Shown: piece by piece, positions 1-64,000 of the stretch
How positions within the stretch are numbered: position 1 is the stretch's first letter
Layout of the letters: each line of letters starts with the position of its first letter
Translations under genes and position numbers: made by a program
From: Sphingopyxis sp. HIX
Lineage (GTDB): Bacteria; Pseudomonadota; Alphaproteobacteria; Sphingomonadales; Sphingomonadaceae
Direction: 5' to 3'
Assembly (NCBI RefSeq): GCF_001468285.1
Contig: NZ_LNSB01000002.1
Location: forward strand, 62,001-126,000
DNA length: 64,000 nucleotides
Notes under the pieces: generated by a model
Database searches by the model: none
Told to the model about the DNA's origin: nothing
What the model saw: the letters and a program-made list of their open reading frames with translations, nothing else

Positions 1-568
1 CGAACGCCTGGAAGGCCCGGGCATGGGCGTCGAACACCATCTCCTGGGTCTCGCGCGGATAGGCCCGGATGTAGAAGCGGCGGCTATGGCAGAGGCGCAC
101 GTGGGCGACCTTCACCGTCAGAGGTGTGCCGCCGATCTCGACCTGCTCGTGGCTCCAGTCGAACTGATAGGCGTCGCCCGGCGCGAAGCTCAACGGCACG
201 AAGGCCTCGACCGGAGAGCTCACGCCTCGGTGCTGAACCGACCAGCGCCCCGCATAGCGCCGCACCGCGTCGTAACCGCCGTCATAGCCCTCCCGGCGCA
301 GCAGATCGCTGATCCGCATCAGCGTCAGCCGATCCTTGCGAGCGCCGGACGCATTGGCCTCCAGTAGCGCCTCCAGCCGCTCGATGAACGGCCCCAGCTT
401 CGGGTGCGGCTGCTCGCGGCGCTCGTACTCCAGCGAGGTCGCTCCCGACCTCAAAACCTTGCGCACCGTGTTGCGCGCCAGGCCCATCTCCCGCGCGATC
501 GTCTTCACGCCCTTGCCCCGCGCGAAGTGCTCGCGCCGGATCTTCGCCACCGTCTCCACTACCAACAT
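1..568 (-). CDS. istA: IS21-family transposase IstA, partial (N-terminal about 189 residues)
   Basis: The reading frame opens at an ATG at 568 and runs leftward off the window without a stop, so only the N-terminal part is present. The start reads MLVVETVAKIRREHFARGKG and continues into a helix-turn-helix region (TIAREMGLARNTVRKVLR, about residues 24-41), typical of IS21 IstA DNA-binding domains. Near residue 135 lies FDWSHE, which matches the first catalytic Asp region of the DDE integrase fold, followed by CHSRRFYIRAYPRETQ. IstA cuts and joins the element ends and normally works with the ATPase IstB, which would lie to the left outside the window. The family assignment is strong; whether the element is intact cannot be seen. 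Confidence 0.93.
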   Translation of the reverse strand, partial: MLVVETVAKIRREHFARGKGVKTIAREMGLARNTVRKVLRSGATSLEYERREQPHPKLGPFIERLEALLEANASGARKDRLTLMRISDLLRREGYDGGYDAVRRYAGRWSVQHRGVSSPVEAFVPLSFAPGDAYQFDWSHEQVEIGGTPLTVKVAHVRLCHSRRFYIRAYPRETQEMVFDAHARAFQAF

Positions 569-677
569 CCCCGTCTCGATCCGCGGCTACACAAGCCGCC
601 GATCTGGCCATCAAAGCCTCAAGGACAGGGGGTCATTTTTGGACGCCGATATCCCCGAGATGGGGGTCACTTTTGCA
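569..677. mobile_element. Terminal region of the IS21-type element with repeated end motifs
   Basis: Upstream of istA there are two near-identical direct copies of a terminal motif, GGGGGTCATTTTTG at 628-641 and GGGGGTCACTTTTG at 662-675, 34 bp apart. Read from the outside of the element on the minus strand they give CAAAAGTGACCCCC and CAAAAATGACCCCC. IS21-family elements carry such multiple terminal repeats as transposase binding sites. The outer boundary is probably within a few bases of 677; the target duplication cannot be determined because the other end is outside the window. Confidence 0.75.
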
Positions 678-910
678 AGCCGAAACACACGTATTGGGCT
701 ATCAGCCGAATGCCTGATGAGCATGTGGGGTTCACTGCCTTCCTATGCTCCCATGCCGCTCCAAGCGCCCCTTCTGGTCGCCAGAACTATCGAAACTATA
801 GACACAGGCCATTGGACTTCGATCTGAGGTAAATTCATCTTCTATACCTCAGCGTGCCAGAGAATCGGCGCTGATCTTTTGCGCAAGCCCTCATCGAGGA
901 AGTTCACGCG
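678..910. other. Intergenic stretch between the IS end and dps, no gene recognised
   Basis: Short overlapping frames cross this stretch and the IS end but show no recognisable protein. Near 826-860 there is an AT-richer patch that could hold the dps promoter. No OxyR-type operator was recognised by eye. A GAGGAA ribosome binding site lies just before dps. Confidence 0.5.
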
Positions 911-1405
911 ATGACAAATTCCAGTGCTGCAACCGTGCCTTCACCATCTGACCTCGACGAAAACGCGACCATGACGGTCGCGGATGCGTTGAAGATCATT
1001 TTGGCGAACAGCTATGCGGTCTACCTCAAGACCAAGAACTTTCACTGGCATGTCTCGGGCCCGTACTTCAGGGACTACCATCTGCTTCTTGATGAGCAAG
1101 CTGCGGAGATCCTAGCAGCGACCGATGCGATGGCGGAGCGCGCCCGGAAGACCGGAAATACGACCATACGATCGATCGGCGATATCGCCCGCCACCAGAC
1201 AATCAAGGACAACGACGCGGAATTCGTCACGCCGCAGGACATGCTGGCGGAGCTGCGCGCCGATAATCTTCACATGGTCGAGTCGCTGCGCCGCGCAAAG
1301 GACGTCGCCGACGAGGCGAAGGACAACGCGACCTCCGGCCTGATCGATACCTGGACCGACGAGGCGGAACGCCGAGCGTGGTTCCTTTTCGAAGTTAGCC
1401 GATAG
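911..1405 (+). CDS. dps: Dps/ferritin-like DNA-protection protein
   Basis: Dps proteins form 12-subunit shells that oxidise iron with hydrogen peroxide and can bind DNA, protecting it in stress. The 164-residue product has the Dps length and the ferroxidase signature KTKNFHWHVSGPYFRDYHLLLDEQ, with the His and Asp/Glu ligands in the usual places, followed by DAMAERARKTG. The N-terminus (about 20 residues, Ser/Pro/Ala-rich) could be the DNA-binding tail. The ATG at 911 follows a GAGGAA ribosome binding site. It is followed after 29 bp by an alpha/beta hydrolase gene and then msrA on the same strand, so the three may be one oxidative-stress transcription unit. Confidence 0.93.
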   Translation: MTNSSAATVPSPSDLDENATMTVADALKIILANSYAVYLKTKNFHWHVSGPYFRDYHLLLDEQAAEILAATDAMAERARKTGNTTIRSIGDIARHQTIKDNDAEFVTPQDMLAELRADNLHMVESLRRAKDVADEAKDNATSGLIDTWTDEAERRAWFLFEVSR

Positions 1406-1434
1406 GTCTGCTACTCAAAGGATCGGATCGTTTC

Positions 1435-2289
1435 ATGGCACCTAACGATGGGCAGACCCAGTTCCTCCAGACAGAGGGCGGTAGGATAGCCTTCGACGAT
1501 ACGGGCGGAACCGGACCTCTCGTCGTAGGCATCCCAGGAATGGGAGACCTGCGCTCCGAGTATCGGCTCATCAAGCCCATGCTGCAGCATGCGGGATGCC
1601 GAGTGGTGACGATGGACGTCCGCGGGTTCGGCCAATCGTCGCCGGAGTGGTCGGATTACTCCGCGCGAGCGGTCGGCCGTGACGCCGTCGCCATCCTCCG
1701 ACAGTTGGCTGCCGGGCCAGCCGTGATCATGGGCAACTCGTTCGCAGCCGGCTCCGCGCTTTGGGCTGCCAAGGAAGCTCCTAGTCACGTCAACGGGGTG
1801 GTGCTGCTCGGTCCGATCGTTCGCGACCTTCCCCTCACGACGATCCAGAAACTTGTCCTTGGGCTCGGATTTGCGGGGCCATGGCGAACCTGGTTTTGGA
1901 CCACTTACTGGAGCAGCCTATTCCCGACGAAACCGGCGCCGGATCACGCTGAGGTAAAAGCGGCGATTGCTGCAAACCTCAGGGAGCCAAAGCGCATGCA
2001 GGCTCTCTTGACGATGCTCTCATTGTCGAAGTCCGACACCGCAGCGATCTTGGACGAGATCTCTGTGCCGAGCCTCATCGTCATGGGCACAAAGGATCCC
2101 GATTTCCCGGACCCCGTCGAAGAAGCCCGGAGCTTGGCTTCCAGGCTCAATGGGGAAACCATGATTGTCGAGGGTGCCGGGCACTACCCTCATGTCGAAA
2201 TGGCGAACGATGTCGGACAGCGGATCATCGCGTTCGTGCGCCAGCTCGATAGGTCTGGCCCGGCCGTTGTGCCTTTGCGCGGGAGTTGA
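1435..2289 (+). CDS. Alpha/beta-fold hydrolase
   Basis: A 284-residue alpha/beta hydrolase of unknown substrate. The nucleophile elbow is GNSFAAG with Ser at about residue 102, an acid residue is likely in GTKDPDFPDP (about 221-223), and the catalytic His is in EGAGHYPHVE (about 250). The strand-turn region DVRGFGQSS near residue 61 is also typical. There is no signal peptide, so it should be cytoplasmic. It lies 29 bp after dps, and msrA starts 2 bp after its stop, which suggests co-transcription with these redox-stress genes. Esterases, haloperoxidase-like enzymes and epoxide hydrolases share this pattern, so the reaction cannot be named. Confidence 0.85.
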   Translation: MAPNDGQTQFLQTEGGRIAFDDTGGTGPLVVGIPGMGDLRSEYRLIKPMLQHAGCRVVTMDVRGFGQSSPEWSDYSARAVGRDAVAILRQLAAGPAVIMGNSFAAGSALWAAKEAPSHVNGVVLLGPIVRDLPLTTIQKLVLGLGFAGPWRTWFWTTYWSSLFPTKPAPDHAEVKAAIAANLREPKRMQALLTMLSLSKSDTAAILDEISVPSLIVMGTKDPDFPDPVEEARSLASRLNGETMIVEGAGHYPHVEMANDVGQRIIAFVRQLDRSGPAVVPLRGS

Positions 2290-2291
2290 GT

Positions 2292-2777
2292 ATGGCGAAG
2301 GTGGGCTTTGGAGGAGGTTGCCACTGGTGCACCGAGGGCGTTTTCCAAGCGTTGCGCGGCGTCACGCAGGTCGACCAGGGTTTTCTGCAATCGGCCGCTC
2401 CGGCTGACACCTGGGCCGAGGGGGTGATTGTAACGTTCGAACCCTCCGTTATCGGGCTGGGGACACTGTCCGAGGTGCACCTGCGCACACACTCCGCTAC
2501 ACGTGCCCGCTCACCGCAGAACAAATACCGAAGCGCGATCTATATCTTTGACGAGAGCCAGCGGGTCGAAGCCGACGAGGCGATACGCGAATTCGCTGAG
2601 GAGGCTGGCACGCCCGTCCACACCGTCGTCCTGCCGTTCGCGGGCTTCAAAGCTTCGGACGAGCGCTACCAGAACTATTATCGCACTGACCCGAACAGAC
2701 CCTTCTGTCGTCGATACATCGATCCGAAGCTCGACTTCATCCGCAAACATTTTTCGGAGAACGCGTTGCCTGAGTAG
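2292..2777 (+). CDS. msrA: Peptide-methionine (S)-S-oxide reductase MsrA
   Basis: MsrA reduces methionine-S-sulfoxide in oxidised proteins. The 161-residue product carries the catalytic motif GGGCHWCTE, with the catalytic Cys at residue 10; many MsrA proteins have GCFWC, so His replaces Phe here. Further family blocks are RSPQNKYRSAIY and RYQNYY near the C-terminus. I chose the ATG at 2292, directly after the hydrolase stop, rather than a TTG two codons earlier. Its position behind dps and a hydrolase makes a small oxidative-damage cassette. A separate msrB lies in the core part of the window at 40253, so the R-epimer is served from elsewhere. Confidence 0.9.
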   Translation: MAKVGFGGGCHWCTEGVFQALRGVTQVDQGFLQSAAPADTWAEGVIVTFEPSVIGLGTLSEVHLRTHSATRARSPQNKYRSAIYIFDESQRVEADEAIREFAEEAGTPVHTVVLPFAGFKASDERYQNYYRTDPNRPFCRRYIDPKLDFIRKHFSENALPE

Positions 2778-2966
2778 CCAATGCTGCGCTGGCATTCCTC
2801 CCGACACGGACTTCTGCCGCTTCAGGCGCAGCGTTCAATCAAGCTGGCGGATTGGCGTCCGCAGCGTGGTACACCCCATAAGAGCCGCTTCGCGATCGCT
2901 GCCAAGTCGACGGCCGCAAAAGGTTTGAAGCCGGGCTTTTGAGAACGGCTCGCAACTAGTGATTGT

Positions 2967-3998
2967 CTAGTCGGCTATCGGTCCAAAACGTCTCCCACTC
3001 GCCATTGCCTTGACGTCGTGCAGCCTGTTGCCAAAGGCCGTGAGGAAATCGTCCGCTTCCAATGCCCACATCTTGAACCGGTTGCCGCTGCGGCGAAACA
3101 CAAGAACCTTGCCGTCATAGAGGTCAAAACCATGCGTTTCAGGGATCGGCAGCGTTATCTTCTCCATCAGATTATTGCCAAGTCTTAAGTCTCGCGAAAC
3201 GAGGCCGCCGCTCGGCGGTTCAAATGTAATGGTCCCGATTACCGAGTTGCGCGCAAGATTCGCAGGGGGATTAAAGCCAAAGAAACCGCTCATCCCTCTC
3301 GGCAAATCGATCTGGTTCCCAGGACGATGCGGTCCACGATTCTGTGTGACGTAGCCAGCCTCAATCCAGAACATGTTTGGGGCTGGTTGGCCGGCTTCGT
3401 CCTCATCTTCAGCCGTTACCGCAGCGAAATCTGCCTTCCAGCGTTCCTCATATATCTCCAGGATATCGTCCAGCGGTGTGGCTTGTGCCCAAAGGTCATC
3501 GGCCATCGCCTCGATATTGCGGATCCTGCGTTCGTATTCCACTTGAACATCGGTGCAGATCGAGGCTCCCGCCTCGATACTCTTCCGCAGGCCGTTTGAG
3601 GAAAAGTTGCCGGACCCTACGATCATCCCCGCTCGGCCGTTGGTACGGTTTGCCAATATCGATGACTTCGCATGGAAGTCTCGGCGGGGCAGAAATCCGT
3701 TTTGCTCGACAATCCACGCCCCATCGTAGATGCGGACCTCCGCATTGGGTTTGTCGCTGATTATCCGTAGGGCGTAAGGCTGGGTCCGTCCGTAATCCAG
3801 CCCGAACAACCATCGCGATTGCGTTCCGGCCCAAAAGGCAGGCGACATCGCAATGCTGAAGGCGGAAGCGCCGGACTGAGTGGCGTAGGCGTATACGCCC
3901 AAATATTCTTCCGAGCCGATCCAATCGTGAGCCCGTTGTATCTCCGAGAGGGTCGTAGGTGAATTCTGATCGCTGTGAAGGAACGTGCGCAGCCTCAT
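2967..3998 (-). CDS. PLD-like nuclease-domain protein, last gene of the putative defence operon
   Basis: The 343-residue protein has a phospholipase-D-like core: HAK at about residues 109-111 and GSGNFSSNGL at about 128-137, the pattern of single-motif PLD nucleases. The usual Asp of HxKxxxxD is not at its expected place, so the motif is degenerate. No second HKD motif is visible; single-motif PLD enzymes work as dimers. The start is taken at the ATG whose first bases overlap the stop of the GIY-YIG gene (ATGA), giving MRLRTFLHSD. A longer frame upstream is ignored because it would lie within the previous gene. Role inferred from context: nuclease arm of a restriction-like system, comparable in placement, not in gene set, to DrmC of DISARM. 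Confidence 0.78.
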   Translation of the reverse strand: MRLRTFLHSDQNSPTTLSEIQRAHDWIGSEEYLGVYAYATQSGASAFSIAMSPAFWAGTQSRWLFGLDYGRTQPYALRIISDKPNAEVRIYDGAWIVEQNGFLPRRDFHAKSSILANRTNGRAGMIVGSGNFSSNGLRKSIEAGASICTDVQVEYERRIRNIEAMADDLWAQATPLDDILEIYEERWKADFAAVTAEDEDEAGQPAPNMFWIEAGYVTQNRGPHRPGNQIDLPRGMSGFFGFNPPANLARNSVIGTITFEPPSGGLVSRDLRLGNNLMEKITLPIPETHGFDLYDGKVLVFRRSGNRFKMWALEADDFLTAFGNRLHDVKAMASGRRFGPIAD

Positions 3999-5185
3999 GC
4001 CTTGTTCCCCGATCGAACGAGGGCGGCTTTGCTTGGGTCGTAAACGAACCCAGTGATCGAGCCGTCTTTGATGCGATCGACCGCTTCGTCGATGACGAAC
4101 AGCGGCACAAGAAACCATTCCTGCGGCACCACAGGATTACCGAAGCGATCGGTAATGGTGATGTCCAGCCGCGCGGGATCGAAAACGCGGTGGATGAGAC
4201 GCTCCAGCTTGGCACGATTGATGTTGAAGAGATCGTAGGTCGCGACGATTTCTACGTCGGCCATCATGAATGTCGGCTGCAAGCGCGCGCCTGCGATACG
4301 CTGTTCGACACTCATGTTCGTTACGCCGATCTTGTGGACCAGATCGCGATTAGCGGCAACGGTTGGATAATCGGACTTGCTCCGAAGCACGTAGATCGTG
4401 CCGGAAGCCAGATCATCGCCGGCGTGCTCACCGGAAAACAGCGGCCCTGCAACGGGGTCGGTTATACGCCTTCCGACCTCGTCTTTATGCAGCGCCCGCT
4501 GGAGCGAGCGCATGAGCATATTGCTCTCGGTGCCGTTGTCGAAAACCACACGGAGCCGAGCATCGGTCTTGCCCTGCGCGTTGACGAAGACCTCCTCCAT
4601 ATCGGCAACATAAGCCTTTTGCCCGCTGACGATGAACCATGCGCCGGGGCCGATCTCCGCTTTCATTTCGAACGGACGCGTTTCGCGCAGACCGGAATCG
4701 ATCTCGGCCTGAACGGCTTCGAACAAAGGTTCAAACCGCTCAAAATCCTCACACCGCTCACGGTTGGCGATTTCCTCCGCTGCACGCTTTTCGGCGGTCG
4801 TTCGCACATGACGAAGTTCGGTGATGTCGGCCGATCCTGCCGCGCCTTCTAGCTCGGCGAGTAGCTCATCCTCGTCCATTTCCTCCACCGACGAGGCGGA
4901 AGCGCTCTCCGCACCAGTCAGCAATCCTTGATGGTCGAGCGGCGCTAGAAGGGAGTGGCACTCCTCTAGACCACGAAGACGGTCAAGCCGGACGGCATAG
5001 AGCCGCTCGAAAACATCCCCTTCTTCGCCGTGCTTCGGGGCGCGGCCATGCTCCTCGGTGAAGCGCTGGATTTCCTCAAAACCCGCAATGATGCGCTCCT
5101 CACGCTGGGAGCGTCCGGCGTTCTTTTCCGGCTGGGCAAACTCGGCCAGCTCCTCGCGCAGTTCATCGAGGTTGAGATCACTCAT
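3995..5185 (-). CDS. GIY-YIG nuclease-domain protein (T5orf172/MUG113-like)
   Basis: The 396-residue product has an acidic, probably helical N-terminal half (about residues 1-170, with runs such as EEMDEDELLAELEGAA) and a C-terminal GIY-YIG type domain. The two strands are GTIYVLRS (about 262-269) and KIGVTN (about 285-290), followed by a conserved Arg (EQRI) and by a Glu in AKLERLIHRVF (about 328), as expected for the catalytic Glu. This arrangement matches the T5orf172 branch, which cuts DNA. The start ATG at 5185 overlaps the helicase stop by 8 bp, and its own stop overlaps the PLD gene by 4 bp. I infer a nuclease acting with the helicase and methyltransferase. Confidence 0.8.
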   Translation of the reverse strand: MSDLNLDELREELAEFAQPEKNAGRSQREERIIAGFEEIQRFTEEHGRAPKHGEEGDVFERLYAVRLDRLRGLEECHSLLAPLDHQGLLTGAESASASSVEEMDEDELLAELEGAAGSADITELRHVRTTAEKRAAEEIANRERCEDFERFEPLFEAVQAEIDSGLRETRPFEMKAEIGPGAWFIVSGQKAYVADMEEVFVNAQGKTDARLRVVFDNGTESNMLMRSLQRALHKDEVGRRITDPVAGPLFSGEHAGDDLASGTIYVLRSKSDYPTVAANRDLVHKIGVTNMSVEQRIAGARLQPTFMMADVEIVATYDLFNINRAKLERLIHRVFDPARLDITITDRFGNPVVPQEWFLVPLFVIDEAVDRIKDGSITGFVYDPSKAALVRSGNKA

Positions 5186-7223
5186 AGCGGCCCTCATCCT
5201 TGAAGCGGACAAACGCGGCCGCGCCCTCTGCCATGCGCTTTTCCCACGCATCGGTCGCACTGATGGAAGGAAGCCGTCCGCGCTCGTTCTTGAACTTCAC
5301 GGCGCGCACGGCCAGTTCCTTGGCCTCATCGGGCGTGAGGGTCGTGCGTTTGGCTGCGATGGCGGCAGCTACCTGTTTGAGGCTTTCCTCGCTCATCGTT
5401 TTTGCAAGGATGGCGTATGCTTCGCCGAATGGGTTGATCCGGTCGATAAGATCAATGTCGAGTTCGGTGACGCTAAGCGCGAATTTACGCACGCCATCGA
5501 TCAGGGCAGTGTTAGCGCTCGGCTCGCCATCTGCTTCCTTCTTCGCCTGCTGCGTCAGGGTGAGCGCGGCGATAGCGTGCTGGCGCACCGCCTCCTGGTC
5601 CTCGTCGCTCAGCTCGGGATACTTATCCTTGATGATCTTCCCGAGACGCACTTGCGTAAGCTCCTCTGGCACGAGCTCCTCGTCGAACAGACCTCTCTCG
5701 ATCGCGGTCTTGTCTTGCACGAAGGCCGCGATCACCTCGTTGAGGTCCTCCTGACAGATGCGCGCAGCTTCGCTGGATTTAGGCTCCACAAGCCCGTTGA
5801 TTTCGATCTGGAACTGGCCGGTCTGCTCGTTGAAGCCGACATTGCATTTGGTGGGGTCGTATCCGCCTTCGCCATAGTCGAAGCCAGGCGAAGGGCCGCT
5901 CGCCGGATTCTTTGGCTTGAATTCGAAGCGCGGCGCAAGAACCTGCTCCATGAGGAGGCTTGCGGCGATGGCCTTAAGTGTGTCGTTCACCGCTTCGGTA
6001 ACAGCCGCCTCCGACGCATCGGGTTCCGCGATCAGATTGGTGAAGCGAGCACGGGTCTTGTTCGGCGCATCTCTCGTGGCGCGTCCAATGATCTGGACGA
6101 TCTCGGTCAGGCTGGAGCGGTATCCGACTGTGAGGGCATGCTCACACCAAATCCAGTCAAAACCCTCCTTCGCCATCCCGAGCGCGATGATGATGTCCAC
6201 AAAATCTCGGTTGTTCTTCTGCCTGGGATCCTTGAGCGCCAGCGAGACACGATCCCGCTTGACCGGATCGTCATCGACGAGATCGGCGATGCGCAGAATT
6301 CGCCCCTCGAGCGTTTTGACGAGTTGAAAGCCTGTGAGCGGATCAGCCCCTTGCCACTCGCCCAGCTCGCCGATGATGTGCTCGACCTCCTTGATCTTGT
6401 CCTTCGTGCTCTCGCGCGAGTTGACGTTCGGAATGTGGATGATCGTCTTCTCGGCGGGATCAAGCACCCCAAGAATGTCGTCGGCATAGGAGCCGGAATA
6501 AAAGAAGTATCCGATGTCGAGTTGCTTGAGATACTCGTAGCCGTTGAGCTGCTCGTAATAGGTGTAGGTGACGCTCTCGAACTTCGCTTCGTCGTGCGGC
6601 GCGAGCACGGCCTCCGCGTCGCCACGGAAATACGAGCCCGTCATCGCCACGATATGCACGCGGTCACGGGCCATAAACTGGCCGAGATGCTGACCGAGCT
6701 TGTTGTCGGGATTGGCCGAGACGTGGTGGAACTCGTCCACCGCGATCAGGCGGCCATCGAATCGCTCCACGCCGTATTCGTCCACGGCGAAGCGGAACGT
6801 GGCGTGGGTGCAAACCAGCACCTTGTCCTCGCTATCAAGAAAGGCGACGACGGACTTGACCTTACCGCCGTTGTCCCCGCCAGGCGCATTGCAGAGATTC
6901 CACCTCGGCTCGACATGCCAGTCGGCCTCAAAGCCGTACCGGGTGAGCGGCTCGTCATTGAAGCTGGAGCCGATCGATTTTTCCGGCACGACGATGATAG
7001 CCTGCTTCACGTCTTGATGCGCCAGCTTGTCGAGCGCGATGAACATCAGCGCACGGCTTTTCCCGGAGGCTGGAGGCGACTTGATGAGAAGGTACTGCTC
7101 ACCGCGCTTTTCGAAGGCGCGCTCCTGCATGGGCCGCATGCCGAGCGCATTGGCTTTGGTCGAAGCGCCGTTGCGCACATATGAAACCGAAACAGAGGGG
7201 ACGGATCTCTTTTCGTCGGTCAT
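5178..7223 (-). CDS. DEAD/DEAH-box superfamily 2 helicase
   Basis: The 681-residue protein has the SF2 helicase motifs in order: Walker A SPPASGKS (49-56), DEAH-type box DEFHH (163-167), motif III-like AMTGSY (about 193-198), motif V-like ALGMAKEGFDW (347-357) and motif VI QIIGRATRDA (377-386). This resembles type III Res and related restriction helicases, but no nuclease motif was seen in the C-terminal 280 residues. Its stop is overlapped by the GIY-YIG start, and its start ATG overlaps the methyltransferase stop by 4 bp. The likely role is ATP-driven translocation or DNA opening for the nucleases. It is too short to be DrmA, and no DUF1998 partner is present. Confidence 0.9.
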   Translation of the reverse strand: MTDEKRSVPSVSVSYVRNGASTKANALGMRPMQERAFEKRGEQYLLIKSPPASGKSRALMFIALDKLAHQDVKQAIIVVPEKSIGSSFNDEPLTRYGFEADWHVEPRWNLCNAPGGDNGGKVKSVVAFLDSEDKVLVCTHATFRFAVDEYGVERFDGRLIAVDEFHHVSANPDNKLGQHLGQFMARDRVHIVAMTGSYFRGDAEAVLAPHDEAKFESVTYTYYEQLNGYEYLKQLDIGYFFYSGSYADDILGVLDPAEKTIIHIPNVNSRESTKDKIKEVEHIIGELGEWQGADPLTGFQLVKTLEGRILRIADLVDDDPVKRDRVSLALKDPRQKNNRDFVDIIIALGMAKEGFDWIWCEHALTVGYRSSLTEIVQIIGRATRDAPNKTRARFTNLIAEPDASEAAVTEAVNDTLKAIAASLLMEQVLAPRFEFKPKNPASGPSPGFDYGEGGYDPTKCNVGFNEQTGQFQIEINGLVEPKSSEAARICQEDLNEVIAAFVQDKTAIERGLFDEELVPEELTQVRLGKIIKDKYPELSDEDQEAVRQHAIAALTLTQQAKKEADGEPSANTALIDGVRKFALSVTELDIDLIDRINPFGEAYAILAKTMSEESLKQVAAAIAAKRTTLTPDEAKELAVRAVKFKNERGRLPSISATDAWEKRMAEGAAAFVRFKDEGRYE

Positions 7224-10000
7224 GCGTTTGCCCCCGCCCTGCGTCTTCTGGTTTCGCCCTGCGAAGTGGTCATCTTCGTGTAAAGATCGAACAGTTTCTC
7301 CAGCCGCTCGGTATCATTGCGAAATCTCCGCCCGATATAGATGCGCTCCAGAACCTCGTCGTTGTGCTCGTGCGCCTGCCGCAGGTCAGACGGCATGTGC
7401 TCGGGCTCATAGAGATCTGCAATCGTTGCAGGAAAATGGGCCTCACGGGCGAGGAGAATATCTTCCGCGCATCGTGTCAGATCAGCCTTGTTCTTGTCGG
7501 TGAGGATTGGAACCGGAAAGGTGTTCCAGCCAATCGTATTCGAGTATCGGAAGTCCGTTTTTAGCTTTCCGCAGACGGTGGCGACCCAGACCAGATGAAG
7601 CCGCGACGCCACGATCGACATATTCCACAACGGTGCATCGTAGAGGGCGAACAACAGATCGCTTACGATCGTCTCCCGATCGAAAAGATGCACGGGCAGG
7701 TAGGGGCGTCTTTCCGACGACACTTTCGCCACGGCCAGTGTGTAGCGCTTGGCAGTGCCCGCGATCTGGACGAACCGATAGGGCTTGGAAGCGAAATCCC
7801 GAGTCGATGCGGCTGCGCTGCTGGCGCGGAAATCCCGCACGCGGGCTAACAGGGCTCGTAAATATGGGTGGGCCTCCGCAAACTCGGAGTCCTTGGCCTC
7901 GATCCAAACGCACCAGCGGGGCTTTCCCTGAATCATCTGCTCGGAGCCCAGATAGGGCCGGACGAACCGACCCAACTCGGGATACTGGTGGAGAACCTGC
8001 CTACGCTCATCTGGCGACAAGATGAAATGGCCGCCATCACGCGGCATGTTTCCAAAGAGCATTGGAGATAGACCTCCGATCGGGCTTCGTGCCGCATCGA
8101 CGGAAGTGTTGGCGCCGGCCGCAAGGTAGGCGTTGATGTTGCTCACCTGCCGCTCGGTCACCGAACCGTCATCGGCGATCGAGAACAGGCGTTTGGAAGC
8201 CGGTGCCTCCCGCGAAATGGCGACGATTGCCACAATCACGCCCGCGTTGTGGCTCGCAAGATTGGCCCATTTGAATGAGGTATGGGCAAACGAGATCTGG
8301 TGGCCGGTGCCGAAAATCAGGGGCCACAGGATCGGAACCTGTTGTCCCTGACAGACCGAATTGGTTGAAACGAACGCCGCAGCGGCGTTCGATCTCAAGC
8401 CGTAATCCGCAGCCTTCATGAACCAGCCTGCGACATAGTCTAGGGACTTCCATGCGGGCGTGCGACTGTCAAAAATCGCCCTTAAATCGTCCTTCTGATC
8501 CTCGTTCTGCCACTTACTTCCGAGGTAAGGCGGGTTACCACAAATGTACGTTTCGCCACCCTCATTCTCGAAGTCGATTTGAGCCTGGTCGAGCGGGATG
8601 CTGAATAGATCTTCACCTACCAGTTTCACCCCTGTTCCGGTTGGAGGGCAAATGCTTAGCCAATCTAGGCGCAGGGCGTTGCCTCTAAAAATCCAGTTCT
8701 GGGCATCAAGCGGCAGAAGGTCCGCAAGAGCCAGCTTTTGGCCTCGATAGAGCACGTCGCACTGGTACTCTGCAATTATGAGCGCAAGTCTCGCAATCTC
8801 TGCAGGGAAGTCACGCAACTCGATACCGCGGAAGTTCGTCACCGGGATATCAGAAGGTCGATCGGCTTCGCCACGCCGCGTGTTGATAGTGGCTTCGATA
8901 TCGCGCATTTCCTTGTAGGCAATGACAAGGAAATTTCCGCTGCCGCAGGCTGGATCGAACACTCTGATTTTCGATAAGCGTTTGCGCAGATTAAATAGCG
9001 TGCGAGCGTTGTCGCCAGCTTCTTCGAGCCGCTGCCGCAAATCATCGAGGAATAGCGGATTCAGTACCTTCAGAATGTTCGGCACGCTGGTGTAGTGCAT
9101 CCCGAGCGCACTGCGCTCTTCGTCGTCTGCGACGGCTTGGATCATCGACCCAAAAATATCGGGATTGATCTGCCTCCAGTCGAGCTTCCCTATATGGATT
9201 AAATATGATCGCGCGATCCGGCTGAAGCTCGGTACGTCCGTGTTTCCCGAGAACAGCCCGCCGTTCACGTAGGGAAACGGCTCGGCCCATCGAGGAAGAG
9301 ACGCCGAACTTCGATCTTCGCCTTTGGTGTTCATTGCGCGGAAGAGCGTGCCTATGACACTATGGGTGTTTGACGAGTCTTTCGCGCTCATCTTATCGAT
9401 TGTGTCGGTAAATAGCCTTGTCTTGCTGAAGATGTCTGTGTCTTCGGCGAAAAAGCAGAAGATCAAGCGCGCCATGAAATGATTCATGTCGGGCCGCCGC
9501 TCTGCCGTGCCCCAATCAGGATTGTCCTTCAAAAGCTCGACATAGAGGCGATTGAGGCGACTAGTCGCTCTGATGTCGAACGAGTTATCGCGGATTTGCT
9601 GAACGGTCGAAATCCCTGCAAGCGGCAGGAAGAAGCCGAAATGATCAGGAAAATCCCCATATGCGGACGCGACGGTCTCGCCGCTCTCGATATCTTCCGC
9701 CTCGAACATATCGCCATCCGTCGCGAGCACGAACTTCGCCTTGGCCCGCGAGGTGGCTGGACTGGCCCTTAGCGCGAGAAGGGTTTTCGTGACCTCTCCC
9801 ACGGCGCAGCTAACGATATGGATGTTGTTAGTTTGGAGGACTCCGCCCATGTCCGACTTGTTCGACACGCCGCTTCGCAGGCGCTTGATAGTGGTTTCCT
9901 TGTTGCCGAAGGCCTCTAGAAACGCGAAGGGGAATTCCACTGGGTCGAATGGGCGCTCGGCCAAATCGCTAACGGCTTGCTCAATTTCAACCGCGTTCAT
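7220..10000 (-). CDS. MmeI-like class I SAM-dependent DNA adenine methyltransferase
   Basis: The 926-residue enzyme carries the SAM-binding motif FDPACGSGNF (348-357) and the catalytic motif IV NPPY (489-492), in the order of N6-adenine methyltransferases of the MmeI/type IIG group. The block GIELRDFPAEIARLAL follows motif I as in that family. The first 340 residues fit the N-terminal and helical spacer regions; I see no convincing D-ExK nuclease motif there, unlike MmeI itself. The C-terminal 350 residues should hold the target-recognition part. It overlaps the regulator gene (ATGA) and the helicase gene by 4 bp. I infer a modification enzyme with cleavage delegated to the downstream GIY-YIG and PLD proteins. 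Confidence 0.88.
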   Translation of the reverse strand: MNAVEIEQAVSDLAERPFDPVEFPFAFLEAFGNKETTIKRLRSGVSNKSDMGGVLQTNNIHIVSCAVGEVTKTLLALRASPATSRAKAKFVLATDGDMFEAEDIESGETVASAYGDFPDHFGFFLPLAGISTVQQIRDNSFDIRATSRLNRLYVELLKDNPDWGTAERRPDMNHFMARLIFCFFAEDTDIFSKTRLFTDTIDKMSAKDSSNTHSVIGTLFRAMNTKGEDRSSASLPRWAEPFPYVNGGLFSGNTDVPSFSRIARSYLIHIGKLDWRQINPDIFGSMIQAVADDEERSALGMHYTSVPNILKVLNPLFLDDLRQRLEEAGDNARTLFNLRKRLSKIRVFDPACGSGNFLVIAYKEMRDIEATINTRRGEADRPSDIPVTNFRGIELRDFPAEIARLALIIAEYQCDVLYRGQKLALADLLPLDAQNWIFRGNALRLDWLSICPPTGTGVKLVGEDLFSIPLDQAQIDFENEGGETYICGNPPYLGSKWQNEDQKDDLRAIFDSRTPAWKSLDYVAGWFMKAADYGLRSNAAAAFVSTNSVCQGQQVPILWPLIFGTGHQISFAHTSFKWANLASHNAGVIVAIVAISREAPASKRLFSIADDGSVTERQVSNINAYLAAGANTSVDAARSPIGGLSPMLFGNMPRDGGHFILSPDERRQVLHQYPELGRFVRPYLGSEQMIQGKPRWCVWIEAKDSEFAEAHPYLRALLARVRDFRASSAAASTRDFASKPYRFVQIAGTAKRYTLAVAKVSSERRPYLPVHLFDRETIVSDLLFALYDAPLWNMSIVASRLHLVWVATVCGKLKTDFRYSNTIGWNTFPVPILTDKNKADLTRCAEDILLAREAHFPATIADLYEPEHMPSDLRQAHEHNDEVLERIYIGRRFRNDTERLEKLFDLYTKMTTSQGETRRRRAGANA

Positions 10001-10173
10001 TTCTTCTCCGCCCCGACTCTTGAAGCGCCCGCATTACTGGTGTGCAAACTGATGTAATTCTTCATAAATTCGCGAATGACTTGTGCAGCAGGCCGGTCCT
10101 GCTCCCGGCATGCTGCTAGGAATTTCTCCCTTAAATCCCGCTCAATGCGGATGCGAAGCCCTGAGTCCTTCAT
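9997..10173 (-). CDS. Small ribbon-helix-helix-like regulator heading the defence operon
   Basis: The 58-residue basic protein begins MKDSGLRIRIERDLREKFLA and continues REQDRPAAQVIREFMKNYI, a short strand followed by two helices as in Arc/MetJ-type ribbon-helix-helix DNA-binding proteins. Its stop overlaps the methyltransferase start (ATGA), so the two are translationally coupled. I chose the ATG at 10173; an ATG at 10200 would add nine residues but lies inside the palindrome at 10180-10202. Such small proteins often repress their own operon, and the adjacent palindrome is a plausible operator. It could instead be an antitoxin-like or accessory factor. Confidence 0.7.
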   Translation of the reverse strand: MKDSGLRIRIERDLREKFLAACREQDRPAAQVIREFMKNYISLHTSNAGASRVGAEKK

Positions 10174-10179
10174 GGCCCT

Positions 10180-10202
10180 ATGTGTACCCGGCGGATACAC
10201 AT
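10180..10202. promoter_or_regulatory. Palindrome upstream of the defence operon, candidate autoregulatory operator
   Basis: The perfect 7-bp arms ATGTGTA (10180-10186) and TACACAT (10196-10202) flank a 9-bp centre. The repeat sits 7 bp upstream of the regulator start codon, overlapping the expected initiation region on the minus strand. Spacing and symmetry fit a ribbon-helix-helix operator. No promoter hexamers were identified with confidence. Confidence 0.55.
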
Positions 10203-10543
10203 GGCACCATCAATTTCGGGACTGGCGTGTCTTAATAAGCCGAAAATCGGGGGACATCTCGGTGGGGTCGGCGGCCAGGCTTTGAAAGCAAACGGTTCAC
10301 AGAACATACACCGCCGCGATGAGGCGCAGGCCTCTGCCGGCCGGGGCTGGCACTGGGCCATACAGGGAAGGCCGAGTATCGGAGCTCATCGCAGGTGATG
10401 TCCGTGCTCCAAGCCCGGCTCAAAGTTGTGGAAACTGGAGTGGGTCTACTCCGCCCCGCCGTCACAGACCAAACTGTGACGTAAGTCTGAGTAGCTTCGA
10501 ATGGGGAGCAGTCGCTCGACCCAGAAGTCAATCAAGGCAGGGA
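10203..10543. other. Non-coding gap between the defence operon and tRNA-Arg
   Basis: No convincing gene was found. It holds an 8-bp perfect inverted repeat, CGTCACAG (10460-10467) and CTGTGACG (10474-10481), with a 6-bp spacer. This gap should contain the promoter of the defence operon. A plus-strand frame that continues through the tRNA is an artefact of reading the antisense of the tRNA. Confidence 0.5.
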
Positions 10544-10620
10544 TGGCGCACCCATCAGGATTCGAACCTGAGACCTCTACCTTCGGAGGGTAGCGCTCTA
10601 TCCAGCTGAGCTATGGGTGC
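10544..10620 (-). tRNA. tRNA-Arg (anticodon CCG)
   Basis: The minus strand folds as a full cloverleaf: acceptor GCACCCA pairing with TGGGTGC, D arm GCTC/GAGC, anticodon stem CTACC/GGTAG with loop CTCCGAA (anticodon CCG, codon CGG), a 5-nt variable loop and T arm TCAGG/CCTGA with TTCGAAT. The discriminator G and the CCA end are encoded. It lies next to a 5' fragment of a second, slightly different tRNA-Arg copy and may have been brought by the island. Confidence 0.95.
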
Positions 10621-10638
10621 CTATTGCTTACGCCGTGC

Positions 10639-10743
10639 TTACGCGGAAAACCTGTGAGTTGGAAGCTCTACTCGCGTTTCTCGCAAACCTTTGTAAACGA
10701 ACTCCTTTTCGTCATCACTTAAAGACCAGCCGCCCTTGACATC
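10639..10743 (-). pseudogene. Possible truncated reading frame between the two tRNA-Arg copies
   Basis: A 34-codon open tail reads DVKGGWSLSDDEKEFVYKGL and a further 14 residues before a TAA at 10641-10639. It has no start codon of its own and runs up to the tRNA fragment. Its base composition is clearly lower in GC than the core genes, which suggests foreign DNA. I cannot name it; it may be the remnant 3' end of an integration-related gene or simply a chance frame. Confidence 0.3.
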
Positions 10744-10787
<44 letters not shown>

Positions 10788-10883
10788 GGTAGAGCGCGGC
10801 CTCTAGCAAGCAAGGGCGCTGCCAGCAATGGCCTATCGACGCTAAGCCGCGGATGTGCAAAGCGAGGCGCGCAGGGGGCAGAG

Positions 10884-11957
10884 GTGAAGGCATCCGACTA
10901 CGACTGGCCGATGGCCGCCGACCTCTATGGCGAGATGCAGCTCGAGGCGCATCCGCCCGCGCGGCACAGCTGGCGCGACTTTGCGCCGGGCATCCTCGTC
11001 ACCGCCATCGCGGCGCTTGCCGCCGCGTGGCTCGCCGACCATTATGCCGCGCCGATCGTGCTGATGGGGCTGCTGATCGGCCTCGCCCTCTCCTTCCTGT
11101 CGCAGGACAAGCGCACTCACGCGGGGCTCGACCTGATGTCGCAGACCGCGCTCCGCTTCGGCATCGTCCTCGTCGGCGCGCGGATCACCGCCGACCAGCT
11201 CGTCGACCTCGGCCCCCTGCCCTTCGCCTTGCTCGTGCTGATCATGGTCGCGGTAATCGCGGTGACCGTCGCGACCGCGCGCCTGTTCCGGCAGGACCGC
11301 CACGCCGCCTTGCTCGCGGGCGGCGCGACCGCGATCTGCGGCGCGTCGGCGGCGCTCGCGCTCTATTCGCTGATCGGCGACAAGCGCGTCGATCAGGCGC
11401 GCTTCACGCTGACGCTCGTCGGGATCACCGTGGCGAGCGCGCTGGCGATGACGCTCTACCCCGTGCTCGCGGCGCAGCTCGGCCTCAGCGACGCACAGGC
11501 GGGCTTCCTGATCGGCGCCTCGATCCACGACGTCGCGCAGGCGATCGGCGGCGGCTTTTCCTTCTCGCCCCCCGCGGGCGAGGTCGCGACGATCGTCAAG
11601 CTGACGCGCGTCGCATTGCTCGCGCCCATGCTGATGCTCGTCGGGCTGTGGCTCGCGCGGAGCGGCGGCGGCGAAGATGGAATCGGGGCGGGCAAGCACA
11701 TTCCCTTGCGCCTGCCCTGGTTCATCCTCGGCTTCCTCGCCATCGCCGCGCTCAACTCGCTCGTCGCGATCCCCAAGCCCGTCACCGACGGCGCCGCGAC
11801 CGCCGCGCAGGCGCTGCTGCTGCTCGCGATCGTCGCGACCGCGATGAAGGCGCGGCTCCACCTGCTGCTCGACCAGGGCTGGCGCAGCTTCGCGCCGATC
11901 ATCGTCGCGACGCTGACGAGTTTCCTGCTGTCGCTGGGGGCCGCGCTGTTGCTGTGA
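10884..11957 (+). CDS. YeiH-family (UPF0324) putative inner-membrane exporter
   Basis: This 357-residue protein is hydrophobic throughout and should have about ten membrane helices. Family blocks are ALRFGIVLVGARIT and GGATAICGASAALAL in the middle and IGASIHDVAQAIGGGFSFS, which is diagnostic for the YeiH/UPF0324 family of putative sulfate or sulfonate exporters. A GTG start at 10884 follows a GGGGGCAGAG stretch; an ATG at 10910 is out of frame and was not used. It is the first core gene after the tRNA fragment, and it converges on the zinc-ribbon gene with a 30-bp gap. Substrate is not known from the sequence. Confidence 0.87.
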   Translation: MKASDYDWPMAADLYGEMQLEAHPPARHSWRDFAPGILVTAIAALAAAWLADHYAAPIVLMGLLIGLALSFLSQDKRTHAGLDLMSQTALRFGIVLVGARITADQLVDLGPLPFALLVLIMVAVIAVTVATARLFRQDRHAALLAGGATAICGASAALALYSLIGDKRVDQARFTLTLVGITVASALAMTLYPVLAAQLGLSDAQAGFLIGASIHDVAQAIGGGFSFSPPAGEVATIVKLTRVALLAPMLMLVGLWLARSGGGEDGIGAGKHIPLRLPWFILGFLAIAALNSLVAIPKPVTDGAATAAQALLLLAIVATAMKARLHLLLDQGWRSFAPIIVATLTSFLLSLGAALLL

Positions 11958-11987
11958 CGCCGTGGCGTCAGGCTAAGTGTCTGGAAA

Positions 11988-12776
11988 TCAGCCCTTCGGC
12001 AACGCCCAGCTCACCGTCAGCTGCGTCGCGCGGCGCGGGATGTCGAGCTTGGCCTCGCTGAAATTGACCTTCTCGTTCGGCGGCAGCATGCGCACCGGCG
12101 GCTTGATCGTCCAGCTGTAGACGATCGTCCCCTGCGCATCGCGCAGTTCGGCAAGGATCGGCGGCACGCGTTGTTCGCGATCGGTCGGGTTGATGATCAC
12201 CCCCGACGCCGCAAAATAGATGGTGCCGTCGGCGAGTTCGCGGTGATCCTGGTTCGGCGGCAGCTCGATGACGAGGTCGGGCTCGTCGCTCATCCCCGGA
12301 ATGCCCAGCCCCTGCGCCCAGCCCGGCAGCCCGAACCAGTAGAGCCCCGCGGTCGCGGCGATCATCAGCGCCGCGGCACCGCCTGCGATCAGCGTCCAGC
12401 GCTTTGCCGGGTTGCGGCGCGGGCGGCGGAAGGGCAGCGGCGCCTCGCTGTCGGTGACGGTGACCTTCTTTTCGACCGGCGGCGTGGCAAAAGCCGCGGC
12501 GGGCGGCGCTTCGGTGGGCTCGCGCGGGGCCGGAGCCGGCGCTTCGACGCGCGGCGCGGACACCGGGACTTCGGGCGCGGCGCCCGCGGGCTGCTGCTCG
12601 ACCGGCGCGGACGCGGGCTGCGGAGCCGGAGCGGCGACGGCCGCCGCCGCGCCGCTCGCGGGCTCCTGGAACCAGCTGTGGCGGCAATTGGCGCAGCGCA
12701 CGGTGCGGCCGTTGGCGCCGATCGCCGTATCGGGAACGACGTAACGCGTGTGGCAGGCAGGACAGGCGAGGATCAT
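11988..12776 (-). CDS. MJ0042-type zinc-ribbon membrane protein with DUF3426-like tail
   Basis: The 262-residue protein starts with a zinc ribbon, [20 protein letters not shown], with Cys at 5, 8, 28 and 31. A Pro/Ala-rich linker (about 40-115) leads to a single membrane helix (about 128-150, [20 protein letters not shown]) and then a C-terminal domain of about 110 residues that resembles DUF3426. Such proteins are found next to ftsE in sphingomonads and other alphaproteobacteria. It is transcribed divergently from ftsE, with 163 bp between. Function is unknown; the orientation puts the zinc ribbon in the cytoplasm and the C-terminal domain outside the inner membrane. Confidence 0.85.
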
Positions 12777-12939
12777 GGATTCCCTCTAAACACGGCGATT
12801 CGCGGCATGCAAGCGCCGCGTCGCCTGAGCGCCCCTACTCGGCGCTTGTCCTTGTGGGAAAGCCATGCAACAGGCGGGCCATGGGCGTCGTCCTATCCTT
12901 GCCGAGCGCGGAACGCGGGCTTCGCCGCGGCGTGACGCC

Positions 12940-13671
12940 ATGACCGACGCGGGCCCGGGCCGCGGCGGCGGCGCGATGGTCGAATTCGACCGCGTCGGGC
13001 TGCGTTACGGCCCCGATGCCGAGGTGCTCGCCGACATCAGCTTCAACCTCCAGCCGGGCAGCTTCTATTTCCTCACCGGCCCCTCGGGCGCGGGCAAGAC
13101 CTCGCTGCTCAAGATGCTCTACCTCGCGCAGCGCCCGAGCCGCGGGCTGGTCCGACTGTTCGGCGAGGACCTCGTCCATATGCCGCGCCACCGCCTGCCC
13201 GGCTTTCGCCGCCGCATCGGTGTGGTGTTCCAGGACTTCCGCCTCATTCCGCACCTCAGCGCGCGCGACAATATCGCGCTGCCGCTGCGCATCGCGGGGG
13301 TCAGCGAAGCGGATCTGTCGGGCCCGGTCGGCGAGATGCTGAGCTGGATCGGGCTCGACGAGCGCGCCCACGCCTTTCCCCCGACGCTGTCGGGCGGCGA
13401 GCAGCAGCGCGTCGCGATCGCGCGCGCCGTCATCGCGCGCCCGCAACTGCTCGTCGCCGACGAACCGACGGGCAACGTCGATCCCGAAATGGCGATGCGC
13501 CTCCTCGGCCTGTTCGAGGCGCTCAACCGCCTCGGCACCACGGTGGTCGTCGCGACGCACGACATCCATCTGATCAGCCGCATCGACAATGCGCAGATGA
13601 TGCGGCTCGAAAAGGGCCGCCTCGCCGATCCCACCGGCGCGCTGCGCTATCCGCCGGCAAACAAGATCTAG
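12940..13671 (+). CDS. ftsE: Cell-division ABC ATPase FtsE
   Basis: FtsE powers the FtsEX complex at the division septum, which controls peptidoglycan hydrolases. The protein (243 residues from the chosen ATG) has Walker A GPSGAGKTS (47-55), the ABC signature LSGGEQQR (150-157), Walker B LLVADE (170-175) and the H-loop in ATHDIH. The segment PGSFYFLTGPSGAGKTSLLK is characteristic of alphaproteobacterial FtsE. The reading frame is open further upstream; I chose 12940 (MTDAGPG), and 12976 (MVEFDRVG) is also possible. ftsX follows after 16 bp. Confidence 0.92.
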   Translation: MTDAGPGRGGGAMVEFDRVGLRYGPDAEVLADISFNLQPGSFYFLTGPSGAGKTSLLKMLYLAQRPSRGLVRLFGEDLVHMPRHRLPGFRRRIGVVFQDFRLIPHLSARDNIALPLRIAGVSEADLSGPVGEMLSWIGLDERAHAFPPTLSGGEQQRVAIARAVIARPQLLVADEPTGNVDPEMAMRLLGLFEALNRLGTTVVVATHDIHLISRIDNAQMMRLEKGRLADPTGALRYPPANKI

Positions 13672-13687
13672 GCGGGGCTTGGGCGTC

Positions 13688-14593
13688 ATGATCATCCCGC
13701 GCGTTCCCGTCCAGCACCGCCGCCTGCTGCCCGACCGCCGCCTGTCGGGGCCGACGCCATGGGTCATCGCGATATTGATGATGCTCACCCTGCTCGCCGC
13801 GGGTGCTGGCGTCGGGCTCGCGCGCGCCGCGAACAATATCGGCGATGCGATCGCCGGCCGCGTGACGGTGCAGATCGTCACCGCCAATCCCGTGACGCGC
13901 GCCGAACAGGCCGCCGCGCTCCGCCGCCAGGCCCAGGCGCAGCCCTATGTCCGCGCCGCGCGCCAGGTCGGGCAGGACGAATTGCTCGCGACGCTCGGTC
14001 AGTGGCTGGGCAGCGCGGGGGGCGACGACCCGGTGCTGCGCTCGCTGCCCCTTCCGGCTCTGGTCGATGTCGATTTCGTCGGCGGCAACCGCGCGGGCCA
14101 GTTGTCGCAACTCCGCACGCTGGTTGCAGAAGTCGCGCCCGGCGCGCGCGTCATCCCGCACGCCGAATGGCTGGGCCCGGTCGCGCGGCTGATCCGCAGC
14201 CTCGCCTGGGTCGCCGCGGGGCTCGTCCTCTTGATGACGCTCGCGAGCGGCGCGGTGGTGATCATGACCGCGCGCGCCGCGCTCGGCACCCATTATGCGA
14301 CGATCGAGATGCTCCATCTGATCGGCGCGACCGATCGCCAGATCACCCGGCTGTTCCAGCGCCGCATCGCGATCGACACCGCCTATGGCATCGCGCTCGG
14401 CACCGTCGTCGCCGCCGCGATCATCCTGCTCATCGGCTGGCAATGGTCGGGGGTCACCTCGGGGCTCGCAGCCACCGCCTCGCTCGGGCCGATGGGCTGG
14501 GTGCTCTTGCTGGCGCTGCCGCTATTGGCTATCGCGCTCGCAGCCCTGACCGCGCGGCTGACCTTGCTGTCCGCGCTCAAGAAGATTTTATGA
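13688..14593 (+). CDS. ftsX: Cell-division permease FtsX
   Basis: The 301-residue protein has a cytoplasmic N-terminus, a first membrane helix (VIAILMMLTLLAAGAGVGLA), an extracytoplasmic region of about 130 residues and three C-terminal helices, the FtsX/MacB-like permease topology. It partners FtsE, which lies directly upstream. The start is the ATG at 13688 (MIIPRVPV); a TTG three codons earlier is possible. Its stop overlaps the ATG of the YdcF-like gene (ATGA), so the downstream envelope genes are probably translated in the same operon. Confidence 0.9.
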   Translation: MIIPRVPVQHRRLLPDRRLSGPTPWVIAILMMLTLLAAGAGVGLARAANNIGDAIAGRVTVQIVTANPVTRAEQAAALRRQAQAQPYVRAARQVGQDELLATLGQWLGSAGGDDPVLRSLPLPALVDVDFVGGNRAGQLSQLRTLVAEVAPGARVIPHAEWLGPVARLIRSLAWVAAGLVLLMTLASGAVVIMTARAALGTHYATIEMLHLIGATDRQITRLFQRRIAIDTAYGIALGTVVAAAIILLIGWQWSGVTSGLAATASLGPMGWVLLLALPLLAIALAALTARLTLLSALKKIL

Positions 14594-15120
14594 TCAAGCG
14601 TATCCTCTCCCTCCTCTTCCTGGCCTGGGTACTCGGCTTCGCCTGGTTTGCGCTGCTGCCGCCCTTGCCGGCCGGCGCGCAGAAGACCGACGCGATCGTC
14701 GTGCTCACCGGCGGCCCCGGCCGCATCGACCGCGCGCTCGAGCGGCTCGAGGCCGGCGACGCCAAGCGCCTGCTGATCAGCGGGGTCGCGCGCGAGGTGA
14801 AGCCGCGCGAGCTCGCCGCCGAGTACAAGCGCCCCGAGGAGCTGTTCGACTGCTGCATCGCGCTGGGTTTCGAGGCCGAGGATACGCGCTCGAACGCGAC
14901 CGAGGTCGCGACCTGGGTTGCGCGGCGCAACTATAAGAGCGTGCGGCTGATCACCACCGACTGGCATATGCGCCGCGCCGAATATGAGCTCGCGCGCGCG
15001 GTCGGCGACAAGGTGACGATCGTCCCCGACGCGGTGCACAGCGAACCGAGCTTCGCGACGCTGTTTCGCGAATATCACAAATATCTGGCGGGGCTGGCGG
15101 GCGGTCTGCTCGGGCTTTGA
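14590..15120 (+). CDS. YdcF/SanA-like DUF218 envelope protein
   Basis: The 176-residue protein has an N-terminal membrane anchor (ILSLLFLAWVLGFAWFALL) followed by a DUF218 domain: TDAIVVLTGGPGRIDRALE, LLISGVA, DTRSNATEVATW and TTDWHMRRAEYE. DUF218 proteins include SanA and YdcF and are linked to envelope or cell-wall metabolism; no reaction can be assigned here. The start codon overlaps the ftsX stop, and the stop overlaps the plsC start. The gene order ftsE-ftsX-ydcF-plsC points to division and envelope growth. Confidence 0.87.
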   Translation: MIKRILSLLFLAWVLGFAWFALLPPLPAGAQKTDAIVVLTGGPGRIDRALERLEAGDAKRLLISGVAREVKPRELAAEYKRPEELFDCCIALGFEAEDTRSNATEVATWVARRNYKSVRLITTDWHMRRAEYELARAVGDKVTIVPDAVHSEPSFATLFREYHKYLAGLAGGLLGL

Positions 15121-15857
15121 TGCGCTACACCATCGCCCTCCTCCGCTCGATCCTCTTCTGGCTGCTCTTTTTCCTGATGAGCAGCTTCAGCTCGATCGGC
15201 GCGGTCATCGCGCTGCCGATCTCGCATCGGGCGACGATCTGGTTCGTGCGCATCTGGGCGCAATTCCACCGGCTGATCTGCCGCTTCGTGCTCGGGCACC
15301 GGATCGTCTTCGAGGGCGAAATCCCCGACATCCCGGTGCTCTATGTCTTCAAGCATGAGGGGGCGTTCGAGACGATCGAACAGCCGGGATTGTTCAAGCA
15401 TCCCGCGGTCTTCGCCAAGGAGGAATTATTCTCGATCCCCGTCTGGGGCAAGGCGGCGCAGTTTTACGGTCTGATTCCGGTCGATCGCGACGGCGGCGGC
15501 AAGGCGATGCGTGCGATGCTCGGCGCCGCCAAGGCTGCGCTCGCCGCCGGGCGGCCGCTGGTGCTGTTCGCCGAGGGAACGCGCGTCCCGCACGGCAAGG
15601 CGCCGCCGCTGCGCCCCGGGTTTGCAGGCATGTACCGCCTGCTCGGCATCGACGTGATCCCCGTCGCGGTGGACAGCGGCCACGCCTATCCGCCGCGCCG
15701 CTGGGTCAAATGGCCGGGCACGATCACCTACCGGATCGGCGAGACGATCCCCGCCGGCCTGCCGCGCGAGGAAGCCGAGGAACGCGTCTGGCGCGCGATC
15801 AACGCGCTGAACCCGCCCGAGGCGTTGCTGGAAGGCTATAAAAACCCTTCCCCCTAG
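15120..15857 (+). CDS. plsC: 1-acyl-sn-glycerol-3-phosphate acyltransferase
   Basis: PlsC adds the second acyl chain to lysophosphatidic acid, giving phosphatidic acid at the inner membrane. The 245-residue protein has an N-terminal membrane segment, acyltransferase motif I as KHEGAFET (His then Glu rather than the textbook Asp of HX4D, a substitution seen in relatives), the block FAEGTRVPHGK for motif III, and a Pro-containing VIPVAVDSGH for motif IV. The ATG at 15120 shares a base with the stop of the YdcF-like gene (TGATG). It is the last gene of the ftsEX operon and is followed by a repeat-containing gap before the convergent tyrA. Confidence 0.9.
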   Translation: MRYTIALLRSILFWLLFFLMSSFSSIGAVIALPISHRATIWFVRIWAQFHRLICRFVLGHRIVFEGEIPDIPVLYVFKHEGAFETIEQPGLFKHPAVFAKEELFSIPVWGKAAQFYGLIPVDRDGGGKAMRAMLGAAKAALAAGRPLVLFAEGTRVPHGKAPPLRPGFAGMYRLLGIDVIPVAVDSGHAYPPRRWVKWPGTITYRIGETIPAGLPREEAEERVWRAINALNPPEALLEGYKNPSP

Positions 15858-15994
15858 ATGGGCGAAGTTGGATGGGGGTGATGGCGCGTCCTTGCTCCGT
15901 CGCTTCGAAACGAGAGCGCACCCCCACCGCTGCGACTAACGAACAAGTTCGTAAGTCTCGCTGCCTCCCCCATCCAGGGGGAGGGCATTCGAAA
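15858..15994. repeat. Intergenic inverted repeat between plsC and tyrA
   Basis: The arms CCCCCTAGATGGG/GTTGGATGGGGG on the left and CTCCCCCATCCAGGGGGAGGG on the right can pair imperfectly over the convergent gap. Such C-rich repeats are common in sphingomonad intergenic regions. It may act as a bidirectional terminator; there is no clear U tract. Confidence 0.45.
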
Positions 15995-16897
15995 TCAATG
16001 CTTGCGTCCGAAATCGGGCGCGGCATCGTCCTGACCCTGTTCGATGATCGACCGCCGGATCGCGCGCGTGCGCGTGAACCAGTCCTCGAGCTTGGCGCCG
16101 TCGCCGCGGCGGATCGCCTGTTGCAGCACGGTCAGATCCTCGTTGAAGCGCTGTAAGGTTGCGAGCACCGCATCCTTGTTCGCGAGGAAGACGTCGCGCC
16201 ACATCACCGGGTCGCTCGCCGCAATGCGCGTGAAGTCGCGGAAGCCGCCCGCCGAATATTTGATCACCTCGCTCTCGGTGACCTCTTCGAGTTCGCTCGC
16301 GGTGCCGACGATGGTGTAGGCGATGAGGTGCGGCAGATGGCTCGTTACCGCGAGCACCATATCGTGATGCGCGGCGTCCATGACGTCGACCCTGGCGCCT
16401 AGCGCCTCCCAGAAGCCCGTCAGCGCCTGCACCGCCTCGCCCGGCGCCTTCGCATCAGGGGTGACGATGCACCAGCGCCCCTCGAACAGGCTGGCAAAGC
16501 CCGCCGCCGGCCCGCTATTCTCGGTCCCCGCGACCGGGTGCGCCGGAATGACGGCATGGTGCGGCAGAGCTTTTGCGAGCGCTTCGGCGACGCTCGCCTT
16601 CGAGGACCCCACGTCGGAAATGATCGCATCGGCCTTCAGCCCCGGCGCGATGGCCGCGGCGGCATCGGCCATCCGCCCGACAGGCACCGCCAGGATCACG
16701 AGGTCGGCGTCGGCCATCGCTTCGGCCGCATCGTCGATAATCGCATTGCACAGCCCGAGCGCGCGCGCCTCGGCGCGCACGTCGGCGCTGGCGTCATGCC
16801 CCGCCACCGTCACGCCGGGCAGCCGCTCGGAAATCGCGCGCGCGAGCGACGAGCCGATCAGGCCCAGCCCGACGATCGCGACCTTCGCTATGACCAT
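15995..16897 (-). CDS. tyrA: Prephenate/arogenate (cyclohexadienyl) dehydrogenase
   Basis: This enzyme makes the tyrosine precursor from prephenate or arogenate using NAD(P). The 300-residue product begins [20 protein letters not shown], a Rossmann GxGxxG motif. Further family blocks are DLVILAVPVGRM, ISDVGSSK, HPVAGTENSGP and the active-site region TSHLPHLIAYT. Its ATG shares one base with the hisC stop (TGATG), so the two are co-translated; HisC and TyrA pairs are common because HisC-type aminotransferases can also act on aromatic keto acids. An apparent upstream extension of the frame lies within hisC and was discarded. Confidence 0.93.
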   Translation of the reverse strand: MVIAKVAIVGLGLIGSSLARAISERLPGVTVAGHDASADVRAEARALGLCNAIIDDAAEAMADADLVILAVPVGRMADAAAAIAPGLKADAIISDVGSSKASVAEALAKALPHHAVIPAHPVAGTENSGPAAGFASLFEGRWCIVTPDAKAPGEAVQALTGFWEALGARVDVMDAAHHDMVLAVTSHLPHLIAYTIVGTASELEEVTESEVIKYSAGGFRDFTRIAASDPVMWRDVFLANKDAVLATLQRFNEDLTVLQQAIRRGDGAKLEDWFTRTRAIRRSIIEQGQDDAAPDFGRKH

Positions 16898-18012
16898 CAG
16901 CCTTCGACCGCCGCGCGGATCGCGGCGGCGAGCCCGCGCGTCTCGCCTTCGGTACCGATCGTCATGCGCAGCGCATTGGGCAAGCCCTGCCCCGGCAGCC
17001 AGCGCACGATATAGCCCGCGTCCATCAGCCGGTTGTAGACCGTCTCGGCGCTCACCGCGCCCTCGAACAACACGAGCAGGAAGTTGCACGCCGAGGGTAC
17101 GACGCGCAGGCCATGGTTGCCCAGGCTCTCGATCTCACCGGCGAGCCAGGCGCGCCATTCGGCGTTGTGCGCGCGGCTGTGCGTCACGAATTCCTCGTCG
17201 CCGAGCGCCGCGACCGCCGCCGCCTGCCCCGCGCGCGTGACGTTGAACGGCAGGCGGATGCGGTGCAGCGCCGAAATCACCTCGGCCGACGCATAGCCCC
17301 AGCCGATCCGCTCGGCAGCGAGGCCGTGGATCTTCGAAAAAGTGCGCGTGATGAAGACGTTGGGCTCATTCTTGGCGAGCTCGAGCCCGCCGTCGTCCTC
17401 GGCCTCGGACAGATATTCCGAATAGGCCTGGTCGATCACGAACAGCACATCCTTGGGCAGCCCGGCGTAGAGCCGCGCGACCTCTTCGCGCGTCGCGAGC
17501 GTGCCCGTGGGGTTGTTCGGATTGGCGAGATAGACGACGCGGGTCCTTGTCGTCACCGCCGCGAGCAGCGCATCGACGTCGGTCGCATAATCCTTGTCGT
17601 CGGCCTCGACCGGCACCGCGCCCACGCGGCGCGCGGCGATCTCGTAGACCGCGAAGCCGTAGCGCACGTACAAAATCTCGTCGCCCGCGCCGGCATAGGT
17701 GCCAGCCGCGAGGTGGAGCAGCTCGTCCGACCCGTTGCCGCAGATCACCCGCGCCGGGTCGAGCCCGAACTTCGCGGCGATCGTCGCGCGCAGCTCGTTC
17801 GACCCCGGATCGGGATAGCGCGACAGCGCATCGGCCGCGCCCTGCGCCGCAGCGAAGGCCGCCCGCGCCTTTTCGCCAGTGCCGAGCGGATTTTCGTTGG
17901 CGCTCAGCTTGATCAGCGGCCGCCCGTCGGCCCCCGCCGACTTGCCGGGAACATAGGGAGCGATGCCGCTGATCCACGGCTTCGGGGTGAGGGTCGGGGT
18001 GGTGTCGGTCAT
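16897..18012 (-). CDS. hisC: Histidinol-phosphate aminotransferase
   Basis: HisC is a PLP enzyme of histidine synthesis that also accepts aromatic substrates in many bacteria. The protein (371 residues) starts [20 protein letters not shown] and carries [30 protein letters not shown] and the PLP-lysine region [18 protein letters not shown]. Its stop overlaps the tyrA start. The frame is open upstream through a dispersed repeat, giving an artificial 86-residue extension; the ATG at 18012 is used instead. It is divergent from metX, with repeat element A between them. Confidence 0.93.
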
Positions 18013-18074
18013 GCGGCGGCGTTTAGCGGCTCGCTCCGGCGAGTCCAGTTTGTTCGACCAAGGGCGTAGAAGAG

Positions 18075-18268
18075 ATTCGCGCAGAGGCGCAGAGGACGCA
18101 GAGAGAAGAGGAAATTGTTCACGCGGAGACGCGGAGAAGAAGATTGGCGGCTTCGCCGCCCATTTTCCTTCCCCTTCTCTGCGTCCTCTGCGCCTCTGCG
18201 CGAAAAATATTTCATACACGATGCCGGCGTCCCAAAACCCTCCGCGTCTCCGCGTCTCCGCGCGAACC
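18075..18268. repeat. Dispersed nested inverted repeat, copy A (hisC/metX gap)
   Basis: Two nested arm pairs are visible. The outer arm ATTCGCGCAGAGGCGCAGAG (from 18075) pairs with a matching arm ending at 18204. A second arm, TTCACGCGGAGACGCGGAGA (from 18118), pairs with CTCCGCGTCTCCGCG ending near 18268. Between them a small stem GGCGG-CTTC-GCCGCC lies at 18146-18160. It fills most of the 318-bp gap between two divergent genes. Confidence 0.8.
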
Positions 18269-18292
18269 AATTAAAACACCCCCGCCCTATCG

Positions 18293-18298
18293 TTGACA
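18293..18298 (+). promoter_or_regulatory. Possible -35 element upstream of metX
   Basis: TTGACA at 18293-18298 lies 33 bp before the metX ATG, just outside repeat copy A. No good -10 partner is visible in the GC-rich spacer, so this is a weak call. No SAM-II riboswitch could be recognised in the short leader. Confidence 0.25.
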
Positions 18299-18330
18299 GC
18301 CCCCCCGCGCGCGCTTAGCCCCGCGCACCT

Positions 18331-19452
18331 ATGGCGAGCGCGCTCCACCAGATAGTGCACCAGAGCGTGACGATTCCCGCGACGCTGCCGCTCGACAGCG
18401 GTCAGTCGCTGCCGTCGGTGACGATCGCCTGGCAAAGCTATGGCGCGCTGAACGCCGACCGGTCGAACGCGGTCCTGCTGTGCCACGCGCTGACCGGCGA
18501 CCAATATGTCGCGAGCGATCATCCCGCGACGGGCAAGCCCGGCTGGTGGGCGCGCATGGTCGGCCCCGGCAAGCCGATCGACACCGACCGCTTCCACGTC
18601 ATCTGCGCCAATGTGCTCGGCAGCTGCATGGGGTCGAGCGGACCCGCGACCCCCGACCCGGTGACCGGCGCGCCGCTCGGCATGGCGTTCCCGGTGATCA
18701 CCATCGGCGACATGGTGCGCGCGCAGGCGATGCTGCTCGATCATCTCGGCATCGCGCGGCTGCACGCGGTGGTCGGCGGCTCGATGGGGGGCATGCAGAC
18801 GCTCGCCTGGGCGGCGAATTATCCGCAGCGGCTCGAACGCGCGCTGGTGATCGCCAGCGCGGCGCGCCATTCGGCGCAGAATATCGCCTTCCACGAGGTC
18901 GGGCGCCAGGCGATCATGGCCGACCCCGACTGGCAGGACGGCCAATATTATGGCAGCGCGCGCGCGCCCACCAAGGGCCTCGCGGTCGCGCGCATGGCGG
19001 CGCACATCACCTATCTCTCCGAGGCCGGGCTGACCGAGAAATTCGGCCGGCGGCTGCAGGCGCGCGACATCAAGAGCTTCGGCTTCGACGCCGATTTCCA
19101 GATCGAATCCTATTTGCGGCACCAGGGGCTGGCCTTCACCGACCGCTTCGACGCCAACGCCTATCTCTACATCACCCGCGCGATGGACTATTTCGACCTC
19201 GCCGACCCGCACGACGGCCGCCTCGCGGGCGCCTTTGCGGGCGCCAAGGAGGTTCGCTTCACGCTCGTCAGCTTCGACACCGACTGGCTCTATCCCACCG
19301 CCGAATCGCGCCGCATCGTCCAGGCGCTGCAGAGCGTCGGCGCCGCGGCGAGCTTCGTCGAGCTGTCGGCGCCCTATGGCCACGACTCCTTTCTCCTGGA
19401 CGTGCCCGCGCTCGACCGGCTCGTCGCGGGCGCATTGGGGAGCGGCTTCTGA
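18331..19452 (+). CDS. metX: Homoserine O-acyltransferase (MetX)
   Basis: MetX activates homoserine by O-acylation (acetyl in most members, succinyl in some) for methionine synthesis. The 373-residue alpha/beta-hydrolase-fold protein has the nucleophile elbow GGSMGGM with Ser151, the early block [12 protein letters not shown], an acid residue in SFDTDWLYP and the catalytic His351 in YGHDSFL. Acetyl versus succinyl specificity was not resolved. Its stop overlaps the metW start, the usual metX-metW pairing in alphaproteobacteria. Confidence 0.94.
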
Positions 19453-20042
19453 TGGCGCTGCGCCCCGACCTCGCGATCATCGCCGACGCCGTGCCGTCAT
19501 CCGCGCGCGTGCTCGACGTCGGCTGCGGCGACGGCGAGCTGATGGAAGCGCTGCGCGCCAAGGGCGTCGATGCGCGCGGACTCGAGATCGATCCGGCGAA
19601 CGTCACCGCGGCGATCGCGCGCGGCCAGTCGGTGGTGCAGGGCGACGCCAACCGCGACCTCGCCGACTATCCCGGCGACGCTTTCGACTATGCGATCCTG
19701 TCGCAGACGCTGCAGACCACCGAGCGCCCCGACCTGGTCGTCGACGAGCTGCTGCGCATCGCGCCGCGCGCCTTCGTCAGCTTCCCCAATTTTGCGCATT
19801 GGCGCGTGCGGCTGTCCTTGCTGTGGACCGGGCGCATGCCGATGACACGGCTGCTGCCCGTTGCCTGGTACGAGACGCCGAACATCCACCACGTCACGGT
19901 CAGCGATTTCCGCGACCTCGTCCGGACCAAGGGCATCAAGGTCGAGCGCGTCTGGCACCTGTCGGGCGACAAACCGGCGAGCGACGCCGCCGCGAGCTGG
20001 CGCGCCGAGCATGCGATTTTCCTGATCAGCCGCGCTTCCTGA
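19452..20042 (+). CDS. metW: Methionine biosynthesis protein MetW
   Basis: The 196-residue protein is a class I methyltransferase fold: ARVLDVGCGDGELMEALRAK near residues 18-37, GLEID, FDYAILSQTLQ, and the diagnostic MetW block SFPNFAHWRVRLSLLWTGRM followed by WYETPNIHH. MetW is required together with MetX in several proteobacteria and is thought to associate with it. The ATG at 19452 overlaps the metX stop (TGATG). The 3' end overlaps the convergent TetR gene by 17 bp. Confidence 0.93.
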   Translation: MALRPDLAIIADAVPSSARVLDVGCGDGELMEALRAKGVDARGLEIDPANVTAAIARGQSVVQGDANRDLADYPGDAFDYAILSQTLQTTERPDLVVDELLRIAPRAFVSFPNFAHWRVRLSLLWTGRMPMTRLLPVAWYETPNIHHVTVSDFRDLVRTKGIKVERVWHLSGDKPASDAAASWRAEHAIFLISRAS

Positions 20043-20682
20043 TCCCCTCCGCGATCAGCGCATTGGCGCGTGCCGCCACGGCGGCAACATCCTCGCGCGT
20101 GTCCCATACGCCGTAGCGCAGCCCCAGGAAGACGTTCATCCCCATGATCGCCCAGGCCTCGACCTCGCCGAGGCCGCTCCGCAATTCGCCCGCGTCGCTC
20201 CCGGCTCCCAAACGCGCCGCGATGCGCTCCGCCGTCGACGCATAATGCGTCCGGAAGCTCTCGGGATCGACGAATTCGGCCTCGTCGACGATGCGGTAGA
20301 TTTCCTGATGCTCGCGCGCGAACTCGAGGAACGCCGCCAGCGCGCGCGCCTCGGCGTCGATCGCGCCGGCCGCGGCCTCCATCGCGGGGGCGACATGGTC
20401 GCGCACGCGGCCCGACATGTCGGCGACGAGCGCCCGGAAGATCGCGTCCTTCGAGTCGAAATAGGTGTAGAAACTGCCGAGCGCGGTCCCGGCGCGGCGC
20501 GTGATGCCGCTGATCGACGCCTCGTGGAAGCCGCGCTCGCCGAATTCGACCGCCGCGGCATCGAGCAATTTGCGCAGGGTTCGCCGACCGCGCTCGGTGC
20601 GCGGCACCTTGTCGGGGTTGCCCGCCTCGCCCCCTTCCATTCCCCCGTCGTCGGGCGTCGAAACGCGCGGCTGGTCCATCAT
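20026..20682 (-). CDS. TetR-family transcriptional regulator
   Basis: The 218-residue protein has an acidic disordered N-terminus (about 30 residues), a TetR helix-turn-helix (LLDAAAVEFGERGFHEASIS then GITRRAGTALGSFYTYFDSK, about residues 39-80) and a C-terminal ligand-binding region. The HTH block ASISGITRRAGTALGSFYTYF is classic. It is divergent from the TonB receptor gene, so it may control that gene and itself; a 16-bp palindrome in the shared gap could be its operator. Ligand unknown. Confidence 0.9.
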   Translation of the reverse strand: MMDQPRVSTPDDGGMEGGEAGNPDKVPRTERGRRTLRKLLDAAAVEFGERGFHEASISGITRRAGTALGSFYTYFDSKDAIFRALVADMSGRVRDHVAPAMEAAAGAIDAEARALAAFLEFAREHQEIYRIVDEAEFVDPESFRTHYASTAERIAARLGAGSDAGELRSGLGEVEAWAIMGMNVFLGLRYGVWDTREDVAAVAARANALIAEGIRKRG

Positions 20683-20784
20683 CTGCCTTCCCGTCCTCCC
20701 CCACGGACGACCGGCGCATCGAGCAGCGCGGCCAAGCGTGGCTTTTTCGCATCACCGCGCCCCAAAAGACAGCGGATAAATATT

Positions 20785-20800
20785 CCAAGTTGAAACTTGG
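20785..20800. promoter_or_regulatory. 16-bp palindrome in the TetR/TonB-receptor gap, candidate operator
   Basis: CCAAGTTGAAACTTGG is a perfect 7-bp inverted repeat with a 2-bp centre. It lies 103 bp upstream of the TetR gene start and 99 bp upstream of the receptor start, the position expected for a shared TetR operator. An AT-rich patch (ATAAATATT) next to it could hold a promoter. Confidence 0.55.
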
Positions 20801-20861
20801 TTCACCTTTCATTATTGGGTGCGACGCGGCTTGGCAAGACCGGCCCAAGAAAATCGAAAAA

Positions 20862-20880
20862 GGGCGGCGCTGCGCCGCCC
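20862..20880 (+). promoter_or_regulatory. GC-rich hairpin in the TonB-receptor 5' leader
   Basis: GGGCGGCG (20862-20869) pairs perfectly with CGCCGCCC (20873-20880) around a 3-nt loop, 18 bp before the start codon. There is no U tract after it, so it is not a classic terminator. It would sit next to the ribosome binding site GGGAGA and could affect translation or mRNA stability. Confidence 0.5.
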
Positions 20881-20898
20881 CTGTCATGGGAGACTCAC

Positions 20899-23274
20899 AT
20901 GCGTCCTTTCGCCCGCCGCCTGCGCCACGCCGTCTGCGCCACTACCGCGCTCAGCCTGATCGCCTTCGCCCCGTCCGCCCTTGCGCAGGATACGGACCCG
21001 GCCGCGAGCGCCGATGACGGCAGCGAGGAAATCATCGTCACCGCGCGCCGCCGCGACGAACGCCTGCTCGACGTGCCGATCGCGGTCAGCGCGATCTCGG
21101 GCGACGCGCTCGAGGTGCGCGGCGCGCTCGACCTCACCGACGTCGGCAACATCACCCCGAACACCACGCTCGAAACCTCGCGCGGCACCAATTCGACGCT
21201 CAGCGCCTTCATCCGCGGCGTCGGCCAGCAGGACCCGGTCCCGGGCTTCGAAGCGGGCGTCGGCATCTATCTCGACGACGTCTATCTCAACCGCCCGCAG
21301 GCGGCCGTCCTCGACATCTACGACGTCGAGCGCATCGAGGTGCTCCGCGGGCCGCAGGGCACGCTCTATGGCCGCAACACGATCGGCGGCGCGGTCAAAT
21401 ATGTCACCAAGATGCTGCCGCAGGATTTCAGCCTGAAGGCGCGTGCGACCTATGGCACCTATGACCAGGCCGAGGGCGTACTGACCGTCAGCGCGCCCGT
21501 GACCGACATGCTGCGCGTCGGCGGCTCGGTCGCACGGCTGTCGCGCGGCGGTTTCGGCGACAACCTCACCGTCCCCGGCCTCGAGAACTACAACAAGGAT
21601 GTATGGGCGGGCCGCGGAACGCTCGAATTCGGCGGTTACGGCGAGCCGGTGCTGATCCGCATCTCGGGCGACTATACCCGCGACAAGTCGGACCCGCGCA
21701 ACGGCCACCGGCTGATCCCCGGCCTGCTCTCGGGCGCCCCCGTGCTCGACGACGTCTATGACACGCGCGCGGGGCTCGTGAATCCGGAGCAGGATATCGA
21801 GGCCTGGGGCCTCGCGATGAACGTCTCGGCCGAGCTCACCGACAATCTGACGCTGCGTTCGATCAGTTCGTGGCGCAAGGACACCAGCTACACGCCGATC
21901 GATTTCGACAGCCTGCCGACGGTCGACGTCGACGTCCCCGCGGTCTATCGCAACGAGCAGCTGAGCCAGGAATTCCAGTTGCTCTACGACAGCGACCGGC
22001 TGCACGGGCTCGTCGGCTTCTATTATCTCGACGCCAAGGCCTACACCAAGTTCGACGTGCTGCTCGCCACCACCGGCGCGCTGCTCGGCCTGCCCGGTTT
22101 CGCGCAGCAGACGATCGGCGACGTGCGCACCGACACCTGGTCGGTGTTCGGCGACTTCACCTTCGACGTCACCGACCGCCTGCACATTTCGGCGGGCGGG
22201 CGCTACACCGTCGACCGGCGCGACAGCTTCGTCTTCAAGCAGAACCGCCTGCTCGGCGCCGACCCCGAATTCGGCGGCGCCAGCGTCCCGCTCGGCGCGC
22301 CGATCACCAATTTCGATGGCAAGGCGCGCTTCAAGAAATTCACCCCGCGCGCGTCGGTGTCGTTCGACGTCAACGACGACCTGATGATCTATGCATCCTA
22401 CTCGAAGGGCTTCAAGGGCGGCGGCTTCGATCCGCGCGGCAGCGCCAATGTCCGCGCGATCGACGTCAACAACGACGGCGTCTTCGCCTATCAGGAAATC
22501 TACAATTTCTTCCTGTTCGAACCCGAAACGGTCGACAGCTACGAGGCCGGGATCAAGGGCTCGGCGCTGGACGGCGACCTCAACTTCGCGCTGACCGGCT
22601 TCTATGCCGACTACAAGAATGTCCAGATCCCCGGCTCGGTCGGCATCGACGCGAACAACGACGGCATCTTTGAAGGCTTTTCGGGGGTCACCACGAACGC
22701 CGCCTCGGCGACCTTCAAGGGGCTCGAGCTCGAAACCTCGGCGCGCTTCGCGCACGACTTCGCCGGCGCCGGCTCGCGGATGAGCTTCCAGGGCACGCTC
22801 GGTTATATCGACGCGCAGTACGACGAGTTCATCGGCAACCTCGGCACCGACGTGTCGGACATCACCGATATCCAGAACACGCCGAGCTGGACCGCATCGG
22901 GCACTCTCGGCGCGCTGGTCCCGGTCGGCGACGGCGACGTCAATTTCTCGACCACGCTCTCGTACCGCAGCAAGACGCAGCAGTTCGAATATCCCAGCCC
23001 CTATCTCGACCAGAAGGGCTATGCGCTGTGGGATGCGAGCCTGGTCTACAGCTTCGGCGGCGACCGTTATTCGATCGGCGTCCACGGCAAGAATATCCTC
23101 GACAAGCAGTATAAGACCTCGGGCTACCAGTTCCTCGTCGTCAACCCGGCGACCGGCCTGCCTGTCACTAACGCCAACGGCCTGCCGACCCCGTCGCTCG
23201 GCCGCGAAGGCGTCGCGACGGTCTTCTACGGCAACCCGCGGCAGGTGTTCGTCACCGGCACGGTCAAATTCTGA
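20899..23274 (+). CDS. TonB-dependent outer-membrane receptor
   Basis: The 791-residue protein has a signal peptide (MRPFARRLRHAVCATTALSL, then cleavage near ALAQ at residue 30), a TonB-box-like segment EEIIVTARRRDE near residue 43, a plug domain with LDDVYLNRPQAAVLDIYDVE and LRGPQGTLYGRNTIGGAVKY, and a C-terminal barrel ending in KF with the last strand VFVTGTVKF. Such receptors import siderophores, vitamins or organic nutrients using TonB energy. The substrate is not evident. The ATG at 20899 was chosen because it starts the signal peptide. A divergent TetR gene suggests inducible control, and a strong terminator follows. Confidence 0.93.
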   Translation: MRPFARRLRHAVCATTALSLIAFAPSALAQDTDPAASADDGSEEIIVTARRRDERLLDVPIAVSAISGDALEVRGALDLTDVGNITPNTTLETSRGTNSTLSAFIRGVGQQDPVPGFEAGVGIYLDDVYLNRPQAAVLDIYDVERIEVLRGPQGTLYGRNTIGGAVKYVTKMLPQDFSLKARATYGTYDQAEGVLTVSAPVTDMLRVGGSVARLSRGGFGDNLTVPGLENYNKDVWAGRGTLEFGGYGEPVLIRISGDYTRDKSDPRNGHRLIPGLLSGAPVLDDVYDTRAGLVNPEQDIEAWGLAMNVSAELTDNLTLRSISSWRKDTSYTPIDFDSLPTVDVDVPAVYRNEQLSQEFQLLYDSDRLHGLVGFYYLDAKAYTKFDVLLATTGALLGLPGFAQQTIGDVRTDTWSVFGDFTFDVTDRLHISAGGRYTVDRRDSFVFKQNRLLGADPEFGGASVPLGAPITNFDGKARFKKFTPRASVSFDVNDDLMIYASYSKGFKGGGFDPRGSANVRAIDVNNDGVFAYQEIYNFFLFEPETVDSYEAGIKGSALDGDLNFALTGFYADYKNVQIPGSVGIDANNDGIFEGFSGVTTNAASATFKGLELETSARFAHDFAGAGSRMSFQGTLGYIDAQYDEFIGNLGTDVSDITDIQNTPSWTASGTLGALVPVGDGDVNFSTTLSYRSKTQQFEYPSPYLDQKGYALWDASLVYSFGGDRYSIGVHGKNILDKQYKTSGYQFLVVNPATGLPVTNANGLPTPSLGREGVATVFYGNPRQVFVTGTVKF

Positions 23275-23293
23275 CCGGCAGCTTCACGCGAAA

Positions 23294-23331
23294 AAGGGGG
23301 AGAGGGGCGCTGGCGACGGCGCCCCTTTTTC
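23294..23331 (+). terminator. Rho-independent terminator after the TonB receptor
   Basis: GGGGCGC (23304-23310) pairs with GCGCCCC (23319-23325) around an 8-nt loop and is followed by TTTTTC, with a run of A residues upstream. It lies 30 bp after the receptor stop. Confidence 0.85.
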
Positions 23332-23379
23332 TTTGTGGCATATGGCCGCTTAGGGGTGGGGAGCTGCCACTTGTCCGGT

Positions 23380-23469
23380 CGTCATCCCGGGCTTGACCCG
23401 GGACCCGCCTTCCTTCTTTCGCCGTCGGATCAAAGAAAAGGCAGGCCCCGGGTCAAGCCCGGGGTGACG
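23380..23469. repeat. Palindromic GTCATCCCGGGCTTGACC-type repeat pair
   Basis: CGTCATCCCGGGCTTGACCC (from 23380) pairs with a reverse-complementary copy, GGCCCCGGGTCAAGCCCGGG, from 23444. Each arm also contains its own CCCGGGCTTGACCCGGG palindrome. This repeat type is widespread between genes in sphingomonads and other alphaproteobacteria. A related single palindrome is at 54001-54023. Confidence 0.8.
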
Positions 23470-23534
23470 AAGGTGGATTACACCGGCGTCGCGTTTCGCC
23501 CGAAAGCGACCGAACAGCATCCGATCAATTTGAT

Positions 23535-23596
23535 GCGCGCAGAGACGCAGAGACCGCAGAGAGAAAAGGCCATCCTCCCTGCGGTCTCTGCGCGAA
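23535..23596. repeat. Dispersed nested inverted repeat, copy B (short form)
   Basis: GCGCAGAGACGCAGAGACCG (from 23535) pairs with GCGGTCTCTGCGCG near 23581-23594. Only the outer arm pair is present, with no GCGGAGACGC arm. It lies in the gap before the convergent CoA-transferase gene. Confidence 0.75.
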
Positions 23597-23630
23597 CAAG
23601 ATGATGGCCTTCGGCCGTTGCCGCCCAGCC

Positions 23631-24752
23631 TCAGCCCCCCAGCACCGGCGCCCCGCCCGGCGCGACCATTCGTTCGCCGTCGATCACGATCGGACTCGCG
23701 ACGCCATCGACGAACGCCCCCTCGGGCCGGAAACGCATGCCGCGCGCGATCACCTGCGGGTCGGCGAACACCCCGGCGAGGTCATTGATCGGTCCCGCCG
23801 GTACATCCTCGGCCTCGAGCGCGAGCGACAAAGGCTGCGCCTGCCACGTGGCGATCTTCGCCGCGAGCAGCGGGATCAGCGCCGCCCGGTTCGCGAGTCG
23901 CGCGGCATTGGTCGCGAAACGGACATCCTCGGCCCATGCGGGCTCGCCGAGCACCGCGCAAAGCTTGCGGAACTGGCCGTCGTTGCCGACCGCGATCACC
24001 AGCTGGCCGTCGGCGGTCGCAAAGGCCTGATAGGGCACGACATTGGCGTGGCCATTGCCCATGCGCTTCGGCGACACCCCGCTCGCGAGATAGTTCGCCG
24101 CCTGATTGGCGAGCACCCCGACCTGGCAATCGAGCAGCGCCATATCGATATGCGCGCCCGCCCCCGTGACGTCACGGCGTCGCAGCGCGGCAAGGATCGC
24201 CACCGTCGAATACATCCCCGTGAAGATGTCGGCATAGGCGATTCCCGCCTTTTGCGGCGCGCCGTCGGGCTCGCCGGTCAGCGACATCGCGCCGCCCATC
24301 GCCTGGATGATGAAATCATAACCCGCGCGGTGCGCATAGGGGCCGGTCTGGCCGAAGCCGGTGATCGAGCAGACGATCAGCTTCGGGAAATCGGCGCGCA
24401 AGGTCGCGGGATCGAGCCCATATTTGGCGAGCCCGCCGAGCTTGTAATTCTCGATCACGACATCGGCATCGGTGAGCAGCGCGCGCACCGCGGCTTGGCC
24501 CTCGGGCGTCGCGATATCGATCGCCACACCGGACTTGCCGCGATTGGTGCTGTGATAATAGGCCGCGCCCAGATTCTCGCCATCGGCGCCCTTGATGAAG
24601 GGCGGGCCCCACAGCCGCGTGTCGTCGCCGCCGCCGGGCCGCTCGACCTTGACCACCTCGGCGCCGAGGTCGGCGAGCAATTGACCGCACCAGGGACCCG
24701 CGAGCACCCGCGCCAGTTCGACGACGCGGATGCCTTCCAACGGTTTAGGCAA
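23631..24752 (-). CDS. CaiB/BaiF family III CoA-transferase
   Basis: Family III CoA-transferases move CoA between carboxylic acids via an aspartyl-CoA intermediate. The 373-residue protein has [20 protein letters not shown] at the N-terminus, [37 protein letters not shown] and the catalytic Asp175 in AYADIFTGM. Its start overlaps the stop of the glutaryl-CoA dehydrogenase gene by 8 bp. That pairing suggests a glutarate or dicarboxylate CoA-transferase feeding the dehydrogenase, as in mammalian SUGCT with GCDH, but this is inference. Confidence 0.88.
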
Positions 24753-25947
24753 AGGCCGAAATGCCCGTGATCGCGCGGCCCAGAATCAGCGCATGGACGT
24801 CGTGCGTGCCCTCATAGGTGTTCACCGTCTCGAGGTTCACCGCGTGGCGGATGACATGATAATCGGCCGAAATGCCGTTCCCGCCGTGCATATCGCGCGC
24901 GACGCGCGCGATATCGAGCGCCTTGCCGCAATTGTTGCGTTTCAGCAGGCTGATCATGTCGGGCGCGACATGCCCCTCGTCGATCAGCCGCCCGACACGC
25001 AGCGCGGTCTGGAGGCCGAGCGCGATCTCGGTGAGCATGTTCGCGAGCTTCAATTGCACGATCTGATTCGCCGCGAGCGGGCGCCCGAACTGCTTGCGCT
25101 CGCCGGTATAATTGCGCGCCGCTTCGTAGCAGAATTCCGCCGCGCCCATCGCGCCCCAGCCGATGCCATAGCGCGCGCGGTTGAGGCAACCGAACGGACC
25201 TTTCAGCCCCGAGACGTGCGGCAGCAGCGCATCCTCGCCGACCTCGACCCCGTCCATCACGATCTCGCCGGTGATCGAGGCGCGCAAGCTGACCTTGCCC
25301 TCGATCTTCGGCGCCGACAGGCCCTTCATGCCCTTTTCGAGGACGAAACCGCGGATCGCGCCGTCGTGCGCGTCGGACTTGGCCCAGACGACGAAGATAT
25401 CGGCGATCGGCGAATTGGTGATCCACATCTTCGCGCCCTTGAGGCGATAACCGCCCTCGATCTTTTCGGCGCGGGTGCGCATGCCGCCGGGGTCGCTGCC
25501 CGCGTCGGGCTCGGTCAGCCCGAAACAGCCGACGAGTTCGCCCGAGATCAGCCCGGGCAGATATTTGCGCTTCTGCTCCTCGCTGCCATAGGCGTTGATC
25601 GGGTGGATCACGAGGCTGCTCTGCACCGAGCAGGCCGAGCGATAGCCCGAATCGATCCGCTCGACCTCGCGCGCGATCAGCCCGTAGCTGACATAGCTGA
25701 GCCCCGCGCCGCCATATTCGGGGTCGACCGTCGCGCCGAGCAGCCCGAGCGCGCCCATTTCGGACATGATCTCGCGGTCGAAGCGCTCCTCGAGAAAGGC
25801 CGAGGTTACCCGCGGCAAGAGCTCGCCTTCGGCATAGGCGCGCGCGGCATCGCGGATCATCCGCTCCTCCTCGCTCAATTGCGCATCGAGCATCAGCGGA
25901 TCGAGCGGGTCGAGCGCGGCGACGCGCTGCGGATCGGCGAGGGCCAT
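24745..25947 (-). CDS. gcdH: Glutaryl-CoA dehydrogenase-type acyl-CoA dehydrogenase
   Basis: GcdH oxidatively decarboxylates glutaryl-CoA to crotonyl-CoA in lysine and tryptophan breakdown, using FAD. The 400-residue protein has [71 protein letters not shown], and the catalytic Glu379 in [19 protein letters not shown]. These match the glutaryl-CoA branch better than straight-chain acyl-CoA dehydrogenases; the arginine in LNRARYGI is typical of that branch. The CoA-transferase gene overlaps its end. Substrate specificity rests on sequence pattern only. Confidence 0.87.
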
Positions 25948-25992
25948 TGGCTGGGCTTTCTCTTTATGCGAGCGCCCGGGAGGGAACGCGCG

Positions 25993-26904
25993 CTAGGGGG
26001 TGGTCGCGGCCGGGGCTTTTCCGGCCGTCGCGGTCGGCTGGCCGCCGCGCGGCTCCAATATCGCCGCGGTCTCGATCAGGTCAAGCGCGCGGCGCGCCTC
26101 GTGATAGCGGCGCGCGTCGATCAGCCATTCGTTCGCCGCCGCCGCGCCGGGCATCGCCTCGACCTCGGCGATCGCCTTGTCGGCCATGCCGCCCGCGAGG
26201 TAGCGGCGCGCGCGGTCGAGGCGCTCGGTCGCGCGCGGCGACTGGGTGCCCGCGGCGCGCACGACGAACAATTCGCCGAGTTCGCGGCGGATTCCCGTCC
26301 ACAGGCTCGCATCGTCGCCGCTGCGCCCGACGAGTTCGGGGGCAATCGCGTCGAGCTCGGCGCGCAATTGTTCGAGCGTCACCGGGTCGCGCGACGTCTC
26401 GATGATCGTCTTGACGGCATTGGGCTGGTCGTCGCCGAAGCGCAGCCGCAGCTGCGCGTCGAGATAACCCAAGGACAGCCCGCGATCGAGCGCGCGGCGC
26501 ACCGCAAAGGCGACGAGCAGCCCCTCGGCGCGCGAGGCATTGCCCGACGCCGAGGCGGCTTCGAGCGTGATCCGCGACAGCCTTTGTTCGAGTTCGGCGA
26601 CGCGCGCGGGCAAAGTCGAGCCGTCGGCGGGCAGCGCCGCGAGCGGCTGCGGGGTCGTCCCGAGGACCGCGGGCGCCTCGCCCGCGCCGGCCACGGCGAC
26701 CGTGCCGCCAGGAGTTGCCGTGTCGATGACCTTGGCCGCCGGCGCGCCATTGTCGGCCAGGAAGCGATTCATCGCCCAGCCGCCGGCGACGACGCCGACC
26801 AGCAGCAACAGCAGCGCCGCGATTGCCAAGCTGCGGAAAGATGGCCTTTTGCCCGAACCCGCCTCGCCCAATTGGACGGGGTTGTCGTTGCTTTCGATTG
26901 CCAT
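25993..26904 (-). CDS. Mitofilin/Mic60-like inner-membrane protein in the heme cluster
   Basis: The 303-residue protein has a short cytoplasmic N-terminus, one membrane helix (SLAIAALLLLLVGVVAGGWAM, about 22-42), a coiled-coil-prone middle (VAELEQRLSRITLEA) and a C-terminal helical domain with RARRYLAGGMADKAIAEVEA near 240-265, which looks like the mitofilin signature. Alphaproteobacterial Mic60 homologues are known to lie beside heme-synthesis genes, as here 19 bp after hemD. In other species they shape intracytoplasmic membranes; the role in a non-phototroph is open. The protein is short compared with mitochondrial Mic60. Confidence 0.65.
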   Translation of the reverse strand: MAIESNDNPVQLGEAGSGKRPSFRSLAIAALLLLLVGVVAGGWAMNRFLADNGAPAAKVIDTATPGGTVAVAGAGEAPAVLGTTPQPLAALPADGSTLPARVAELEQRLSRITLEAASASGNASRAEGLLVAFAVRRALDRGLSLGYLDAQLRLRFGDDQPNAVKTIIETSRDPVTLEQLRAELDAIAPELVGRSGDDASLWTGIRRELGELFVVRAAGTQSPRATERLDRARRYLAGGMADKAIAEVEAMPGAAAANEWLIDARRYHEARRALDLIETAAILEPRGGQPTATAGKAPAATTP

Positions 26905-26923
26905 AAACCTCTTTCGAACGACC

Positions 26924-27616
26924 CTATTTTTGCGCCTTTTGGCACAAAGCATAAGCCGCTGTCACCATCGCCGCGTCGTCGGGGCGCTCCGTAACGGTAA
27001 CAGCCGCCCAGCCGTCGCCCGCCGCAGTGGCCGCGGCATCGCTGATCGCGACGAGCGACAGATGGCCGCGATGCCCCCCAACCAGCTCGGCGATCCGCGC
27101 CGCGCCGCGCGCCGAATGCGCAAGCAGGATCGCCGGCGCGGCCGTCACCGCTTGCCAGCCGGACGGCGGATCGACCGGGTCGACGGCATAGACGGGCAGC
27201 GGCAGCAGCCGCGCCCCGTGCGCATCGAACGCGGTCCGATCGGACCCGCAAAGCCATAATATATTTGATACTTTCCTGGACGACGCCATGGCGTCGATCA
27301 GCGATTGCGCATCACCTGGACCCGTCATCGCGACGGTCAGGCCCGCCGCCTCCGACGCGGCCGCCGTCGCCGCGCCGACGGCATAAGCCGGAAGCCCTGC
27401 AAGCCTTCCCAGTTCCGGTCCTGCAAGCCGCAACGCCTGCGCGCTCGTCAACAGCAGAGCATCGAAATCGCCCGGATCGGGCGCGTCCCAGCCGACCGCA
27501 TGCGCCGCGAACAGCGGCACCCCCCGCGCATCGAGCCCCATATCCCGCACCCGCGCCACCGTCGCCGCATTGCCCGGTTCGGCGCGCGTGACGAGGACCG
27601 GACCGCTTGGCGTCAT
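26924..27616 (-). CDS. hemD: Uroporphyrinogen-III synthase
   Basis: HemD closes and inverts ring D of hydroxymethylbilane. The 230-residue protein has weak conservation, as usual for HemD, but shows VLVTRAEPGNAATVARVRDM at the start, FDALLLTSAQALR, AYAVGAATAAASEAAGL and ILLAHSARGAARI. Its ATG at 27616 overlaps the hemC stop (ATGA), so the pair is co-translated. A much longer open frame covers it and part of hemC in another frame and was trimmed to this start. Confidence 0.88.
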   Translation of the reverse strand: MTPSGPVLVTRAEPGNAATVARVRDMGLDARGVPLFAAHAVGWDAPDPGDFDALLLTSAQALRLAGPELGRLAGLPAYAVGAATAAASEAAGLTVAMTGPGDAQSLIDAMASSRKVSNILWLCGSDRTAFDAHGARLLPLPVYAVDPVDPPSGWQAVTAAPAILLAHSARGAARIAELVGGHRGHLSLVAISDAAATAAGDGWAAVTVTERPDDAAMVTAAYALCQKAQK

Positions 27617-28566
27617 GCCGCGAAGAGCCGTCGCACGGATTCGGGCGCCTCGCCGAGCAGCCGCGCGGCGAGCCTTTCGGGCGCATCGTCCCGATCGACC
27701 AGCGTCCAGCCCGCGACATGTTCGCGCCCGTCCTCCGAGAAGAGCTCGGCGTCGAGCCGCAGCGCGCCATCGGCCTGCCACGCCGCATGCGCCGCGACCG
27801 GCGAGCGGCAATCGCCGCCGAGCGCCGCGAGCAAGGCGCGCTCGGCCGCGACCGCGCGGTGCGTCGGGCCATGGTCGACCGCCGCGAGCAGGGCGCGCGT
27901 CGCCGCATCGTCGCTGCGGCACTCGATCCCGATCGCCCCCTGCGACGCCGCGGGCAACAGCATCTTCGAATCCTGCACCACCCCGATCTCGAACATCCCC
28001 AGCCGGTCGAGCCCCGCCGCCGCGAGCAAAGTGGCATCGACCTCGCCCGCCGCCAGCTTGGCGAGCCGCGTCTGGACGTTGCCGCGCAGCAGCATGGTTT
28101 CGATATCGCCGCGCAGCCGCTGCACCTGCGCCGCGCGCCGCGGGCTGCTCGTGCCGAGCCTTGCGCCCGTCGGCAGCGCGTCGATCGTCGCCGCGACGAT
28201 CCCCTCGCGCACCACCAGCCGGTCGCGCGGGTCGGCGCGCTCGAGCATCGCGCCGAGGAAAAAGCGCGCATCGCGCAAGGTCTCGACATCCTTCAAACTG
28301 TGCACCGCGATATCGATCGTCCCCGCATCGAGCGCGGCGTCGAGCTCGCGCGTCCACAGCGCCTTGCCCCCGACCTCGGCGAGCGCGCGGTCCTGGATGC
28401 GGTCGCCGGTCGCAGTCATCGGCACGATTTCGAGCGCGGCGGGATCGAGCCCATGCGCGCGCACGAGCGCCGCCGCCGCCATATCGGCCTGCGCGCGCGC
28501 CAGCGGCGAGGCACGCGTTCCGATGCGTAGCGGGCGGTCGGGGGTCGGAAGCGGGATCGAAGCCAT
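27613..28566 (-). CDS. hemC: Porphobilinogen deaminase (hydroxymethylbilane synthase)
   Basis: HemC polymerises four porphobilinogens into hydroxymethylbilane, using a dipyrromethane cofactor on a Cys. The 317-residue protein has LRIGTRASPLARAQA, AVHSLKDVETLRDA, LGTSSPRRAAQVQRLRGD, LRGNVQTRLAKL and the cofactor Cys253 in ALGGDCRSPVAAHA. The stop overlaps the hemD start. It is divergent from tsaD, with repeat copy C between them. Confidence 0.95.
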   Translation of the reverse strand: MASIPLPTPDRPLRIGTRASPLARAQADMAAAALVRAHGLDPAALEIVPMTATGDRIQDRALAEVGGKALWTRELDAALDAGTIDIAVHSLKDVETLRDARFFLGAMLERADPRDRLVVREGIVAATIDALPTGARLGTSSPRRAAQVQRLRGDIETMLLRGNVQTRLAKLAAGEVDATLLAAAGLDRLGMFEIGVVQDSKMLLPAASQGAIGIECRSDDAATRALLAAVDHGPTHRAVAAERALLAALGGDCRSPVAAHAAWQADGALRLDAELFSEDGREHVAGWTLVDRDDAPERLAARLLGEAPESVRRLFAA

Positions 28567-28610
28567 GCGGTGCTGCTAGGGCTTCGGGCTGCGAAAGGAA
28601 AGAAGAAGGG

Positions 28611-28776
28611 ATTCGCGCAGAGGCGCCGAGGGCGCAGAGATTTTCTTTGTTCACGCGGAGGCGCGGAGAAAAGGATTGACGGCTCCGCCGCTTCTTCTCT
28701 CTGCGCCTCTGCGCGCATTCCAAATACGCCCAGCCTCGACGCGAAAACCCTCCGTGTCTCCGCGCCTCCGCGTGAA
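28611..28776. repeat. Dispersed nested inverted repeat, copy C (hemC/tsaD gap)
   Basis: The structure matches copy A: an outer GCGCAGAGGCGCCGAGGGCG arm and an inner TTCACGCGGAGGCGCGGAGA arm, each with a complementary partner to the right (CTCTGCGCCTCTGCGCG and TCTCCGCGCCTCCGCGTGAA). It again fills a gap between two divergent genes. Confidence 0.8.
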
Positions 28777-28821
28777 CCCCTTCCAACCCCAGCCTTGCAG
28801 GACTAAGAGGCGCGCAAGATT

Positions 28822-29856
28822 ATGACTCTCATCCTCGGCCTCGAATCGAGCTGCGACGAAACCGCGGCGGCGCTCGTCGACAGCGAACGGACTATCCTCG
28901 CGCACCGCGTCGCGGGGCAGGAGGCCGATCATGCGCCCTATGGCGGGGTCGTGCCCGAGATCGCCGCGCGCGCGCATGTCGACCGGCTCGCGCCCATCGT
29001 CGAACGCGTGCTCGCCGACGCGGGCAAGACGCTCGCCGACGTCGATGCGATCGCGGCGACCGCGGGCCCCGGACTGATCGGCGGCGTCATGGTCGGGCTC
29101 GTCACCGGCAAGGCGCTCGCGCACGCCGCGGGCAAGCCGCTGATCGCGGTCAACCATCTCGAGGGCCACGCCCTCTCACCGCGCCTCGCCGACCCCAGCC
29201 TCGAATTCCCCTATCTGCTGCTGCTCGTCTCGGGCGGGCATTGCCAGCTGCTGCTGGTGCGGGGTGTCGGCGACTATCGCCGCCTTGCCACCACGATCGA
29301 CGACGCCGCGGGCGAGGCCTTCGACAAGACGGCGAAATTGCTCGGGCTCGGTTATCCCGGCGGCCCGGCGGTCGAGCGCGTCGCCAAGGACGGCGATCCG
29401 AAGGCCGTGCCCTTTCCGCGCCCGCTCGTCGGCAGCGCCGAGCCGCATTTCTCCTTCGCGGGGCTCAAGAGCGCGGTCGTGCGCGCCGTGGCGTCGGGGC
29501 AGCACAACACCCCCGACCTCGCCGCCTCGTTCCAGCAGGCGGTGGTCGACTGCCTGGTCGACCGCAGCCGCATCGCGCTCGCCGCCTGCCCCGAAGCCAG
29601 TGCCTTCGTCGTCGCGGGCGGGGTCGCGGCGAACGGCGCGATCCGCACCGCGCTCACCGAGCTCGCGGCGCGCTTCGACAAGGTCTTCGTCGCGCCGCCA
29701 CTGTGGCTCTGCACCGACAATGGCGCGATGATCGCCTGGGCGGGCGCCGAGCGCTTCGCCGCGGGGCTCACCGATCCGCTGGGCATCCCCGCGCGCCCGC
29801 GCTGGCCGCTCGATCCCGAGGCGGAAGCGGTGCGCGGCGCCGGAGTCAAAGCATGA
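28822..29856 (+). CDS. tsaD: tRNA N6-threonylcarbamoyladenosine transferase subunit TsaD
   Basis: TsaD transfers the threonylcarbamoyl group to A37 of ANN-decoding tRNAs. The 344-residue protein has the ASKHA-fold start [18 protein letters not shown], the block [17 protein letters not shown], the metal-binding His pair in NHLEGHAL (112 and 116), [14 protein letters not shown] and the C-terminal [12 protein letters not shown]. The start is the ATG at 28822. It overlaps gpsA (ATGA), a common alphaproteobacterial pairing. Confidence 0.95.
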
Positions 29857-30860
29857 CACGTGAAGGCGTGACGTCGTGCAGCAATTTCGGCGTGGTCGGC
29901 GGCGGCGCCTGGGGCACCGCGCTCGCGCAATTGCTCGCCGCCGATGGCGCGCCGGTGCAGCTCTGGGTGCGCGAGGCCGACGTCGTGGCGGCGATCAATA
30001 GCGAGCATCGCAACCCGCTCTTCCTGCCCGGCGCCACGCTCGCCCCCTCGCTCACCGCAACCGGCGACCTAGCCGAGCTCGCGACCTGCGACGCGCTGCT
30101 GATCGTCGTCCCGGTGCCCTATATGCGCGCGGTACTGGCCGACCTGCCGCCGGGCGATGCGCCGCTGATCCTGTGCAGCAAGGGCATGGAGGCGGGCAGC
30201 TTCGCCTTCCCCGTCGATATCGCGCGCGACGTGGCACCAAGCCGCCCCGTCGCGGTGCTGTCGGGCCCGACCTTCGCACACGAGGTCGCCGCCGGGCTGC
30301 CGACCGCAATCACCCTCGCCGCCGCGGACCCCGCGCTCGCCGATGCGCTGGCGCAGGCGATCGCGCGCCCGCATTTCCGCCCTTATGTCTCGACCGACGT
30401 GACCGGCGCCGAGATCGGCGGCGCGGTCAAGAATATCCTCGCGATCGCGAGCGGCATCGTCGACGGCGCCGGGCTCGGGCTCAACGCGCGCGCGGCGCTG
30501 ATCAGCCGCGGCTTCGCCGAAATGTCGCGCTTCGGCCTCGCGCGCGGCGCCGAGGCCGAGACGCTCGCCGGGCTCGCCGGGCTCGGCGACCTGATCCTCA
30601 CCTGCACCTCGGCCAATTCGCGCAACTTCGCGCTCGGCCAGGGGCTCGGGCGCGGCGAGGAAGCCGCGGTGCTGATGGCCGACCGCCGCACGGTTGCAGA
30701 GGGGGCGTTCAGCGCGCCCGTCGTGGCCGCCGCGGCGCGCGCCGACGGCATCGACATGCCGATCACCGACGCGGTGGCGCGGCTCGTCGCGGGCGAGATC
30801 CGCGCGACCGAGGCCATTCAGGCGCTGCTCAGCCGCCCGCTGCGACGCGAGGGCCGGTGA
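29853..30860 (+). CDS. gpsA: Glycerol-3-phosphate dehydrogenase [NAD(P)+]
   Basis: GpsA makes sn-glycerol-3-phosphate from dihydroxyacetone phosphate for phospholipid synthesis. The 335-residue protein has the NAD-binding motif [67 protein letters not shown], the active-site Lys in [18 protein letters not shown], and [14 protein letters not shown]. The start overlaps the tsaD stop. A flippase gene follows after 76 bp. Confidence 0.95.
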
Positions 30861-30936
30861 GGTCATCGCCGCGATTGCCTGCCCCCCGCCGCCGCGCTAG
30901 TCTGCGCGCCGGGGAGAAGCAGAAGGGGCGCCAGGC

Positions 30937-32481
30937 TTGAGCCAGACGGACAGCGCGGCACCGACCGCCCCCGACGTGCCTCCTGCACCGCCGGAGCGCG
31001 ACGCCGACACCGCCGCGCTCGCCAAGGGTGGGCGTACCAACTTCTTCGGCTTCATCCTGCGCCTCGTCGCGCGCCTGCCCTTCCTCTATGTCGCCGGCCG
31101 CTGGTACGGACCCGAGGCGGTCGGGCGCTTCGCCTTCGCGGTGCTCGTGATCGAACTCGTCGCGCAGCTCTCGACGCTGGGGCTCAAGCGCGGCCTCGCC
31201 GAGCAGCTCAGCAAACCCGGCGCCGATCCGCGCACCACCGTGTGGGACGGCATGTTCGTGGCCTTCCTCGCCTCGGCGCTCGGCTCGGCGGTGCTCCTCC
31301 TCTTCCCGCAATTCATGTTCCCCAGCGGCTCGATCAGCGCATCCGACCGTTTCATGGCGCTGCTCGTCTTCGCGATCGCGGGGACCGAGATCGCGCTCGC
31401 CGCCTGCGCCTATCGTTTCGACATCGGCGCGACGGTGCGCGCGCGCGCGGTGGTCGAACCCTGGGTGATCAGCCTCGGTGCGGCCGCCTTCTGGTATGTC
31501 TCGCCCCCCGACGGGCTGATGCTCTCTTATGCCGCGGCGATGCTCGGCGCCTTCGCGACCGCGCTGTGGCCGATGATCCGCCATTATGGCGGCCCCGGCG
31601 TGTGGCGGCCGCAGCCGACGCACCTCATCGGCCTCGCGCGCCGCAACGCGCCGCTCGCCGCCGCCGATGCGATCGAATGGGGCACGCGCCGCCTCGACCT
31701 CTTCATCCTCGGCCAGTTCACCTCACCGACGATCTACGGCATCTATTATATGGCGCAGCAGGTCGCCTCGCTGCCGCAGAAACTCAAGACCAGCTTCGAA
31801 CCGATCCTGGGCCCGGTGATCACGCGCAACCTCGCCGAAAAGAAGCTTGCCGCCGTGGCGGCACAAGTGAGCCAGGTCGGTTTCTGGATCATCGCCGCGC
31901 AGGCGGGCGTCGCGCTCGCGCTCGGCATCCCGGGCGAGGCGGTGATGGGACTCGTCGGCCCCCAGTTCGTCGGCGGTACCGGCGCGCTCGCGTTCCTGCT
32001 CGCCGCCGAGGTCGTCGCGGCGACCGCCGTCGTCAGCGAGGCGGCGCTCGTCTATGTCGCGCGCCACCGCAATCTGCTGATCAGCCTCGCGACGCTCGCG
32101 CTGCAGGCGGCGCTCAGTGTCGGCTTCATCCTGATCGCGCGCGCGATGGGATGGCCGCCGATATTCTACGCCGGTGCGGTCGCGCTCGCGCTGATGCTCG
32201 CGCTCGGCTTTGCGTCGCTGGTCAAGGCGCGGCTGCTCTCGAAGATCCTCGACGCGCCGGTGAACAGCCTGCGCTGGGCGCTGGTCTGGGCGACCGGGGG
32301 CGCCGCGGTGCTCGGCTGGGGCGCGACGCAGCTCCCCGAATGGGCGGAATTGCTGATCGGCGTGCCCGTCATCCTCGGCATTTATGCCTGGCTGATCTGG
32401 ACGCGCGGTTTCGGCCCCGCCGACCGCGCATTGTTCCGCAAGCATCCCGAGCCGGCGACCGAAGCCGCCGGCCCGGGCTAG
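30937..32481 (+). CDS. Polysaccharide/oligosaccharide flippase-like membrane protein
   Basis: This 514-residue protein has a Pro/Ala/Asp-rich N-terminus (about 30 residues) and 12 to 14 predicted membrane helices, in the pattern of Wzx/MATE-like oligosaccharide flippases: NFFGFILRLVARLPFLYVAG, FVLVIELVAQLSTLG-like blocks and EWGTRRLDLFILGQFTSPTI. These move lipid-linked sugars across the inner membrane. The start is a TTG at 30937; the next Met is near residue 105, which would remove the first helices. A ribosome-binding AGAAGGGG lies 10 bp upstream. The glycan module at 40748-44508 is the nearest gene set with a related role. Confidence 0.78.
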   Translation: MSQTDSAAPTAPDVPPAPPERDADTAALAKGGRTNFFGFILRLVARLPFLYVAGRWYGPEAVGRFAFAVLVIELVAQLSTLGLKRGLAEQLSKPGADPRTTVWDGMFVAFLASALGSAVLLLFPQFMFPSGSISASDRFMALLVFAIAGTEIALAACAYRFDIGATVRARAVVEPWVISLGAAAFWYVSPPDGLMLSYAAAMLGAFATALWPMIRHYGGPGVWRPQPTHLIGLARRNAPLAAADAIEWGTRRLDLFILGQFTSPTIYGIYYMAQQVASLPQKLKTSFEPILGPVITRNLAEKKLAAVAAQVSQVGFWIIAAQAGVALALGIPGEAVMGLVGPQFVGGTGALAFLLAAEVVAATAVVSEAALVYVARHRNLLISLATLALQAALSVGFILIARAMGWPPIFYAGAVALALMLALGFASLVKARLLSKILDAPVNSLRWALVWATGGAAVLGWGATQLPEWAELLIGVPVILGIYAWLIWTRGFGPADRALFRKHPEPATEAAGPG

Positions 32482-32485
32482 ACGC

Positions 32486-32740
32486 TTATTTCACTGCTTC
32501 CTGCGCCGCGTCGCCGACATCCTGCGCGGCATCGCCGACCTTTTGCGCCGCTTCGGTGATCGCACCGGTCTCGGCCTTTTCATTGCCGAGGAACTGGAAG
32601 GCGAAGAAACCCGCGATCACGACGACGACCAGCAGCATAAGCATGCCGATCCCGCCGCCGCGGCGCGGTTCGCGTTCGACGATCGTCGTGGTGTGCGTCG
32701 TGCCGTCAGGCTCGCGCGTGGTATGAATCTCATCGGCCAT
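32486..32740 (-). CDS. Small single-pass membrane protein, unknown
   Basis: The 84-residue protein has a polar N-terminus (MADEIHTTREPDGTTHTTTI), a Gly-rich turn, one membrane helix (IGMLMLLVVVVIAGFFAFQF, about 31-50) and a C-terminal amphipathic tail with near-repeats AAQKVGDAAQDVGDAAQEA. A strong GGAGG ribosome binding site precedes the ATG. The tail resembles short YtxH/apolipoprotein-like repeats and may bind membrane or a partner. It converges on the flippase gene with a 4-bp gap. I do not recognise the family. Confidence 0.75.
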   Translation of the reverse strand: MADEIHTTREPDGTTHTTTIVEREPRRGGGIGMLMLLVVVVIAGFFAFQFLGNEKAETGAITEAAQKVGDAAQDVGDAAQEAVK

Positions 32741-32796
32741 AAGAGCCTCCTATCCATCTGATGGCGGATAGGACGCGTCAAATCGTGATTTGTTCC

Positions 32797-32873
32797 GGCA
32801 CCGGCCCGCTCCCCCACCGGCCTCCCCGACGATAGTAACCTGGGGAGGCCGGGTGGGGGAGCGGGCCGGTGCC
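32797..32873. repeat. Long near-perfect inverted repeat (stem about 31 bp)
   Basis: A 31-nt left arm starting GGCACCGGCCCGCTCCCCCA (32797-32827) pairs with a 32-nt right arm ending GGGCCGGTGCC (32842-32873); one extra G is the only mismatch. The loop is 14 nt. It lies in the leftward gap between the kinase stop (32901) and the start of the small membrane protein gene. It could end kinase transcription, but has no U tract. Confidence 0.8.
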
Positions 32874-32900
32874 GAATTCCGCGTCAGCGGAAAGGATGTC

Positions 32901-33899
32901 CTAGCCCAGCCGCGCCGCGACCTTCGCCTTGAGGTCGGTCTGCGCGCGCGGGCCGACCTGCGCGATGATTTCGCGTGCGCACACCGCGCCCATCGTCAGG
33001 CAGTCGGCGATCGGGCGCCCTTCGGCCAGACCCGACAGGAAACCCGCGGCGAACAGGTCGCCCGCGCCGGTGGTGTCGACCACCGTTTCGATCGGCTCGG
33101 CCGAGACTTCGGTGCGCGTGCCGTCGGTCACCGCGACCGCGCCATGCTCGCCGCGCGTCGCGACGAGCAAAGGCACTTCGGCGGCGACCTTCGCCAGCGC
33201 GGCTTCGAAATCGCCTTCCTGCGCCAGCTCGAGCAGCTCGGCCTCGTTGGCAAAGAGGATGTCGATCTCGCGCGCCGCCATCATGCGGCGGAAATCCTCG
33301 CCATGCCCCATGACCACGAAGGTGTCCGACAGCGTGAAGGCGACGCGGCGGCCCGCGGCGCGCGCGAGGCCGATCGCCTCGGCCATCGCCGCGCGCGAGG
33401 CGTCGGCGTTCCACAAATAGCCCTCGAGATAGAGGATGTCGGCGTCGGCGATCAGCGCCGCGTCGAGCGATTCGCGCCCCAGGCTCTGCGAGGCGCCGAG
33501 GAAGGTGTTCATCGTCCGCTGCCCGTCGGGGGTGACGAGGATCAGGCAGCGCGCGGTCGGCGCGCCGTCCGCCGCCGCCGGCGTGTCGAACGCGACGCCG
33601 AGCGAGGTCAGGTCGTGGGTGAACACCTGGCCAAGCTGGTCGTCGGCGACCTGCCCGATGAAGCCGCAATTGCGCCCGAGCGCGGCCATGCCCGCCAGCG
33701 TGTTCGCGGCGCTGCCGCCCGACATCTCGACCGCGGGGCCCATCGCGGCATAGAGCCGCTCGGCCTCGTCGGCGTCGATCAGCCGCATCGACCCTTTGAC
33801 CAGCTTTTCGGCCTCGATCAGCTCGTCGGAGGCGCGGGCAAGGACGTCGACGATGGCATTGCCGATGGCAACGACGTCGAAACGGGCGGTGGAGGCCAT
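32901..33899 (-). CDS. PfkB-family sugar kinase, probably adenosine kinase
   Basis: The 332-residue protein begins MASTARFDVVAIGNAIVDVL and carries the PfkB signature 1 block SGGSAANTLAGMAALG (near 60-75) and signature 2 DTTGAGDLFAAGFLSG, with the catalytic Asp281. NEAEL and the N-terminal region fit the adenosine kinase clade of alphaproteobacteria, which recycles adenosine to AMP. Close PfkB relatives act on ribose or fructose, so the substrate is a strong guess only. It is divergent from the EI24-like gene, with repeat copy D between. Confidence 0.82.
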   Translation of the reverse strand: MASTARFDVVAIGNAIVDVLARASDELIEAEKLVKGSMRLIDADEAERLYAAMGPAVEMSGGSAANTLAGMAALGRNCGFIGQVADDQLGQVFTHDLTSLGVAFDTPAAADGAPTARCLILVTPDGQRTMNTFLGASQSLGRESLDAALIADADILYLEGYLWNADASRAAMAEAIGLARAAGRRVAFTLSDTFVVMGHGEDFRRMMAAREIDILFANEAELLELAQEGDFEAALAKVAAEVPLLVATRGEHGAVAVTDGTRTEVSAEPIETVVDTTGAGDLFAAGFLSGLAEGRPIADCLTMGAVCAREIIAQVGPRAQTDLKAKVAARLG

Positions 33900-33989
33900 G
33901 AAAATTCCTGTCGATGATGGGAAAAAGATTGCGCGCGGCTTTAGGGACGGCGGCGCTTCTTGGCAAGTTGGCGACGGCGCAGCGATTTA

Positions 33990-34166
33990 TTCGCGCAGAG
34001 GCGCAGAGGGCGCAGAGAAAAGGTTCACGCGGAGACGCGGAGGCGCGGAGAAGAGAAGAGAATGGCGGCTTCGCCGCCCTTAATCCTTCTTTCTCTGCGG
34101 TCTCTGCGCCTCTGCGCGAATCCTCTTCTCTTCTTTCTCTCCGCGCCTCCGCGTCTCCGCGTGAAC
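33990..34166. repeat. Dispersed nested inverted repeat, copy D (kinase/EI24 gap)
   Basis: The same design as copies A and C: outer arm TTCGCGCAGAGGCGCAGAGG and inner arm TTCACGCGGAGACGCGGAGG on the left, a central GGCGGCTTCGCCGCC stem, and complementary arms on the right ending in CTCCGCGTGAA at 34166. It fills the gap between two divergent genes. Confidence 0.8.
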
Positions 34167-34220
34167 AATTGGCGGCGTCTGACGCTTGACGCATAGCCTC
34201 CGTCCGCGCCATCCCGTACC

Positions 34221-34901
34221 ATGGCCCGCGCGATCCAAGCCCTGATGCTCGCCCTTGGCGACCTGCCGCGCCGCCCGGTGCTCGCCGTCCTCGCGCAAAG
34301 CCTCGCGCTCACGCTCGTCATTTTCGTCGCCGCGGGGGCTGCGATCTTCTTCGGCGCGCGCTGGGCGCTCGATCACTGGACCTGGCTTGGCGAGGTCGAG
34401 CTCGACATGGCCGGCTTGCTGATCATCATCGGCCTGATCGGCTCGAGCTGGCTGCTCTTTCGCGCGGTCGCGATCCTCGTCGTCGGGCTGTTCGGCGATG
34501 CGATCGTCGCCGACGTCGAGGAGCGCCATTATCCCGCCGCCGCCAAATTCGCGGTCGACGTCAGCTTCGCCAAGAGCCTGCGCCTCGGCCTCGCCTCGGT
34601 CGGGCGGCTCATCGCGGTCAACCTGCTCGCGCTGCCCGTCTATATCCCGCTGCTGTTCACCGCGATCGGCGCGCCGCTGCTGGCCTTCTTCCTCAACGCG
34701 CTGCTGCTCGGCCGCGATCTCGAGGCGATGGTGCTCGCGCGCCACCCCGAGCGGCCGCGGCTCGATCGCGGCGCGCGCTGGTCGCTCGGCGCGCTGTCCG
34801 CCGCAGCTTTCCTGGTGCCCGTCGTCAATCTGTTGGCGCCCATCATCGGCGCGGCTATGGCCGTCCACCTCATCCACCTGCGCGACAGGGACACCGAATG
34901 A
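34221..34901 (+). CDS. EI24-domain (CysZ-like) membrane protein
   Basis: The 226-residue protein has about five hydrophobic helices (ALTLVIFVAAGAAIFFGARW, AGLLIIIGLIGSSWLLFRAV, LIAVNLLALPVYIPLLFTAI and others) and the EI24-type blocks FGDAIVADVEERHYP and PLLAFFLNALLLGRDLEA. CysZ imports sulfate in E. coli; alphaproteobacterial EI24 members are mostly uncharacterised, so transport is only a possibility. The stop overlaps the lipoprotein gene (ATGA). Confidence 0.75.
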   Translation: MARAIQALMLALGDLPRRPVLAVLAQSLALTLVIFVAAGAAIFFGARWALDHWTWLGEVELDMAGLLIIIGLIGSSWLLFRAVAILVVGLFGDAIVADVEERHYPAAAKFAVDVSFAKSLRLGLASVGRLIAVNLLALPVYIPLLFTAIGAPLLAFFLNALLLGRDLEAMVLARHPERPRLDRGARWSLGALSAAAFLVPVVNLLAPIIGAAMAVHLIHLRDRDTE

Positions 34902-35269
34902 ACCGCCTGATCCTGGCTGCTGGGCCGATCCTCCTGCTCGGCGCCTGCTCGTCCGCCGTTCCGCCGCCGCGCAGCACCCCGCCGCCGGTCGCTGCCGCGC
35001 CGCCGCCCACCGTGGTGCGCCCGGTGCAGAACAACAGCCTGATCGGCCAGAGCGCCGACGCGACCCAGCGGATGTTCGGCAAGCCTCGCCTCGACGTCAC
35101 CGAAGGCGCCGCGCGCAAGCTGCAATATGAGGGCAGCGCGTGCGTCATCGACATCTATTTCTACGCGCCGCGCGCGGGCGCCGACGCGGTCGCGACGCAT
35201 GTCGATGCGCGCACGCCCGATGGGCGCAACGCCGAGCCCGAAAGCTGCGTCGCCGCGCTTCGCCGCTAG
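34898..35269 (+). CDS. Small predicted lipoprotein
   Basis: The 123-residue protein has a signal peptide with lipobox LLGAC (Cys at residue 17), then a Pro-rich linker (SAVPPPRSTPPPVAAAPPP) and a compact domain with IGQSADATQRMFGKPRLDVT and LQYEGSACVIDIYFY. That domain resembles SmpA/BamE-like or sphingomonad 'outer membrane assembly' folds only loosely. The start overlaps the EI24-like gene. It converges on queG with 7 bp between. Function unknown. Confidence 0.75.
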   Translation: MNRLILAAGPILLLGACSSAVPPPRSTPPPVAAAPPPTVVRPVQNNSLIGQSADATQRMFGKPRLDVTEGAARKLQYEGSACVIDIYFYAPRAGADAVATHVDARTPDGRNAEPESCVAALRR

Positions 35270-35276
35270 GCTGGCG

Positions 35277-36341
35277 TCAAGACGCCAGCTCGGCCAGCGC
35301 CCATTCCGCGGCCTCGGCAACCACCGGATTTTCGTCGCTTTTCAGCCGCTCGAGCAGCGGCCGGAAGCGGACATCACCGCTGTTCCCCGCCGCGATCGCG
35401 GCGTTGCGCACCATGCGGCTGCGCCCGATGCGCTTGATCGGCGACCCGGCGAACACCTGCCGGAATCCCGCATCGTCGAGGTCGAGCAGGTCGCCGAGCG
35501 CCGGCGCGGCGAGTTCGGCGCGCGGCAGGAACGCCTTGTTCCGCGCCGCGGCGTCGGCGAATTTGTTCCACGGGCACACCGCGAGGCAATCGTCGCAGCC
35601 ATAGATGCGGTTGCCCAATGCGCGGCGGAACTCGAGCGGGATCGGCCCCGCATGTTCGATCGTGAGATAGGAGATGCAGCGCCGCGCATCGAGCCGGTAG
35701 GGTGCGGGAAAAGCGTCGGTCGGGCACGCCTCCTGGCAAGCGGTGCAGCTCCCGCACGTATCGCGTCCGGGTACCGACGGCGCCAGGTCGAGCGTCGTAT
35801 AGATCGCCCCCAGGAACAGCCAGCTGCCATGGTCGCGGCTGACCATATTCGTATGCTTGCCCTGCCAGCCGAGCCCCGCGGCGGCGGACAGCGGCTTTTC
35901 CATCACCGGCGCGGTGTCGACGAACACCTTGACCTCGGCGTCCTGCGCTTCGGCCACCAGCCAGCGCGCGACATGTTTCAGCGCCTTCTTGACGACGTCA
36001 TGATAATCGCCGCCCTGCGCATAGACCGAAATCCGCCCGCGTTCGGGATGATCCGCCAGCGCCAGCGGATCGGCCGCGGGCGCATAGCTCATCCCCAGCG
36101 CGATCACCGACTGGACCTCGGGCCACAGCCCCTGCGGCGATCCGCGCTCAGCGGCGCGGCTTTCCATCCAGATCATCTCGCCATGGCAGCCCTCGGCGAG
36201 CCAGGCGTTCAACCGCGCCGCGGTCGAGGGCGCCGCATCGGCGCGCGCGATCCCGAACGCCGCGAAGCCATGCTCGCGCGCGACGGCTTCCAGCCGCTGT
36301 TCCAGCGTGTCGTCGGGAGAAGGCAAGGCTTCGGCAACCAT
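35277..36341 (-). CDS. queG: Epoxyqueuosine reductase QueG
   Basis: QueG performs the last step of queuosine formation in tRNA, reducing epoxyqueuosine with a cobalamin and two 4Fe-4S clusters. The 354-residue protein has the two ferredoxin-type clusters [16 protein letters not shown] and [13 protein letters not shown], and the cobalamin-region blocks [20 protein letters not shown] and [25 protein letters not shown]-like C-terminus ends [18 protein letters not shown]. It faces the ABC transporter genes across a short divergent gap. Confidence 0.94.
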
Positions 36342-36409
36342 TGCCGCCCTATACGCGAGCCGCCTTTGCGTGTCATAGGGGCAGCAACGACATTTCGCAG
36401 GACCAGCTT

Positions 36410-37366
36410 TTGACCGATCTCGCCGTCGAGGCTCTTGGCCTCACCAAATATTTCGAGACCTACAAGGCGGTCGACCAAGTGTCGCTTCAGGTCCCCGCGG
36501 GCAGCATCTACGGCGTGCTCGGCCCCAATGGCGCGGGCAAGACCACCAGCCTGCGCATGACGCTCGGCATCATCGATCCCGACGCGGGGTCGAGCCGCCT
36601 CCTCGGCGGGCACAAGCCGCAGTCCGTGCGCCACCGCATCGGTTACCTGCCCGAAGAACGCGGGCTCTATCCCGGCATGAAGGCGCGCGAGGCGATCGCC
36701 TTCATGGGCGCGCTGCGCGGGCTCGACTGGTCGGAGGGGCGCCGCCGCGCCACGACCTTCATGACCGAACTCGGGCTCGAACGCGTGATCGATTCGAAGA
36801 TCCGCAAGATGTCGAAGGGCATGGCGCAGATGATCCAGCTGATCGGCTCGATCGTCCACGCGCCCGACCTCATCGTGCTCGACGAGCCCTTCTCGGGACT
36901 TGATCCGGTCAACCAGGAACGGCTCGAAATGCTGGTGAAGCGCGAGCGCGACCGCGGCGCCACCGTGCTTTTCTCGACCCACGTCATGGCGCACGCCGAA
37001 CGCCTCTGCGACCGGCTCGCGATCATCGCGCGCTCGCAGCGGCGCTTCGAGGGCACGGTCGACGACGCCCGCGCGCTGCTGCCGATGCAGGTGCGCTACA
37101 CTCCCCGCCAAGGGAGCGACACCGCCGCCGTCGCCGCGCTGCTCCCCGCCGGCGCCGAGCCCAAAGGCGAGGCCTGGCATTTCGCGATCGAGGACCAGGA
37201 CGTCGAGCCCTTGCTCGCGCGCATCACCGCGAGCGGCCTTGGCGTCACCGGCCTGTCGATCAGCCGCCCCGCGCTCCACGACGCGTTCGTCCATATCGTC
37301 CGCCAGGTCGACGCGGGCTTCACCGCCGACGCGTCCGAAGACGCGATCGAGGAGGCCAGCGCATGA
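36410..37366 (+). CDS. ABC transporter ATP-binding protein (NatA-like)
   Basis: The protein (318 residues from the chosen TTG) has Walker [14 protein letters not shown], the blocks [27 protein letters not shown] signature MSKGMAQ, Walker [17 protein letters not shown] and [15 protein letters not shown]-terminal extension of about 90 residues follows, as in NatA-type exporters. The frame is open 23 codons upstream, but TTG at 36410 ([11 protein letters not shown]) sits 7 bp after AGGA and matches the family start. Its stop overlaps the permease gene (ATGA). Substrate unknown; NatAB exports Na+. Confidence 0.88.
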
Positions 37367-38607
37367 CCCCCTTCCTCAAGAACATGTTCGTCGTTGCGCG
37401 GCGCGACTTTCTGGCGATCGTCGCCACGCCGACCTTCCTGCTCTTCCTGCTCGCGCCTTTGTTCATGATCGGCATGGGGCTCGCTGGCGGCATGGGCGCG
37501 TCGCAGCTCGCCGACAGCGCGCGCGGCGCCGGGCGCATCGTCGTCGTCGCCGATGCGACCGACGCCGAAGCCTTGCGCGATGCGGACACGCGGCTGCGCG
37601 CCGCAATGCCGCGCGAACCTGCGACGCTCGTCGTGCGCATCGCGACCCCGGCCGCCGATCCCGTCGCGATCACGAAGGAAAAGGGCAGCGACACCTATGC
37701 CGTGATGAGCGGTCCGCTGGACGCCCCGCGCATCGTCGAGCGCGAACCCGAAAGCGCGTCGGGGCGCTATCTGTCGCTGCTCGCGGGCGAGGTGATCCGC
37801 GCCCGCGCCGCGGGCGACCTGCCCGCGGTCGCGCCGCGTTTCGAAAGCCTGTCGCGCGGCGGCAACAGCATCGCGCTCCAGCAAAGCCTGGGCTTCGGCG
37901 CGGTGTTCGCGATCTTCCTGCTGACGCTGCTCCTTGCGGGGCAGACGGTGAGCTCGCTCGCCGAGGAAAAGGGCAACAAGGTCATCGAGATCCTCGCCGC
38001 GGCGGTGCCGCTCGAAAGCGTCTTCCTCGGCAAGTTGCTCGGTTTCCTCGGCGTCGCGATCCTGTTCATCGCCTTCTGGATCGTGATGGCCTTCGCCGGC
38101 GGCTTCGTCGCCGCGGCGCAGATGGACCCCGCCATGCTCGACGCGACCGGCCGCGCGGGCAAGGCCGCGGCGGCACTCTCCTCGATGCCCGCGACCGGCT
38201 GGGGTTTCTTCCTCGGCATCGGCTTCGTCTATTTCATCCTGTCCTTCCTGCTCCTCGGCGCGGTCTTCCTCGGCGTTGGCGCGCAGGCGGCGACGGTGCG
38301 CGAGATCCAGATGCTCAGCCTGCCGATCACCATCTTCCAGGTCGGCATGTTCAGCCTGTCGGCCGCCGCCGCGAGCGCGCCGGGCAGCGGGCTCGCGACC
38401 TTCGCGCAGATATTCCCCTTTTCCTCGCCGCTCGCGATGGCGGCGCGCGCCGCGACCGACGAGGCGAAGTCGGTCCACCTCCTCGCGCTCGGCTGGCAGG
38501 CTTTGTGGGTCGCGCTGGTGATCTTCATCTCGGTCCGCCTCTTCCGCGCTGGCGTGCTCAGCGGCCGCAGCGACTGGCGTTTCTGGCGGCGGAAGAAGGG
38601 CGCGTAG
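37363..38607 (+). CDS. ABC-2 type permease (NatB-like)
   Basis: The 414-residue permease has a first helix (FLLFLLAPLFMIGMGLAGGM), a large extracytoplasmic region of about 150 residues, and five C-terminal helices (AVFAIFLLTLLLAGQTVSSL, LGVAILFIAFWIVMAFAGGF and later ones). SLAEEKGNKVIEILAAAVPL is the characteristic block of ABC-2 permeases in NatB-type systems. It partners the ATPase directly upstream by overlapping codons. Likely an exporter of an ion or drug. Confidence 0.87.
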   Translation: MTPFLKNMFVVARRDFLAIVATPTFLLFLLAPLFMIGMGLAGGMGASQLADSARGAGRIVVVADATDAEALRDADTRLRAAMPREPATLVVRIATPAADPVAITKEKGSDTYAVMSGPLDAPRIVEREPESASGRYLSLLAGEVIRARAAGDLPAVAPRFESLSRGGNSIALQQSLGFGAVFAIFLLTLLLAGQTVSSLAEEKGNKVIEILAAAVPLESVFLGKLLGFLGVAILFIAFWIVMAFAGGFVAAAQMDPAMLDATGRAGKAAAALSSMPATGWGFFLGIGFVYFILSFLLLGAVFLGVGAQAATVREIQMLSLPITIFQVGMFSLSAAAASAPGSGLATFAQIFPFSSPLAMAARAATDEAKSVHLLALGWQALWVALVIFISVRLFRAGVLSGRSDWRFWRRKKGA

Positions 38608-38654
38608 GCTTTTTTCACCGCGATGCCGGGCTATGCCGCGATGGCGTGAAAAGG

Positions 38655-38803
38655 TTTCGCGCAAAGACGCAAAGACGCGAAGAAGCTGTCCTGCGGCCGC
38701 AAGGCCGCTTTTTCAACGATCGCTGCGCGATGGCACGGCGCGCCTGAAAAAGCCGCTTTGCGGCGGGCGCGACATCTTCGTGCCTTTGCGTCTTTGCGCG
38801 AAA
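38655..38803. repeat. Dispersed inverted repeat, copy E (GCAAAGACGC subtype)
   Basis: TTTCGCGCAAAGACGCAAAG (from 38655) pairs with TTTGCGTCTTTGCGCGAAA ending at 38803. The interior holds GCGGCCGCAAGGCCGC and its partner GGCTTTGCGGC. It differs from copies A, C and D in having AAAGACG units, and is like copy F. Confidence 0.75.
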
Positions 38804-38866
38804 CAAAAAATCCGAACATCGGAGATCCGCACGACCTTCGAGCGACAAGCCCGGCCCCCGCCTCCG

Positions 38867-38894
38867 TTGACAAAGCTGTAAATAGTGGCATTCT
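38867..38894 (+). promoter_or_regulatory. Possible promoter of the P450 gene
   Basis: TTGACA at 38867-38872 is followed after 16 bp by CATTCT (38889-38894), about 48 bp before the start codon. The spacing is right, and the -10 is weak. The segment is AT-richer than its surroundings. Confidence 0.4.
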
Positions 38895-38941
38895 GCAACT
38901 GAATCGGCCGCGCGAGACGGCCGCGCAGAGGAGCAGCCCCC

Positions 38942-40198
38942 ATGGCATCATTGATCCGCCCCGTCCCCGAAACCCTCGACCCCTTCGACGTCAGCCGCGC
39001 CGAGCTGTGGAGCGAAGACCGCTGGCAGGACCCGATGCGCCAGCTGCGCGCCGAATCGCCGATCTATCGCTGCGAGGATTCGAAATTCGGCCCCTATTGG
39101 TCGGTGACGACCTACAAGCCGATCCAGCATATTGAGGCCTTACCGAAAATCTTCTCCTCCAGCTGGGAATATGGCGGCATCACCGTCGCCGGCGACGGCA
39201 TCGAACATCTCCAGGAGGGCGAAATCCCGATGCCGATGTTCATCGCGATGGACCCGCCGCAGCACACCGCGCAGCGCCGCACCGTCGCCCCCGCCTTCGG
39301 CCCCTCCGAAATCGAGCGCATGCGCGCCGACACCGCCGCGCGCACCGCCGCGATCATCGACACCTTGCCCGTCGGCCAGCCCTTCGACTGGGTCGAGAAG
39401 GTGTCGATCGAGCTCACCACCGACATGCTCGCGATCCTCTTCGATTTCCCCTGGGCGGATCGCCACAACCTCACCCGCTGGTCCGACGCGCTCGGCGATA
39501 TCGAAAGCTTCGACACGCTCGAAAAGCGCCAGAAACGCCTCGGCATCGCCTTCGAAATGGGCGCCGCATTCAAGCAGCTGTGGGATCATAAGGCGCAGAA
39601 TCCGGGTACCCACGACCTGATCTCGATCATGCTCCAGTCCGACGCGATGAAGCATATGAGCGAGAATGAGTTCATGGGGAACCTCATCCTGCTCATCGTC
39701 GGCGGCAACGACACGACGCGCAATTCGATGTCGGCCTATGCCTATGGCCTGCACAGCTTTCCCGAGGAGCGCGCCAAGCTCGAACGCGACCACAATCCCG
39801 ACCTCGCGGTCAACGCGATGCACGAAATCCTGCGCTGGCAGACCCCGCTCGCGCATATGCGCCGCACCGCGACCGAGGATACCGAGCTGTTCGGCCACGC
39901 GATCAAGGCGCGTGACAAGATCGCGCTCTGGTACGCCTCGGCGAACCGCGACGAGAGCGTCTTCCCCGACGGCGACCGCATCATCGTCGACCGCGAGAAT
40001 GCCCGCCGCCACCTCGCCTTCGGTTACGGTATCCACCGCTGCGTCGGCGCGCGCGTCGCCGAGCTCCAGCTCACGACGCTGATCAGCGAAATGCAGAAGC
40101 GCCGCCTGCGCGTGAACGTCCTCGCCGAACCCGAGCGCGTCCATGCCAGCTTCGTCCACGGCTATCGCCACATGCAGGTCGAGCTCGAAAAATATTGA
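38942..40198 (+). CDS. Cytochrome P450 monooxygenase
   Basis: The 418-residue soluble P450 has the I-helix oxygen-binding motif GGNDTT (254-259), the K-helix EILR (295-298) and the heme-thiolate loop AFGYGIHRCVGARVAEL with Cys367. No N-terminal membrane anchor is present. It fits bacterial class I P450s, which need separate ferredoxin and ferredoxin reductase; neither lies beside it here. The heme loop resembles CYP153 and CYP108-type enzymes acting on alkanes, terpenes or steroids, but the substrate is not evident. The ATG follows GAGGAG. Confidence 0.9.
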   Translation: MASLIRPVPETLDPFDVSRAELWSEDRWQDPMRQLRAESPIYRCEDSKFGPYWSVTTYKPIQHIEALPKIFSSSWEYGGITVAGDGIEHLQEGEIPMPMFIAMDPPQHTAQRRTVAPAFGPSEIERMRADTAARTAAIIDTLPVGQPFDWVEKVSIELTTDMLAILFDFPWADRHNLTRWSDALGDIESFDTLEKRQKRLGIAFEMGAAFKQLWDHKAQNPGTHDLISIMLQSDAMKHMSENEFMGNLILLIVGGNDTTRNSMSAYAYGLHSFPEERAKLERDHNPDLAVNAMHEILRWQTPLAHMRRTATEDTELFGHAIKARDKIALWYASANRDESVFPDGDRIIVDRENARRHLAFGYGIHRCVGARVAELQLTTLISEMQKRRLRVNVLAEPERVHASFVHGYRHMQVELEKY

Positions 40199-40221
40199 TG
40201 CGCGGGTGAAACCGGCCGATC

Positions 40222-40240
40222 ATGCCGGACGAACCGGCAT
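40222..40240. promoter_or_regulatory. Inverted repeat just before the msrB ribosome binding site
   Basis: ATGCCGG (40222-40228) and CCGGCAT (40234-40240) form a perfect 7-bp stem with a 5-nt loop, directly followed by AGGAG. It could be an RNA hairpin shielding the start region or a protein operator. Confidence 0.4.
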
Positions 40241-40252
40241 GAGGAGCTTTTC

Positions 40253-40741
40253 ATGATCGAACGACGCTATCTCATCGGCGGCCTCGCGCTCGGCGGCGCG
40301 CTCATCGGGGCGCCGATGCTCTTCGCCAAAAATTCGCCGCGCCCCAAGGGCCAGCCCGGCTGGCAATTGAGCGAGGCCGAATGGAAGAAGCGCCTGACGC
40401 CCTTCCAGTACAGAATCCTGCGCGAGGCGGGGACCGAGCGCCCCTTCTCGCACCCGCTCGACAAGGAAAAGCGCGCCGGCACCTTCCTCTGCGCCGGCTG
40501 CGCGCTGCCGCTCTATTCGAGCAAGACCAAATATGACAGCAAGACCGGCTGGCCCAGTTTCTGGGCGCCGCTGAAGAGCGCGATCGGCACCTCGACCGAC
40601 TATGACCTCGGCTATGCGCGCACCGAGGTGCATTGCCGGCGCTGCGGCGGCCATCTCGGCCATGTCTTCAACGACGGGCCCGAACCGACGGGCAAGCGTT
40701 ATTGCATGAACGGCGCCGCGCTGTCCTTCCGGCCCGGCTGA
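40253..40741 (+). CDS. msrB: Peptide-methionine (R)-S-oxide reductase MsrB, exported
   Basis: MsrB reduces methionine-R-sulfoxide in proteins. The 162-residue protein has zinc Cys pairs CAGC (80, 83) and CRRC (128, 131), the block YDSKTGWPSFW and catalytic Cys151 in RYCMNGAALSFRPG. The N-terminus MIERRYLIGGLALGGALIGA has twin Arg followed by a hydrophobic run, so a TAT or Sec signal is likely and the enzyme may act in the periplasm. The usual resolving Cys of non-zinc forms was not identified. RBS AGGAG precedes the ATG. Confidence 0.92.
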   Translation: MIERRYLIGGLALGGALIGAPMLFAKNSPRPKGQPGWQLSEAEWKKRLTPFQYRILREAGTERPFSHPLDKEKRAGTFLCAGCALPLYSSKTKYDSKTGWPSFWAPLKSAIGTSTDYDLGYARTEVHCRRCGGHLGHVFNDGPEPTGKRYCMNGAALSFRPG

Positions 40742-40747
40742 CGCGCC

Positions 40748-42532
40748 TCAGCGCAGGATGCGATAGACGCGAAGCGCGCCACGCGACAGCTTGGCGTCGT
40801 AAGCCAGCCAGTCGATTTTCGCGCCCTTTGCGAGCTGCGCCGAAAGCCCGCGCGGATTGGCGAGCGCCATATTCTCCATCTCGGGAATGCCCGCGCAATA
40901 GACCAGCCAGGTCGCGCCGCTGGCGCGCACGATCGGCGCCGATTCGACGGGGTCCGACATATAGGCGGTGATCACGCGGTTCATCGCGGCGTGGTTGCGA
41001 TGGTGTCCGGTCGCGATCACGCTGTGCGGGGTCCGCACGAGGATCGCGGGTCCGGTATCGATCGGCGCAAAGACCAGCGCCGCGGGCGCTTCGCCAAGCG
41101 GCGCGAGCGCCGCCGGGGTGACGCAGCTTTCCTCGCCTTCGGCCGCCTTCAGCTTGCCCGTGGCGTCGGCGGGCAGGACGACCGCCAGCGTGCGCGCCGC
41201 GATCAGCGCGTCGATCGACGGAATCGCGGTCAGCACCAGCATCGCGCCGCCGACGCGGCCGAGCAGCGAGCGCTGCGCCCGGCTCCAGCCCCACAGCGCC
41301 GCGGCCATCGCGCCGAAGGCCGGGACCATATAGGCATGCGCCACTGCGCCGGTACGGAAGACCAGCATCGACAGCGGCACGCTGCACGTCAGCACGAACA
41401 GCAGGCGATCCCAGCCTTCGGCGACGCTGCTGCCGCGCGCGGCACGCCACGCCCAGAGCGCCGCGCCATAGCCGACGATCGTCGGGGCAAAGAACAGCGC
41501 CGCGACGTCGGAATCCTGCGCCCACACCGGCTGGCCCTCCATCACCCGGTCGTACCAGAAGCGGCGGACGAGCGGCTCGAGTTCGCCGAAGGGCCCGCCG
41601 AGGCACGGCCGGCCGAAGATCAGGAAGGCGGCGGCGCCCGCGGCGCCAACGAGGGCGAGGACGACCAGCCGCCGCTGCCAGCTCGACGCCAGCGCGCGAA
41701 ACTGCAGGCAGGCGAAGAGCATCAACCCGGTCGCCGCGACGCCGGTGGCATAGGGCAAGGAAAAGCCGTCGCAATGCACCGTGACGAACGACGTCCAGCC
41801 GCGGAAGACCAGCAGCCATAGCGCGGGAATGGCCACCAGCCCGGCGGCGAAGCCCGCGAGCCGCGGCGCCTTGGCCGGATCGCGCAGCCATTCGAGCGCG
41901 AAGAGCGCGCCGAAGATCGCCAGATAAGGCAGGCCTTCGAGCGAGATTTCGACATGCGCGGCGATCACCAGCGCCGCCGCCAGCCCGCGCCGGAACGTCG
42001 CTTCGCCGAGCGCGAGCCATAGCATCGCGACCGACAGAAGCAGCTGCCAGCCATGATGGTCGATGCGCAGCGGCGCGAAATAATGGAGGAAGGTCACCCC
42101 CGACGCGGCGATCAGCAGCCCCGCGATCGTCTGGCGCCGGTCGCCCAGCATCGTCAGGATGCGCCCGAGCAGCAGCAGCAGCGGCAGGACGAGAAGCAGG
42201 GGATAGATGGCGATCGCCCAGCGCTCGGCCATGTCGGGCGCAAGGAAGAGGCGCAGCAGCGCGATCAGCGCCGCGATCTGCATGTCGACGAAGCGCGACC
42301 AGTGCATCATCCCGCCGCCCTCGGCGGGGTTGATCCGGTACTGGGTGACGTCGAACCAGCTCTGCCCGCCGAGCAGGTCGCGAACCTGGACCAGCCGCAG
42401 ATAATCGTCGGCATCGCGCAGGCCCAGCGTGGCGATGCCCTCGCGATAGAGGAACAGCCCGGCCGCGACCACCGCGAGCCACAGCAGCAGCGCGATCCGG
42501 TCGACGCTCAGACGTTCGAGCTGCGCGCGCAT
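40748..42532 (-). CDS. GT-C fold membrane glycosyltransferase-like protein
   Basis: The 594-residue protein has about 11 to 13 membrane helices and, after the first, an extracytoplasmic loop LRDADDYLRLVQVRDLLGGQ followed by HWSRFVD. The acidic DADD is the expected metal-binding site of GT-C glycosyltransferases, which use polyprenyl-phosphate sugars at the outer face of the inner membrane. A C-terminal soluble domain of about 150 residues ends the protein. It follows the gtrA-like gene after 12 bp, on the same strand, so the three genes 44508-40748 form one operon. Acceptor unknown. Confidence 0.7.
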   Translation of the reverse strand: MRAQLERLSVDRIALLLWLAVVAAGLFLYREGIATLGLRDADDYLRLVQVRDLLGGQSWFDVTQYRINPAEGGGMMHWSRFVDMQIAALIALLRLFLAPDMAERWAIAIYPLLLVLPLLLLLGRILTMLGDRRQTIAGLLIAASGVTFLHYFAPLRIDHHGWQLLLSVAMLWLALGEATFRRGLAAALVIAAHVEISLEGLPYLAIFGALFALEWLRDPAKAPRLAGFAAGLVAIPALWLLVFRGWTSFVTVHCDGFSLPYATGVAATGLMLFACLQFRALASSWQRRLVVLALVGAAGAAAFLIFGRPCLGGPFGELEPLVRRFWYDRVMEGQPVWAQDSDVAALFFAPTIVGYGAALWAWRAARGSSVAEGWDRLLFVLTCSVPLSMLVFRTGAVAHAYMVPAFGAMAAALWGWSRAQRSLLGRVGGAMLVLTAIPSIDALIAARTLAVVLPADATGKLKAAEGEESCVTPAALAPLGEAPAALVFAPIDTGPAILVRTPHSVIATGHHRNHAAMNRVITAYMSDPVESAPIVRASGATWLVYCAGIPEMENMALANPRGLSAQLAKGAKIDWLAYDAKLSRGALRVYRILR

Positions 42533-42544
42533 CGGTCTTGGCCT

Positions 42545-42976
42545 TCAGTCGGCCGCGAAAACGAGCGTCTTGCGAAGGACATAGGTCGCGACGAACGACA
42601 CGCCGATCGCCGCGAGCTTCGCCAGAATCAGGTCCATCCCCGCGCGGTCGCCCGCCCAGACGATCGCGACGGTCAGCCCCAGCCCGACGAAGGCCGAACC
42701 GAGGAACAGCCCCTTCTGCCGCACGCGGTCGAGCCCCGCGGTGCGCGCGCCCTCGACGAAGACGAGGCGCGAGCTGATCAGCCAGTGGATCACGATCCCT
42801 GCGCCATAGCTCGCTGCCGCAGCGGCCGGTGACGCCCAGCCCGCCGCAAGGAACAGTTTGAACAGCGCCATGTCGCCGGTGAGTGCGATCGCGCTCGCAC
42901 CGACGTAGCGCAGGAAGGTGACCTGCAGCAGTTTCTGCGCAAAGGCGGGGAGCGGCCGCGCCATCACGTGCGTCAC
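42545..42976 (-). CDS. GtrA-family membrane protein
   Basis: The 143-residue protein has four membrane helices and the GtrA block FLRYVGASAIALTGDMALFKLF at the start and VSFVATYVLRKTLVF at the end. GtrA proteins are thought to flip undecaprenyl-phosphate sugars and usually pair with a GtrB transferase. No gtrB is next to it. The ATG at 42976 overlaps the stop of the FAD oxidoreductase gene (ATGA). The downstream GT-C protein is the probable user of the flipped donor. Confidence 0.82.
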   Translation of the reverse strand: MTHVMARPLPAFAQKLLQVTFLRYVGASAIALTGDMALFKLFLAAGWASPAAAAASYGAGIVIHWLISSRLVFVEGARTAGLDRVRQKGLFLGSAFVGLGLTVAIVWAGDRAGMDLILAKLAAIGVSFVATYVLRKTLVFAAD

Positions 42977-44508
42977 GCCGCCTTGCTGACGCGCGCGGGC
43001 ACGTCGCGGACCGACGCCAGCGCCGCCTGTTCGCCCTCGGTGCCGCTCTCATGATATTCGGCGTCCTCGTTGACGCCCCAGATGTCGTAGACGCGCTCGC
43101 CGGCGACGATGTTGCGCACCGTCAGCATCGCGGTCATCATCGCATGGTCCTGGTTGTTGTAGCGGTGCATGCCGTTGCGCCCGACCATGTGCAGCGTCGG
43201 ATAACGCGCCTCGAGCTCGGACCGCATCGTCTCGACATGCGCCGCATAATCGTCGTCATAGACCGGATAGGCCTTTTCCTGCCGCACTACCGCGCCGCCA
43301 ACGACATCCTTGGGATCGCAGAGCCCGAGGATCGCCATCTCGCGCTTGGCGAGTTCGACCAGATCCTCGTCGCGCGACGCCCACAGGCCGTCGCCCTCGA
43401 AACAGAAATATTCGAGCCCGACGCACGCGAGTTCGGGATCGGGCACCATTTCGGGCGACCAGCTGCGAAAATTCTGCACGCGGCCGACCTGCACCTTGCT
43501 GTCGTGGATATAGATCCAGTTGTCGGGGAACAAATCCTCCGAGCGAATCTTGAGCGCCACGGTCAGGAAGTCGCGATATTTGAGCGACGGCGCCGCGCTC
43601 AGCGCGCACGCCGGCAGCGGATGGATACGCGCCGCGAGCTCGCGCATCGGCGCCGAGCTGATCACATGCGCGGCGTCGATCACGACGTCGCCGCCCGGCC
43701 CGTTCGCGGTCAGCCGCCAGCGGCCGCTCACCTGGTCCTGCGTCAATTGCTTGAAGCTGTGCCCCATCAGCACATGGTTGCCGCCCGCCTCGACGTGCCC
43801 GCGCGCCGCCTCCCACATCATCCCCGGCCCCAGCCGCGGATAGCGGAAAGTCTCGAGCAAAGTCTTTGTCGCCATGCCGTCATTGGGCCTCTTGTTGAGA
43901 CCCAGGCTGCGCTTCAGTCCGTCGAGCACCGCGGCGCCGAGGCTGAGCCCCTTGATGCGCTGCGCCGCCCAGTCCGCCGACATTTCGTCGCACGGCATGC
44001 CCCACACCTTCTCGGTATAGGTCTTGAAGAAGATCGAATAGAGCTTCCGCCCGAACTGATTGATCGTCCAGTCCTCGAAACTGCGCACCTTCTTGTTCGG
44101 AAACAGCTTCGCCTGCGCATAGCTGATCATGCACAGGGTCGAACGCACGACGCCCAGATTCCACAGCGCCTCGAACGCGCGCAGCGGATAGGAGTAGAAT
44201 TTGCCCTCATAATAGATGCGGCTCATCCGCGGGCGCTGGATGAAGTCGTCGGGGAGGATCTCGTTCCACAGGTCGACGACTTCCTGGCTCTTCGAAAAGA
44301 AGCGGTGCCCGCCGATGTCGAAACGGAAACCCTCATGCTCGACCGTGCGGCTGATCCCGCCGACATAGACGGGGTCCTTCTCGATCACGGTGACCCTATA
44401 GCCTTCCTTGGTCAGCAGATAGGCGGCGGTCAGCCCCGCGGGCCCCGCCCCGATGATCGCGACATCGGCGCTGGTCGGGCGGTTCTTCGAACCGGACACA
44501 TTCGACAT
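42973..44508 (-). CDS. FAD-dependent amine-oxidase-like/UDP-galactopyranose-mutase-like oxidoreductase
   Basis: The 511-residue protein has the FAD-binding start DVAIIGAGPAGLTAAYLLTK (about 16-35), the block GGISRTVEHEGFRFDIGGHR, SLKYRDFLTVALKI and a C-terminal MVGRNGMHRYNNQDHAMMTA, which binds the flavin's far side. This layout is found in the glycan-linked relatives of UDP-galactopyranose mutase and protoporphyrinogen oxidase. The start at ATG 44508 follows GGGGAG; a large open frame upstream was discarded. It leads the operon with gtrA and the GT-C gene, so sugar-donor modification is the best guess. Confidence 0.75.
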   Translation of the reverse strand: MSNVSGSKNRPTSADVAIIGAGPAGLTAAYLLTKEGYRVTVIEKDPVYVGGISRTVEHEGFRFDIGGHRFFSKSQEVVDLWNEILPDDFIQRPRMSRIYYEGKFYSYPLRAFEALWNLGVVRSTLCMISYAQAKLFPNKKVRSFEDWTINQFGRKLYSIFFKTYTEKVWGMPCDEMSADWAAQRIKGLSLGAAVLDGLKRSLGLNKRPNDGMATKTLLETFRYPRLGPGMMWEAARGHVEAGGNHVLMGHSFKQLTQDQVSGRWRLTANGPGGDVVIDAAHVISSAPMRELAARIHPLPACALSAAPSLKYRDFLTVALKIRSEDLFPDNWIYIHDSKVQVGRVQNFRSWSPEMVPDPELACVGLEYFCFEGDGLWASRDEDLVELAKREMAILGLCDPKDVVGGAVVRQEKAYPVYDDDYAAHVETMRSELEARYPTLHMVGRNGMHRYNNQDHAMMTAMLTVRNIVAGERVYDIWGVNEDAEYHESGTEGEQAALASVRDVPARVSKAA

Positions 44509-44670
44509 TTCGGACTCCCCACAGGCAAAATATTGCTCGTCGTCCGCTTTGGGCAAATATGGATAAGGAAAGGTTAACGCCGCCCGCTTTGGCATTCGCC
44601 GCGCGCTTGGGAGCGCACATCTTCTATGATAGCCTGCCCCGGTTGTTCCGCGCCTTGGGGAGGGTTTGCG

Positions 44671-46440
44671 ATGTACCAGGGGTACAAGGCCGCCGCGATC
44701 GCTTGCATGGGATTCACCCTCGCCAGCCTGCCCGCCGAGCCCGGCTTTTCCGCCGCCGCGCTCGACGCACTCGATCCCACCCGCCTCGCCAAGGCCTTTT
44801 GCGGCGCGCGCGACGCGGGCGCCAGCCTCGCCAGCGAGCTGCTGATCGCCAGCGCTTATGCCGCCCCGGCGAGTGCGGGCACCACCATCCCCCTCTACCC
44901 CGACCTCGCCGCGTCGCCCTTCCCCGTTTCGGCACAAGACGCAGAGGCGCGCGCCTATTTCAGCCAGGGGCTGCTGCTCACTTATGGTTTCAACCACGCC
45001 GGGGCGGTGCGCTCGTTCCGCGAGGCGCAGCGGCGCGAGCCCGGCTGCGCGTCCTGCTGGTGGGGCGAAGCGCTCGCGCTCGGCCCCAATATCAACGCGC
45101 CGATGGACGACCGCGACCGCGGCGCCGCGCTCGCTGCCATGGACCGCGCGATGGCGCTGCGCACGACCGCAACCCCGCTCGAACGCGCGCTGATCGAGGC
45201 GGTGGCGCTGCGCTATTCGCGCGACCCCGCCGCCGACCGCGCCGCGCTCGACGCCGCCTATGCCGACGCGATGCTCGGCGTCGCGCGCCGCTTCCCCGCC
45301 GACGACGATGTCGCCGTGCTCGCGGCCGAGGCGGCGATGAACACCAGCCCGTGGAATTATTGGGCGGGCGACAAGAAGACCCCGGTGGGTCGCAGCGGCG
45401 AGGCGGTGCGCCTCGTCGAGACCGTGCTCGCGCGCAACCCCGCGCACGTCCAGGCGAACCATCTCTATATCCACCTCATGGAATCGGTCGATCCGGCGCG
45501 CGCCGAGGCCGCCGCCGACCGCCTCGCCGACCCGCGCGCGCCCAGCGCCGCGCATCTCGTCCATATGCCCGGCCATATCTACCAGCTGCGCGGCCGCCAC
45601 GCCGATTCGATCCGCGTCAACATCGCCGCGGCGCGCGCCGACGAGGCCTATATCCTAGGCGCCGGCGACCAGGGGCTCGTGCGCTACGGCTATTATCCGC
45701 ACAATATCCACTTCATCGTCACCTCGGCGCAGATGGCGGGCGACATGACGACCGCGGTGCGCGAGGCGAAGCGCCTCGGCGCGGTGCTCGACCCCGCGAC
45801 CTCGGCGCGCATCGCGTGGATCCAGTCGATCGATGCCGCGCCCTATTTCGCGATGGCGCAATTCGCCGATCCGAAGGCGATCCTCGCCATGCCCGCCCCC
45901 GACGCGCGCCTGCCCTACCCGACCGCGATGCGCCACTACGCCCGCGCCGTCGCGCAGGCGCAGCGCGGCGATCGCGCTGGTTTCGACCGCGAACTCGCCG
46001 CGATGGAGAAGCTGCGCACGTCGGACGCCTTCGCCGACATGGTCGCGCAGGGCGTCCCCGGCCCCGATCTCGTCAAACTAGCCGAACTCGTCGCGCGCGG
46101 CCGCTTCGCCGCCCGCCTGCGCCGCTACGAGGAGGCGATCGCCTTCTACCGCCAGGCGATCGAAGTCGAGGCGACGCTCCCCTATCAGGAACCGACCTAC
46201 TGGTATTATCCGGTGCGCCAGTCGCTCGGCGCCGCGCTGTTCCAGGCCGGCCGTCCCGCCGAAGCGAGCGACGCCTTCCGTGCCGCGCTGACGCAGGCGC
46301 CGAACAACGGCTGGGCCCTTTACGGCCTCAGCCGCAGCGAAGCCGTGCAGGGCAAGAAACTCGAAGCCGCCGCCGCGCGCCGCGCGCTGGACAAGGCATG
46401 GCTGGGCAAGGAGAGCTGGCTGCGGATGGACCGGCTATAG
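44671..46440 (+). CDS. TPR-repeat protein, exported or membrane-anchored
   Basis: The protein (589 residues from the ATG at 44671) has a hydrophobic N-terminus (MYQGYKAAAIACMGFTLASL) that may be a signal or anchor, and many TPR-like helical pairs: AYFSQGLLLTYGFNHAGAVR, CASCWWGEALALGPNINAPM, AHVQANHLYIHLMESVDP and, at the C-terminus, YYPVRQSLGAALFQAGRPAE. GGGAGG precedes this ATG; an upstream frame extension was not used. It overlaps the usher gene by 6 bp at its 3' end. Such proteins are common next to metal-reduction or degradation genes, but none is near; role unknown. Confidence 0.72.
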   Translation: MYQGYKAAAIACMGFTLASLPAEPGFSAAALDALDPTRLAKAFCGARDAGASLASELLIASAYAAPASAGTTIPLYPDLAASPFPVSAQDAEARAYFSQGLLLTYGFNHAGAVRSFREAQRREPGCASCWWGEALALGPNINAPMDDRDRGAALAAMDRAMALRTTATPLERALIEAVALRYSRDPAADRAALDAAYADAMLGVARRFPADDDVAVLAAEAAMNTSPWNYWAGDKKTPVGRSGEAVRLVETVLARNPAHVQANHLYIHLMESVDPARAEAAADRLADPRAPSAAHLVHMPGHIYQLRGRHADSIRVNIAAARADEAYILGAGDQGLVRYGYYPHNIHFIVTSAQMAGDMTTAVREAKRLGAVLDPATSARIAWIQSIDAAPYFAMAQFADPKAILAMPAPDARLPYPTAMRHYARAVAQAQRGDRAGFDRELAAMEKLRTSDAFADMVAQGVPGPDLVKLAELVARGRFAARLRRYEEAIAFYRQAIEVEATLPYQEPTYWYYPVRQSLGAALFQAGRPAEASDAFRAALTQAPNNGWALYGLSRSEAVQGKKLEAAAARRALDKAWLGKESWLRMDRL

Positions 46441-49221
46441 CCCCGCCCCACCGTCACCGCCCGGCGGTCCGCGCGCATCGTTGCCTTCACCTGTCGCGCC
46501 CTCGCCGCCCTCGGCCAGCATCCGCGCCACGGGTTTCAGCGCCAGCGTGCCCAGCCGCACGCGCGGGGTCGCCTTGCCCGGCGACGCGCTCACCGCAAAG
46601 GCCGTATCGAGGCGCAAGAGCTGCGCCGAGGCTTTCGCCGGGCGCACCGTATAGCGCCCATAAGCCACGCTTTCGAAAAGGAAATATCCGTCGAACTCGC
46701 TGAGCGTCGTCGCGCGCACGCGCCCCTCGGCGTCGACCAGTTCGAGCCCCAGCCCCCCGATCGCATTGCCGCCGTCGCGCATGACGGTGCCCTCGATCTC
46801 GCCTGCGGCGGTCATCGGGATCATCACGCGCGTCGCCACGCCCGGCCGCGGGGTGACCACAACGCCGGGCAGCGCCGGCTGGACATAAGGATCGGGCAGG
46901 CTGCCCGCGTCGACCCCGATCATCACCGGGCGGAAGGGTTCGAGCCCGTCGATCGTCGCTGCGCCCGCCTTGTCGGTCGCCGCCTCGATGAAGGCGTTGC
47001 CCGCGGTCAGCGGCACACCGGGCAGCGTCGCCTCGTCGGCCTGCCGGATACCGTCGCCATTGTCGTCCATCCACACTTCGGCGCTCACCTGCCCGCGCCC
47101 GCCGAGCTTCTCGCTCGACAGCCGCCAGCCGCCGCCCGCGCCCGCGCTGGTCCGCGGCTTGGGCCCGAAGCTGAAGGCGAGCGACAGCGACGCCGCGACC
47201 GAGCCGTCGCTCGCCACCTCGCCGAAACCCGTCAGCTGCAACGCCTTGAAACGGCGTGTATATCCGATGCCCGCGCGCCCGCGATCGAGCCCCTTGTCGT
47301 AACCCAGCTCGGCGCGCCATTCGGCGTCGTGCTTGCCCGCCCATTCGGCGATCACCGTCGCGCGCGAATCGGCATTGGCGCCCGACAGCGCAAAGCGCGC
47401 CTCGCCGCGGAGACGCACGCGCCCGATACGCGCATTGGCCAGCAGGGTCGCGGTGACATTGTCGGGCGGATCGGGCCCGATCGGCACCTTGGTGCGCATC
47501 CAGTCGAGCTGGCCGGTGAAGGTCAGCGCGCGAAAACTCGCCGACGCGCGCGCCGAGGCCTCGAGGCTCTGGATGCCCGAGGTCCGGTCGACATGGCGCA
47601 GGTCGAAATGCAGCGGCAGGATCGTCCGCCCCAGTTTGACCGATTGGTCGAGCGAGAGCTGATACAGCCCGTTGATATTGCCGACAAAACGATCCGAGGT
47701 AAAACCGCCCCAGCCGCGCATCGCCTCGGCGCGGACATAGGTCTCGCCGAACGCCGCGAGCCACCCCGCGCGCACCGCGCCGCCCCCGTCATCGGCGTAA
47801 CTCCCCGCCACCTCGAGCAGCGTCGGCCCGATCGAGCGCCGCAGCGCGACTTCGCCATAGCTCCGCCGGACATTCTCGATCACCAGGCTGTGCGCATAGG
47901 CCGCGACCGACGTGCGCGGATCGAGCCCGCGCTCGATCCCAAGCGTGCCGCGCCAGCCGCGCCGGAACGGCCCCCGCCGGCGGTTGCCGAATTCGATCAG
48001 GTCGGCATTTTCCTGCGCGAAACCCGCCCAATACCAGGTCTGCTGCGGCGGGATCGAATCGATCCCCACCTGCAACTGCTTGATCTCGCGCCGTATCTGC
48101 CCTTGGGGGCCATAGAGCACGATCTCGAAGCGATTCGAGCCATATTGCAGCGGCACGTCGAGAAATTCGTAGCGCCCCGACGAATCGGGGCTGGTGAAGG
48201 CCAGAAGCTGCCCGTTGCGATAGAGTTCGGCGTCCCAGCCGGCGGGCAGGTCGCCGCGAAAGCTCGTCTTGTCGAAGGCGTCGGGACGCTCGACCGGGCG
48301 ATTGGTCAGCACCGCGCCGCGCCCCGGCGCCGACTGCGCGACGAGTCCGGTCGAGAGCAGGCTGACATCGCCCACCGCATAGTGCGTCGCCTTCAAGGGC
48401 CCCAGTAGATTGCCCTGCGGGTCGGTGCGATAGAGCCGCATCCGCAGACTGTCGGGCACGCCCTCATTATCCGACGACAGTCGCGCGTCGAAGCTGTGCT
48501 TCAGCACCTCGCCGGCGGCGAATATCTCGTAGCGCGCCTGGACATAGTCGCCGCCGCGCTTGTCGGACACCGCGCCGAGCGAGGCGGCGACATCGACCGA
48601 GGGCGTCGCCCACATCTGATAGGGGCGCGTCGCCTGCGGCAGGCTCGCGAGGTCGAATTGCGCCGCGGGCTTGATCCCCGCCGCGCGCGCGCGGCGCTCG
48701 GCGGCGAGCTGGAAGGGCAATTTCTCCTTCGAATCGATGCGCAGCACCGCATTCGACAGATCGGGGACGAGCGGCAGGTCGAGCCACGCCGACAATTGCT
48801 TCACATCGACGCACCAGCCCGCCGCGGTGTCGCGGATCGCCGTGGCGCCGATCGGGAAGCTTCGGCTGCCGCTCTGCACCTCGCCTGCGTCGCGATCGAT
48901 CGTCAGGCTGCGGCGCTCGTCGAACACCCAGCCGGTTGCGCGGCGCAACTTCTTGTCGACGCGCACCGGCAGGTCGAGCGCGAGCACGACATCGGCGAGG
49001 TCGACGCACACCCCCGACGGCGTCTGATAGCCGCGCACCCCGTCGCCGAGGCGGTACTGCCCCGACCGCACGTCGAACAGCCAGCTGTCGTCCTCATTGG
49101 GTTTCCACCCGTCGGAAAGCTCCGCTTTTTCAGCAGCATGGGCGCCGGTCGGGACGAGCCCGGCCAGCGCCAGCCCGGCCAATGCAGCCGGGAGAAATCG
49201 TGCAAGAACCGCGCGAAACAC
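46435..49221 (-). CDS. Usher-like outer-membrane fimbrial assembly protein with SdrD/CarboxypepD-type C-terminal domains
   Basis: The 928-residue protein has a signal peptide (cleavage near AHA, residue 29), an unusual N-terminal region of about 130 residues, usher-like blocks GDVSLLSTGLVAQSAPGRGA and WDAELYRNGQLLAFTSPDSS with YGPQGQIRREIKQLQ, a long beta-rich barrel region, and a C-terminus with WMDDNGDGIRQADEATLPGV and a carboxypeptidase-regulatory-like GLELVDAEGRVRATTLSEFDG. It lies 29 bp after the chaperone gene, downstream of a DUF4402 pilin gene. I infer a non-classical usher exporting the pilin. Pfam usher domains should be confirmed. Confidence 0.72.
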   Translation of the reverse strand: MFRAVLARFLPAALAGLALAGLVPTGAHAAEKAELSDGWKPNEDDSWLFDVRSGQYRLGDGVRGYQTPSGVCVDLADVVLALDLPVRVDKKLRRATGWVFDERRSLTIDRDAGEVQSGSRSFPIGATAIRDTAAGWCVDVKQLSAWLDLPLVPDLSNAVLRIDSKEKLPFQLAAERRARAAGIKPAAQFDLASLPQATRPYQMWATPSVDVAASLGAVSDKRGGDYVQARYEIFAAGEVLKHSFDARLSSDNEGVPDSLRMRLYRTDPQGNLLGPLKATHYAVGDVSLLSTGLVAQSAPGRGAVLTNRPVERPDAFDKTSFRGDLPAGWDAELYRNGQLLAFTSPDSSGRYEFLDVPLQYGSNRFEIVLYGPQGQIRREIKQLQVGIDSIPPQQTWYWAGFAQENADLIEFGNRRRGPFRRGWRGTLGIERGLDPRTSVAAYAHSLVIENVRRSYGEVALRRSIGPTLLEVAGSYADDGGGAVRAGWLAAFGETYVRAEAMRGWGGFTSDRFVGNINGLYQLSLDQSVKLGRTILPLHFDLRHVDRTSGIQSLEASARASASFRALTFTGQLDWMRTKVPIGPDPPDNVTATLLANARIGRVRLRGEARFALSGANADSRATVIAEWAGKHDAEWRAELGYDKGLDRGRAGIGYTRRFKALQLTGFGEVASDGSVAASLSLAFSFGPKPRTSAGAGGGWRLSSEKLGGRGQVSAEVWMDDNGDGIRQADEATLPGVPLTAGNAFIEAATDKAGAATIDGLEPFRPVMIGVDAGSLPDPYVQPALPGVVVTPRPGVATRVMIPMTAAGEIEGTVMRDGGNAIGGLGLELVDAEGRVRATTLSEFDGYFLFESVAYGRYTVRPAKASAQLLRLDTAFAVSASPGKATPRVRLGTLALKPVARMLAEGGEGATGEGNDARGPPGGDGGAGL

Positions 49222-49250
49222 GGCTTTGCTCGTTTGGCCGTCCCGCTACC

Positions 49251-50078
49251 TCATTTCACCACCCGGTCGGCCTCGTCGATCGTCCCGCCGCCGATTTCGC
49301 GGTCCTCGCTATAGCGGATCTTGACCTGCCCTTTGAGCTTCGCCGCGAGTTCGGGCGGCACGCGCAGCGACACCTTGCGCTGCCCCACCTCGGGATAGAC
49401 CGCAATGCCGCGCGCGAGCAACAGCGGCTCGGCGAGGCCCGGCCGCGTCACCTCGATATCGCCGTAGACCGAGCGATTGCCCGTGCGCGCGAGGTCGAAG
49501 GCAAAGGCGGGGCCGTCGACGGTGTCCTCGACCCGCGCCTCGCCGATCTCGGCGCTCGCGCCGAGTTCGCCGACACGCACGATCACCGGGATCGTGATGC
49601 CATAGATCGGCGTCAGCGCGATCGACACGCCGCCGCTGCTTTGCTGTTTCGCGGGATCGACCGCAGGCGCGGCGTCGGGCACCGCGCGGAACAACATATG
49701 CGCGCGATATTCGCCCGCCGGCATGCCCTCGGGCACGCGCACCCCGACGCGGATCACCTGCGGCTGGTTCGGCGGCAGCGTGACGCGGCGGGGGTTGAAG
49801 CTGATCATCGCGAGCGCGGCCTTCTCCGCGTCATTGGCATCGGCCTCCTCGATCTCGTCGAGTCCGCCCTGCGCGGTCATGCGCTTGATCTCGAGGCTGA
49901 TACGATAGGTCGCGGGCGCGCTGCCGATATTGTTCAGCACCACCTCGGTCCCGCGCGATCCGTCGAGCAGGATGCGCGTCGGCGCGACGAGCAGGTCGCC
50001 CGCGGCATGAGCAGGCGCAGCCGCCGCGCAAAGCACGGCCGCCGAAAACAGGCCGAAGCCCTTCAGAAATCGCAACAT
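49251..50078 (-). CDS. Periplasmic PapD-like fimbrial chaperone
   Basis: The 275-residue protein has a signal peptide (FLKGFGLFSAAVLCAAAAPA then HA, residue about 25) and two Ig-like domains: LLVAPTRILLDGSRGTEVVL, a first-domain FNPRRVTLPPNQPQVIRVGV and a second domain with YGITIPVIVRVGE. This is the layout of COG3121 chaperones, which donate a strand to fimbrial subunits. The start ATG is at 50078. It sits between the usher-like gene and the DUF4402 pilin gene, with an intergenic repeat and a terminator upstream of it. Confidence 0.85.
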   Translation of the reverse strand: MLRFLKGFGLFSAAVLCAAAAPAHAAGDLLVAPTRILLDGSRGTEVVLNNIGSAPATYRISLEIKRMTAQGGLDEIEEADANDAEKAALAMISFNPRRVTLPPNQPQVIRVGVRVPEGMPAGEYRAHMLFRAVPDAAPAVDPAKQQSSGGVSIALTPIYGITIPVIVRVGELGASAEIGEARVEDTVDGPAFAFDLARTGNRSVYGDIEVTRPGLAEPLLLARGIAVYPEVGQRKVSLRVPPELAAKLKGQVKIRYSEDREIGGGTIDEADRVVK

Positions 50079-50229
50079 GAAATGGTCCCCACCATTTAGG
50101 AAACCGTCGGCCCACACCGCCCGGCAGTCCCCACCCTGTTGCGCCAACATGGTTGATATTTCGCTAACCATAGGGCGGCCGCGTGCCGACCGAGACGGGG
50201 CTTCCTGCCGAAGACGTCAGCGAGATTAT

Positions 50230-50377
50230 TTCGCGCAGAGACGCAAAGACACGAAGAAGCTGGCTCGCGGCCGGAAGGCCGCCATCCTATTCATCGCCGC
50301 GCCCACCGCCACGCAGCAGGAATAGGCCGCTTCGCGGCAGACACGACATCTTCGCGTCTTTGCGTCTTTGCGCGAAG
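50230..50377. repeat. Dispersed inverted repeat, copy F (GCAAAGAC subtype)
   Basis: TTCGCGCAGAGACGCAAAGA (from 50230) pairs with TCTTTGCGTCTTTGCGCGAA at the right end (to 50377). It lies between the pilin terminator and the chaperone gene and may influence the downstream operon. Confidence 0.75.
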
Positions 50378-50431
50378 CAAAAAATCCCGACCCGTCGGGC
50401 TCCGACAACGCTCGCTGCGCGAAAACAGCGC

Positions 50432-50473
50432 AAAAAGGGCCGCCGGGGGCTGGTACCCCGACGACCCTTTTTT
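50432..50473 (-). terminator. Strong terminator between the pilin and chaperone genes
   Basis: On the minus strand GGGTCGTCGGGG pairs with CCCCCGGCGGCCC through two G-U wobbles, ends in TTTTT, and starts with AAAAAA. It lies 49 bp after the pilin stop and is a good Rho-independent terminator. Readthrough would be needed for chaperone and usher. Confidence 0.8.
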
Positions 50474-50521
50474 CGGCCGGCGGACGCAAGCGCCCGCCGT
50501 ACCCCCCACCCTTATAAAGGC

Positions 50522-51019
50522 TTACTGATAGTTGGCGGTGACGTTGAACGTGCCCGAATAGTCGCCCGCCGTCTGGTTGGCGCCGACGCTCAGCGTGCCA
50601 CCGACCTGGAAGCTGCCGCCCGTCGCGCCCAGCGTGACGGTGCTCGCCGAATAGGTCAGCGACGACGACATCGTGCCGCCCAGCGAGCCGTTGAGCGTCA
50701 CCGACGAATCGCCACCGACGACGACCACCGCACCCGAGGTGCCGGCGATGTTGAAGTTGGCGGCGGTGGTGGTGCCGGTGCAGGTCAGCCCGGTACCGCA
50801 GGTCGCAGCGCCCGAGGTCGACACCGCGACGGTCGAGGCGGTCGCGCCGCTGATCACCGTGGCGTACTGCAGGTCGCTGGTGTTGGTGAGCGTGATCTGG
50901 CGCAGGATCTTCGCCTTCGCCGTACCCGTGGCCGACGCCGCATGCGCCGCCGAGGCGTTCATGGCGAGGGCAGCAATCGCGGCGCCCAGCAGGGCGCGCT
51001 TCATTCCAATGGTGCGCAT
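50522..51019 (-). CDS. DUF4402-type pilin-like secreted subunit
   Basis: The 165-residue protein has a signal peptide (RALLGAAIAALAMNASAAHA, cleaved near residue 27), a Thr/Ser/Ala/Gly-rich beta-structured body and the C-terminal strand GDYSGTFNVTANYQ typical of DUF4402 proteins. A Cys pair in AATCGTGLTCTG may form a disulfide. In related loci DUF4402 proteins are the major fimbrial subunit next to a chaperone and usher, as here. ATG at 51019 follows AGGGA; MKRALLG at 51004 is an alternative. The AT-rich upstream gap should hold its own promoter. Confidence 0.8.
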   Translation of the reverse strand: MRTIGMKRALLGAAIAALAMNASAAHAASATGTAKAKILRQITLTNTSDLQYATVISGATASTVAVSTSGAATCGTGLTCTGTTTAANFNIAGTSGAVVVVGGDSSVTLNGSLGGTMSSSLTYSASTVTLGATGGSFQVGGTLSVGANQTAGDYSGTFNVTANYQ

Positions 51020-51290
51020 ATGATTTGGTCCCTTGAACTATCGTGTCGCGAATGGAAATCCCACCCCATCGCTGCCGCCCTTCTACGGCGCACCCGTTCA
51101 GCCTTTGCCCAACAACCATGGTTAACGGCGCATATACGATTGGCCCGCATTTCCGATGGAAAGCAGGCTAAATCAGCGCTTTGGCGCTGTTTCAGGGTGA
51201 CAGTGGGGACCGTCTCTTTCTACTAACGGCCCGGTTCGGCACAAATTAAGCCCGGCCGAAAGACCGATTCGAGCCGTGTCGCCGGATCGG
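51020..51290. other. Upstream region of the pilin gene, no gene
   Basis: No gene is seen. A minus-strand promoter for the pilin is expected here, and the sequence is AT-richer than average (for example ATGGTTAACGGCGCATATAC around 51119). No operator was recognised. Confidence 0.45.
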
Positions 51291-51370
51291 GATTCGCGGA
51301 GGGGCGCAAAGGACGCAGAGCGCTGCGGAGCTGCCCATTCCTCTGCGCTCTCTGCGCCTCTGCGCGAATC
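51291..51370. repeat. Dispersed inverted repeat, copy G
   Basis: GATTCGCGGAGGGGCGCAAA on the left pairs partly with CTGCGCCTCTGCGCGAATC on the right (to 51370); the arm pair is degraded compared with copies A and D. It lies between the parB stop and the pilin promoter region. Confidence 0.65.
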
Positions 51371-51391
51371 AATTCATGCCTTCGGCGGCTA

Positions 51392-52357
51392 TCAGATCGA
51401 TTCGCCAGACAATCGCTGGCAGATCATGTCGAGCTGGTCGAGCGACGCGAATTTGAGCGTCAGCGCGCCCTTGCCCCCGCCGGCATATTGGATCGCGACG
51501 CCGATGCCGAGCAGCTCGGACAGGTGCCGCTCGACCGCGACGATGTCGGGGTCGCGCCCGCCGTCGATGCTCTTATATTCGATCGGCGCCTTGCGCCCGC
51601 CGCCCTTGCCCGTGCGCACCAGCGCCTCGACCGCGCGCACCGACAGGCCTTCCTTGACGACCTTGCGCGCGATCGCCTCGGCCCCCTCGGCGCCGATCAG
51701 CGCGCGCGCATGCCCCATCGCCAGCGACCCGTCGCCGACCAGCGCCTGCACGCTGTCGGGCAGGTCGAGCAATCGCATCAGATTCGCGACATGGCTGCGC
51801 GACTTGCCGACCAGCTTCGCCAGCGCGTCCTGGCTGTGCCCGAAATCCTCGATCAGCTTGCGATAGGCCCCGGCCTCTTCGATCGCATTCAGATCCTGCC
51901 GCTGGATATTCTCGACCAGCGCGATCTCGTAGGTCGCCGCATCGTCCAAGGCGCGCACCAGCGCGGGGATGGCATGCAGCCCCGCGCGCTGCGCCGCGCG
52001 CCAGCGCCGCTCGCCCGCGACAAGCTGATAGCCCCCCCCGTCGGGCGCCGCGCGCACGATGATCGGCTGGAGCAGGCCGCGCGCCGCGATCGAGTCGGCG
52101 AGCTCGGCGATCGCATCTTCATCGAAATGACGCCGCGGCTGCCCCGGCAGCGGACGAATCGCGCCGACCGGCACGTGCTGCACCGCATCGCCCGAGACCG
52201 GCGCGGCGACCTTCGCCGCCCCGCCCGGGCTCGCGAGCACCGGTGCCTCGACCGCCGCATCGCCGAACAGCGCGTTCAGCCCGCGCCCCAACCCCGACGG
52301 CCGCTTTTTCGCGGGAGCCGCTGCGGTAGTGCCAGTTTCTTTATCGTTATCAGACAT
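51392..52357 (-). CDS. parB: Chromosome-partition protein ParB
   Basis: ParB binds parS and spreads along DNA to organise the origin region. The 321-residue protein has an N-terminal tail, the ParB/Spo0J motif GERRWRAAQRAGL, a helix-turn-helix region SQDALAKLVGKSRSHVANLM and LLDLPDSVQAL, and a C-terminal dimer domain. The ATG directly follows the parA stop. Three parS sites lie within 4 kb on its right. Confidence 0.95.
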   Translation of the reverse strand: MSDNDKETGTTAAAPAKKRPSGLGRGLNALFGDAAVEAPVLASPGGAAKVAAPVSGDAVQHVPVGAIRPLPGQPRRHFDEDAIAELADSIAARGLLQPIIVRAAPDGGGYQLVAGERRWRAAQRAGLHAIPALVRALDDAATYEIALVENIQRQDLNAIEEAGAYRKLIEDFGHSQDALAKLVGKSRSHVANLMRLLDLPDSVQALVGDGSLAMGHARALIGAEGAEAIARKVVKEGLSVRAVEALVRTGKGGGRKAPIEYKSIDGGRDPDIVAVERHLSELLGIGVAIQYAGGGKGALTLKFASLDQLDMICQRLSGESI

Positions 52358-53140
52358 TTAGGCCGCCTTGCGGACGTTGGGCAGGCGATCGATCAGCTCG
52401 CGCGCCAGCGCGATATAGGCCATCGATCCCGGACAGCGATGGTCGTAGATCAGCGCGGGCAGCCCGTGGCTCGGCGCTTCCGAAAGCCGCACGTTGCGCG
52501 GGATCACCGTCTCGAACACCACCGGCCCCAGCACCTCGCGCACATCGTCCGACACCTGATCGGTCAACCGGTTGCGCCGGTCGAACATGGTGAGCGCGAC
52601 CCCCAAGATCGACAATTTCTGGTTGAAGCGCTCGCGCACGCGCTCGACCGTGGTCAGCAGCTGGCTGAGCCCCTCGAGCGCGAAAAATTCGCATTGCAGC
52701 GGCACGATCAGCGATTCGGCGGCGATCAACGCGTTCAAGGTCAGCATGCCCAGCGAGGGCGGGCAGTCGATCAGGCAGATGTCCCACTGCCCCGCCTCGG
52801 CGCCCGACAGCGCCTGCTGCAGCCGCTGCAGCCGGTCCTGGAATTCGATCAGCTCGATCTCGGCGCCCGACAGGTCGACCGTCGCCGCGACGATGTCGAG
52901 CCGCGGCACCGCGGTCGGGATCGCGCATTCGGCGACCGTCGCGTCGCCGCGCAGCAGCTCGTAACTCGAAAGCTCGCGCTGTGCCTGCTTGATGCCGAGC
53001 CCGGTCGAGGCGTTGCCCTGCGGATCGAGGTCGATGATGAGCGTGCGCCAGCCCGTCGCCGCGAGCGCGGTGGCCAGGTTGATCGCGGTCGTCGTCTTGC
53101 CGACCCCACCCTTCTGGTTCGCCACCGCGATGCGGATCAT
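52358..53140 (-). CDS. parA: Chromosome-partition ATPase ParA
   Basis: ParA is a MinD-type ATPase that moves ParB-bound origins. The 260-residue protein begins MIRIAVANQKGGVGKTTTAI with the deviant Walker A KGGVGKTTT, and has LIIDLDPQGNAST and DICLIDCPPSLG. The ATG at 53140 overlaps the rsmG stop (ATGA). An open frame extends upstream through rsmG and was not used. parB follows with no gap. Confidence 0.96.
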   Translation of the reverse strand: MIRIAVANQKGGVGKTTTAINLATALAATGWRTLIIDLDPQGNASTGLGIKQAQRELSSYELLRGDATVAECAIPTAVPRLDIVAATVDLSGAEIELIEFQDRLQRLQQALSGAEAGQWDICLIDCPPSLGMLTLNALIAAESLIVPLQCEFFALEGLSQLLTTVERVRERFNQKLSILGVALTMFDRRNRLTDQVSDDVREVLGPVVFETVIPRNVRLSEAPSHGLPALIYDHRCPGSMAYIALARELIDRLPNVRKAA

Positions 53141-53808
53141 GCTTTCCCTCGCTTTTTTGGCGCAATGCGCCCCTGACCCACCAGGATCTGACTTTCGCCA
53201 TCGGTGCGGCTCTGTTCCACGTGGAACATTCTCTGCCATGCCGGCGGCAGCAACGCCAGTTCCTTAACCGCGTTTCGCCCCTTTGGCAGCAGCCAGCGCG
53301 TCGATTCGGTGGAAAAACGCGCGGATAAGTCGATCAGCCGATCGAGCGGCGCAAAGGCCCGCGCGCTGATCGTCCCCGCAGACTGCGTTTCGACGCGCTC
53401 GAGCGGCGCTTCGGCAACCTCGACATGCCCCAAGCCCAGCTCACCCGCGACGGCGCGCAAAAATTCGCATCGCCGCCGCCGCGATTCGACGAGCAAAATC
53501 GGCCGCTCGGAGAGGATAGCGACGACCAGCCCCGGCAATCCCGGGCCGCTCCCCAAATCGACCCAAAGCCCTTCGCCCTCCCGATCGAGTGCCAGCAACT
53601 GCGCGCTATCGGCGATATGCCGCACCCAAAGCGTCGGGATAGTCGACGCCGCGATCAGATTCTGCCGCTCGTTCTCGGCGACGAGCATCGCCGCAAACCG
53701 CTCGAGCGCCGCCCATTGCACGGCGGTCGGCGCAAACGCCGCTTTCAGCCAGTCGCGCGCAGCGCCTTCATCTTCCAATAGTTCGGCGTCCGCCACGTCG
53801 TCTTCCAC
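53137..53808 (-). CDS. rsmG: 16S rRNA (guanine-527-N7)-methyltransferase RsmG
   Basis: RsmG methylates G527 of 16S rRNA. The 223-residue protein has NERQNLIAASTIPTLWVRHI, the SAM motif VDLGSGPGLPGLVVAI (about 83-98), and VESRRRRCEFLRAVAGEL. A parS site lies inside it and encodes residues FHVEQ near the C-terminus. It overlaps parA by 4 bp. It is in the usual gidA-gidB-parA-parB cluster. Confidence 0.93.
   Translation of the reverse strand: MEDDVADAELLEDEGAARDWLKAAFAPTAVQWAALERFAAMLVAENERQNLIAASTIPTLWVRHIADSAQLLALDREGEGLWVDLGSGPGLPGLVVAILSERPILLVESRRRRCEFLRAVAGELGLGHVEVAEAPLERVETQSAGTISARAFAPLDRLIDLSARFSTESTRWLLPKGRNAVKELALLPPAWQRMFHVEQSRTDGESQILVGQGRIAPKKRGKA
53213..53228. promoter_or_regulatory. 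parS site 1 (inside rsmG)
   Basis: TGTTCCACGTGGAACA is a perfect 16-bp palindrome identical to the other two copies in the window and close to known parS sequences. It lies in coding sequence of rsmG. Confidence 0.9.
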
Positions 53809-54000
53809 CTTCCCCGCGAAGCGGGCTTATCCGTCCTTCGTGCCTTTGCGCCTTTGCGCGAGATTTTAAAAGCCTCACGCAAAGGCATGGGCACATGCAA
53901 AGACATCGCCGACCCAAGAATTTCTCACACAAAGTCACAAAGGGGGCCGCGAGCCACGCGAGACGAGCCTTCGGTCTTGAGCGCCAATACTATTGGTCAT
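53809..54000. repeat. Dispersed inverted repeat, copy H, and surrounding gap
   Basis: A degraded copy of the repeat lies at about 53836-53903: TCGTGCCTTTGCGCCTTTGC on the left and CTCACGCAAAGGCATG on the right. The gap continues to the mnmG stop at 54127. No gene was recognised. Confidence 0.55.
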
Positions 54001-54023
54001 GACCCCGGACTTGATCCGGGGTC
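54001..54023. repeat. Palindrome of the GACCCCGGACTTGATCC type
   Basis: GACCCCGGA and TCCGGGGTC form a 9-bp stem with a 5-nt loop. Together with the repeat at 23380 it shows the second repeat family in the window. It lies in the gap between mnmG and rsmG. Confidence 0.75.
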
Positions 54024-54126
54024 CCCTTTCCGCTCAAACTCCCGAACAGCCAAGACCATTCCTAGCGTTCTTGCGCAGCCAGCTCGTCATGAACATCCGC
54101 GTCGATTTCGATCGGCATCGCGCCTA

Positions 54127-56001
54127 TCAAGCCGCTCGCCGCTTGCTGTGCACAAGGATCGCGGTCAGCGCCGCCGGGGTCACCCCGTCGATCCGCCCTG
54201 CCTGACCGAGGGTCTCCGGCCGCGCCTTGCCCAGCCGTTCGACCATCTCGCGCGACAGCCCGCCGATCGCCGAATAATCGAGCGCCGGGTCGAGCAGGAT
54301 CGCCTCATTTGCCGCGAGCGAGCGCAACTCGGCCTCCTGCCGCGCGACATAGGGCGCATAATGCGCATCTTCGGCCAGCTCGGCAAGGATCGACGCGTCG
54401 ATCGCCGCGAGTTCGGGCGCGAGCAAAGCCAGCTTCGCCATCGTCACCTCGGGAAAACGCAGCAGGTCGATCCGCCGCCGCGCCGCGCCATCGCCGGGCA
54501 GCGCGAGCCCGATCACCGCATAATCGGCGCTCGTCACCGGCGCGTCTAGCAAAGCCGCCGCGCGCGCGCGCTCGGCCATCCGCGCGTCGAACAGTTTCGC
54601 AGTCGCCGGCCGCACCAGCCCCAGCGCGATGCCCTTCGGCGTCAGCCGCGTCGCCGCATTGTCGGCGCGCAGCCGCAGCCGGTACTCGGCGCGCGCGGTG
54701 AGCATGCGATAGGGCTCGGTCACCCCCTGCAGCACCAGGTCGTCGACCATCACCCCGATATAGGATTCCGAGCGATCGAGGATCAGCGGCTCGCGCCCCT
54801 GCATGGCGAGCGCGGCATTCGCCCCCGCGACCAGCCCCTGCGCCGCCGCCTCTTCATAACCGGTGGTGCCATTGATCTGCCCGGCGCAATAAAGTCCACC
54901 TATGCCACGCACCTGCAAGGTCCGGTCGAGTGCGCGCGGGTCGATATGGTCATATTCGACCGCATAGCCGGGCACCGTCATCTCGACCGCCTCGAGTCCC
55001 TCCATCGTGCGCAGCATCGCGAGTTGCACATCGGCGGGGAGCGAGGTCGAAATGCCGTTCGGATAGACCAGCGCCGAGTTGAGCCCCTCGGGCTCGAGAA
55101 ACACCTGGTGCCCGTCGCGGTCGGCGAAGCGGTGGATCTTGTCCTCGATCGACGGGCAATAGCGCGGCCCCGCGGCGCCAATCGCCCCGGTGAACAGCGG
55201 CGAGCGGTCGAGATTCGCCGCGATGATCTTATGGCTTTCGGCGTTGGTGCGCGTGATCGCGCAGAAAATCTGCGGGACCGTCCGGCGATTGTTCCACGTG
55301 GAACAGGTCCAGCTTGCGCCCTCGGCGCTGTCCGACAGCTGCTCATCGAGCCGCGCCCAGTCGATCGTCCGCCCGTCGAGCCGCGGCGGCGTGCCGGTCT
55401 TGAGCCGCGCCATCGGGAGGTCGGCGGCGCGGAGCTGCTCGGCGAGCCGATGCGCCCCGGCCTCGCCGATACGCCCGCCCTCCATCCGCTCCTCGCCGCG
55501 AAACAGCCGCCCGCCAAGAAAGGTCCCGGTCGCGAGCACCACCGCACCGGTGGCCAGCGTGGTCCCGTCGCCGAGTTCGAGCCCCGCAACGCGCGCGCCA
55601 TCGTATGACAGGATCAGCGCCGCCGCTTCGCCTTCGACGACGGTGATCGCCTCTTCGGCGGCGAGCAAATCCTGGATCGCCTGCCGATAGAGTTTGCGGT
55701 CGGCCTGAATCCGCGGCCCCTGCACCGCCGCGCCCTTCGACGCGTTGAGCATGCGGTAATGGATCGCCGCCGCATCGGCCCCGCGCGCCATCCACCCGTC
55801 GAGCGCGTCGACTTCGCGCATCAGATGTCCCTTGCCGAGCCCCCCGATCGCCGGGTTGCACGACATCGTCCCGATCAGCGCCGGGTCGAAACTGACGAGG
55901 GCGACCGACGCGCCCAGCCGCGCCGCCGCCGCGGCGGCCTCGGTCCCGGCGTGCCCACCGCCGACGACGATGACATCATATGTTGTTGCGCTGCTGTGCA
56001 T
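54127..56001 (-). CDS. mnmG: tRNA uridine-5-carboxymethylaminomethyl modification enzyme MnmG (GidA)
   Basis: MnmG with MnmE adds the carboxymethylaminomethyl group at U34 of several tRNAs using FAD. The protein (624 residues) has the FAD motif [17 protein letters not shown] (from residue 14), [37 protein letters not shown], the FAD-contact block [20 protein letters not shown] and [15 protein letters not shown]-like C-terminal features including [20 protein letters not shown]. The ATG at 56001 ([13 protein letters not shown]) is used. A parS site at 55290 lies within it. Confidence 0.95.
55290..55305. promoter_or_regulatory. parS site 2 (inside mnmG)
   Basis: TGTTCCACGTGGAACA again, here encoding C-S-T-W-N in mnmG. 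It is 2,077 bp from site 1. Confidence 0.9.
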
Positions 56002-56057
56002 GATTGTGGCGGCGCATAGCGGATAAGCGCTGGCAAATCTATCGGCGCGTAGCGCCA

Positions 56058-56119
56058 CGAAAGTCTCACGCGAAGACGCGAAGAGAATCGGCTTTCCTCT
56101 TTGGGCCTTTGCGTAAGAA
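56058..56119. repeat. Dispersed inverted repeat, copy I
   Basis: CGAAAGTCTCACGCGAAGAC on the left pairs loosely with GGCCTTTGCGTAAG on the right. It lies between mnmE and mnmG and is the weakest copy of the family. Confidence 0.5.
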
Positions 56120-56152
56120 TAATGGGCTTACGCCCAACCTGGCCAGAACCGC

Positions 56153-56168
56153 TGTTCCACGTGGAACA
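56153..56168. promoter_or_regulatory. parS site 3 (abutting the mnmE stop)
   Basis: TGTTCCACGTGGAACA ends directly next to the stop codon of mnmE (56169-56171). It is 863 bp from site 2. No other perfect copy was seen in the window. Confidence 0.9.
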
Positions 56169-57500
56169 TCATTTCCCGATGCAGAAACGCCCGAACAAGG
56201 CGTCGAGCATCTCCTCGACCCCCGCGCTTCCGGTGATCCGGTCGAGCGCCCCGCCGGCGAGCCGCAGCCGCTCGGCGAGCAGGATCAGGTCGCCCGCCTC
56301 GCGCGACCCGGTCTCGATCCCCAGCCAATCCCTCGCCTCGCGAAGCGCGTCACGCTGGCGACGGCGCAGTGCCGCCTCGCCCTCGCGCGGCAGCAGTGCG
56401 CGCGCCATCTCGACGATCATGCGGTGGAGCTTGTCCAACCCCTCGCCCGTCGTCGCCGACAGGATCAGGTCGCAGCGCGCCGCCTCGGCCTCCGCCGCGG
56501 CATCGCCCTTCCAGCGGTCGGCCTGCGCCGCGACCAGGATCGCGCGCGGATGATCGGGCGCTTCCTTCGGCGGCCCCAGCCACAACAATATGTCCGCGGC
56601 TTCGACCGCCGCCTTGGCGCGATCGATCCCGATCATCTCGATTTCATCGGCGCTTGTCGCGCGCAGGCCCGCGGTGTCCGAAAAGCGCATCGCGATCCCG
56701 TCGAGCGCCAGCGCCGTCTCGATCACATCGCGCGTCGTCCCTGCTACCGGCGACACGATTGCCAGCTCGCGCTTAGCTAAAGCATTGATAAGAGTGGATT
56801 TACCTGCATTAGGCGGCCCCGCGATCACGACCGACAAGCCCTCGGCAATCACCTCCGCCGCCGGCCGCGCCAGCCATTCACTCATATCGGCCGCCAATGA
56901 CGACATGCCCTCGCACAAGCGATGTGCGCAACCATCGACAACGTCGACATCATCCTCATCGGCAAAATTGAGCTCGGCCTCGGCCCCGGCCATCAGCCCG
57001 AGCAGCCGTCCCTGCCACACCTCGACCGCGCGCGACACATGCCCGCTTGCCATGGCCATCGCCTGCTTGCGCTGGCTCTCGGTCTCGGCCGCGAGCAGAT
57101 CGGCGAGCCCCTCGGCCTCGGCCAGATCGATCCGACCGTTGTCGAACGCGCGCCGCGTAAATTCGCCGGCCTCCGCGCGTCGCAACCCAGGCATCGCGCC
57201 CAGCGCCGCCTCGACCGCCGCGACCACAGCGCGCCCGCCATGCAGGTGCAGCTCTGCCAGATCCTCGCCCGTCGCCGTCGCCTGCCCCGGAAACCAGAGC
57301 AGCAGCGCGCGGTCGAGCGGTGCGCCGTTGGCATCCTTCAACTCGGCTAGCGACGCTCGCCGCGGCACCGGTAGTCGCCCCGCCAAGGCTTCGAGCGCCG
57401 CGCCCGAGCGTGGCCCGCTTACACGCACGACGCCGATCGCCGCCGGCGGCATCCCGCTCGACAGCGCGAATATCGTGTCGTTCGCCTCGCCTTGGTTCAG
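56169..57500 (-). CDS. mnmE: tRNA modification GTPase MnmE (TrmE), probable CTG start
   Basis: MnmE is the GTPase partner of MnmG. The protein (443 residues from the inferred start) has DTIFALSSGMPPAAIGVVRV, EFTRRAFDNGRIDLAEAEGL, the G1 loop GPPNAGKST (228-236), GTTRDVIE, DTAG and the C-terminal FCIGK. The G4 NKxD is replaced by AQAD. There is no ATG, GTG or TTG between the previous stop and the conserved DTIFALS; CTG at 57500 overlaps the TGA of the upstream gene (CTGA) and follows AAGGGA by 8 nt, so it is the likely start. A later ATG would remove conserved residues. Confidence 0.92.
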   Translation of the reverse strand: MNQGEANDTIFALSSGMPPAAIGVVRVSGPRSGAALEALAGRLPVPRRASLAELKDANGAPLDRALLLWFPGQATATGEDLAELHLHGGRAVVAAVEAALGAMPGLRRAEAGEFTRRAFDNGRIDLAEAEGLADLLAAETESQRKQAMAMASGHVSRAVEVWQGRLLGLMAGAEAELNFADEDDVDVVDGCAHRLCEGMSSLAADMSEWLARPAAEVIAEGLSVVIAGPPNAGKSTLINALAKRELAIVSPVAGTTRDVIETALALDGIAMRFSDTAGLRATSADEIEMIGIDRAKAAVEAADILLWLGPPKEAPDHPRAILVAAQADRWKGDAAAEAEAARCDLILSATTGEGLDKLHRMIVEMARALLPREGEAALRRRQRDALREARDWLGIETGSREAGDLILLAERLRLAGGALDRITGSAGVEEMLDALFGRFCIGK

Positions 57501-57787
57501 CTCTTGCGTCCCTTCGCGGACTTGTCGTCGGCATCGGCCGTCTTGACCGCCCCGCCCATCAGCCCGCCGCCGAACTGGCTCATCAACGACTGGATCAGCC
57601 CCAGCCCGCTTTCGCCCATCGGCACCCAGCTCTTGACCATCGTCTGGACCATATCGGGGGTGATCCCCTTCGCCATCAGCTCCTTGACGCGGCTGAGGTA
57701 AATTTCGTGCAGCGGCTCGAGGTCGGGCAGGCCGACCAGCCGTCGCGCTTCCTCGGGGGTGCAATCGATCTCGATATTGAATTTCAT
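57497..57787 (-). CDS. Small conserved protein (DUF6489-like)
   Basis: The 96-residue protein starts MKFNIEIDCTPEEARRLVGL and has LEPLHEIYLSRVKELMAKGI followed by a Gly-rich helical middle and a charged tail. I recognise it as a sphingomonad conserved small protein (probably DUF6489). The stop overlaps the CTG start of mnmE. It is divergent from the dienelactone hydrolase gene. Function unknown. Confidence 0.7.
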   Translation of the reverse strand: MKFNIEIDCTPEEARRLVGLPDLEPLHEIYLSRVKELMAKGITPDMVQTMVKSWVPMGESGLGLIQSLMSQFGGGLMGGAVKTADADDKSAKGRKS

Positions 57788-57896
57788 CGCCGGTCTCCGC
57801 CCCGCAAAAAGCCTCAGCGCGCGCTTGAGCCGCGCCGCCGTGGCCGCTAGCTTCGCGCTTTCACCGGCAAGAAGCAAGAGTCAGGAGAGCCTCCGA

Positions 57897-58595
57897 ATGT
57901 CCGCGACCAACACAACCATCCCCGCCCTCGACGGCGCGGCGGAAATTCCCGCCTATGTCGCGCGCCCCGACGCAGACAGCTCGCGCGCAATCATTGTCAT
58001 TCCCGAAATCTTCGGAGTGAACGCCGGCATCCGCAAGAAATGCGACGACTGGGCGGCCGAGGGCTATCTTGCGATCGCGCCCGACATCTTTTGGCGCTTC
58101 GCCCCCGGGGTCGAGCTCAACCCCGATGTCGAAGCCGAATTGCAGGAGGCCTTTGGCTATTTCGGCCAATATGACGCCGACGACGGGGTCAAGGATATCG
58201 AAGCAGCGATCAAATGGCTCCACGGCCAGGGCGCCGCGAAGGTCGGCTGCGTCGGCTTCTGCCTCGGCGGTCGCCTCGCCTATATGGCCGCGGCGCGCAC
58301 CGACGTGAACGCGTCGGTCGGCTATTATGGCGTCATGATCGACCAGATGCTGAACGAGAGCCACGCGATCGCGCACCCGCTGATGCTCCATATCCCGACC
58401 GAAGACCATCTGGTCGACCATGCGGCGCAGAAGGTCATCCACGACGGGCTCGACCCGCACCCGAAGGTCACGCTCCACGATTATGCCGGCCTCGACCATG
58501 GTTTCGCAGCGACCAGCGGCAACCGCCGCAACGAGGAGGGCGCGCAGCTCGCCGACGGCCGTACGCGCGCCTTCTTTGTCGAGCATCTCGCATGA
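57897..58595 (+). CDS. Dienelactone hydrolase family protein
   Basis: The 232-residue protein has the alpha/beta-hydrolase fold with Cys nucleophile in VGCVGFCLGGRLAYMAA (Cys122), acid residue near PTEDHLVD and His in GLDHGFAATSG. VIPEIFGVNAGIRKKCDDWA is typical of dienelactone hydrolases, which act on lactones in aromatic breakdown; the actual substrate is unknown. ATG at 57897 follows AGGAGAG. The stop overlaps the next gene (ATGA). Confidence 0.88.
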   Translation: MSATNTTIPALDGAAEIPAYVARPDADSSRAIIVIPEIFGVNAGIRKKCDDWAAEGYLAIAPDIFWRFAPGVELNPDVEAELQEAFGYFGQYDADDGVKDIEAAIKWLHGQGAAKVGCVGFCLGGRLAYMAAARTDVNASVGYYGVMIDQMLNESHAIAHPLMLHIPTEDHLVDHAAQKVIHDGLDPHPKVTLHDYAGLDHGFAATSGNRRNEEGAQLADGRTRAFFVEHLA

Positions 58596-58990
58596 GTGCG
58601 CATCCGGGCCTCGCCGCCTGGCACGCCTATATGGCGGAGGGCGGCGATCCGCAGGCGCTGCGCGACCTGCTCGCCGAGGATGCCGTGTTCCACTCGCCCG
58701 TCGTCCACACACCGCAGGCGGGGCGCGACAAGGTCTTCGCCTATCTGCACGCCGCCAGCCATGTGCTCGGCGGCGAGAATTTCCGCTACCTGCGCGAAAT
58801 CGTCGACGGCGACCAGGCGATGCTCGAATTCCAGAGCGAACTCGACGGCATCCAGATCAACGGGGTCGATATCATCCGCTGGAACGACAACGGAAAGATT
58901 AGCGATTTCAAGGTGATGGTCCGCCCGCTCAAGGCGATCAACAAGGTCTGGGAGAAGATGGCCGAGATGCTCGCCGCACAGGCGAGCTAG
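58592..58990 (+). CDS. NTF2/SnoaL-like small protein
   Basis: The 132-residue protein has an NTF2-like start, LAAWHAYMAEGGDPQALRDL, a central HSPVVHTPQAGRDKVFAYLH and a C-terminal WNDNGKISDFKVMVRPLKAI strand. These fit cone-shaped SnoaL/NTF2 folds used as ligand pockets or hydrolases. It overlaps the dienelactone hydrolase stop, so the pair is co-translated. It overlaps the DUF1489 gene by 4 bp at its 3' end. Function unknown. Confidence 0.75.
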   Translation: MSAHPGLAAWHAYMAEGGDPQALRDLLAEDAVFHSPVVHTPQAGRDKVFAYLHAASHVLGGENFRYLREIVDGDQAMLEFQSELDGIQINGVDIIRWNDNGKISDFKVMVRPLKAINKVWEKMAEMLAAQAS

Positions 58991-59388
58991 ATCAGCATCA
59001 GCTCGGCGAGCTCGCGGTAAAGCTCGGGCGGCAGCTCGCCGATCCCGCTCTTATCGTCGACGCCCTTGGGCGCATCGGCATCGGTCAGGTAGCGCCAGCC
59101 CTGGTGTGCGCGCTTGGGCTGCGGGTGGATGCGCTCGAGCACCGCGGCGCAGACGATGTCGATCCGCCCGTCGTCGCGGTCGTCGAAACGCAATATCTCG
59201 ACACGCCCCACGAGCATATGCTTGACGATGAAATGTAGCTTGCCGCCGATCAGCTCGTCGGCGCGCTTGGGCTTGAAGCGCGTCGTGAAGCGCACCTCGC
59301 CCGCTTCGGCGCGCGACGCGATACGCGCTTCGAGCACGCCATAATCGGAACAGCCGACCGCAACGCGGGTCATGTGGAGCGCTGGCAT
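58987..59388 (-). CDS. DUF1489 family protein
   Basis: The 133-residue protein has KPKRADELIGGKLHFIVKHM, RIDIVCAAVLERIHPQPKRA and HQGWRYLTDADAPKGVDDKS, the diagnostic blocks of the alphaproteobacterial DUF1489 family. No function is known. It converges on the NTF2-like gene and is followed leftward by none of its operon mates; it is separated from rho by 73 bp. Confidence 0.85.
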   Translation of the reverse strand: MPALHMTRVAVGCSDYGVLEARIASRAEAGEVRFTTRFKPKRADELIGGKLHFIVKHMLVGRVEILRFDDRDDGRIDIVCAAVLERIHPQPKRAHQGWRYLTDADAPKGVDDKSGIGELPPELYRELAELMLI

Positions 59389-59461
59389 GGCCTCAACATC
59401 GGGACGGCCACGCGCACGTTCAAGCCCGTCCGCGCACCGTCGTCACCACAAGAACCGCGAC

Positions 59462-60718
<1,257 letters not shown>

Positions 60719-60910
60719 GGATAGATTCCGGGTATGAATATAGGGAGATATTTGGACTAAGTTCGTTGCACCGGCTGGTGCCTATCCGGCCGTGGGACGA
60801 CCGTTACAGATAGCTCGGCGCATGGGAGCGCCGCCCGCAGGAAACGAGGTTGATCGGCCCCTATAACCGCGTCCGGCCCAAGTCAATCGCGGCTGCGCCC
60901 AGCCGAGGCG

Positions 60911-61375
60911 TCAGAACGGGCGGACGACCACGAGGATCACGATCAGCGCCGCGGCGACCCCAGGGACCTCGTTGAGCATGCGCAGCTGCTTCTCGGTCAA
61001 AGGGCGCTGCCCCTTGGCGAGCTTCTTCGCATAGCCGACCATCCAGCCATGATAGCCGGACAGCGCGATCACGAGCAGCAATTTGGCGACGAACCAGCCC
61101 TCGCGCCAGAAGTCGCCGTTGAAGGCGAGCATCAGCCCGAAGATCCAGACGAAGCCGATCGCCGGCGCCAGGATGATCTTGCGCAACCGCTCCTCGCGCT
61201 CGATCCACTTCTTGTCCTCGTCGGACCCGACCGGACATTGGTGGTGATAGACGAAGAAGCGCGGCATCATGAACAGGCCGGCCATGAAGAAGATCACGAA
61301 GATCACATGGGCCGCTTTGACCCACAGGGTCGCCGATCCCAAAAAGCCCGTCAGACTCAAGCCCGCCAGTTCCAT
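60911..61375 (-). CDS. hemJ: Protoporphyrinogen oxidase HemJ
   Basis: HemJ oxidises protoporphyrinogen IX to protoporphyrin IX in the inner membrane. The 154-residue protein has four membrane helices, with WVKAAHVIFVIFFMAGLFMM at the start and the conserved His in AAHVIF, then RFFVYHHQC and a C-terminal LKGQRPLTEKQLRMLNEVPG-like block. The ATG at 61375 starts MELAGLSLTGFLG, 2 bp after the hemE stop. With hemE it forms a late heme-synthesis pair. Confidence 0.9.
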   Translation of the reverse strand: MELAGLSLTGFLGSATLWVKAAHVIFVIFFMAGLFMMPRFFVYHHQCPVGSDEDKKWIEREERLRKIILAPAIGFVWIFGLMLAFNGDFWREGWFVAKLLLVIALSGYHGWMVGYAKKLAKGQRPLTEKQLRMLNEVPGVAAALIVILVVVRPF

Positions 61376-61377
61376 GC

Positions 61378-62400
<1,023 letters not shown>

Positions 62401-62739
62401 CGGTCGTCCCTCTTTCTCTTCCATTAGAATATATAAGAATATGGTGGTGGTTTGTTGGCGGGCGAAGAAGGCGGCTTTAGGCAGCGCCGCCGCCTTTGCC
62501 AACAGCTTGACTCGTCGCCGTGCCATCTTCGCCGCGGAGTCGCGTGCCGCTTTCCCCGTTCTTCACAGCCTGTGGATAAACATCGCACGCTGTGGACAAG
62601 CCATGGGGCGGAATCGACGCGGCGGGGGATGAATCCACCATCCCGATTTTGCCCCTGCGCTTGTCCCGAAACTTATCCACAGCCCACGCGAAACGCGTCT
62701 CTGCTTGCCTTTTTCCGTCCCTTTGCCCCAAGTGACACC
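62401..62739. other. Probable chromosome replication origin (oriC)
   Basis: This 339-bp gap between hemE and ppsR holds two perfect DnaA boxes (TGTGGATAA 62571-62579, TTATCCACA 62673-62681) and TGTGGACAA (62591-62599), plus four GANTC methylation sites (62509, 62537, 62611, 62631) and an AT-rich patch ATTAGAATATATAAGAATAT near 62423. Position next to hemE is as in Caulobacter. The three parS sites and the strand bias of neighbours agree. Confidence 0.8.
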
Positions 62740-63552
62740 ATGGGCCGGCTCCACTTGCACCTCATATCCGATTCCACGGGCGAAACGCTCGAAAATATCG
62801 CGAAGGCGGCGATCGCGCAGTTCGACGATGTCGAGGTCGTGCGCCATTTCTGGCCGATGGTGCGCTCGGAATCGCATCTCGACCGGATCATGGCCGAGGT
62901 CGAGGCGAGCCCCGGCATGATCCTCTTCACCCTCGTCAACGGCGATTTGCGCGTTAGCCTCGAGCGCCGCGCCCGCGCGCGCGACCTGCCGCTCGTCGCC
63001 GCGCTCGATGCGGTCACCGACGCGCTGTCGCAGATGCTGGGACAAGAGGCGAAGGCACGCCCCGGCCGCCAGCATCAGCTCGACGCCGCCTATTTTGCGC
63101 GCGTCGAGGCGATCCAGTTCACCGTCGCGCACGACGACGGCATCGGCTGGGAAAATTGGGAACAGGCCGACATCGTGCTTGCCGGCGTGTCGCGGACCTC
63201 GAAGACCCCGACGAGCATCTATCTCGCCAACCGCGGTTTCAAGACCGCGAATATCCCGATCGTCCCCGAATCGCCGCCGCCCTCGGCGCTCTACAATTTG
63301 AAAAAGCCGCTCGTCGTCGGGCTGACCACCGGGCTCGACCGGCTGGTGCAGGTGCGCCGCAACCGGCTGCTCGCGCTCAATCAGGCGCCCGAAACGCCCT
63401 ATGTCGACGACGAACGCGTAAAGGCCGAGCTCGCCTTCGCGCGGCGGATGTTCGCCGATAACGGCTGGCCGGTGATCGACGTGACGCGCCGCTCGATCGA
63501 GGAAACCGCCGCCGCGGTGATCAAGCTGGTCGAGGACCGTAGCGCGGCATGA
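62740..63552 (+). CDS. ppsR: Pyruvate, phosphate dikinase regulatory protein (PPSR/DUF299)
   Basis: This bifunctional serine/threonine kinase and phosphotransferase controls phosphoenolpyruvate synthase or PPDK. The 270-residue protein has LISDSTGETLENIAKAAIAQ, DIVLAGVSRTSKTPTSIYLA (P-loop-like), NIPIVPESPPPSALY and GLTTGLDRLVQVRRNRL. The ATG at 62740 was chosen; the frame opens 96 codons earlier across oriC. It is followed after overlap by maf. Confidence 0.94.
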   Translation: MGRLHLHLISDSTGETLENIAKAAIAQFDDVEVVRHFWPMVRSESHLDRIMAEVEASPGMILFTLVNGDLRVSLERRARARDLPLVAALDAVTDALSQMLGQEAKARPGRQHQLDAAYFARVEAIQFTVAHDDGIGWENWEQADIVLAGVSRTSKTPTSIYLANRGFKTANIPIVPESPPPSALYNLKKPLVVGLTTGLDRLVQVRRNRLLALNQAPETPYVDDERVKAELAFARRMFADNGWPVIDVTRRSIEETAAAVIKLVEDRSAA

Positions 63553-64000
63553 CCTTGCTGCTCGCATCGCAAAGCAGCGGCCGCGCCGCGATGCTCCGCG
63601 CTGCCGGGCTGAGCTTCGAAACCAGCGCCGCGCATGTCGACGAGGAGGGCCTGACCGCCGCGCTGCACGCCGAGGGCCAGAGCGCGCGCAACATCGCCGA
63701 CGCGCTCGCCGAAGCGAAAGCGGTCAAGATTTCGTCGCGACTCCCCGGCGTGACCGTGCTCGGCGCCGACTCGACGCTGGCGCTGGACGACGGGGCGATG
63801 CTGACCAAGCCCGTCGATCCCGCCGAGGCCGCGAGCCATCTCCGCCGCATGGCAGGCACCCGCCACCGCCTGTTCAGCGCGGTCGTCGCCGCACGCGAAG
63901 GCGCGCCCGTCTGGCGCGCGGTCGGCGAGGCCAAGCTCTGGATGCGCCCCTTGTCGGACGCCTTCATCGCCGACTATGTCGCGCGCGAATGGGACAGCAT
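63549..64000 (+). CDS. maf: Maf-family nucleotide pyrophosphatase, partial (5' part)
   Basis: Maf/YceF proteins hydrolyse non-canonical nucleoside triphosphates. The available 150 residues show LLLASQSSGRAAMLRAAGLS, VLGADSTLALDDGAML, TKPVDPAEAASHLRRMAGTR and HRLFSAVVA, the family's order. The ATG overlaps the ppsR stop (ATGA). The gene runs off the window, so its C-terminus is not seen. Confidence 0.9.
   Translation, partial: MTLLLASQSSGRAAMLRAAGLSFETSAAHVDEEGLTAALHAEGQSARNIADALAEAKAVKISSRLPGVTVLGADSTLALDDGAMLTKPVDPAEAASHLRRMAGTRHRLFSAVVAAREGAPVWRAVGEAKLWMRPLSDAFIADYVAREWDS

What the first reader, a model, noticed from the sequence alone, without database searches (positions are those of the whole stretch)
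2967..10173. Five-gene coupled operon of methyltransferase, helicase and two nuclease types: candidate novel defence system
One strand carries RHH regulator, MmeI-like adenine methyltransferase (FDPACGSGNF, NPPY), DEAD/DEAH helicase, GIY-YIG protein and PLD-like protein, with every junction overlapping by 4 to 8 bp. The methyltransferase shows no nuclease motif and the helicase has no nuclease tail, so cleavage would be delegated to two separate nuclease families. DISARM has a PLD gene but also needs a DUF1998 gene and a larger helicase, neither of which is here; BREX (PglX/PglZ/BrxC) and classical type I and III systems also do not fit. This gene set next to a tRNA island edge looks like an under-described phage-defence or restriction system.
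Basis: partly seen in the sequence, partly recalled or inferred. Interest (0 to 1): 0.88.

Follow-up and report, generated by a model that had tools for sequence, protein, structure and literature searches.

The report
DnmA-YeeB-YeeC operon with extra nuclease
This is a known but poorly understood three-gene DNA methylation and restriction operon (methyltransferase, helicase, GIY-YIG protein) that here carries an added phospholipase-D-type nuclease and a small regulator; in other bacteria the place between methyltransferase and helicase is filled by many different genes, several of them defence-related.

Summary
In detail: five minus-strand genes (RHH, MmeI-like methyltransferase, helicase, GIY-YIG protein, PLD protein) overlap by 4, 4, 8 and 4 bp beside a tRNA-Arg. 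They are not a new five-gene system. The middle three are the DnmA(YeeA)-YeeB-YeeC cluster known from Bacillus subtilis. That trio is widespread: both partners flank the helicase in 130 of 150 loci; 22 of 398 sampled genomes of the phylum, own included, hold the helicase. The catalytic glutamate of the methyltransferase's nuclease motif is absent in 116 of 116 aligned proteins. RHH (7 of 80 loci) and PLD (10 of 150) are accessory. Helicase and GIY genes overlap in 78 of 78 loci, whereas the methyltransferase-helicase junction holds an insert in 41 of 74. Inserts seen include RhuM, YhcG, AlbA_2, PLD, toxins and unknowns. The recognition domain diverges while the genes are under purifying selection. 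Best reading: a Type I-like restriction system with split motor and nuclease, plus an exchangeable accessory effector, here PLD. Biochemistry is inferred. The slot, and this PLD family beside other methyltransferase systems, are the less-known part.

The parts
9997..10173 (-). small RHH-like protein (58 aa from ATG 10173; 67 aa if GTG 10200), probable regulator; accessory
   Evidence: weak Pfam RHH_9, below cut-off; relatives found by tblastn in 7 of 80 loci
7220..10000 (-). DnmA/YeeA-type MmeI-like N6-adenine DNA methyltransferase with target recognition domain and inactivated N-terminal nuclease domain; core
   Evidence: Pfam MmeI_N, hel, Mtase, TRD, C; PADLOC REase_MTase_IIG 940 bits; PDB MmeI 5hr4; nuclease motif lost
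5178..7223 (-). YeeB-type SF2 helicase/translocase, no recognised nuclease domain; core
   Evidence: Pfam DEAD and ResIII over cut-off; best-segment identity 80-97% in the 80 kept loci, whose titles name several phyla; dN/dS 0.03-0.04 against L002-L004
3995..5185 (-). YeeC-type protein with C-terminal GIY-YIG (T5orf172/MUG113) domain; likely nuclease; core
   Evidence: Pfam; Y265, G287, R296, E328 invariant in 27 sequences; gene overlaps the helicase gene in 78 of 78 loci with both
2967..3998 (-). single-motif PLD-superfamily protein, likely homodimeric nuclease; accessory
   Evidence: H109, K111, G128-S-G-N131 invariant in 7 sequences; profile matches 7clg and 2c1l; 10 of 150 helicase loci; relatives beside other methyltransferases
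10544..10620 (-). tRNA-Arg (CCG) at the cassette edge
   Evidence: blastn homology to Reyranella locus L003 runs 2953-10620, tRNA included
10745..10787 (+). partial second copy of the tRNA-Arg 5' half, probable old attachment site or host remnant
   Evidence: sequence; 10745-10784 is 40 of 40 identical to L003:4311-4350

Best explanation
A DnmA-YeeB-YeeC type restriction-modification/defence operon with an accessory PLD nuclease and a small RHH regulator. The methyltransferase supplies specificity and self-mark (N6-adenine at a non-palindromic site, by homology to DnmA and MmeI) but cannot cut. The YeeB motor and the YeeC GIY-YIG protein, translationally coupled, act as a split restriction subunit: when the methyltransferase meets an unmodified site the ATP-driven motor engages and the GIY-YIG protein cuts (Type I-like, an idea already in print for this cluster). 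The PLD protein is a secondary, exchangeable effector tied to the methyltransferase or the same complex. Shown here: gene content, loss of the nuclease motif, conservation, coupling, purifying selection, divergence of the recognition domain, patchy presence of the PLD gene. Inferred: complex formation, ATP-dependent cleavage, which nuclease cuts, roles of PLD and RHH.
For: Domain assignments. 130 of 150 helicase loci have methyltransferase upstream and GIY downstream; 13 of the 14 without a methyltransferase have the helicase within 1.1 kb of the end of the sequence held. Phylum sample: of 21 non-own genomes with the helicase all 21 have GIY; 19 have a methyltransferase (in L190 it lies in two frames, in L184 and L189 it is incomplete), 1 a remnant (L177), 1 none (L178); PLD in 0. 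Catalytic E absent in 116 of 116 proteins and no row has both E/D and K (K alone in 8), while Type IIL relatives L109 and L110 keep D-x9-E-x-K (MmeI D70/E80/K82, PMC4833311 passages). Helicase-GIY overlap in 78 of 78, methyltransferase-helicase junction interrupted in 41 of 74. TRD median identity to the window 43.6% against 70.2-84.8% for the other four domains, n=99; dN/dS 0.03-0.11 for MT, HEL, GIY and PLD against L002-L004. PMC9973331 states that Vibrio crassostreae mutants in dnmA and yeeB were more sensitive to some phages, citing Piel et al..
Against: In B. subtilis, deletions of yeeB or yeeC had no phage phenotype with three phages, the DnmA motif is not avoided in phage genomes, and dnmA did not restrict plasmid uptake (PMC9973331, PMC7261158, passages). 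The GIY domain has K where the name-giving motif has Y, and EWF near its end (that a terminal Asn is usual is recalled), so nuclease activity is not assured. Structure models were weak (GIY pTM 0.46, helicase pTM 0.33) and Foldseek gave no match at E <= 0.001 for the GIY model. L152, L154 and L157 have a shortened helicase and no GIY, L178 has helicase-GIY without methyltransferase, and L072 has a broken helicase frame, so degraded copies exist.
Confidence: 0.7

Rival explanations
1. Orphan methyltransferase on a dead restriction relic, kept for gene regulation, as proposed for B. subtilis.
For: B. subtilis dnmA alters gene expression and no restriction was found (PMC7261158, PMC9973331).
Against: Here the partner genes are intact and under purifying selection (dN/dS 0.03-0.11), helicase motifs such as the Walker A stretch 50-56 are invariant in 19 sequences, and the recognition domain diverges (median 43.6% identity), which a fixed regulatory role would not predict. 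Vibrio phenotype reported.
Confidence: 0.12
2. The PLD protein is the main restriction nuclease of the methyltransferase (a BfiI-like pair) and helicase-GIY is a separate layer.
For: PLD relatives lie behind methyltransferases where no DnmA-type helicase or GIY was found in the stretch held: behind a Type IIL enzyme with intact motif (L109, L110), behind other N6-methylases (L168, 7 bp overlap; L166, 375 bp gap) and behind the methyltransferase of a DISARM locus (L108).
Against: 140 of 150 helicase loci, some cut by contig ends, show no PLD over 60 bits, so the core must work without it; in the window and L002-L004 it lies last, behind GIY.
Confidence: 0.1
3. Methylation-sensing block of phage replication without DNA cleavage (BREX-like), the nucleases acting only as back-up or on RNA.
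For: PMC9973331 found no avoidance of the DnmA motif in phage genomes; slot genes include families of RNase toxins, BrnT and PIN.
Against: No PglZ- or BrxC-type match among the five proteins or eight neighbours; invariant GIY residues and constant coupling to the motor.
Confidence: 0.08

Closest known systems
DnmA-YeeB-YeeC cluster of Bacillus subtilis and homologues (Vibrio crassostreae)
   Same: MmeI-like methyltransferase without nuclease motif, SF2 helicase, T5orf172 protein, in that order
   Different: the window adds RHH before and PLD after; B. subtilis YeeB and YeeC are said to lack stretches in their C-terminal domain (PMC9973331)
MmeI / Type IIL restriction-modification
   Same: five MmeI domains, 600-bit profile match to 5hr4
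   Different: nuclease motif lost; separate motor and nuclease genes
DISARM (DrmMI, DrmC)
   Same: PLD protein and MmeI-related methyltransferase (DrmMI model 101 bits); a 33%-identical relative of this PLD lies behind the methyltransferase of a DISARM locus
   Different: no DUF1998, DrmA or DrmD match; PLD scores 14.8 bits against the DrmC cut-off of 133
PLD nucleases BfiI (2c1l) and SauUSI (7clg); these two names are recalled, the call lists 'restriction endonuclease' and 'putative helicase'
   Same: one HxK...GSGN motif, profile match
   Different: BfiI carries its own recognition domain and SauUSI is fused to a helicase (recalled)
Restriction-modification operons with embedded genes (RhuM, PrrC, HEPN)
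   Same: defence-related genes inside the operon; PMC3710099 describes RhuM and HEPN genes in R-M operons (passages)
   Different: no HsdS match; insert position here is specifically between methyltransferase and helicase

Membership tests
DnmA-YeeB-YeeC | MmeI-like methyltransferase lacking PD-(D/E)xK | tested here: met
DnmA-YeeB-YeeC | helicase directly downstream, then T5orf172 protein, same strand | tested here: met
   a 68.9%-identical helicase in the same gene order is annotated 'DNA helicase restriction/modification system component YeeB'
DnmA-YeeB-YeeC | direct sequence match to B. subtilis YeeB and YeeC | tested here: inconclusive
   the B. subtilis control genome holds MmeI_TRD, T5orf172 and MmeI_Mtase over cut-off, but its proteins themselves were not aligned
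DnmA-YeeB-YeeC | m6A at a non-palindromic motif | not testable with these tools
   needs a long-read methylome
Type IIL (MmeI) | N-terminal nuclease catalytic D, E, K in the methyltransferase | tested here: not met
   D kept, E and K absent in the window protein
DISARM | DUF1998 gene and DrmA helicase | tested here: not met
   no match among the five proteins or eight neighbours (PADLOC; seven of them also Pfam)
DISARM | DrmC-type PLD | tested here: not met
   14.8 bits v cut-off 133
BREX | PglX with PglZ and BrxC | tested here: not met
   best PglX model 28.4 bits v cut-off 500; no PglZ or BrxC match
Type I / Type III R-M | HsdS specificity subunit, or Mod/Res with nuclease on the helicase | tested here: not met
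   no Pfam specificity-subunit match; helicase has ResIII (26.2 bits) but no nuclease domain by Pfam

The most novel reading that the evidence does not exclude
DnmA-YeeB-YeeC operons are a modular immune platform: the methyltransferase-helicase junction is a dedicated cargo slot into which unrelated, translationally coupled effectors (PLD, RhuM, YhcG nuclease, AlbA_2, PDDEXK_4, YobI-type ATPase, FRG, RNase toxins, unknowns) are swapped while the helicase-GIY pair stays together, and one PLD family serves as effector of several methyltransferase-based systems (DnmA, Type IIL, DISARM).
Probability: 0.55. Interest if true: 0.6.

Novelty: new variant of a known kind. Interest (0 to 1): 0.42.

Why it matters
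It places an apparently new five-gene system in a known but functionally unsettled family, shows that intact and selected copies are common (so the 'relic' verdict from B. subtilis should not be generalised), and points to a fixed cargo slot from which accessory proteins, several without any Pfam or PADLOC match, can be picked for testing. Of the five proteins, PADLOC-DB 2.0.0 matches only the methyltransferase strongly, under a Type IIG name; the helicase, GIY and PLD proteins have only weak matches (E 3e-5 or worse), so they are probably missed in defence annotation (inference).

Tried and rejected
DISARM, BREX, Type I, Type III and stand-alone Type IIL were tested and fail a defining feature (membership table). 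PLD as core component: rejected by its rarity at E <= 1e-8 (2 of 398 phylum, 1 of 385 class, 9 of 396 order genomes, own genome included each time) and 10 of 150 helicase loci, a figure biased upward because L107, L164 and L165 were fetched by their PLD. PLD in viral contigs: 148 pattern matches, none confirmed as a relative. Structure models of GIY and helicase, on 27 and 19 rows, were too weak to identify the unassigned regions; Foldseek on the GIY model gave only weak EF-P/eIF5A-like matches from E=0.0058 upward. No significant PDB sequence relative for GIY or helicase. No second tRNA copy in the 60 kb left of the window on the same contig. Paper search for MmeI with GIY-YIG, helicase, phospholipase D and defense gave no paper with all five terms; a second gave none with 4 of 5. 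Morgan 2009 and Piel 2022 are not held (the DOI of the latter is recalled), so both are known only through citing passages. Sampling caveats: the 80 loci are the best of at least 565 confirmed, hence biased to close relatives and not made non-redundant (L002 and L004 are nearly alike, L137 and L139 too); many are metagenome-assembled, so organism titles may mislead. The 150-locus set excludes the window, L001 and L082-L106 and L113-L119 (short pieces; of these L082 and L085 come from places not otherwise held) and loci without helicase. Slot ORFs were taken by longest frame; small ones may be spurious, and L022 was read worse there than. Family names for slot clusters rest on one representative each. 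In one search a grep slip added the window's methyltransferase letters to the L080 entry and the GIY letters under a wrong name; no count used here rests on those entries.
Full report
What is there. On the minus strand of window 2967-10200 lie five coupled genes: an RHH-like protein, a 926-aa methyltransferase, a 681-aa helicase, a 396-aa GIY-YIG protein and a 343-aa PLD protein. Stop and start codons overlap by 4, 4, 8 and 4 bp. The cassette has GC 0.55-0.60 beside a chromosome of about 0.70 to its right and ends at a tRNA-Arg at 10544-10620, with a partial second copy at about 10745-10787. Eight neighbouring proteins show no defence system: ferritin-like, hydrolase and methionine sulfoxide reductase genes to the left, ordinary genes to the right; only the ABC ATPase at 12865-13671 scores against PADLOC, on models that I take to be of ATPase proteins.

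The core is known. Pfam gives the methyltransferase all five MmeI domains and the GIY protein MUG113 and T5orf172. PADLOC names the methyltransferase REase_MTase_IIG at 940 bits and has only weak matches for the others. Passages of PMC9973331 and PMC7261158 describe the same trio as dnmA(yeeA)-yeeB-yeeC in Bacillus subtilis; they cite Morgan et al. 2009 for MmeI relatives without the nuclease motif flanked by yeeB and yeeC and for the idea of a Type I-like system, and Makarova et al. 2011 for YeeB and YeeC homologues in defence islands. In B. subtilis no restriction or phage protection was found; PMC9973331 states that in Vibrio crassostreae deletion of dnmA or yeeB raised sensitivity to some phages (Piel et al., not read here). 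A plasmid relative in the same gene order is annotated as YeeB. The B. subtilis control genome rings for MmeI_TRD, T5orf172 and MmeI_Mtase; I did not align its proteins.

How general the core is. A scan with the helicase confirmed at least 565 relatives; the best 80 were kept. In these tblastn finds the methyltransferase in 76 of 80 and GIY in 79 of 80, the misses lying at contig ends. In an even draw of 398 genomes of the phylum, 22 including the window's own have the helicase at E <= 1e-60; of the 21 others all have GIY, 19 a methyltransferase (three of these split or incomplete), 1 a remnant and 1 none.

The methyltransferase probably cannot cut by itself. MmeI uses D70, E80 and K82 (PMC4833311, passages). 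Two plasmid Type IIL relatives (L109, L110) keep D-x9-E-x-K. In the other 116 aligned proteins, the window's included, none has E or D in the E column; 8 have K in the K column; none has both. The aspartate is kept in all 100 proteins scoring at least 1000 bits. The alignment is gappy in this stretch for the 14 that score 600-1000 bits and for the two lower ones.

Helicase and GIY genes form one unit. In loci L002-L081 they overlap in 78 of 78 cases, by 8 to 20 bp. In the pooled set 143 of 144 lie within 100 bp; the exception, L072, has a broken helicase frame. By contrast methyltransferase and helicase are within 20 bp in 33 of 74 and more than 250 bp apart in 41 of 74. In loci not the figure is 21 of 60, three of them fetched for their PLD. 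The GIY domain keeps Y265, G287, R296 and E328 in 27 of 27 sequences.

The slot. First ORFs in the methyltransferase-helicase gap begin with a 4-bp overlap on the methyltransferase stop in 38 of 61 cases. Slot ORFs fall into 37 clusters, 11 with two or more members: RhuM (9 members), PLD (7), DUF1016/YhcG nuclease (7), an unassigned 260-aa family (7), unassigned families of about 277 and 140 aa (5 each) and 286 aa (4), PDDEXK_4 (3); smaller ones include SLFN_AlbA_2, YobI-type ATPase, PIN, DUF559, BrnT, FRG and CoiA_N, each named from one representative or a few. RhuM and YhcG match PADLOC candidates PDC-S05 and PDC-S02. Embedded HEPN and RhuM genes in R-M operons are already described in general (PMC3710099, passages), and PMC9973331 remarks that an 'Uncharacterized' protein family in the neighbourhood might be a further member of the dnmA locus in some bacteria. 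Beyond that I found no description of this slot in the listings of searches, which cover only the held open-access library and were not all aimed at it.

The PLD gene. Its profile matches PDB 7clg (1.5e-9) and 2c1l (0.0028), which I recall as SauUSI and BfiI, and it keeps H109, K111 and G128-S-G-N131 in 7 of 7: one motif per chain, hence probably a dimer. It occurs in 10 of 150 helicase loci: after GIY in L002-L004 as in the window, in the slot in the other seven. Relatives lie behind the methyltransferase of a DISARM locus in Methylocystis (33% identity), behind a Type IIL enzyme with intact motif on Methylobacterium and Methylorubrum plasmids (24.7-29.3% identity), and behind other N6-methylases in genomes of the window's own family (L166 with a 375-bp gap, L168 overlapping). 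The large gene before PLD in L169 has no Pfam match at E <= 1e-5, and in L170 I saw no methyltransferase by eye (not scanned). PLD thus looks like a methyltransferase-associated accessory nuclease, with exceptions.

Selection and mobility. Against L002-L004 dN/dS is about 0.05 (methyltransferase), 0.03-0.04 (helicase), 0.06-0.11 (GIY), 0.06-0.09 (PLD) and 0.11-0.18 (RHH). The recognition domain has a median identity to the window of 43.6% against 70.2-84.8% for the other four domains (n=99), as expected if target sites are switched. In Reyranella (L003) homology runs through the five genes and the tRNA-Arg; in the Sphingomonas loci L002 and L004 it stops at 10217. So the cassette is mobile between genera. 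To the left GC stays mostly at 0.59-0.63 for some 40 kb, with conjugation-like and IS-like genes judged by eye.

Conclusion. A DnmA-YeeB-YeeC operon, intact and selected, with an accessory PLD nuclease and a small regulator. I commit to a Type I-like mechanism with split motor and nuclease (0.7); it has not been shown biochemically.

Noticed in passing
window 10544-10620 and 10745-10787; L003:4600-4676 and 4311-4352: tRNA-Arg plus a partial copy of its 5' half on the far side, both in the window and in Reyranella beside the same cassette: an attachment-site-like arrangement in which the mobile unit may bring its own tRNA.
   Followed up: partly
L108, L109, L110, L166, L168: relatives of the PLD protein behind DISARM, intact Type IIL and other N6-methyltransferases.
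   Followed up: partly
L085:1474-3431; L167:5651-8667: distant PLD relatives behind thiC (Pfam); in L085 the PLD gene ends 4 bp into a convergent N6_N4_Mtase gene.
   Followed up: partly
L019:1343-2125, L021:7171-8004, L010:7147-8004, L043:7585-7998: representatives of four recurrent slot families without Pfam (E <= 0.01) or PADLOC (E <= 0.001) match.
   Followed up: partly
window 2-568 and left of it: IS21-like transposase genes, by eye only (no Pfam match for the 189-aa piece in the window); IS66-like and conjugation-like genes further left.
   Followed up: no
L120-L163: 44 contigs of a viral collection carry the helicase, 30 of 44 with both partners, so prophages or misassigned islands transport this operon.
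   Followed up: no
G002, G004, G011, G012: four genomes of the window's genus have two MmeI_TRD matches each, the second in some of them weak.
   Followed up: no
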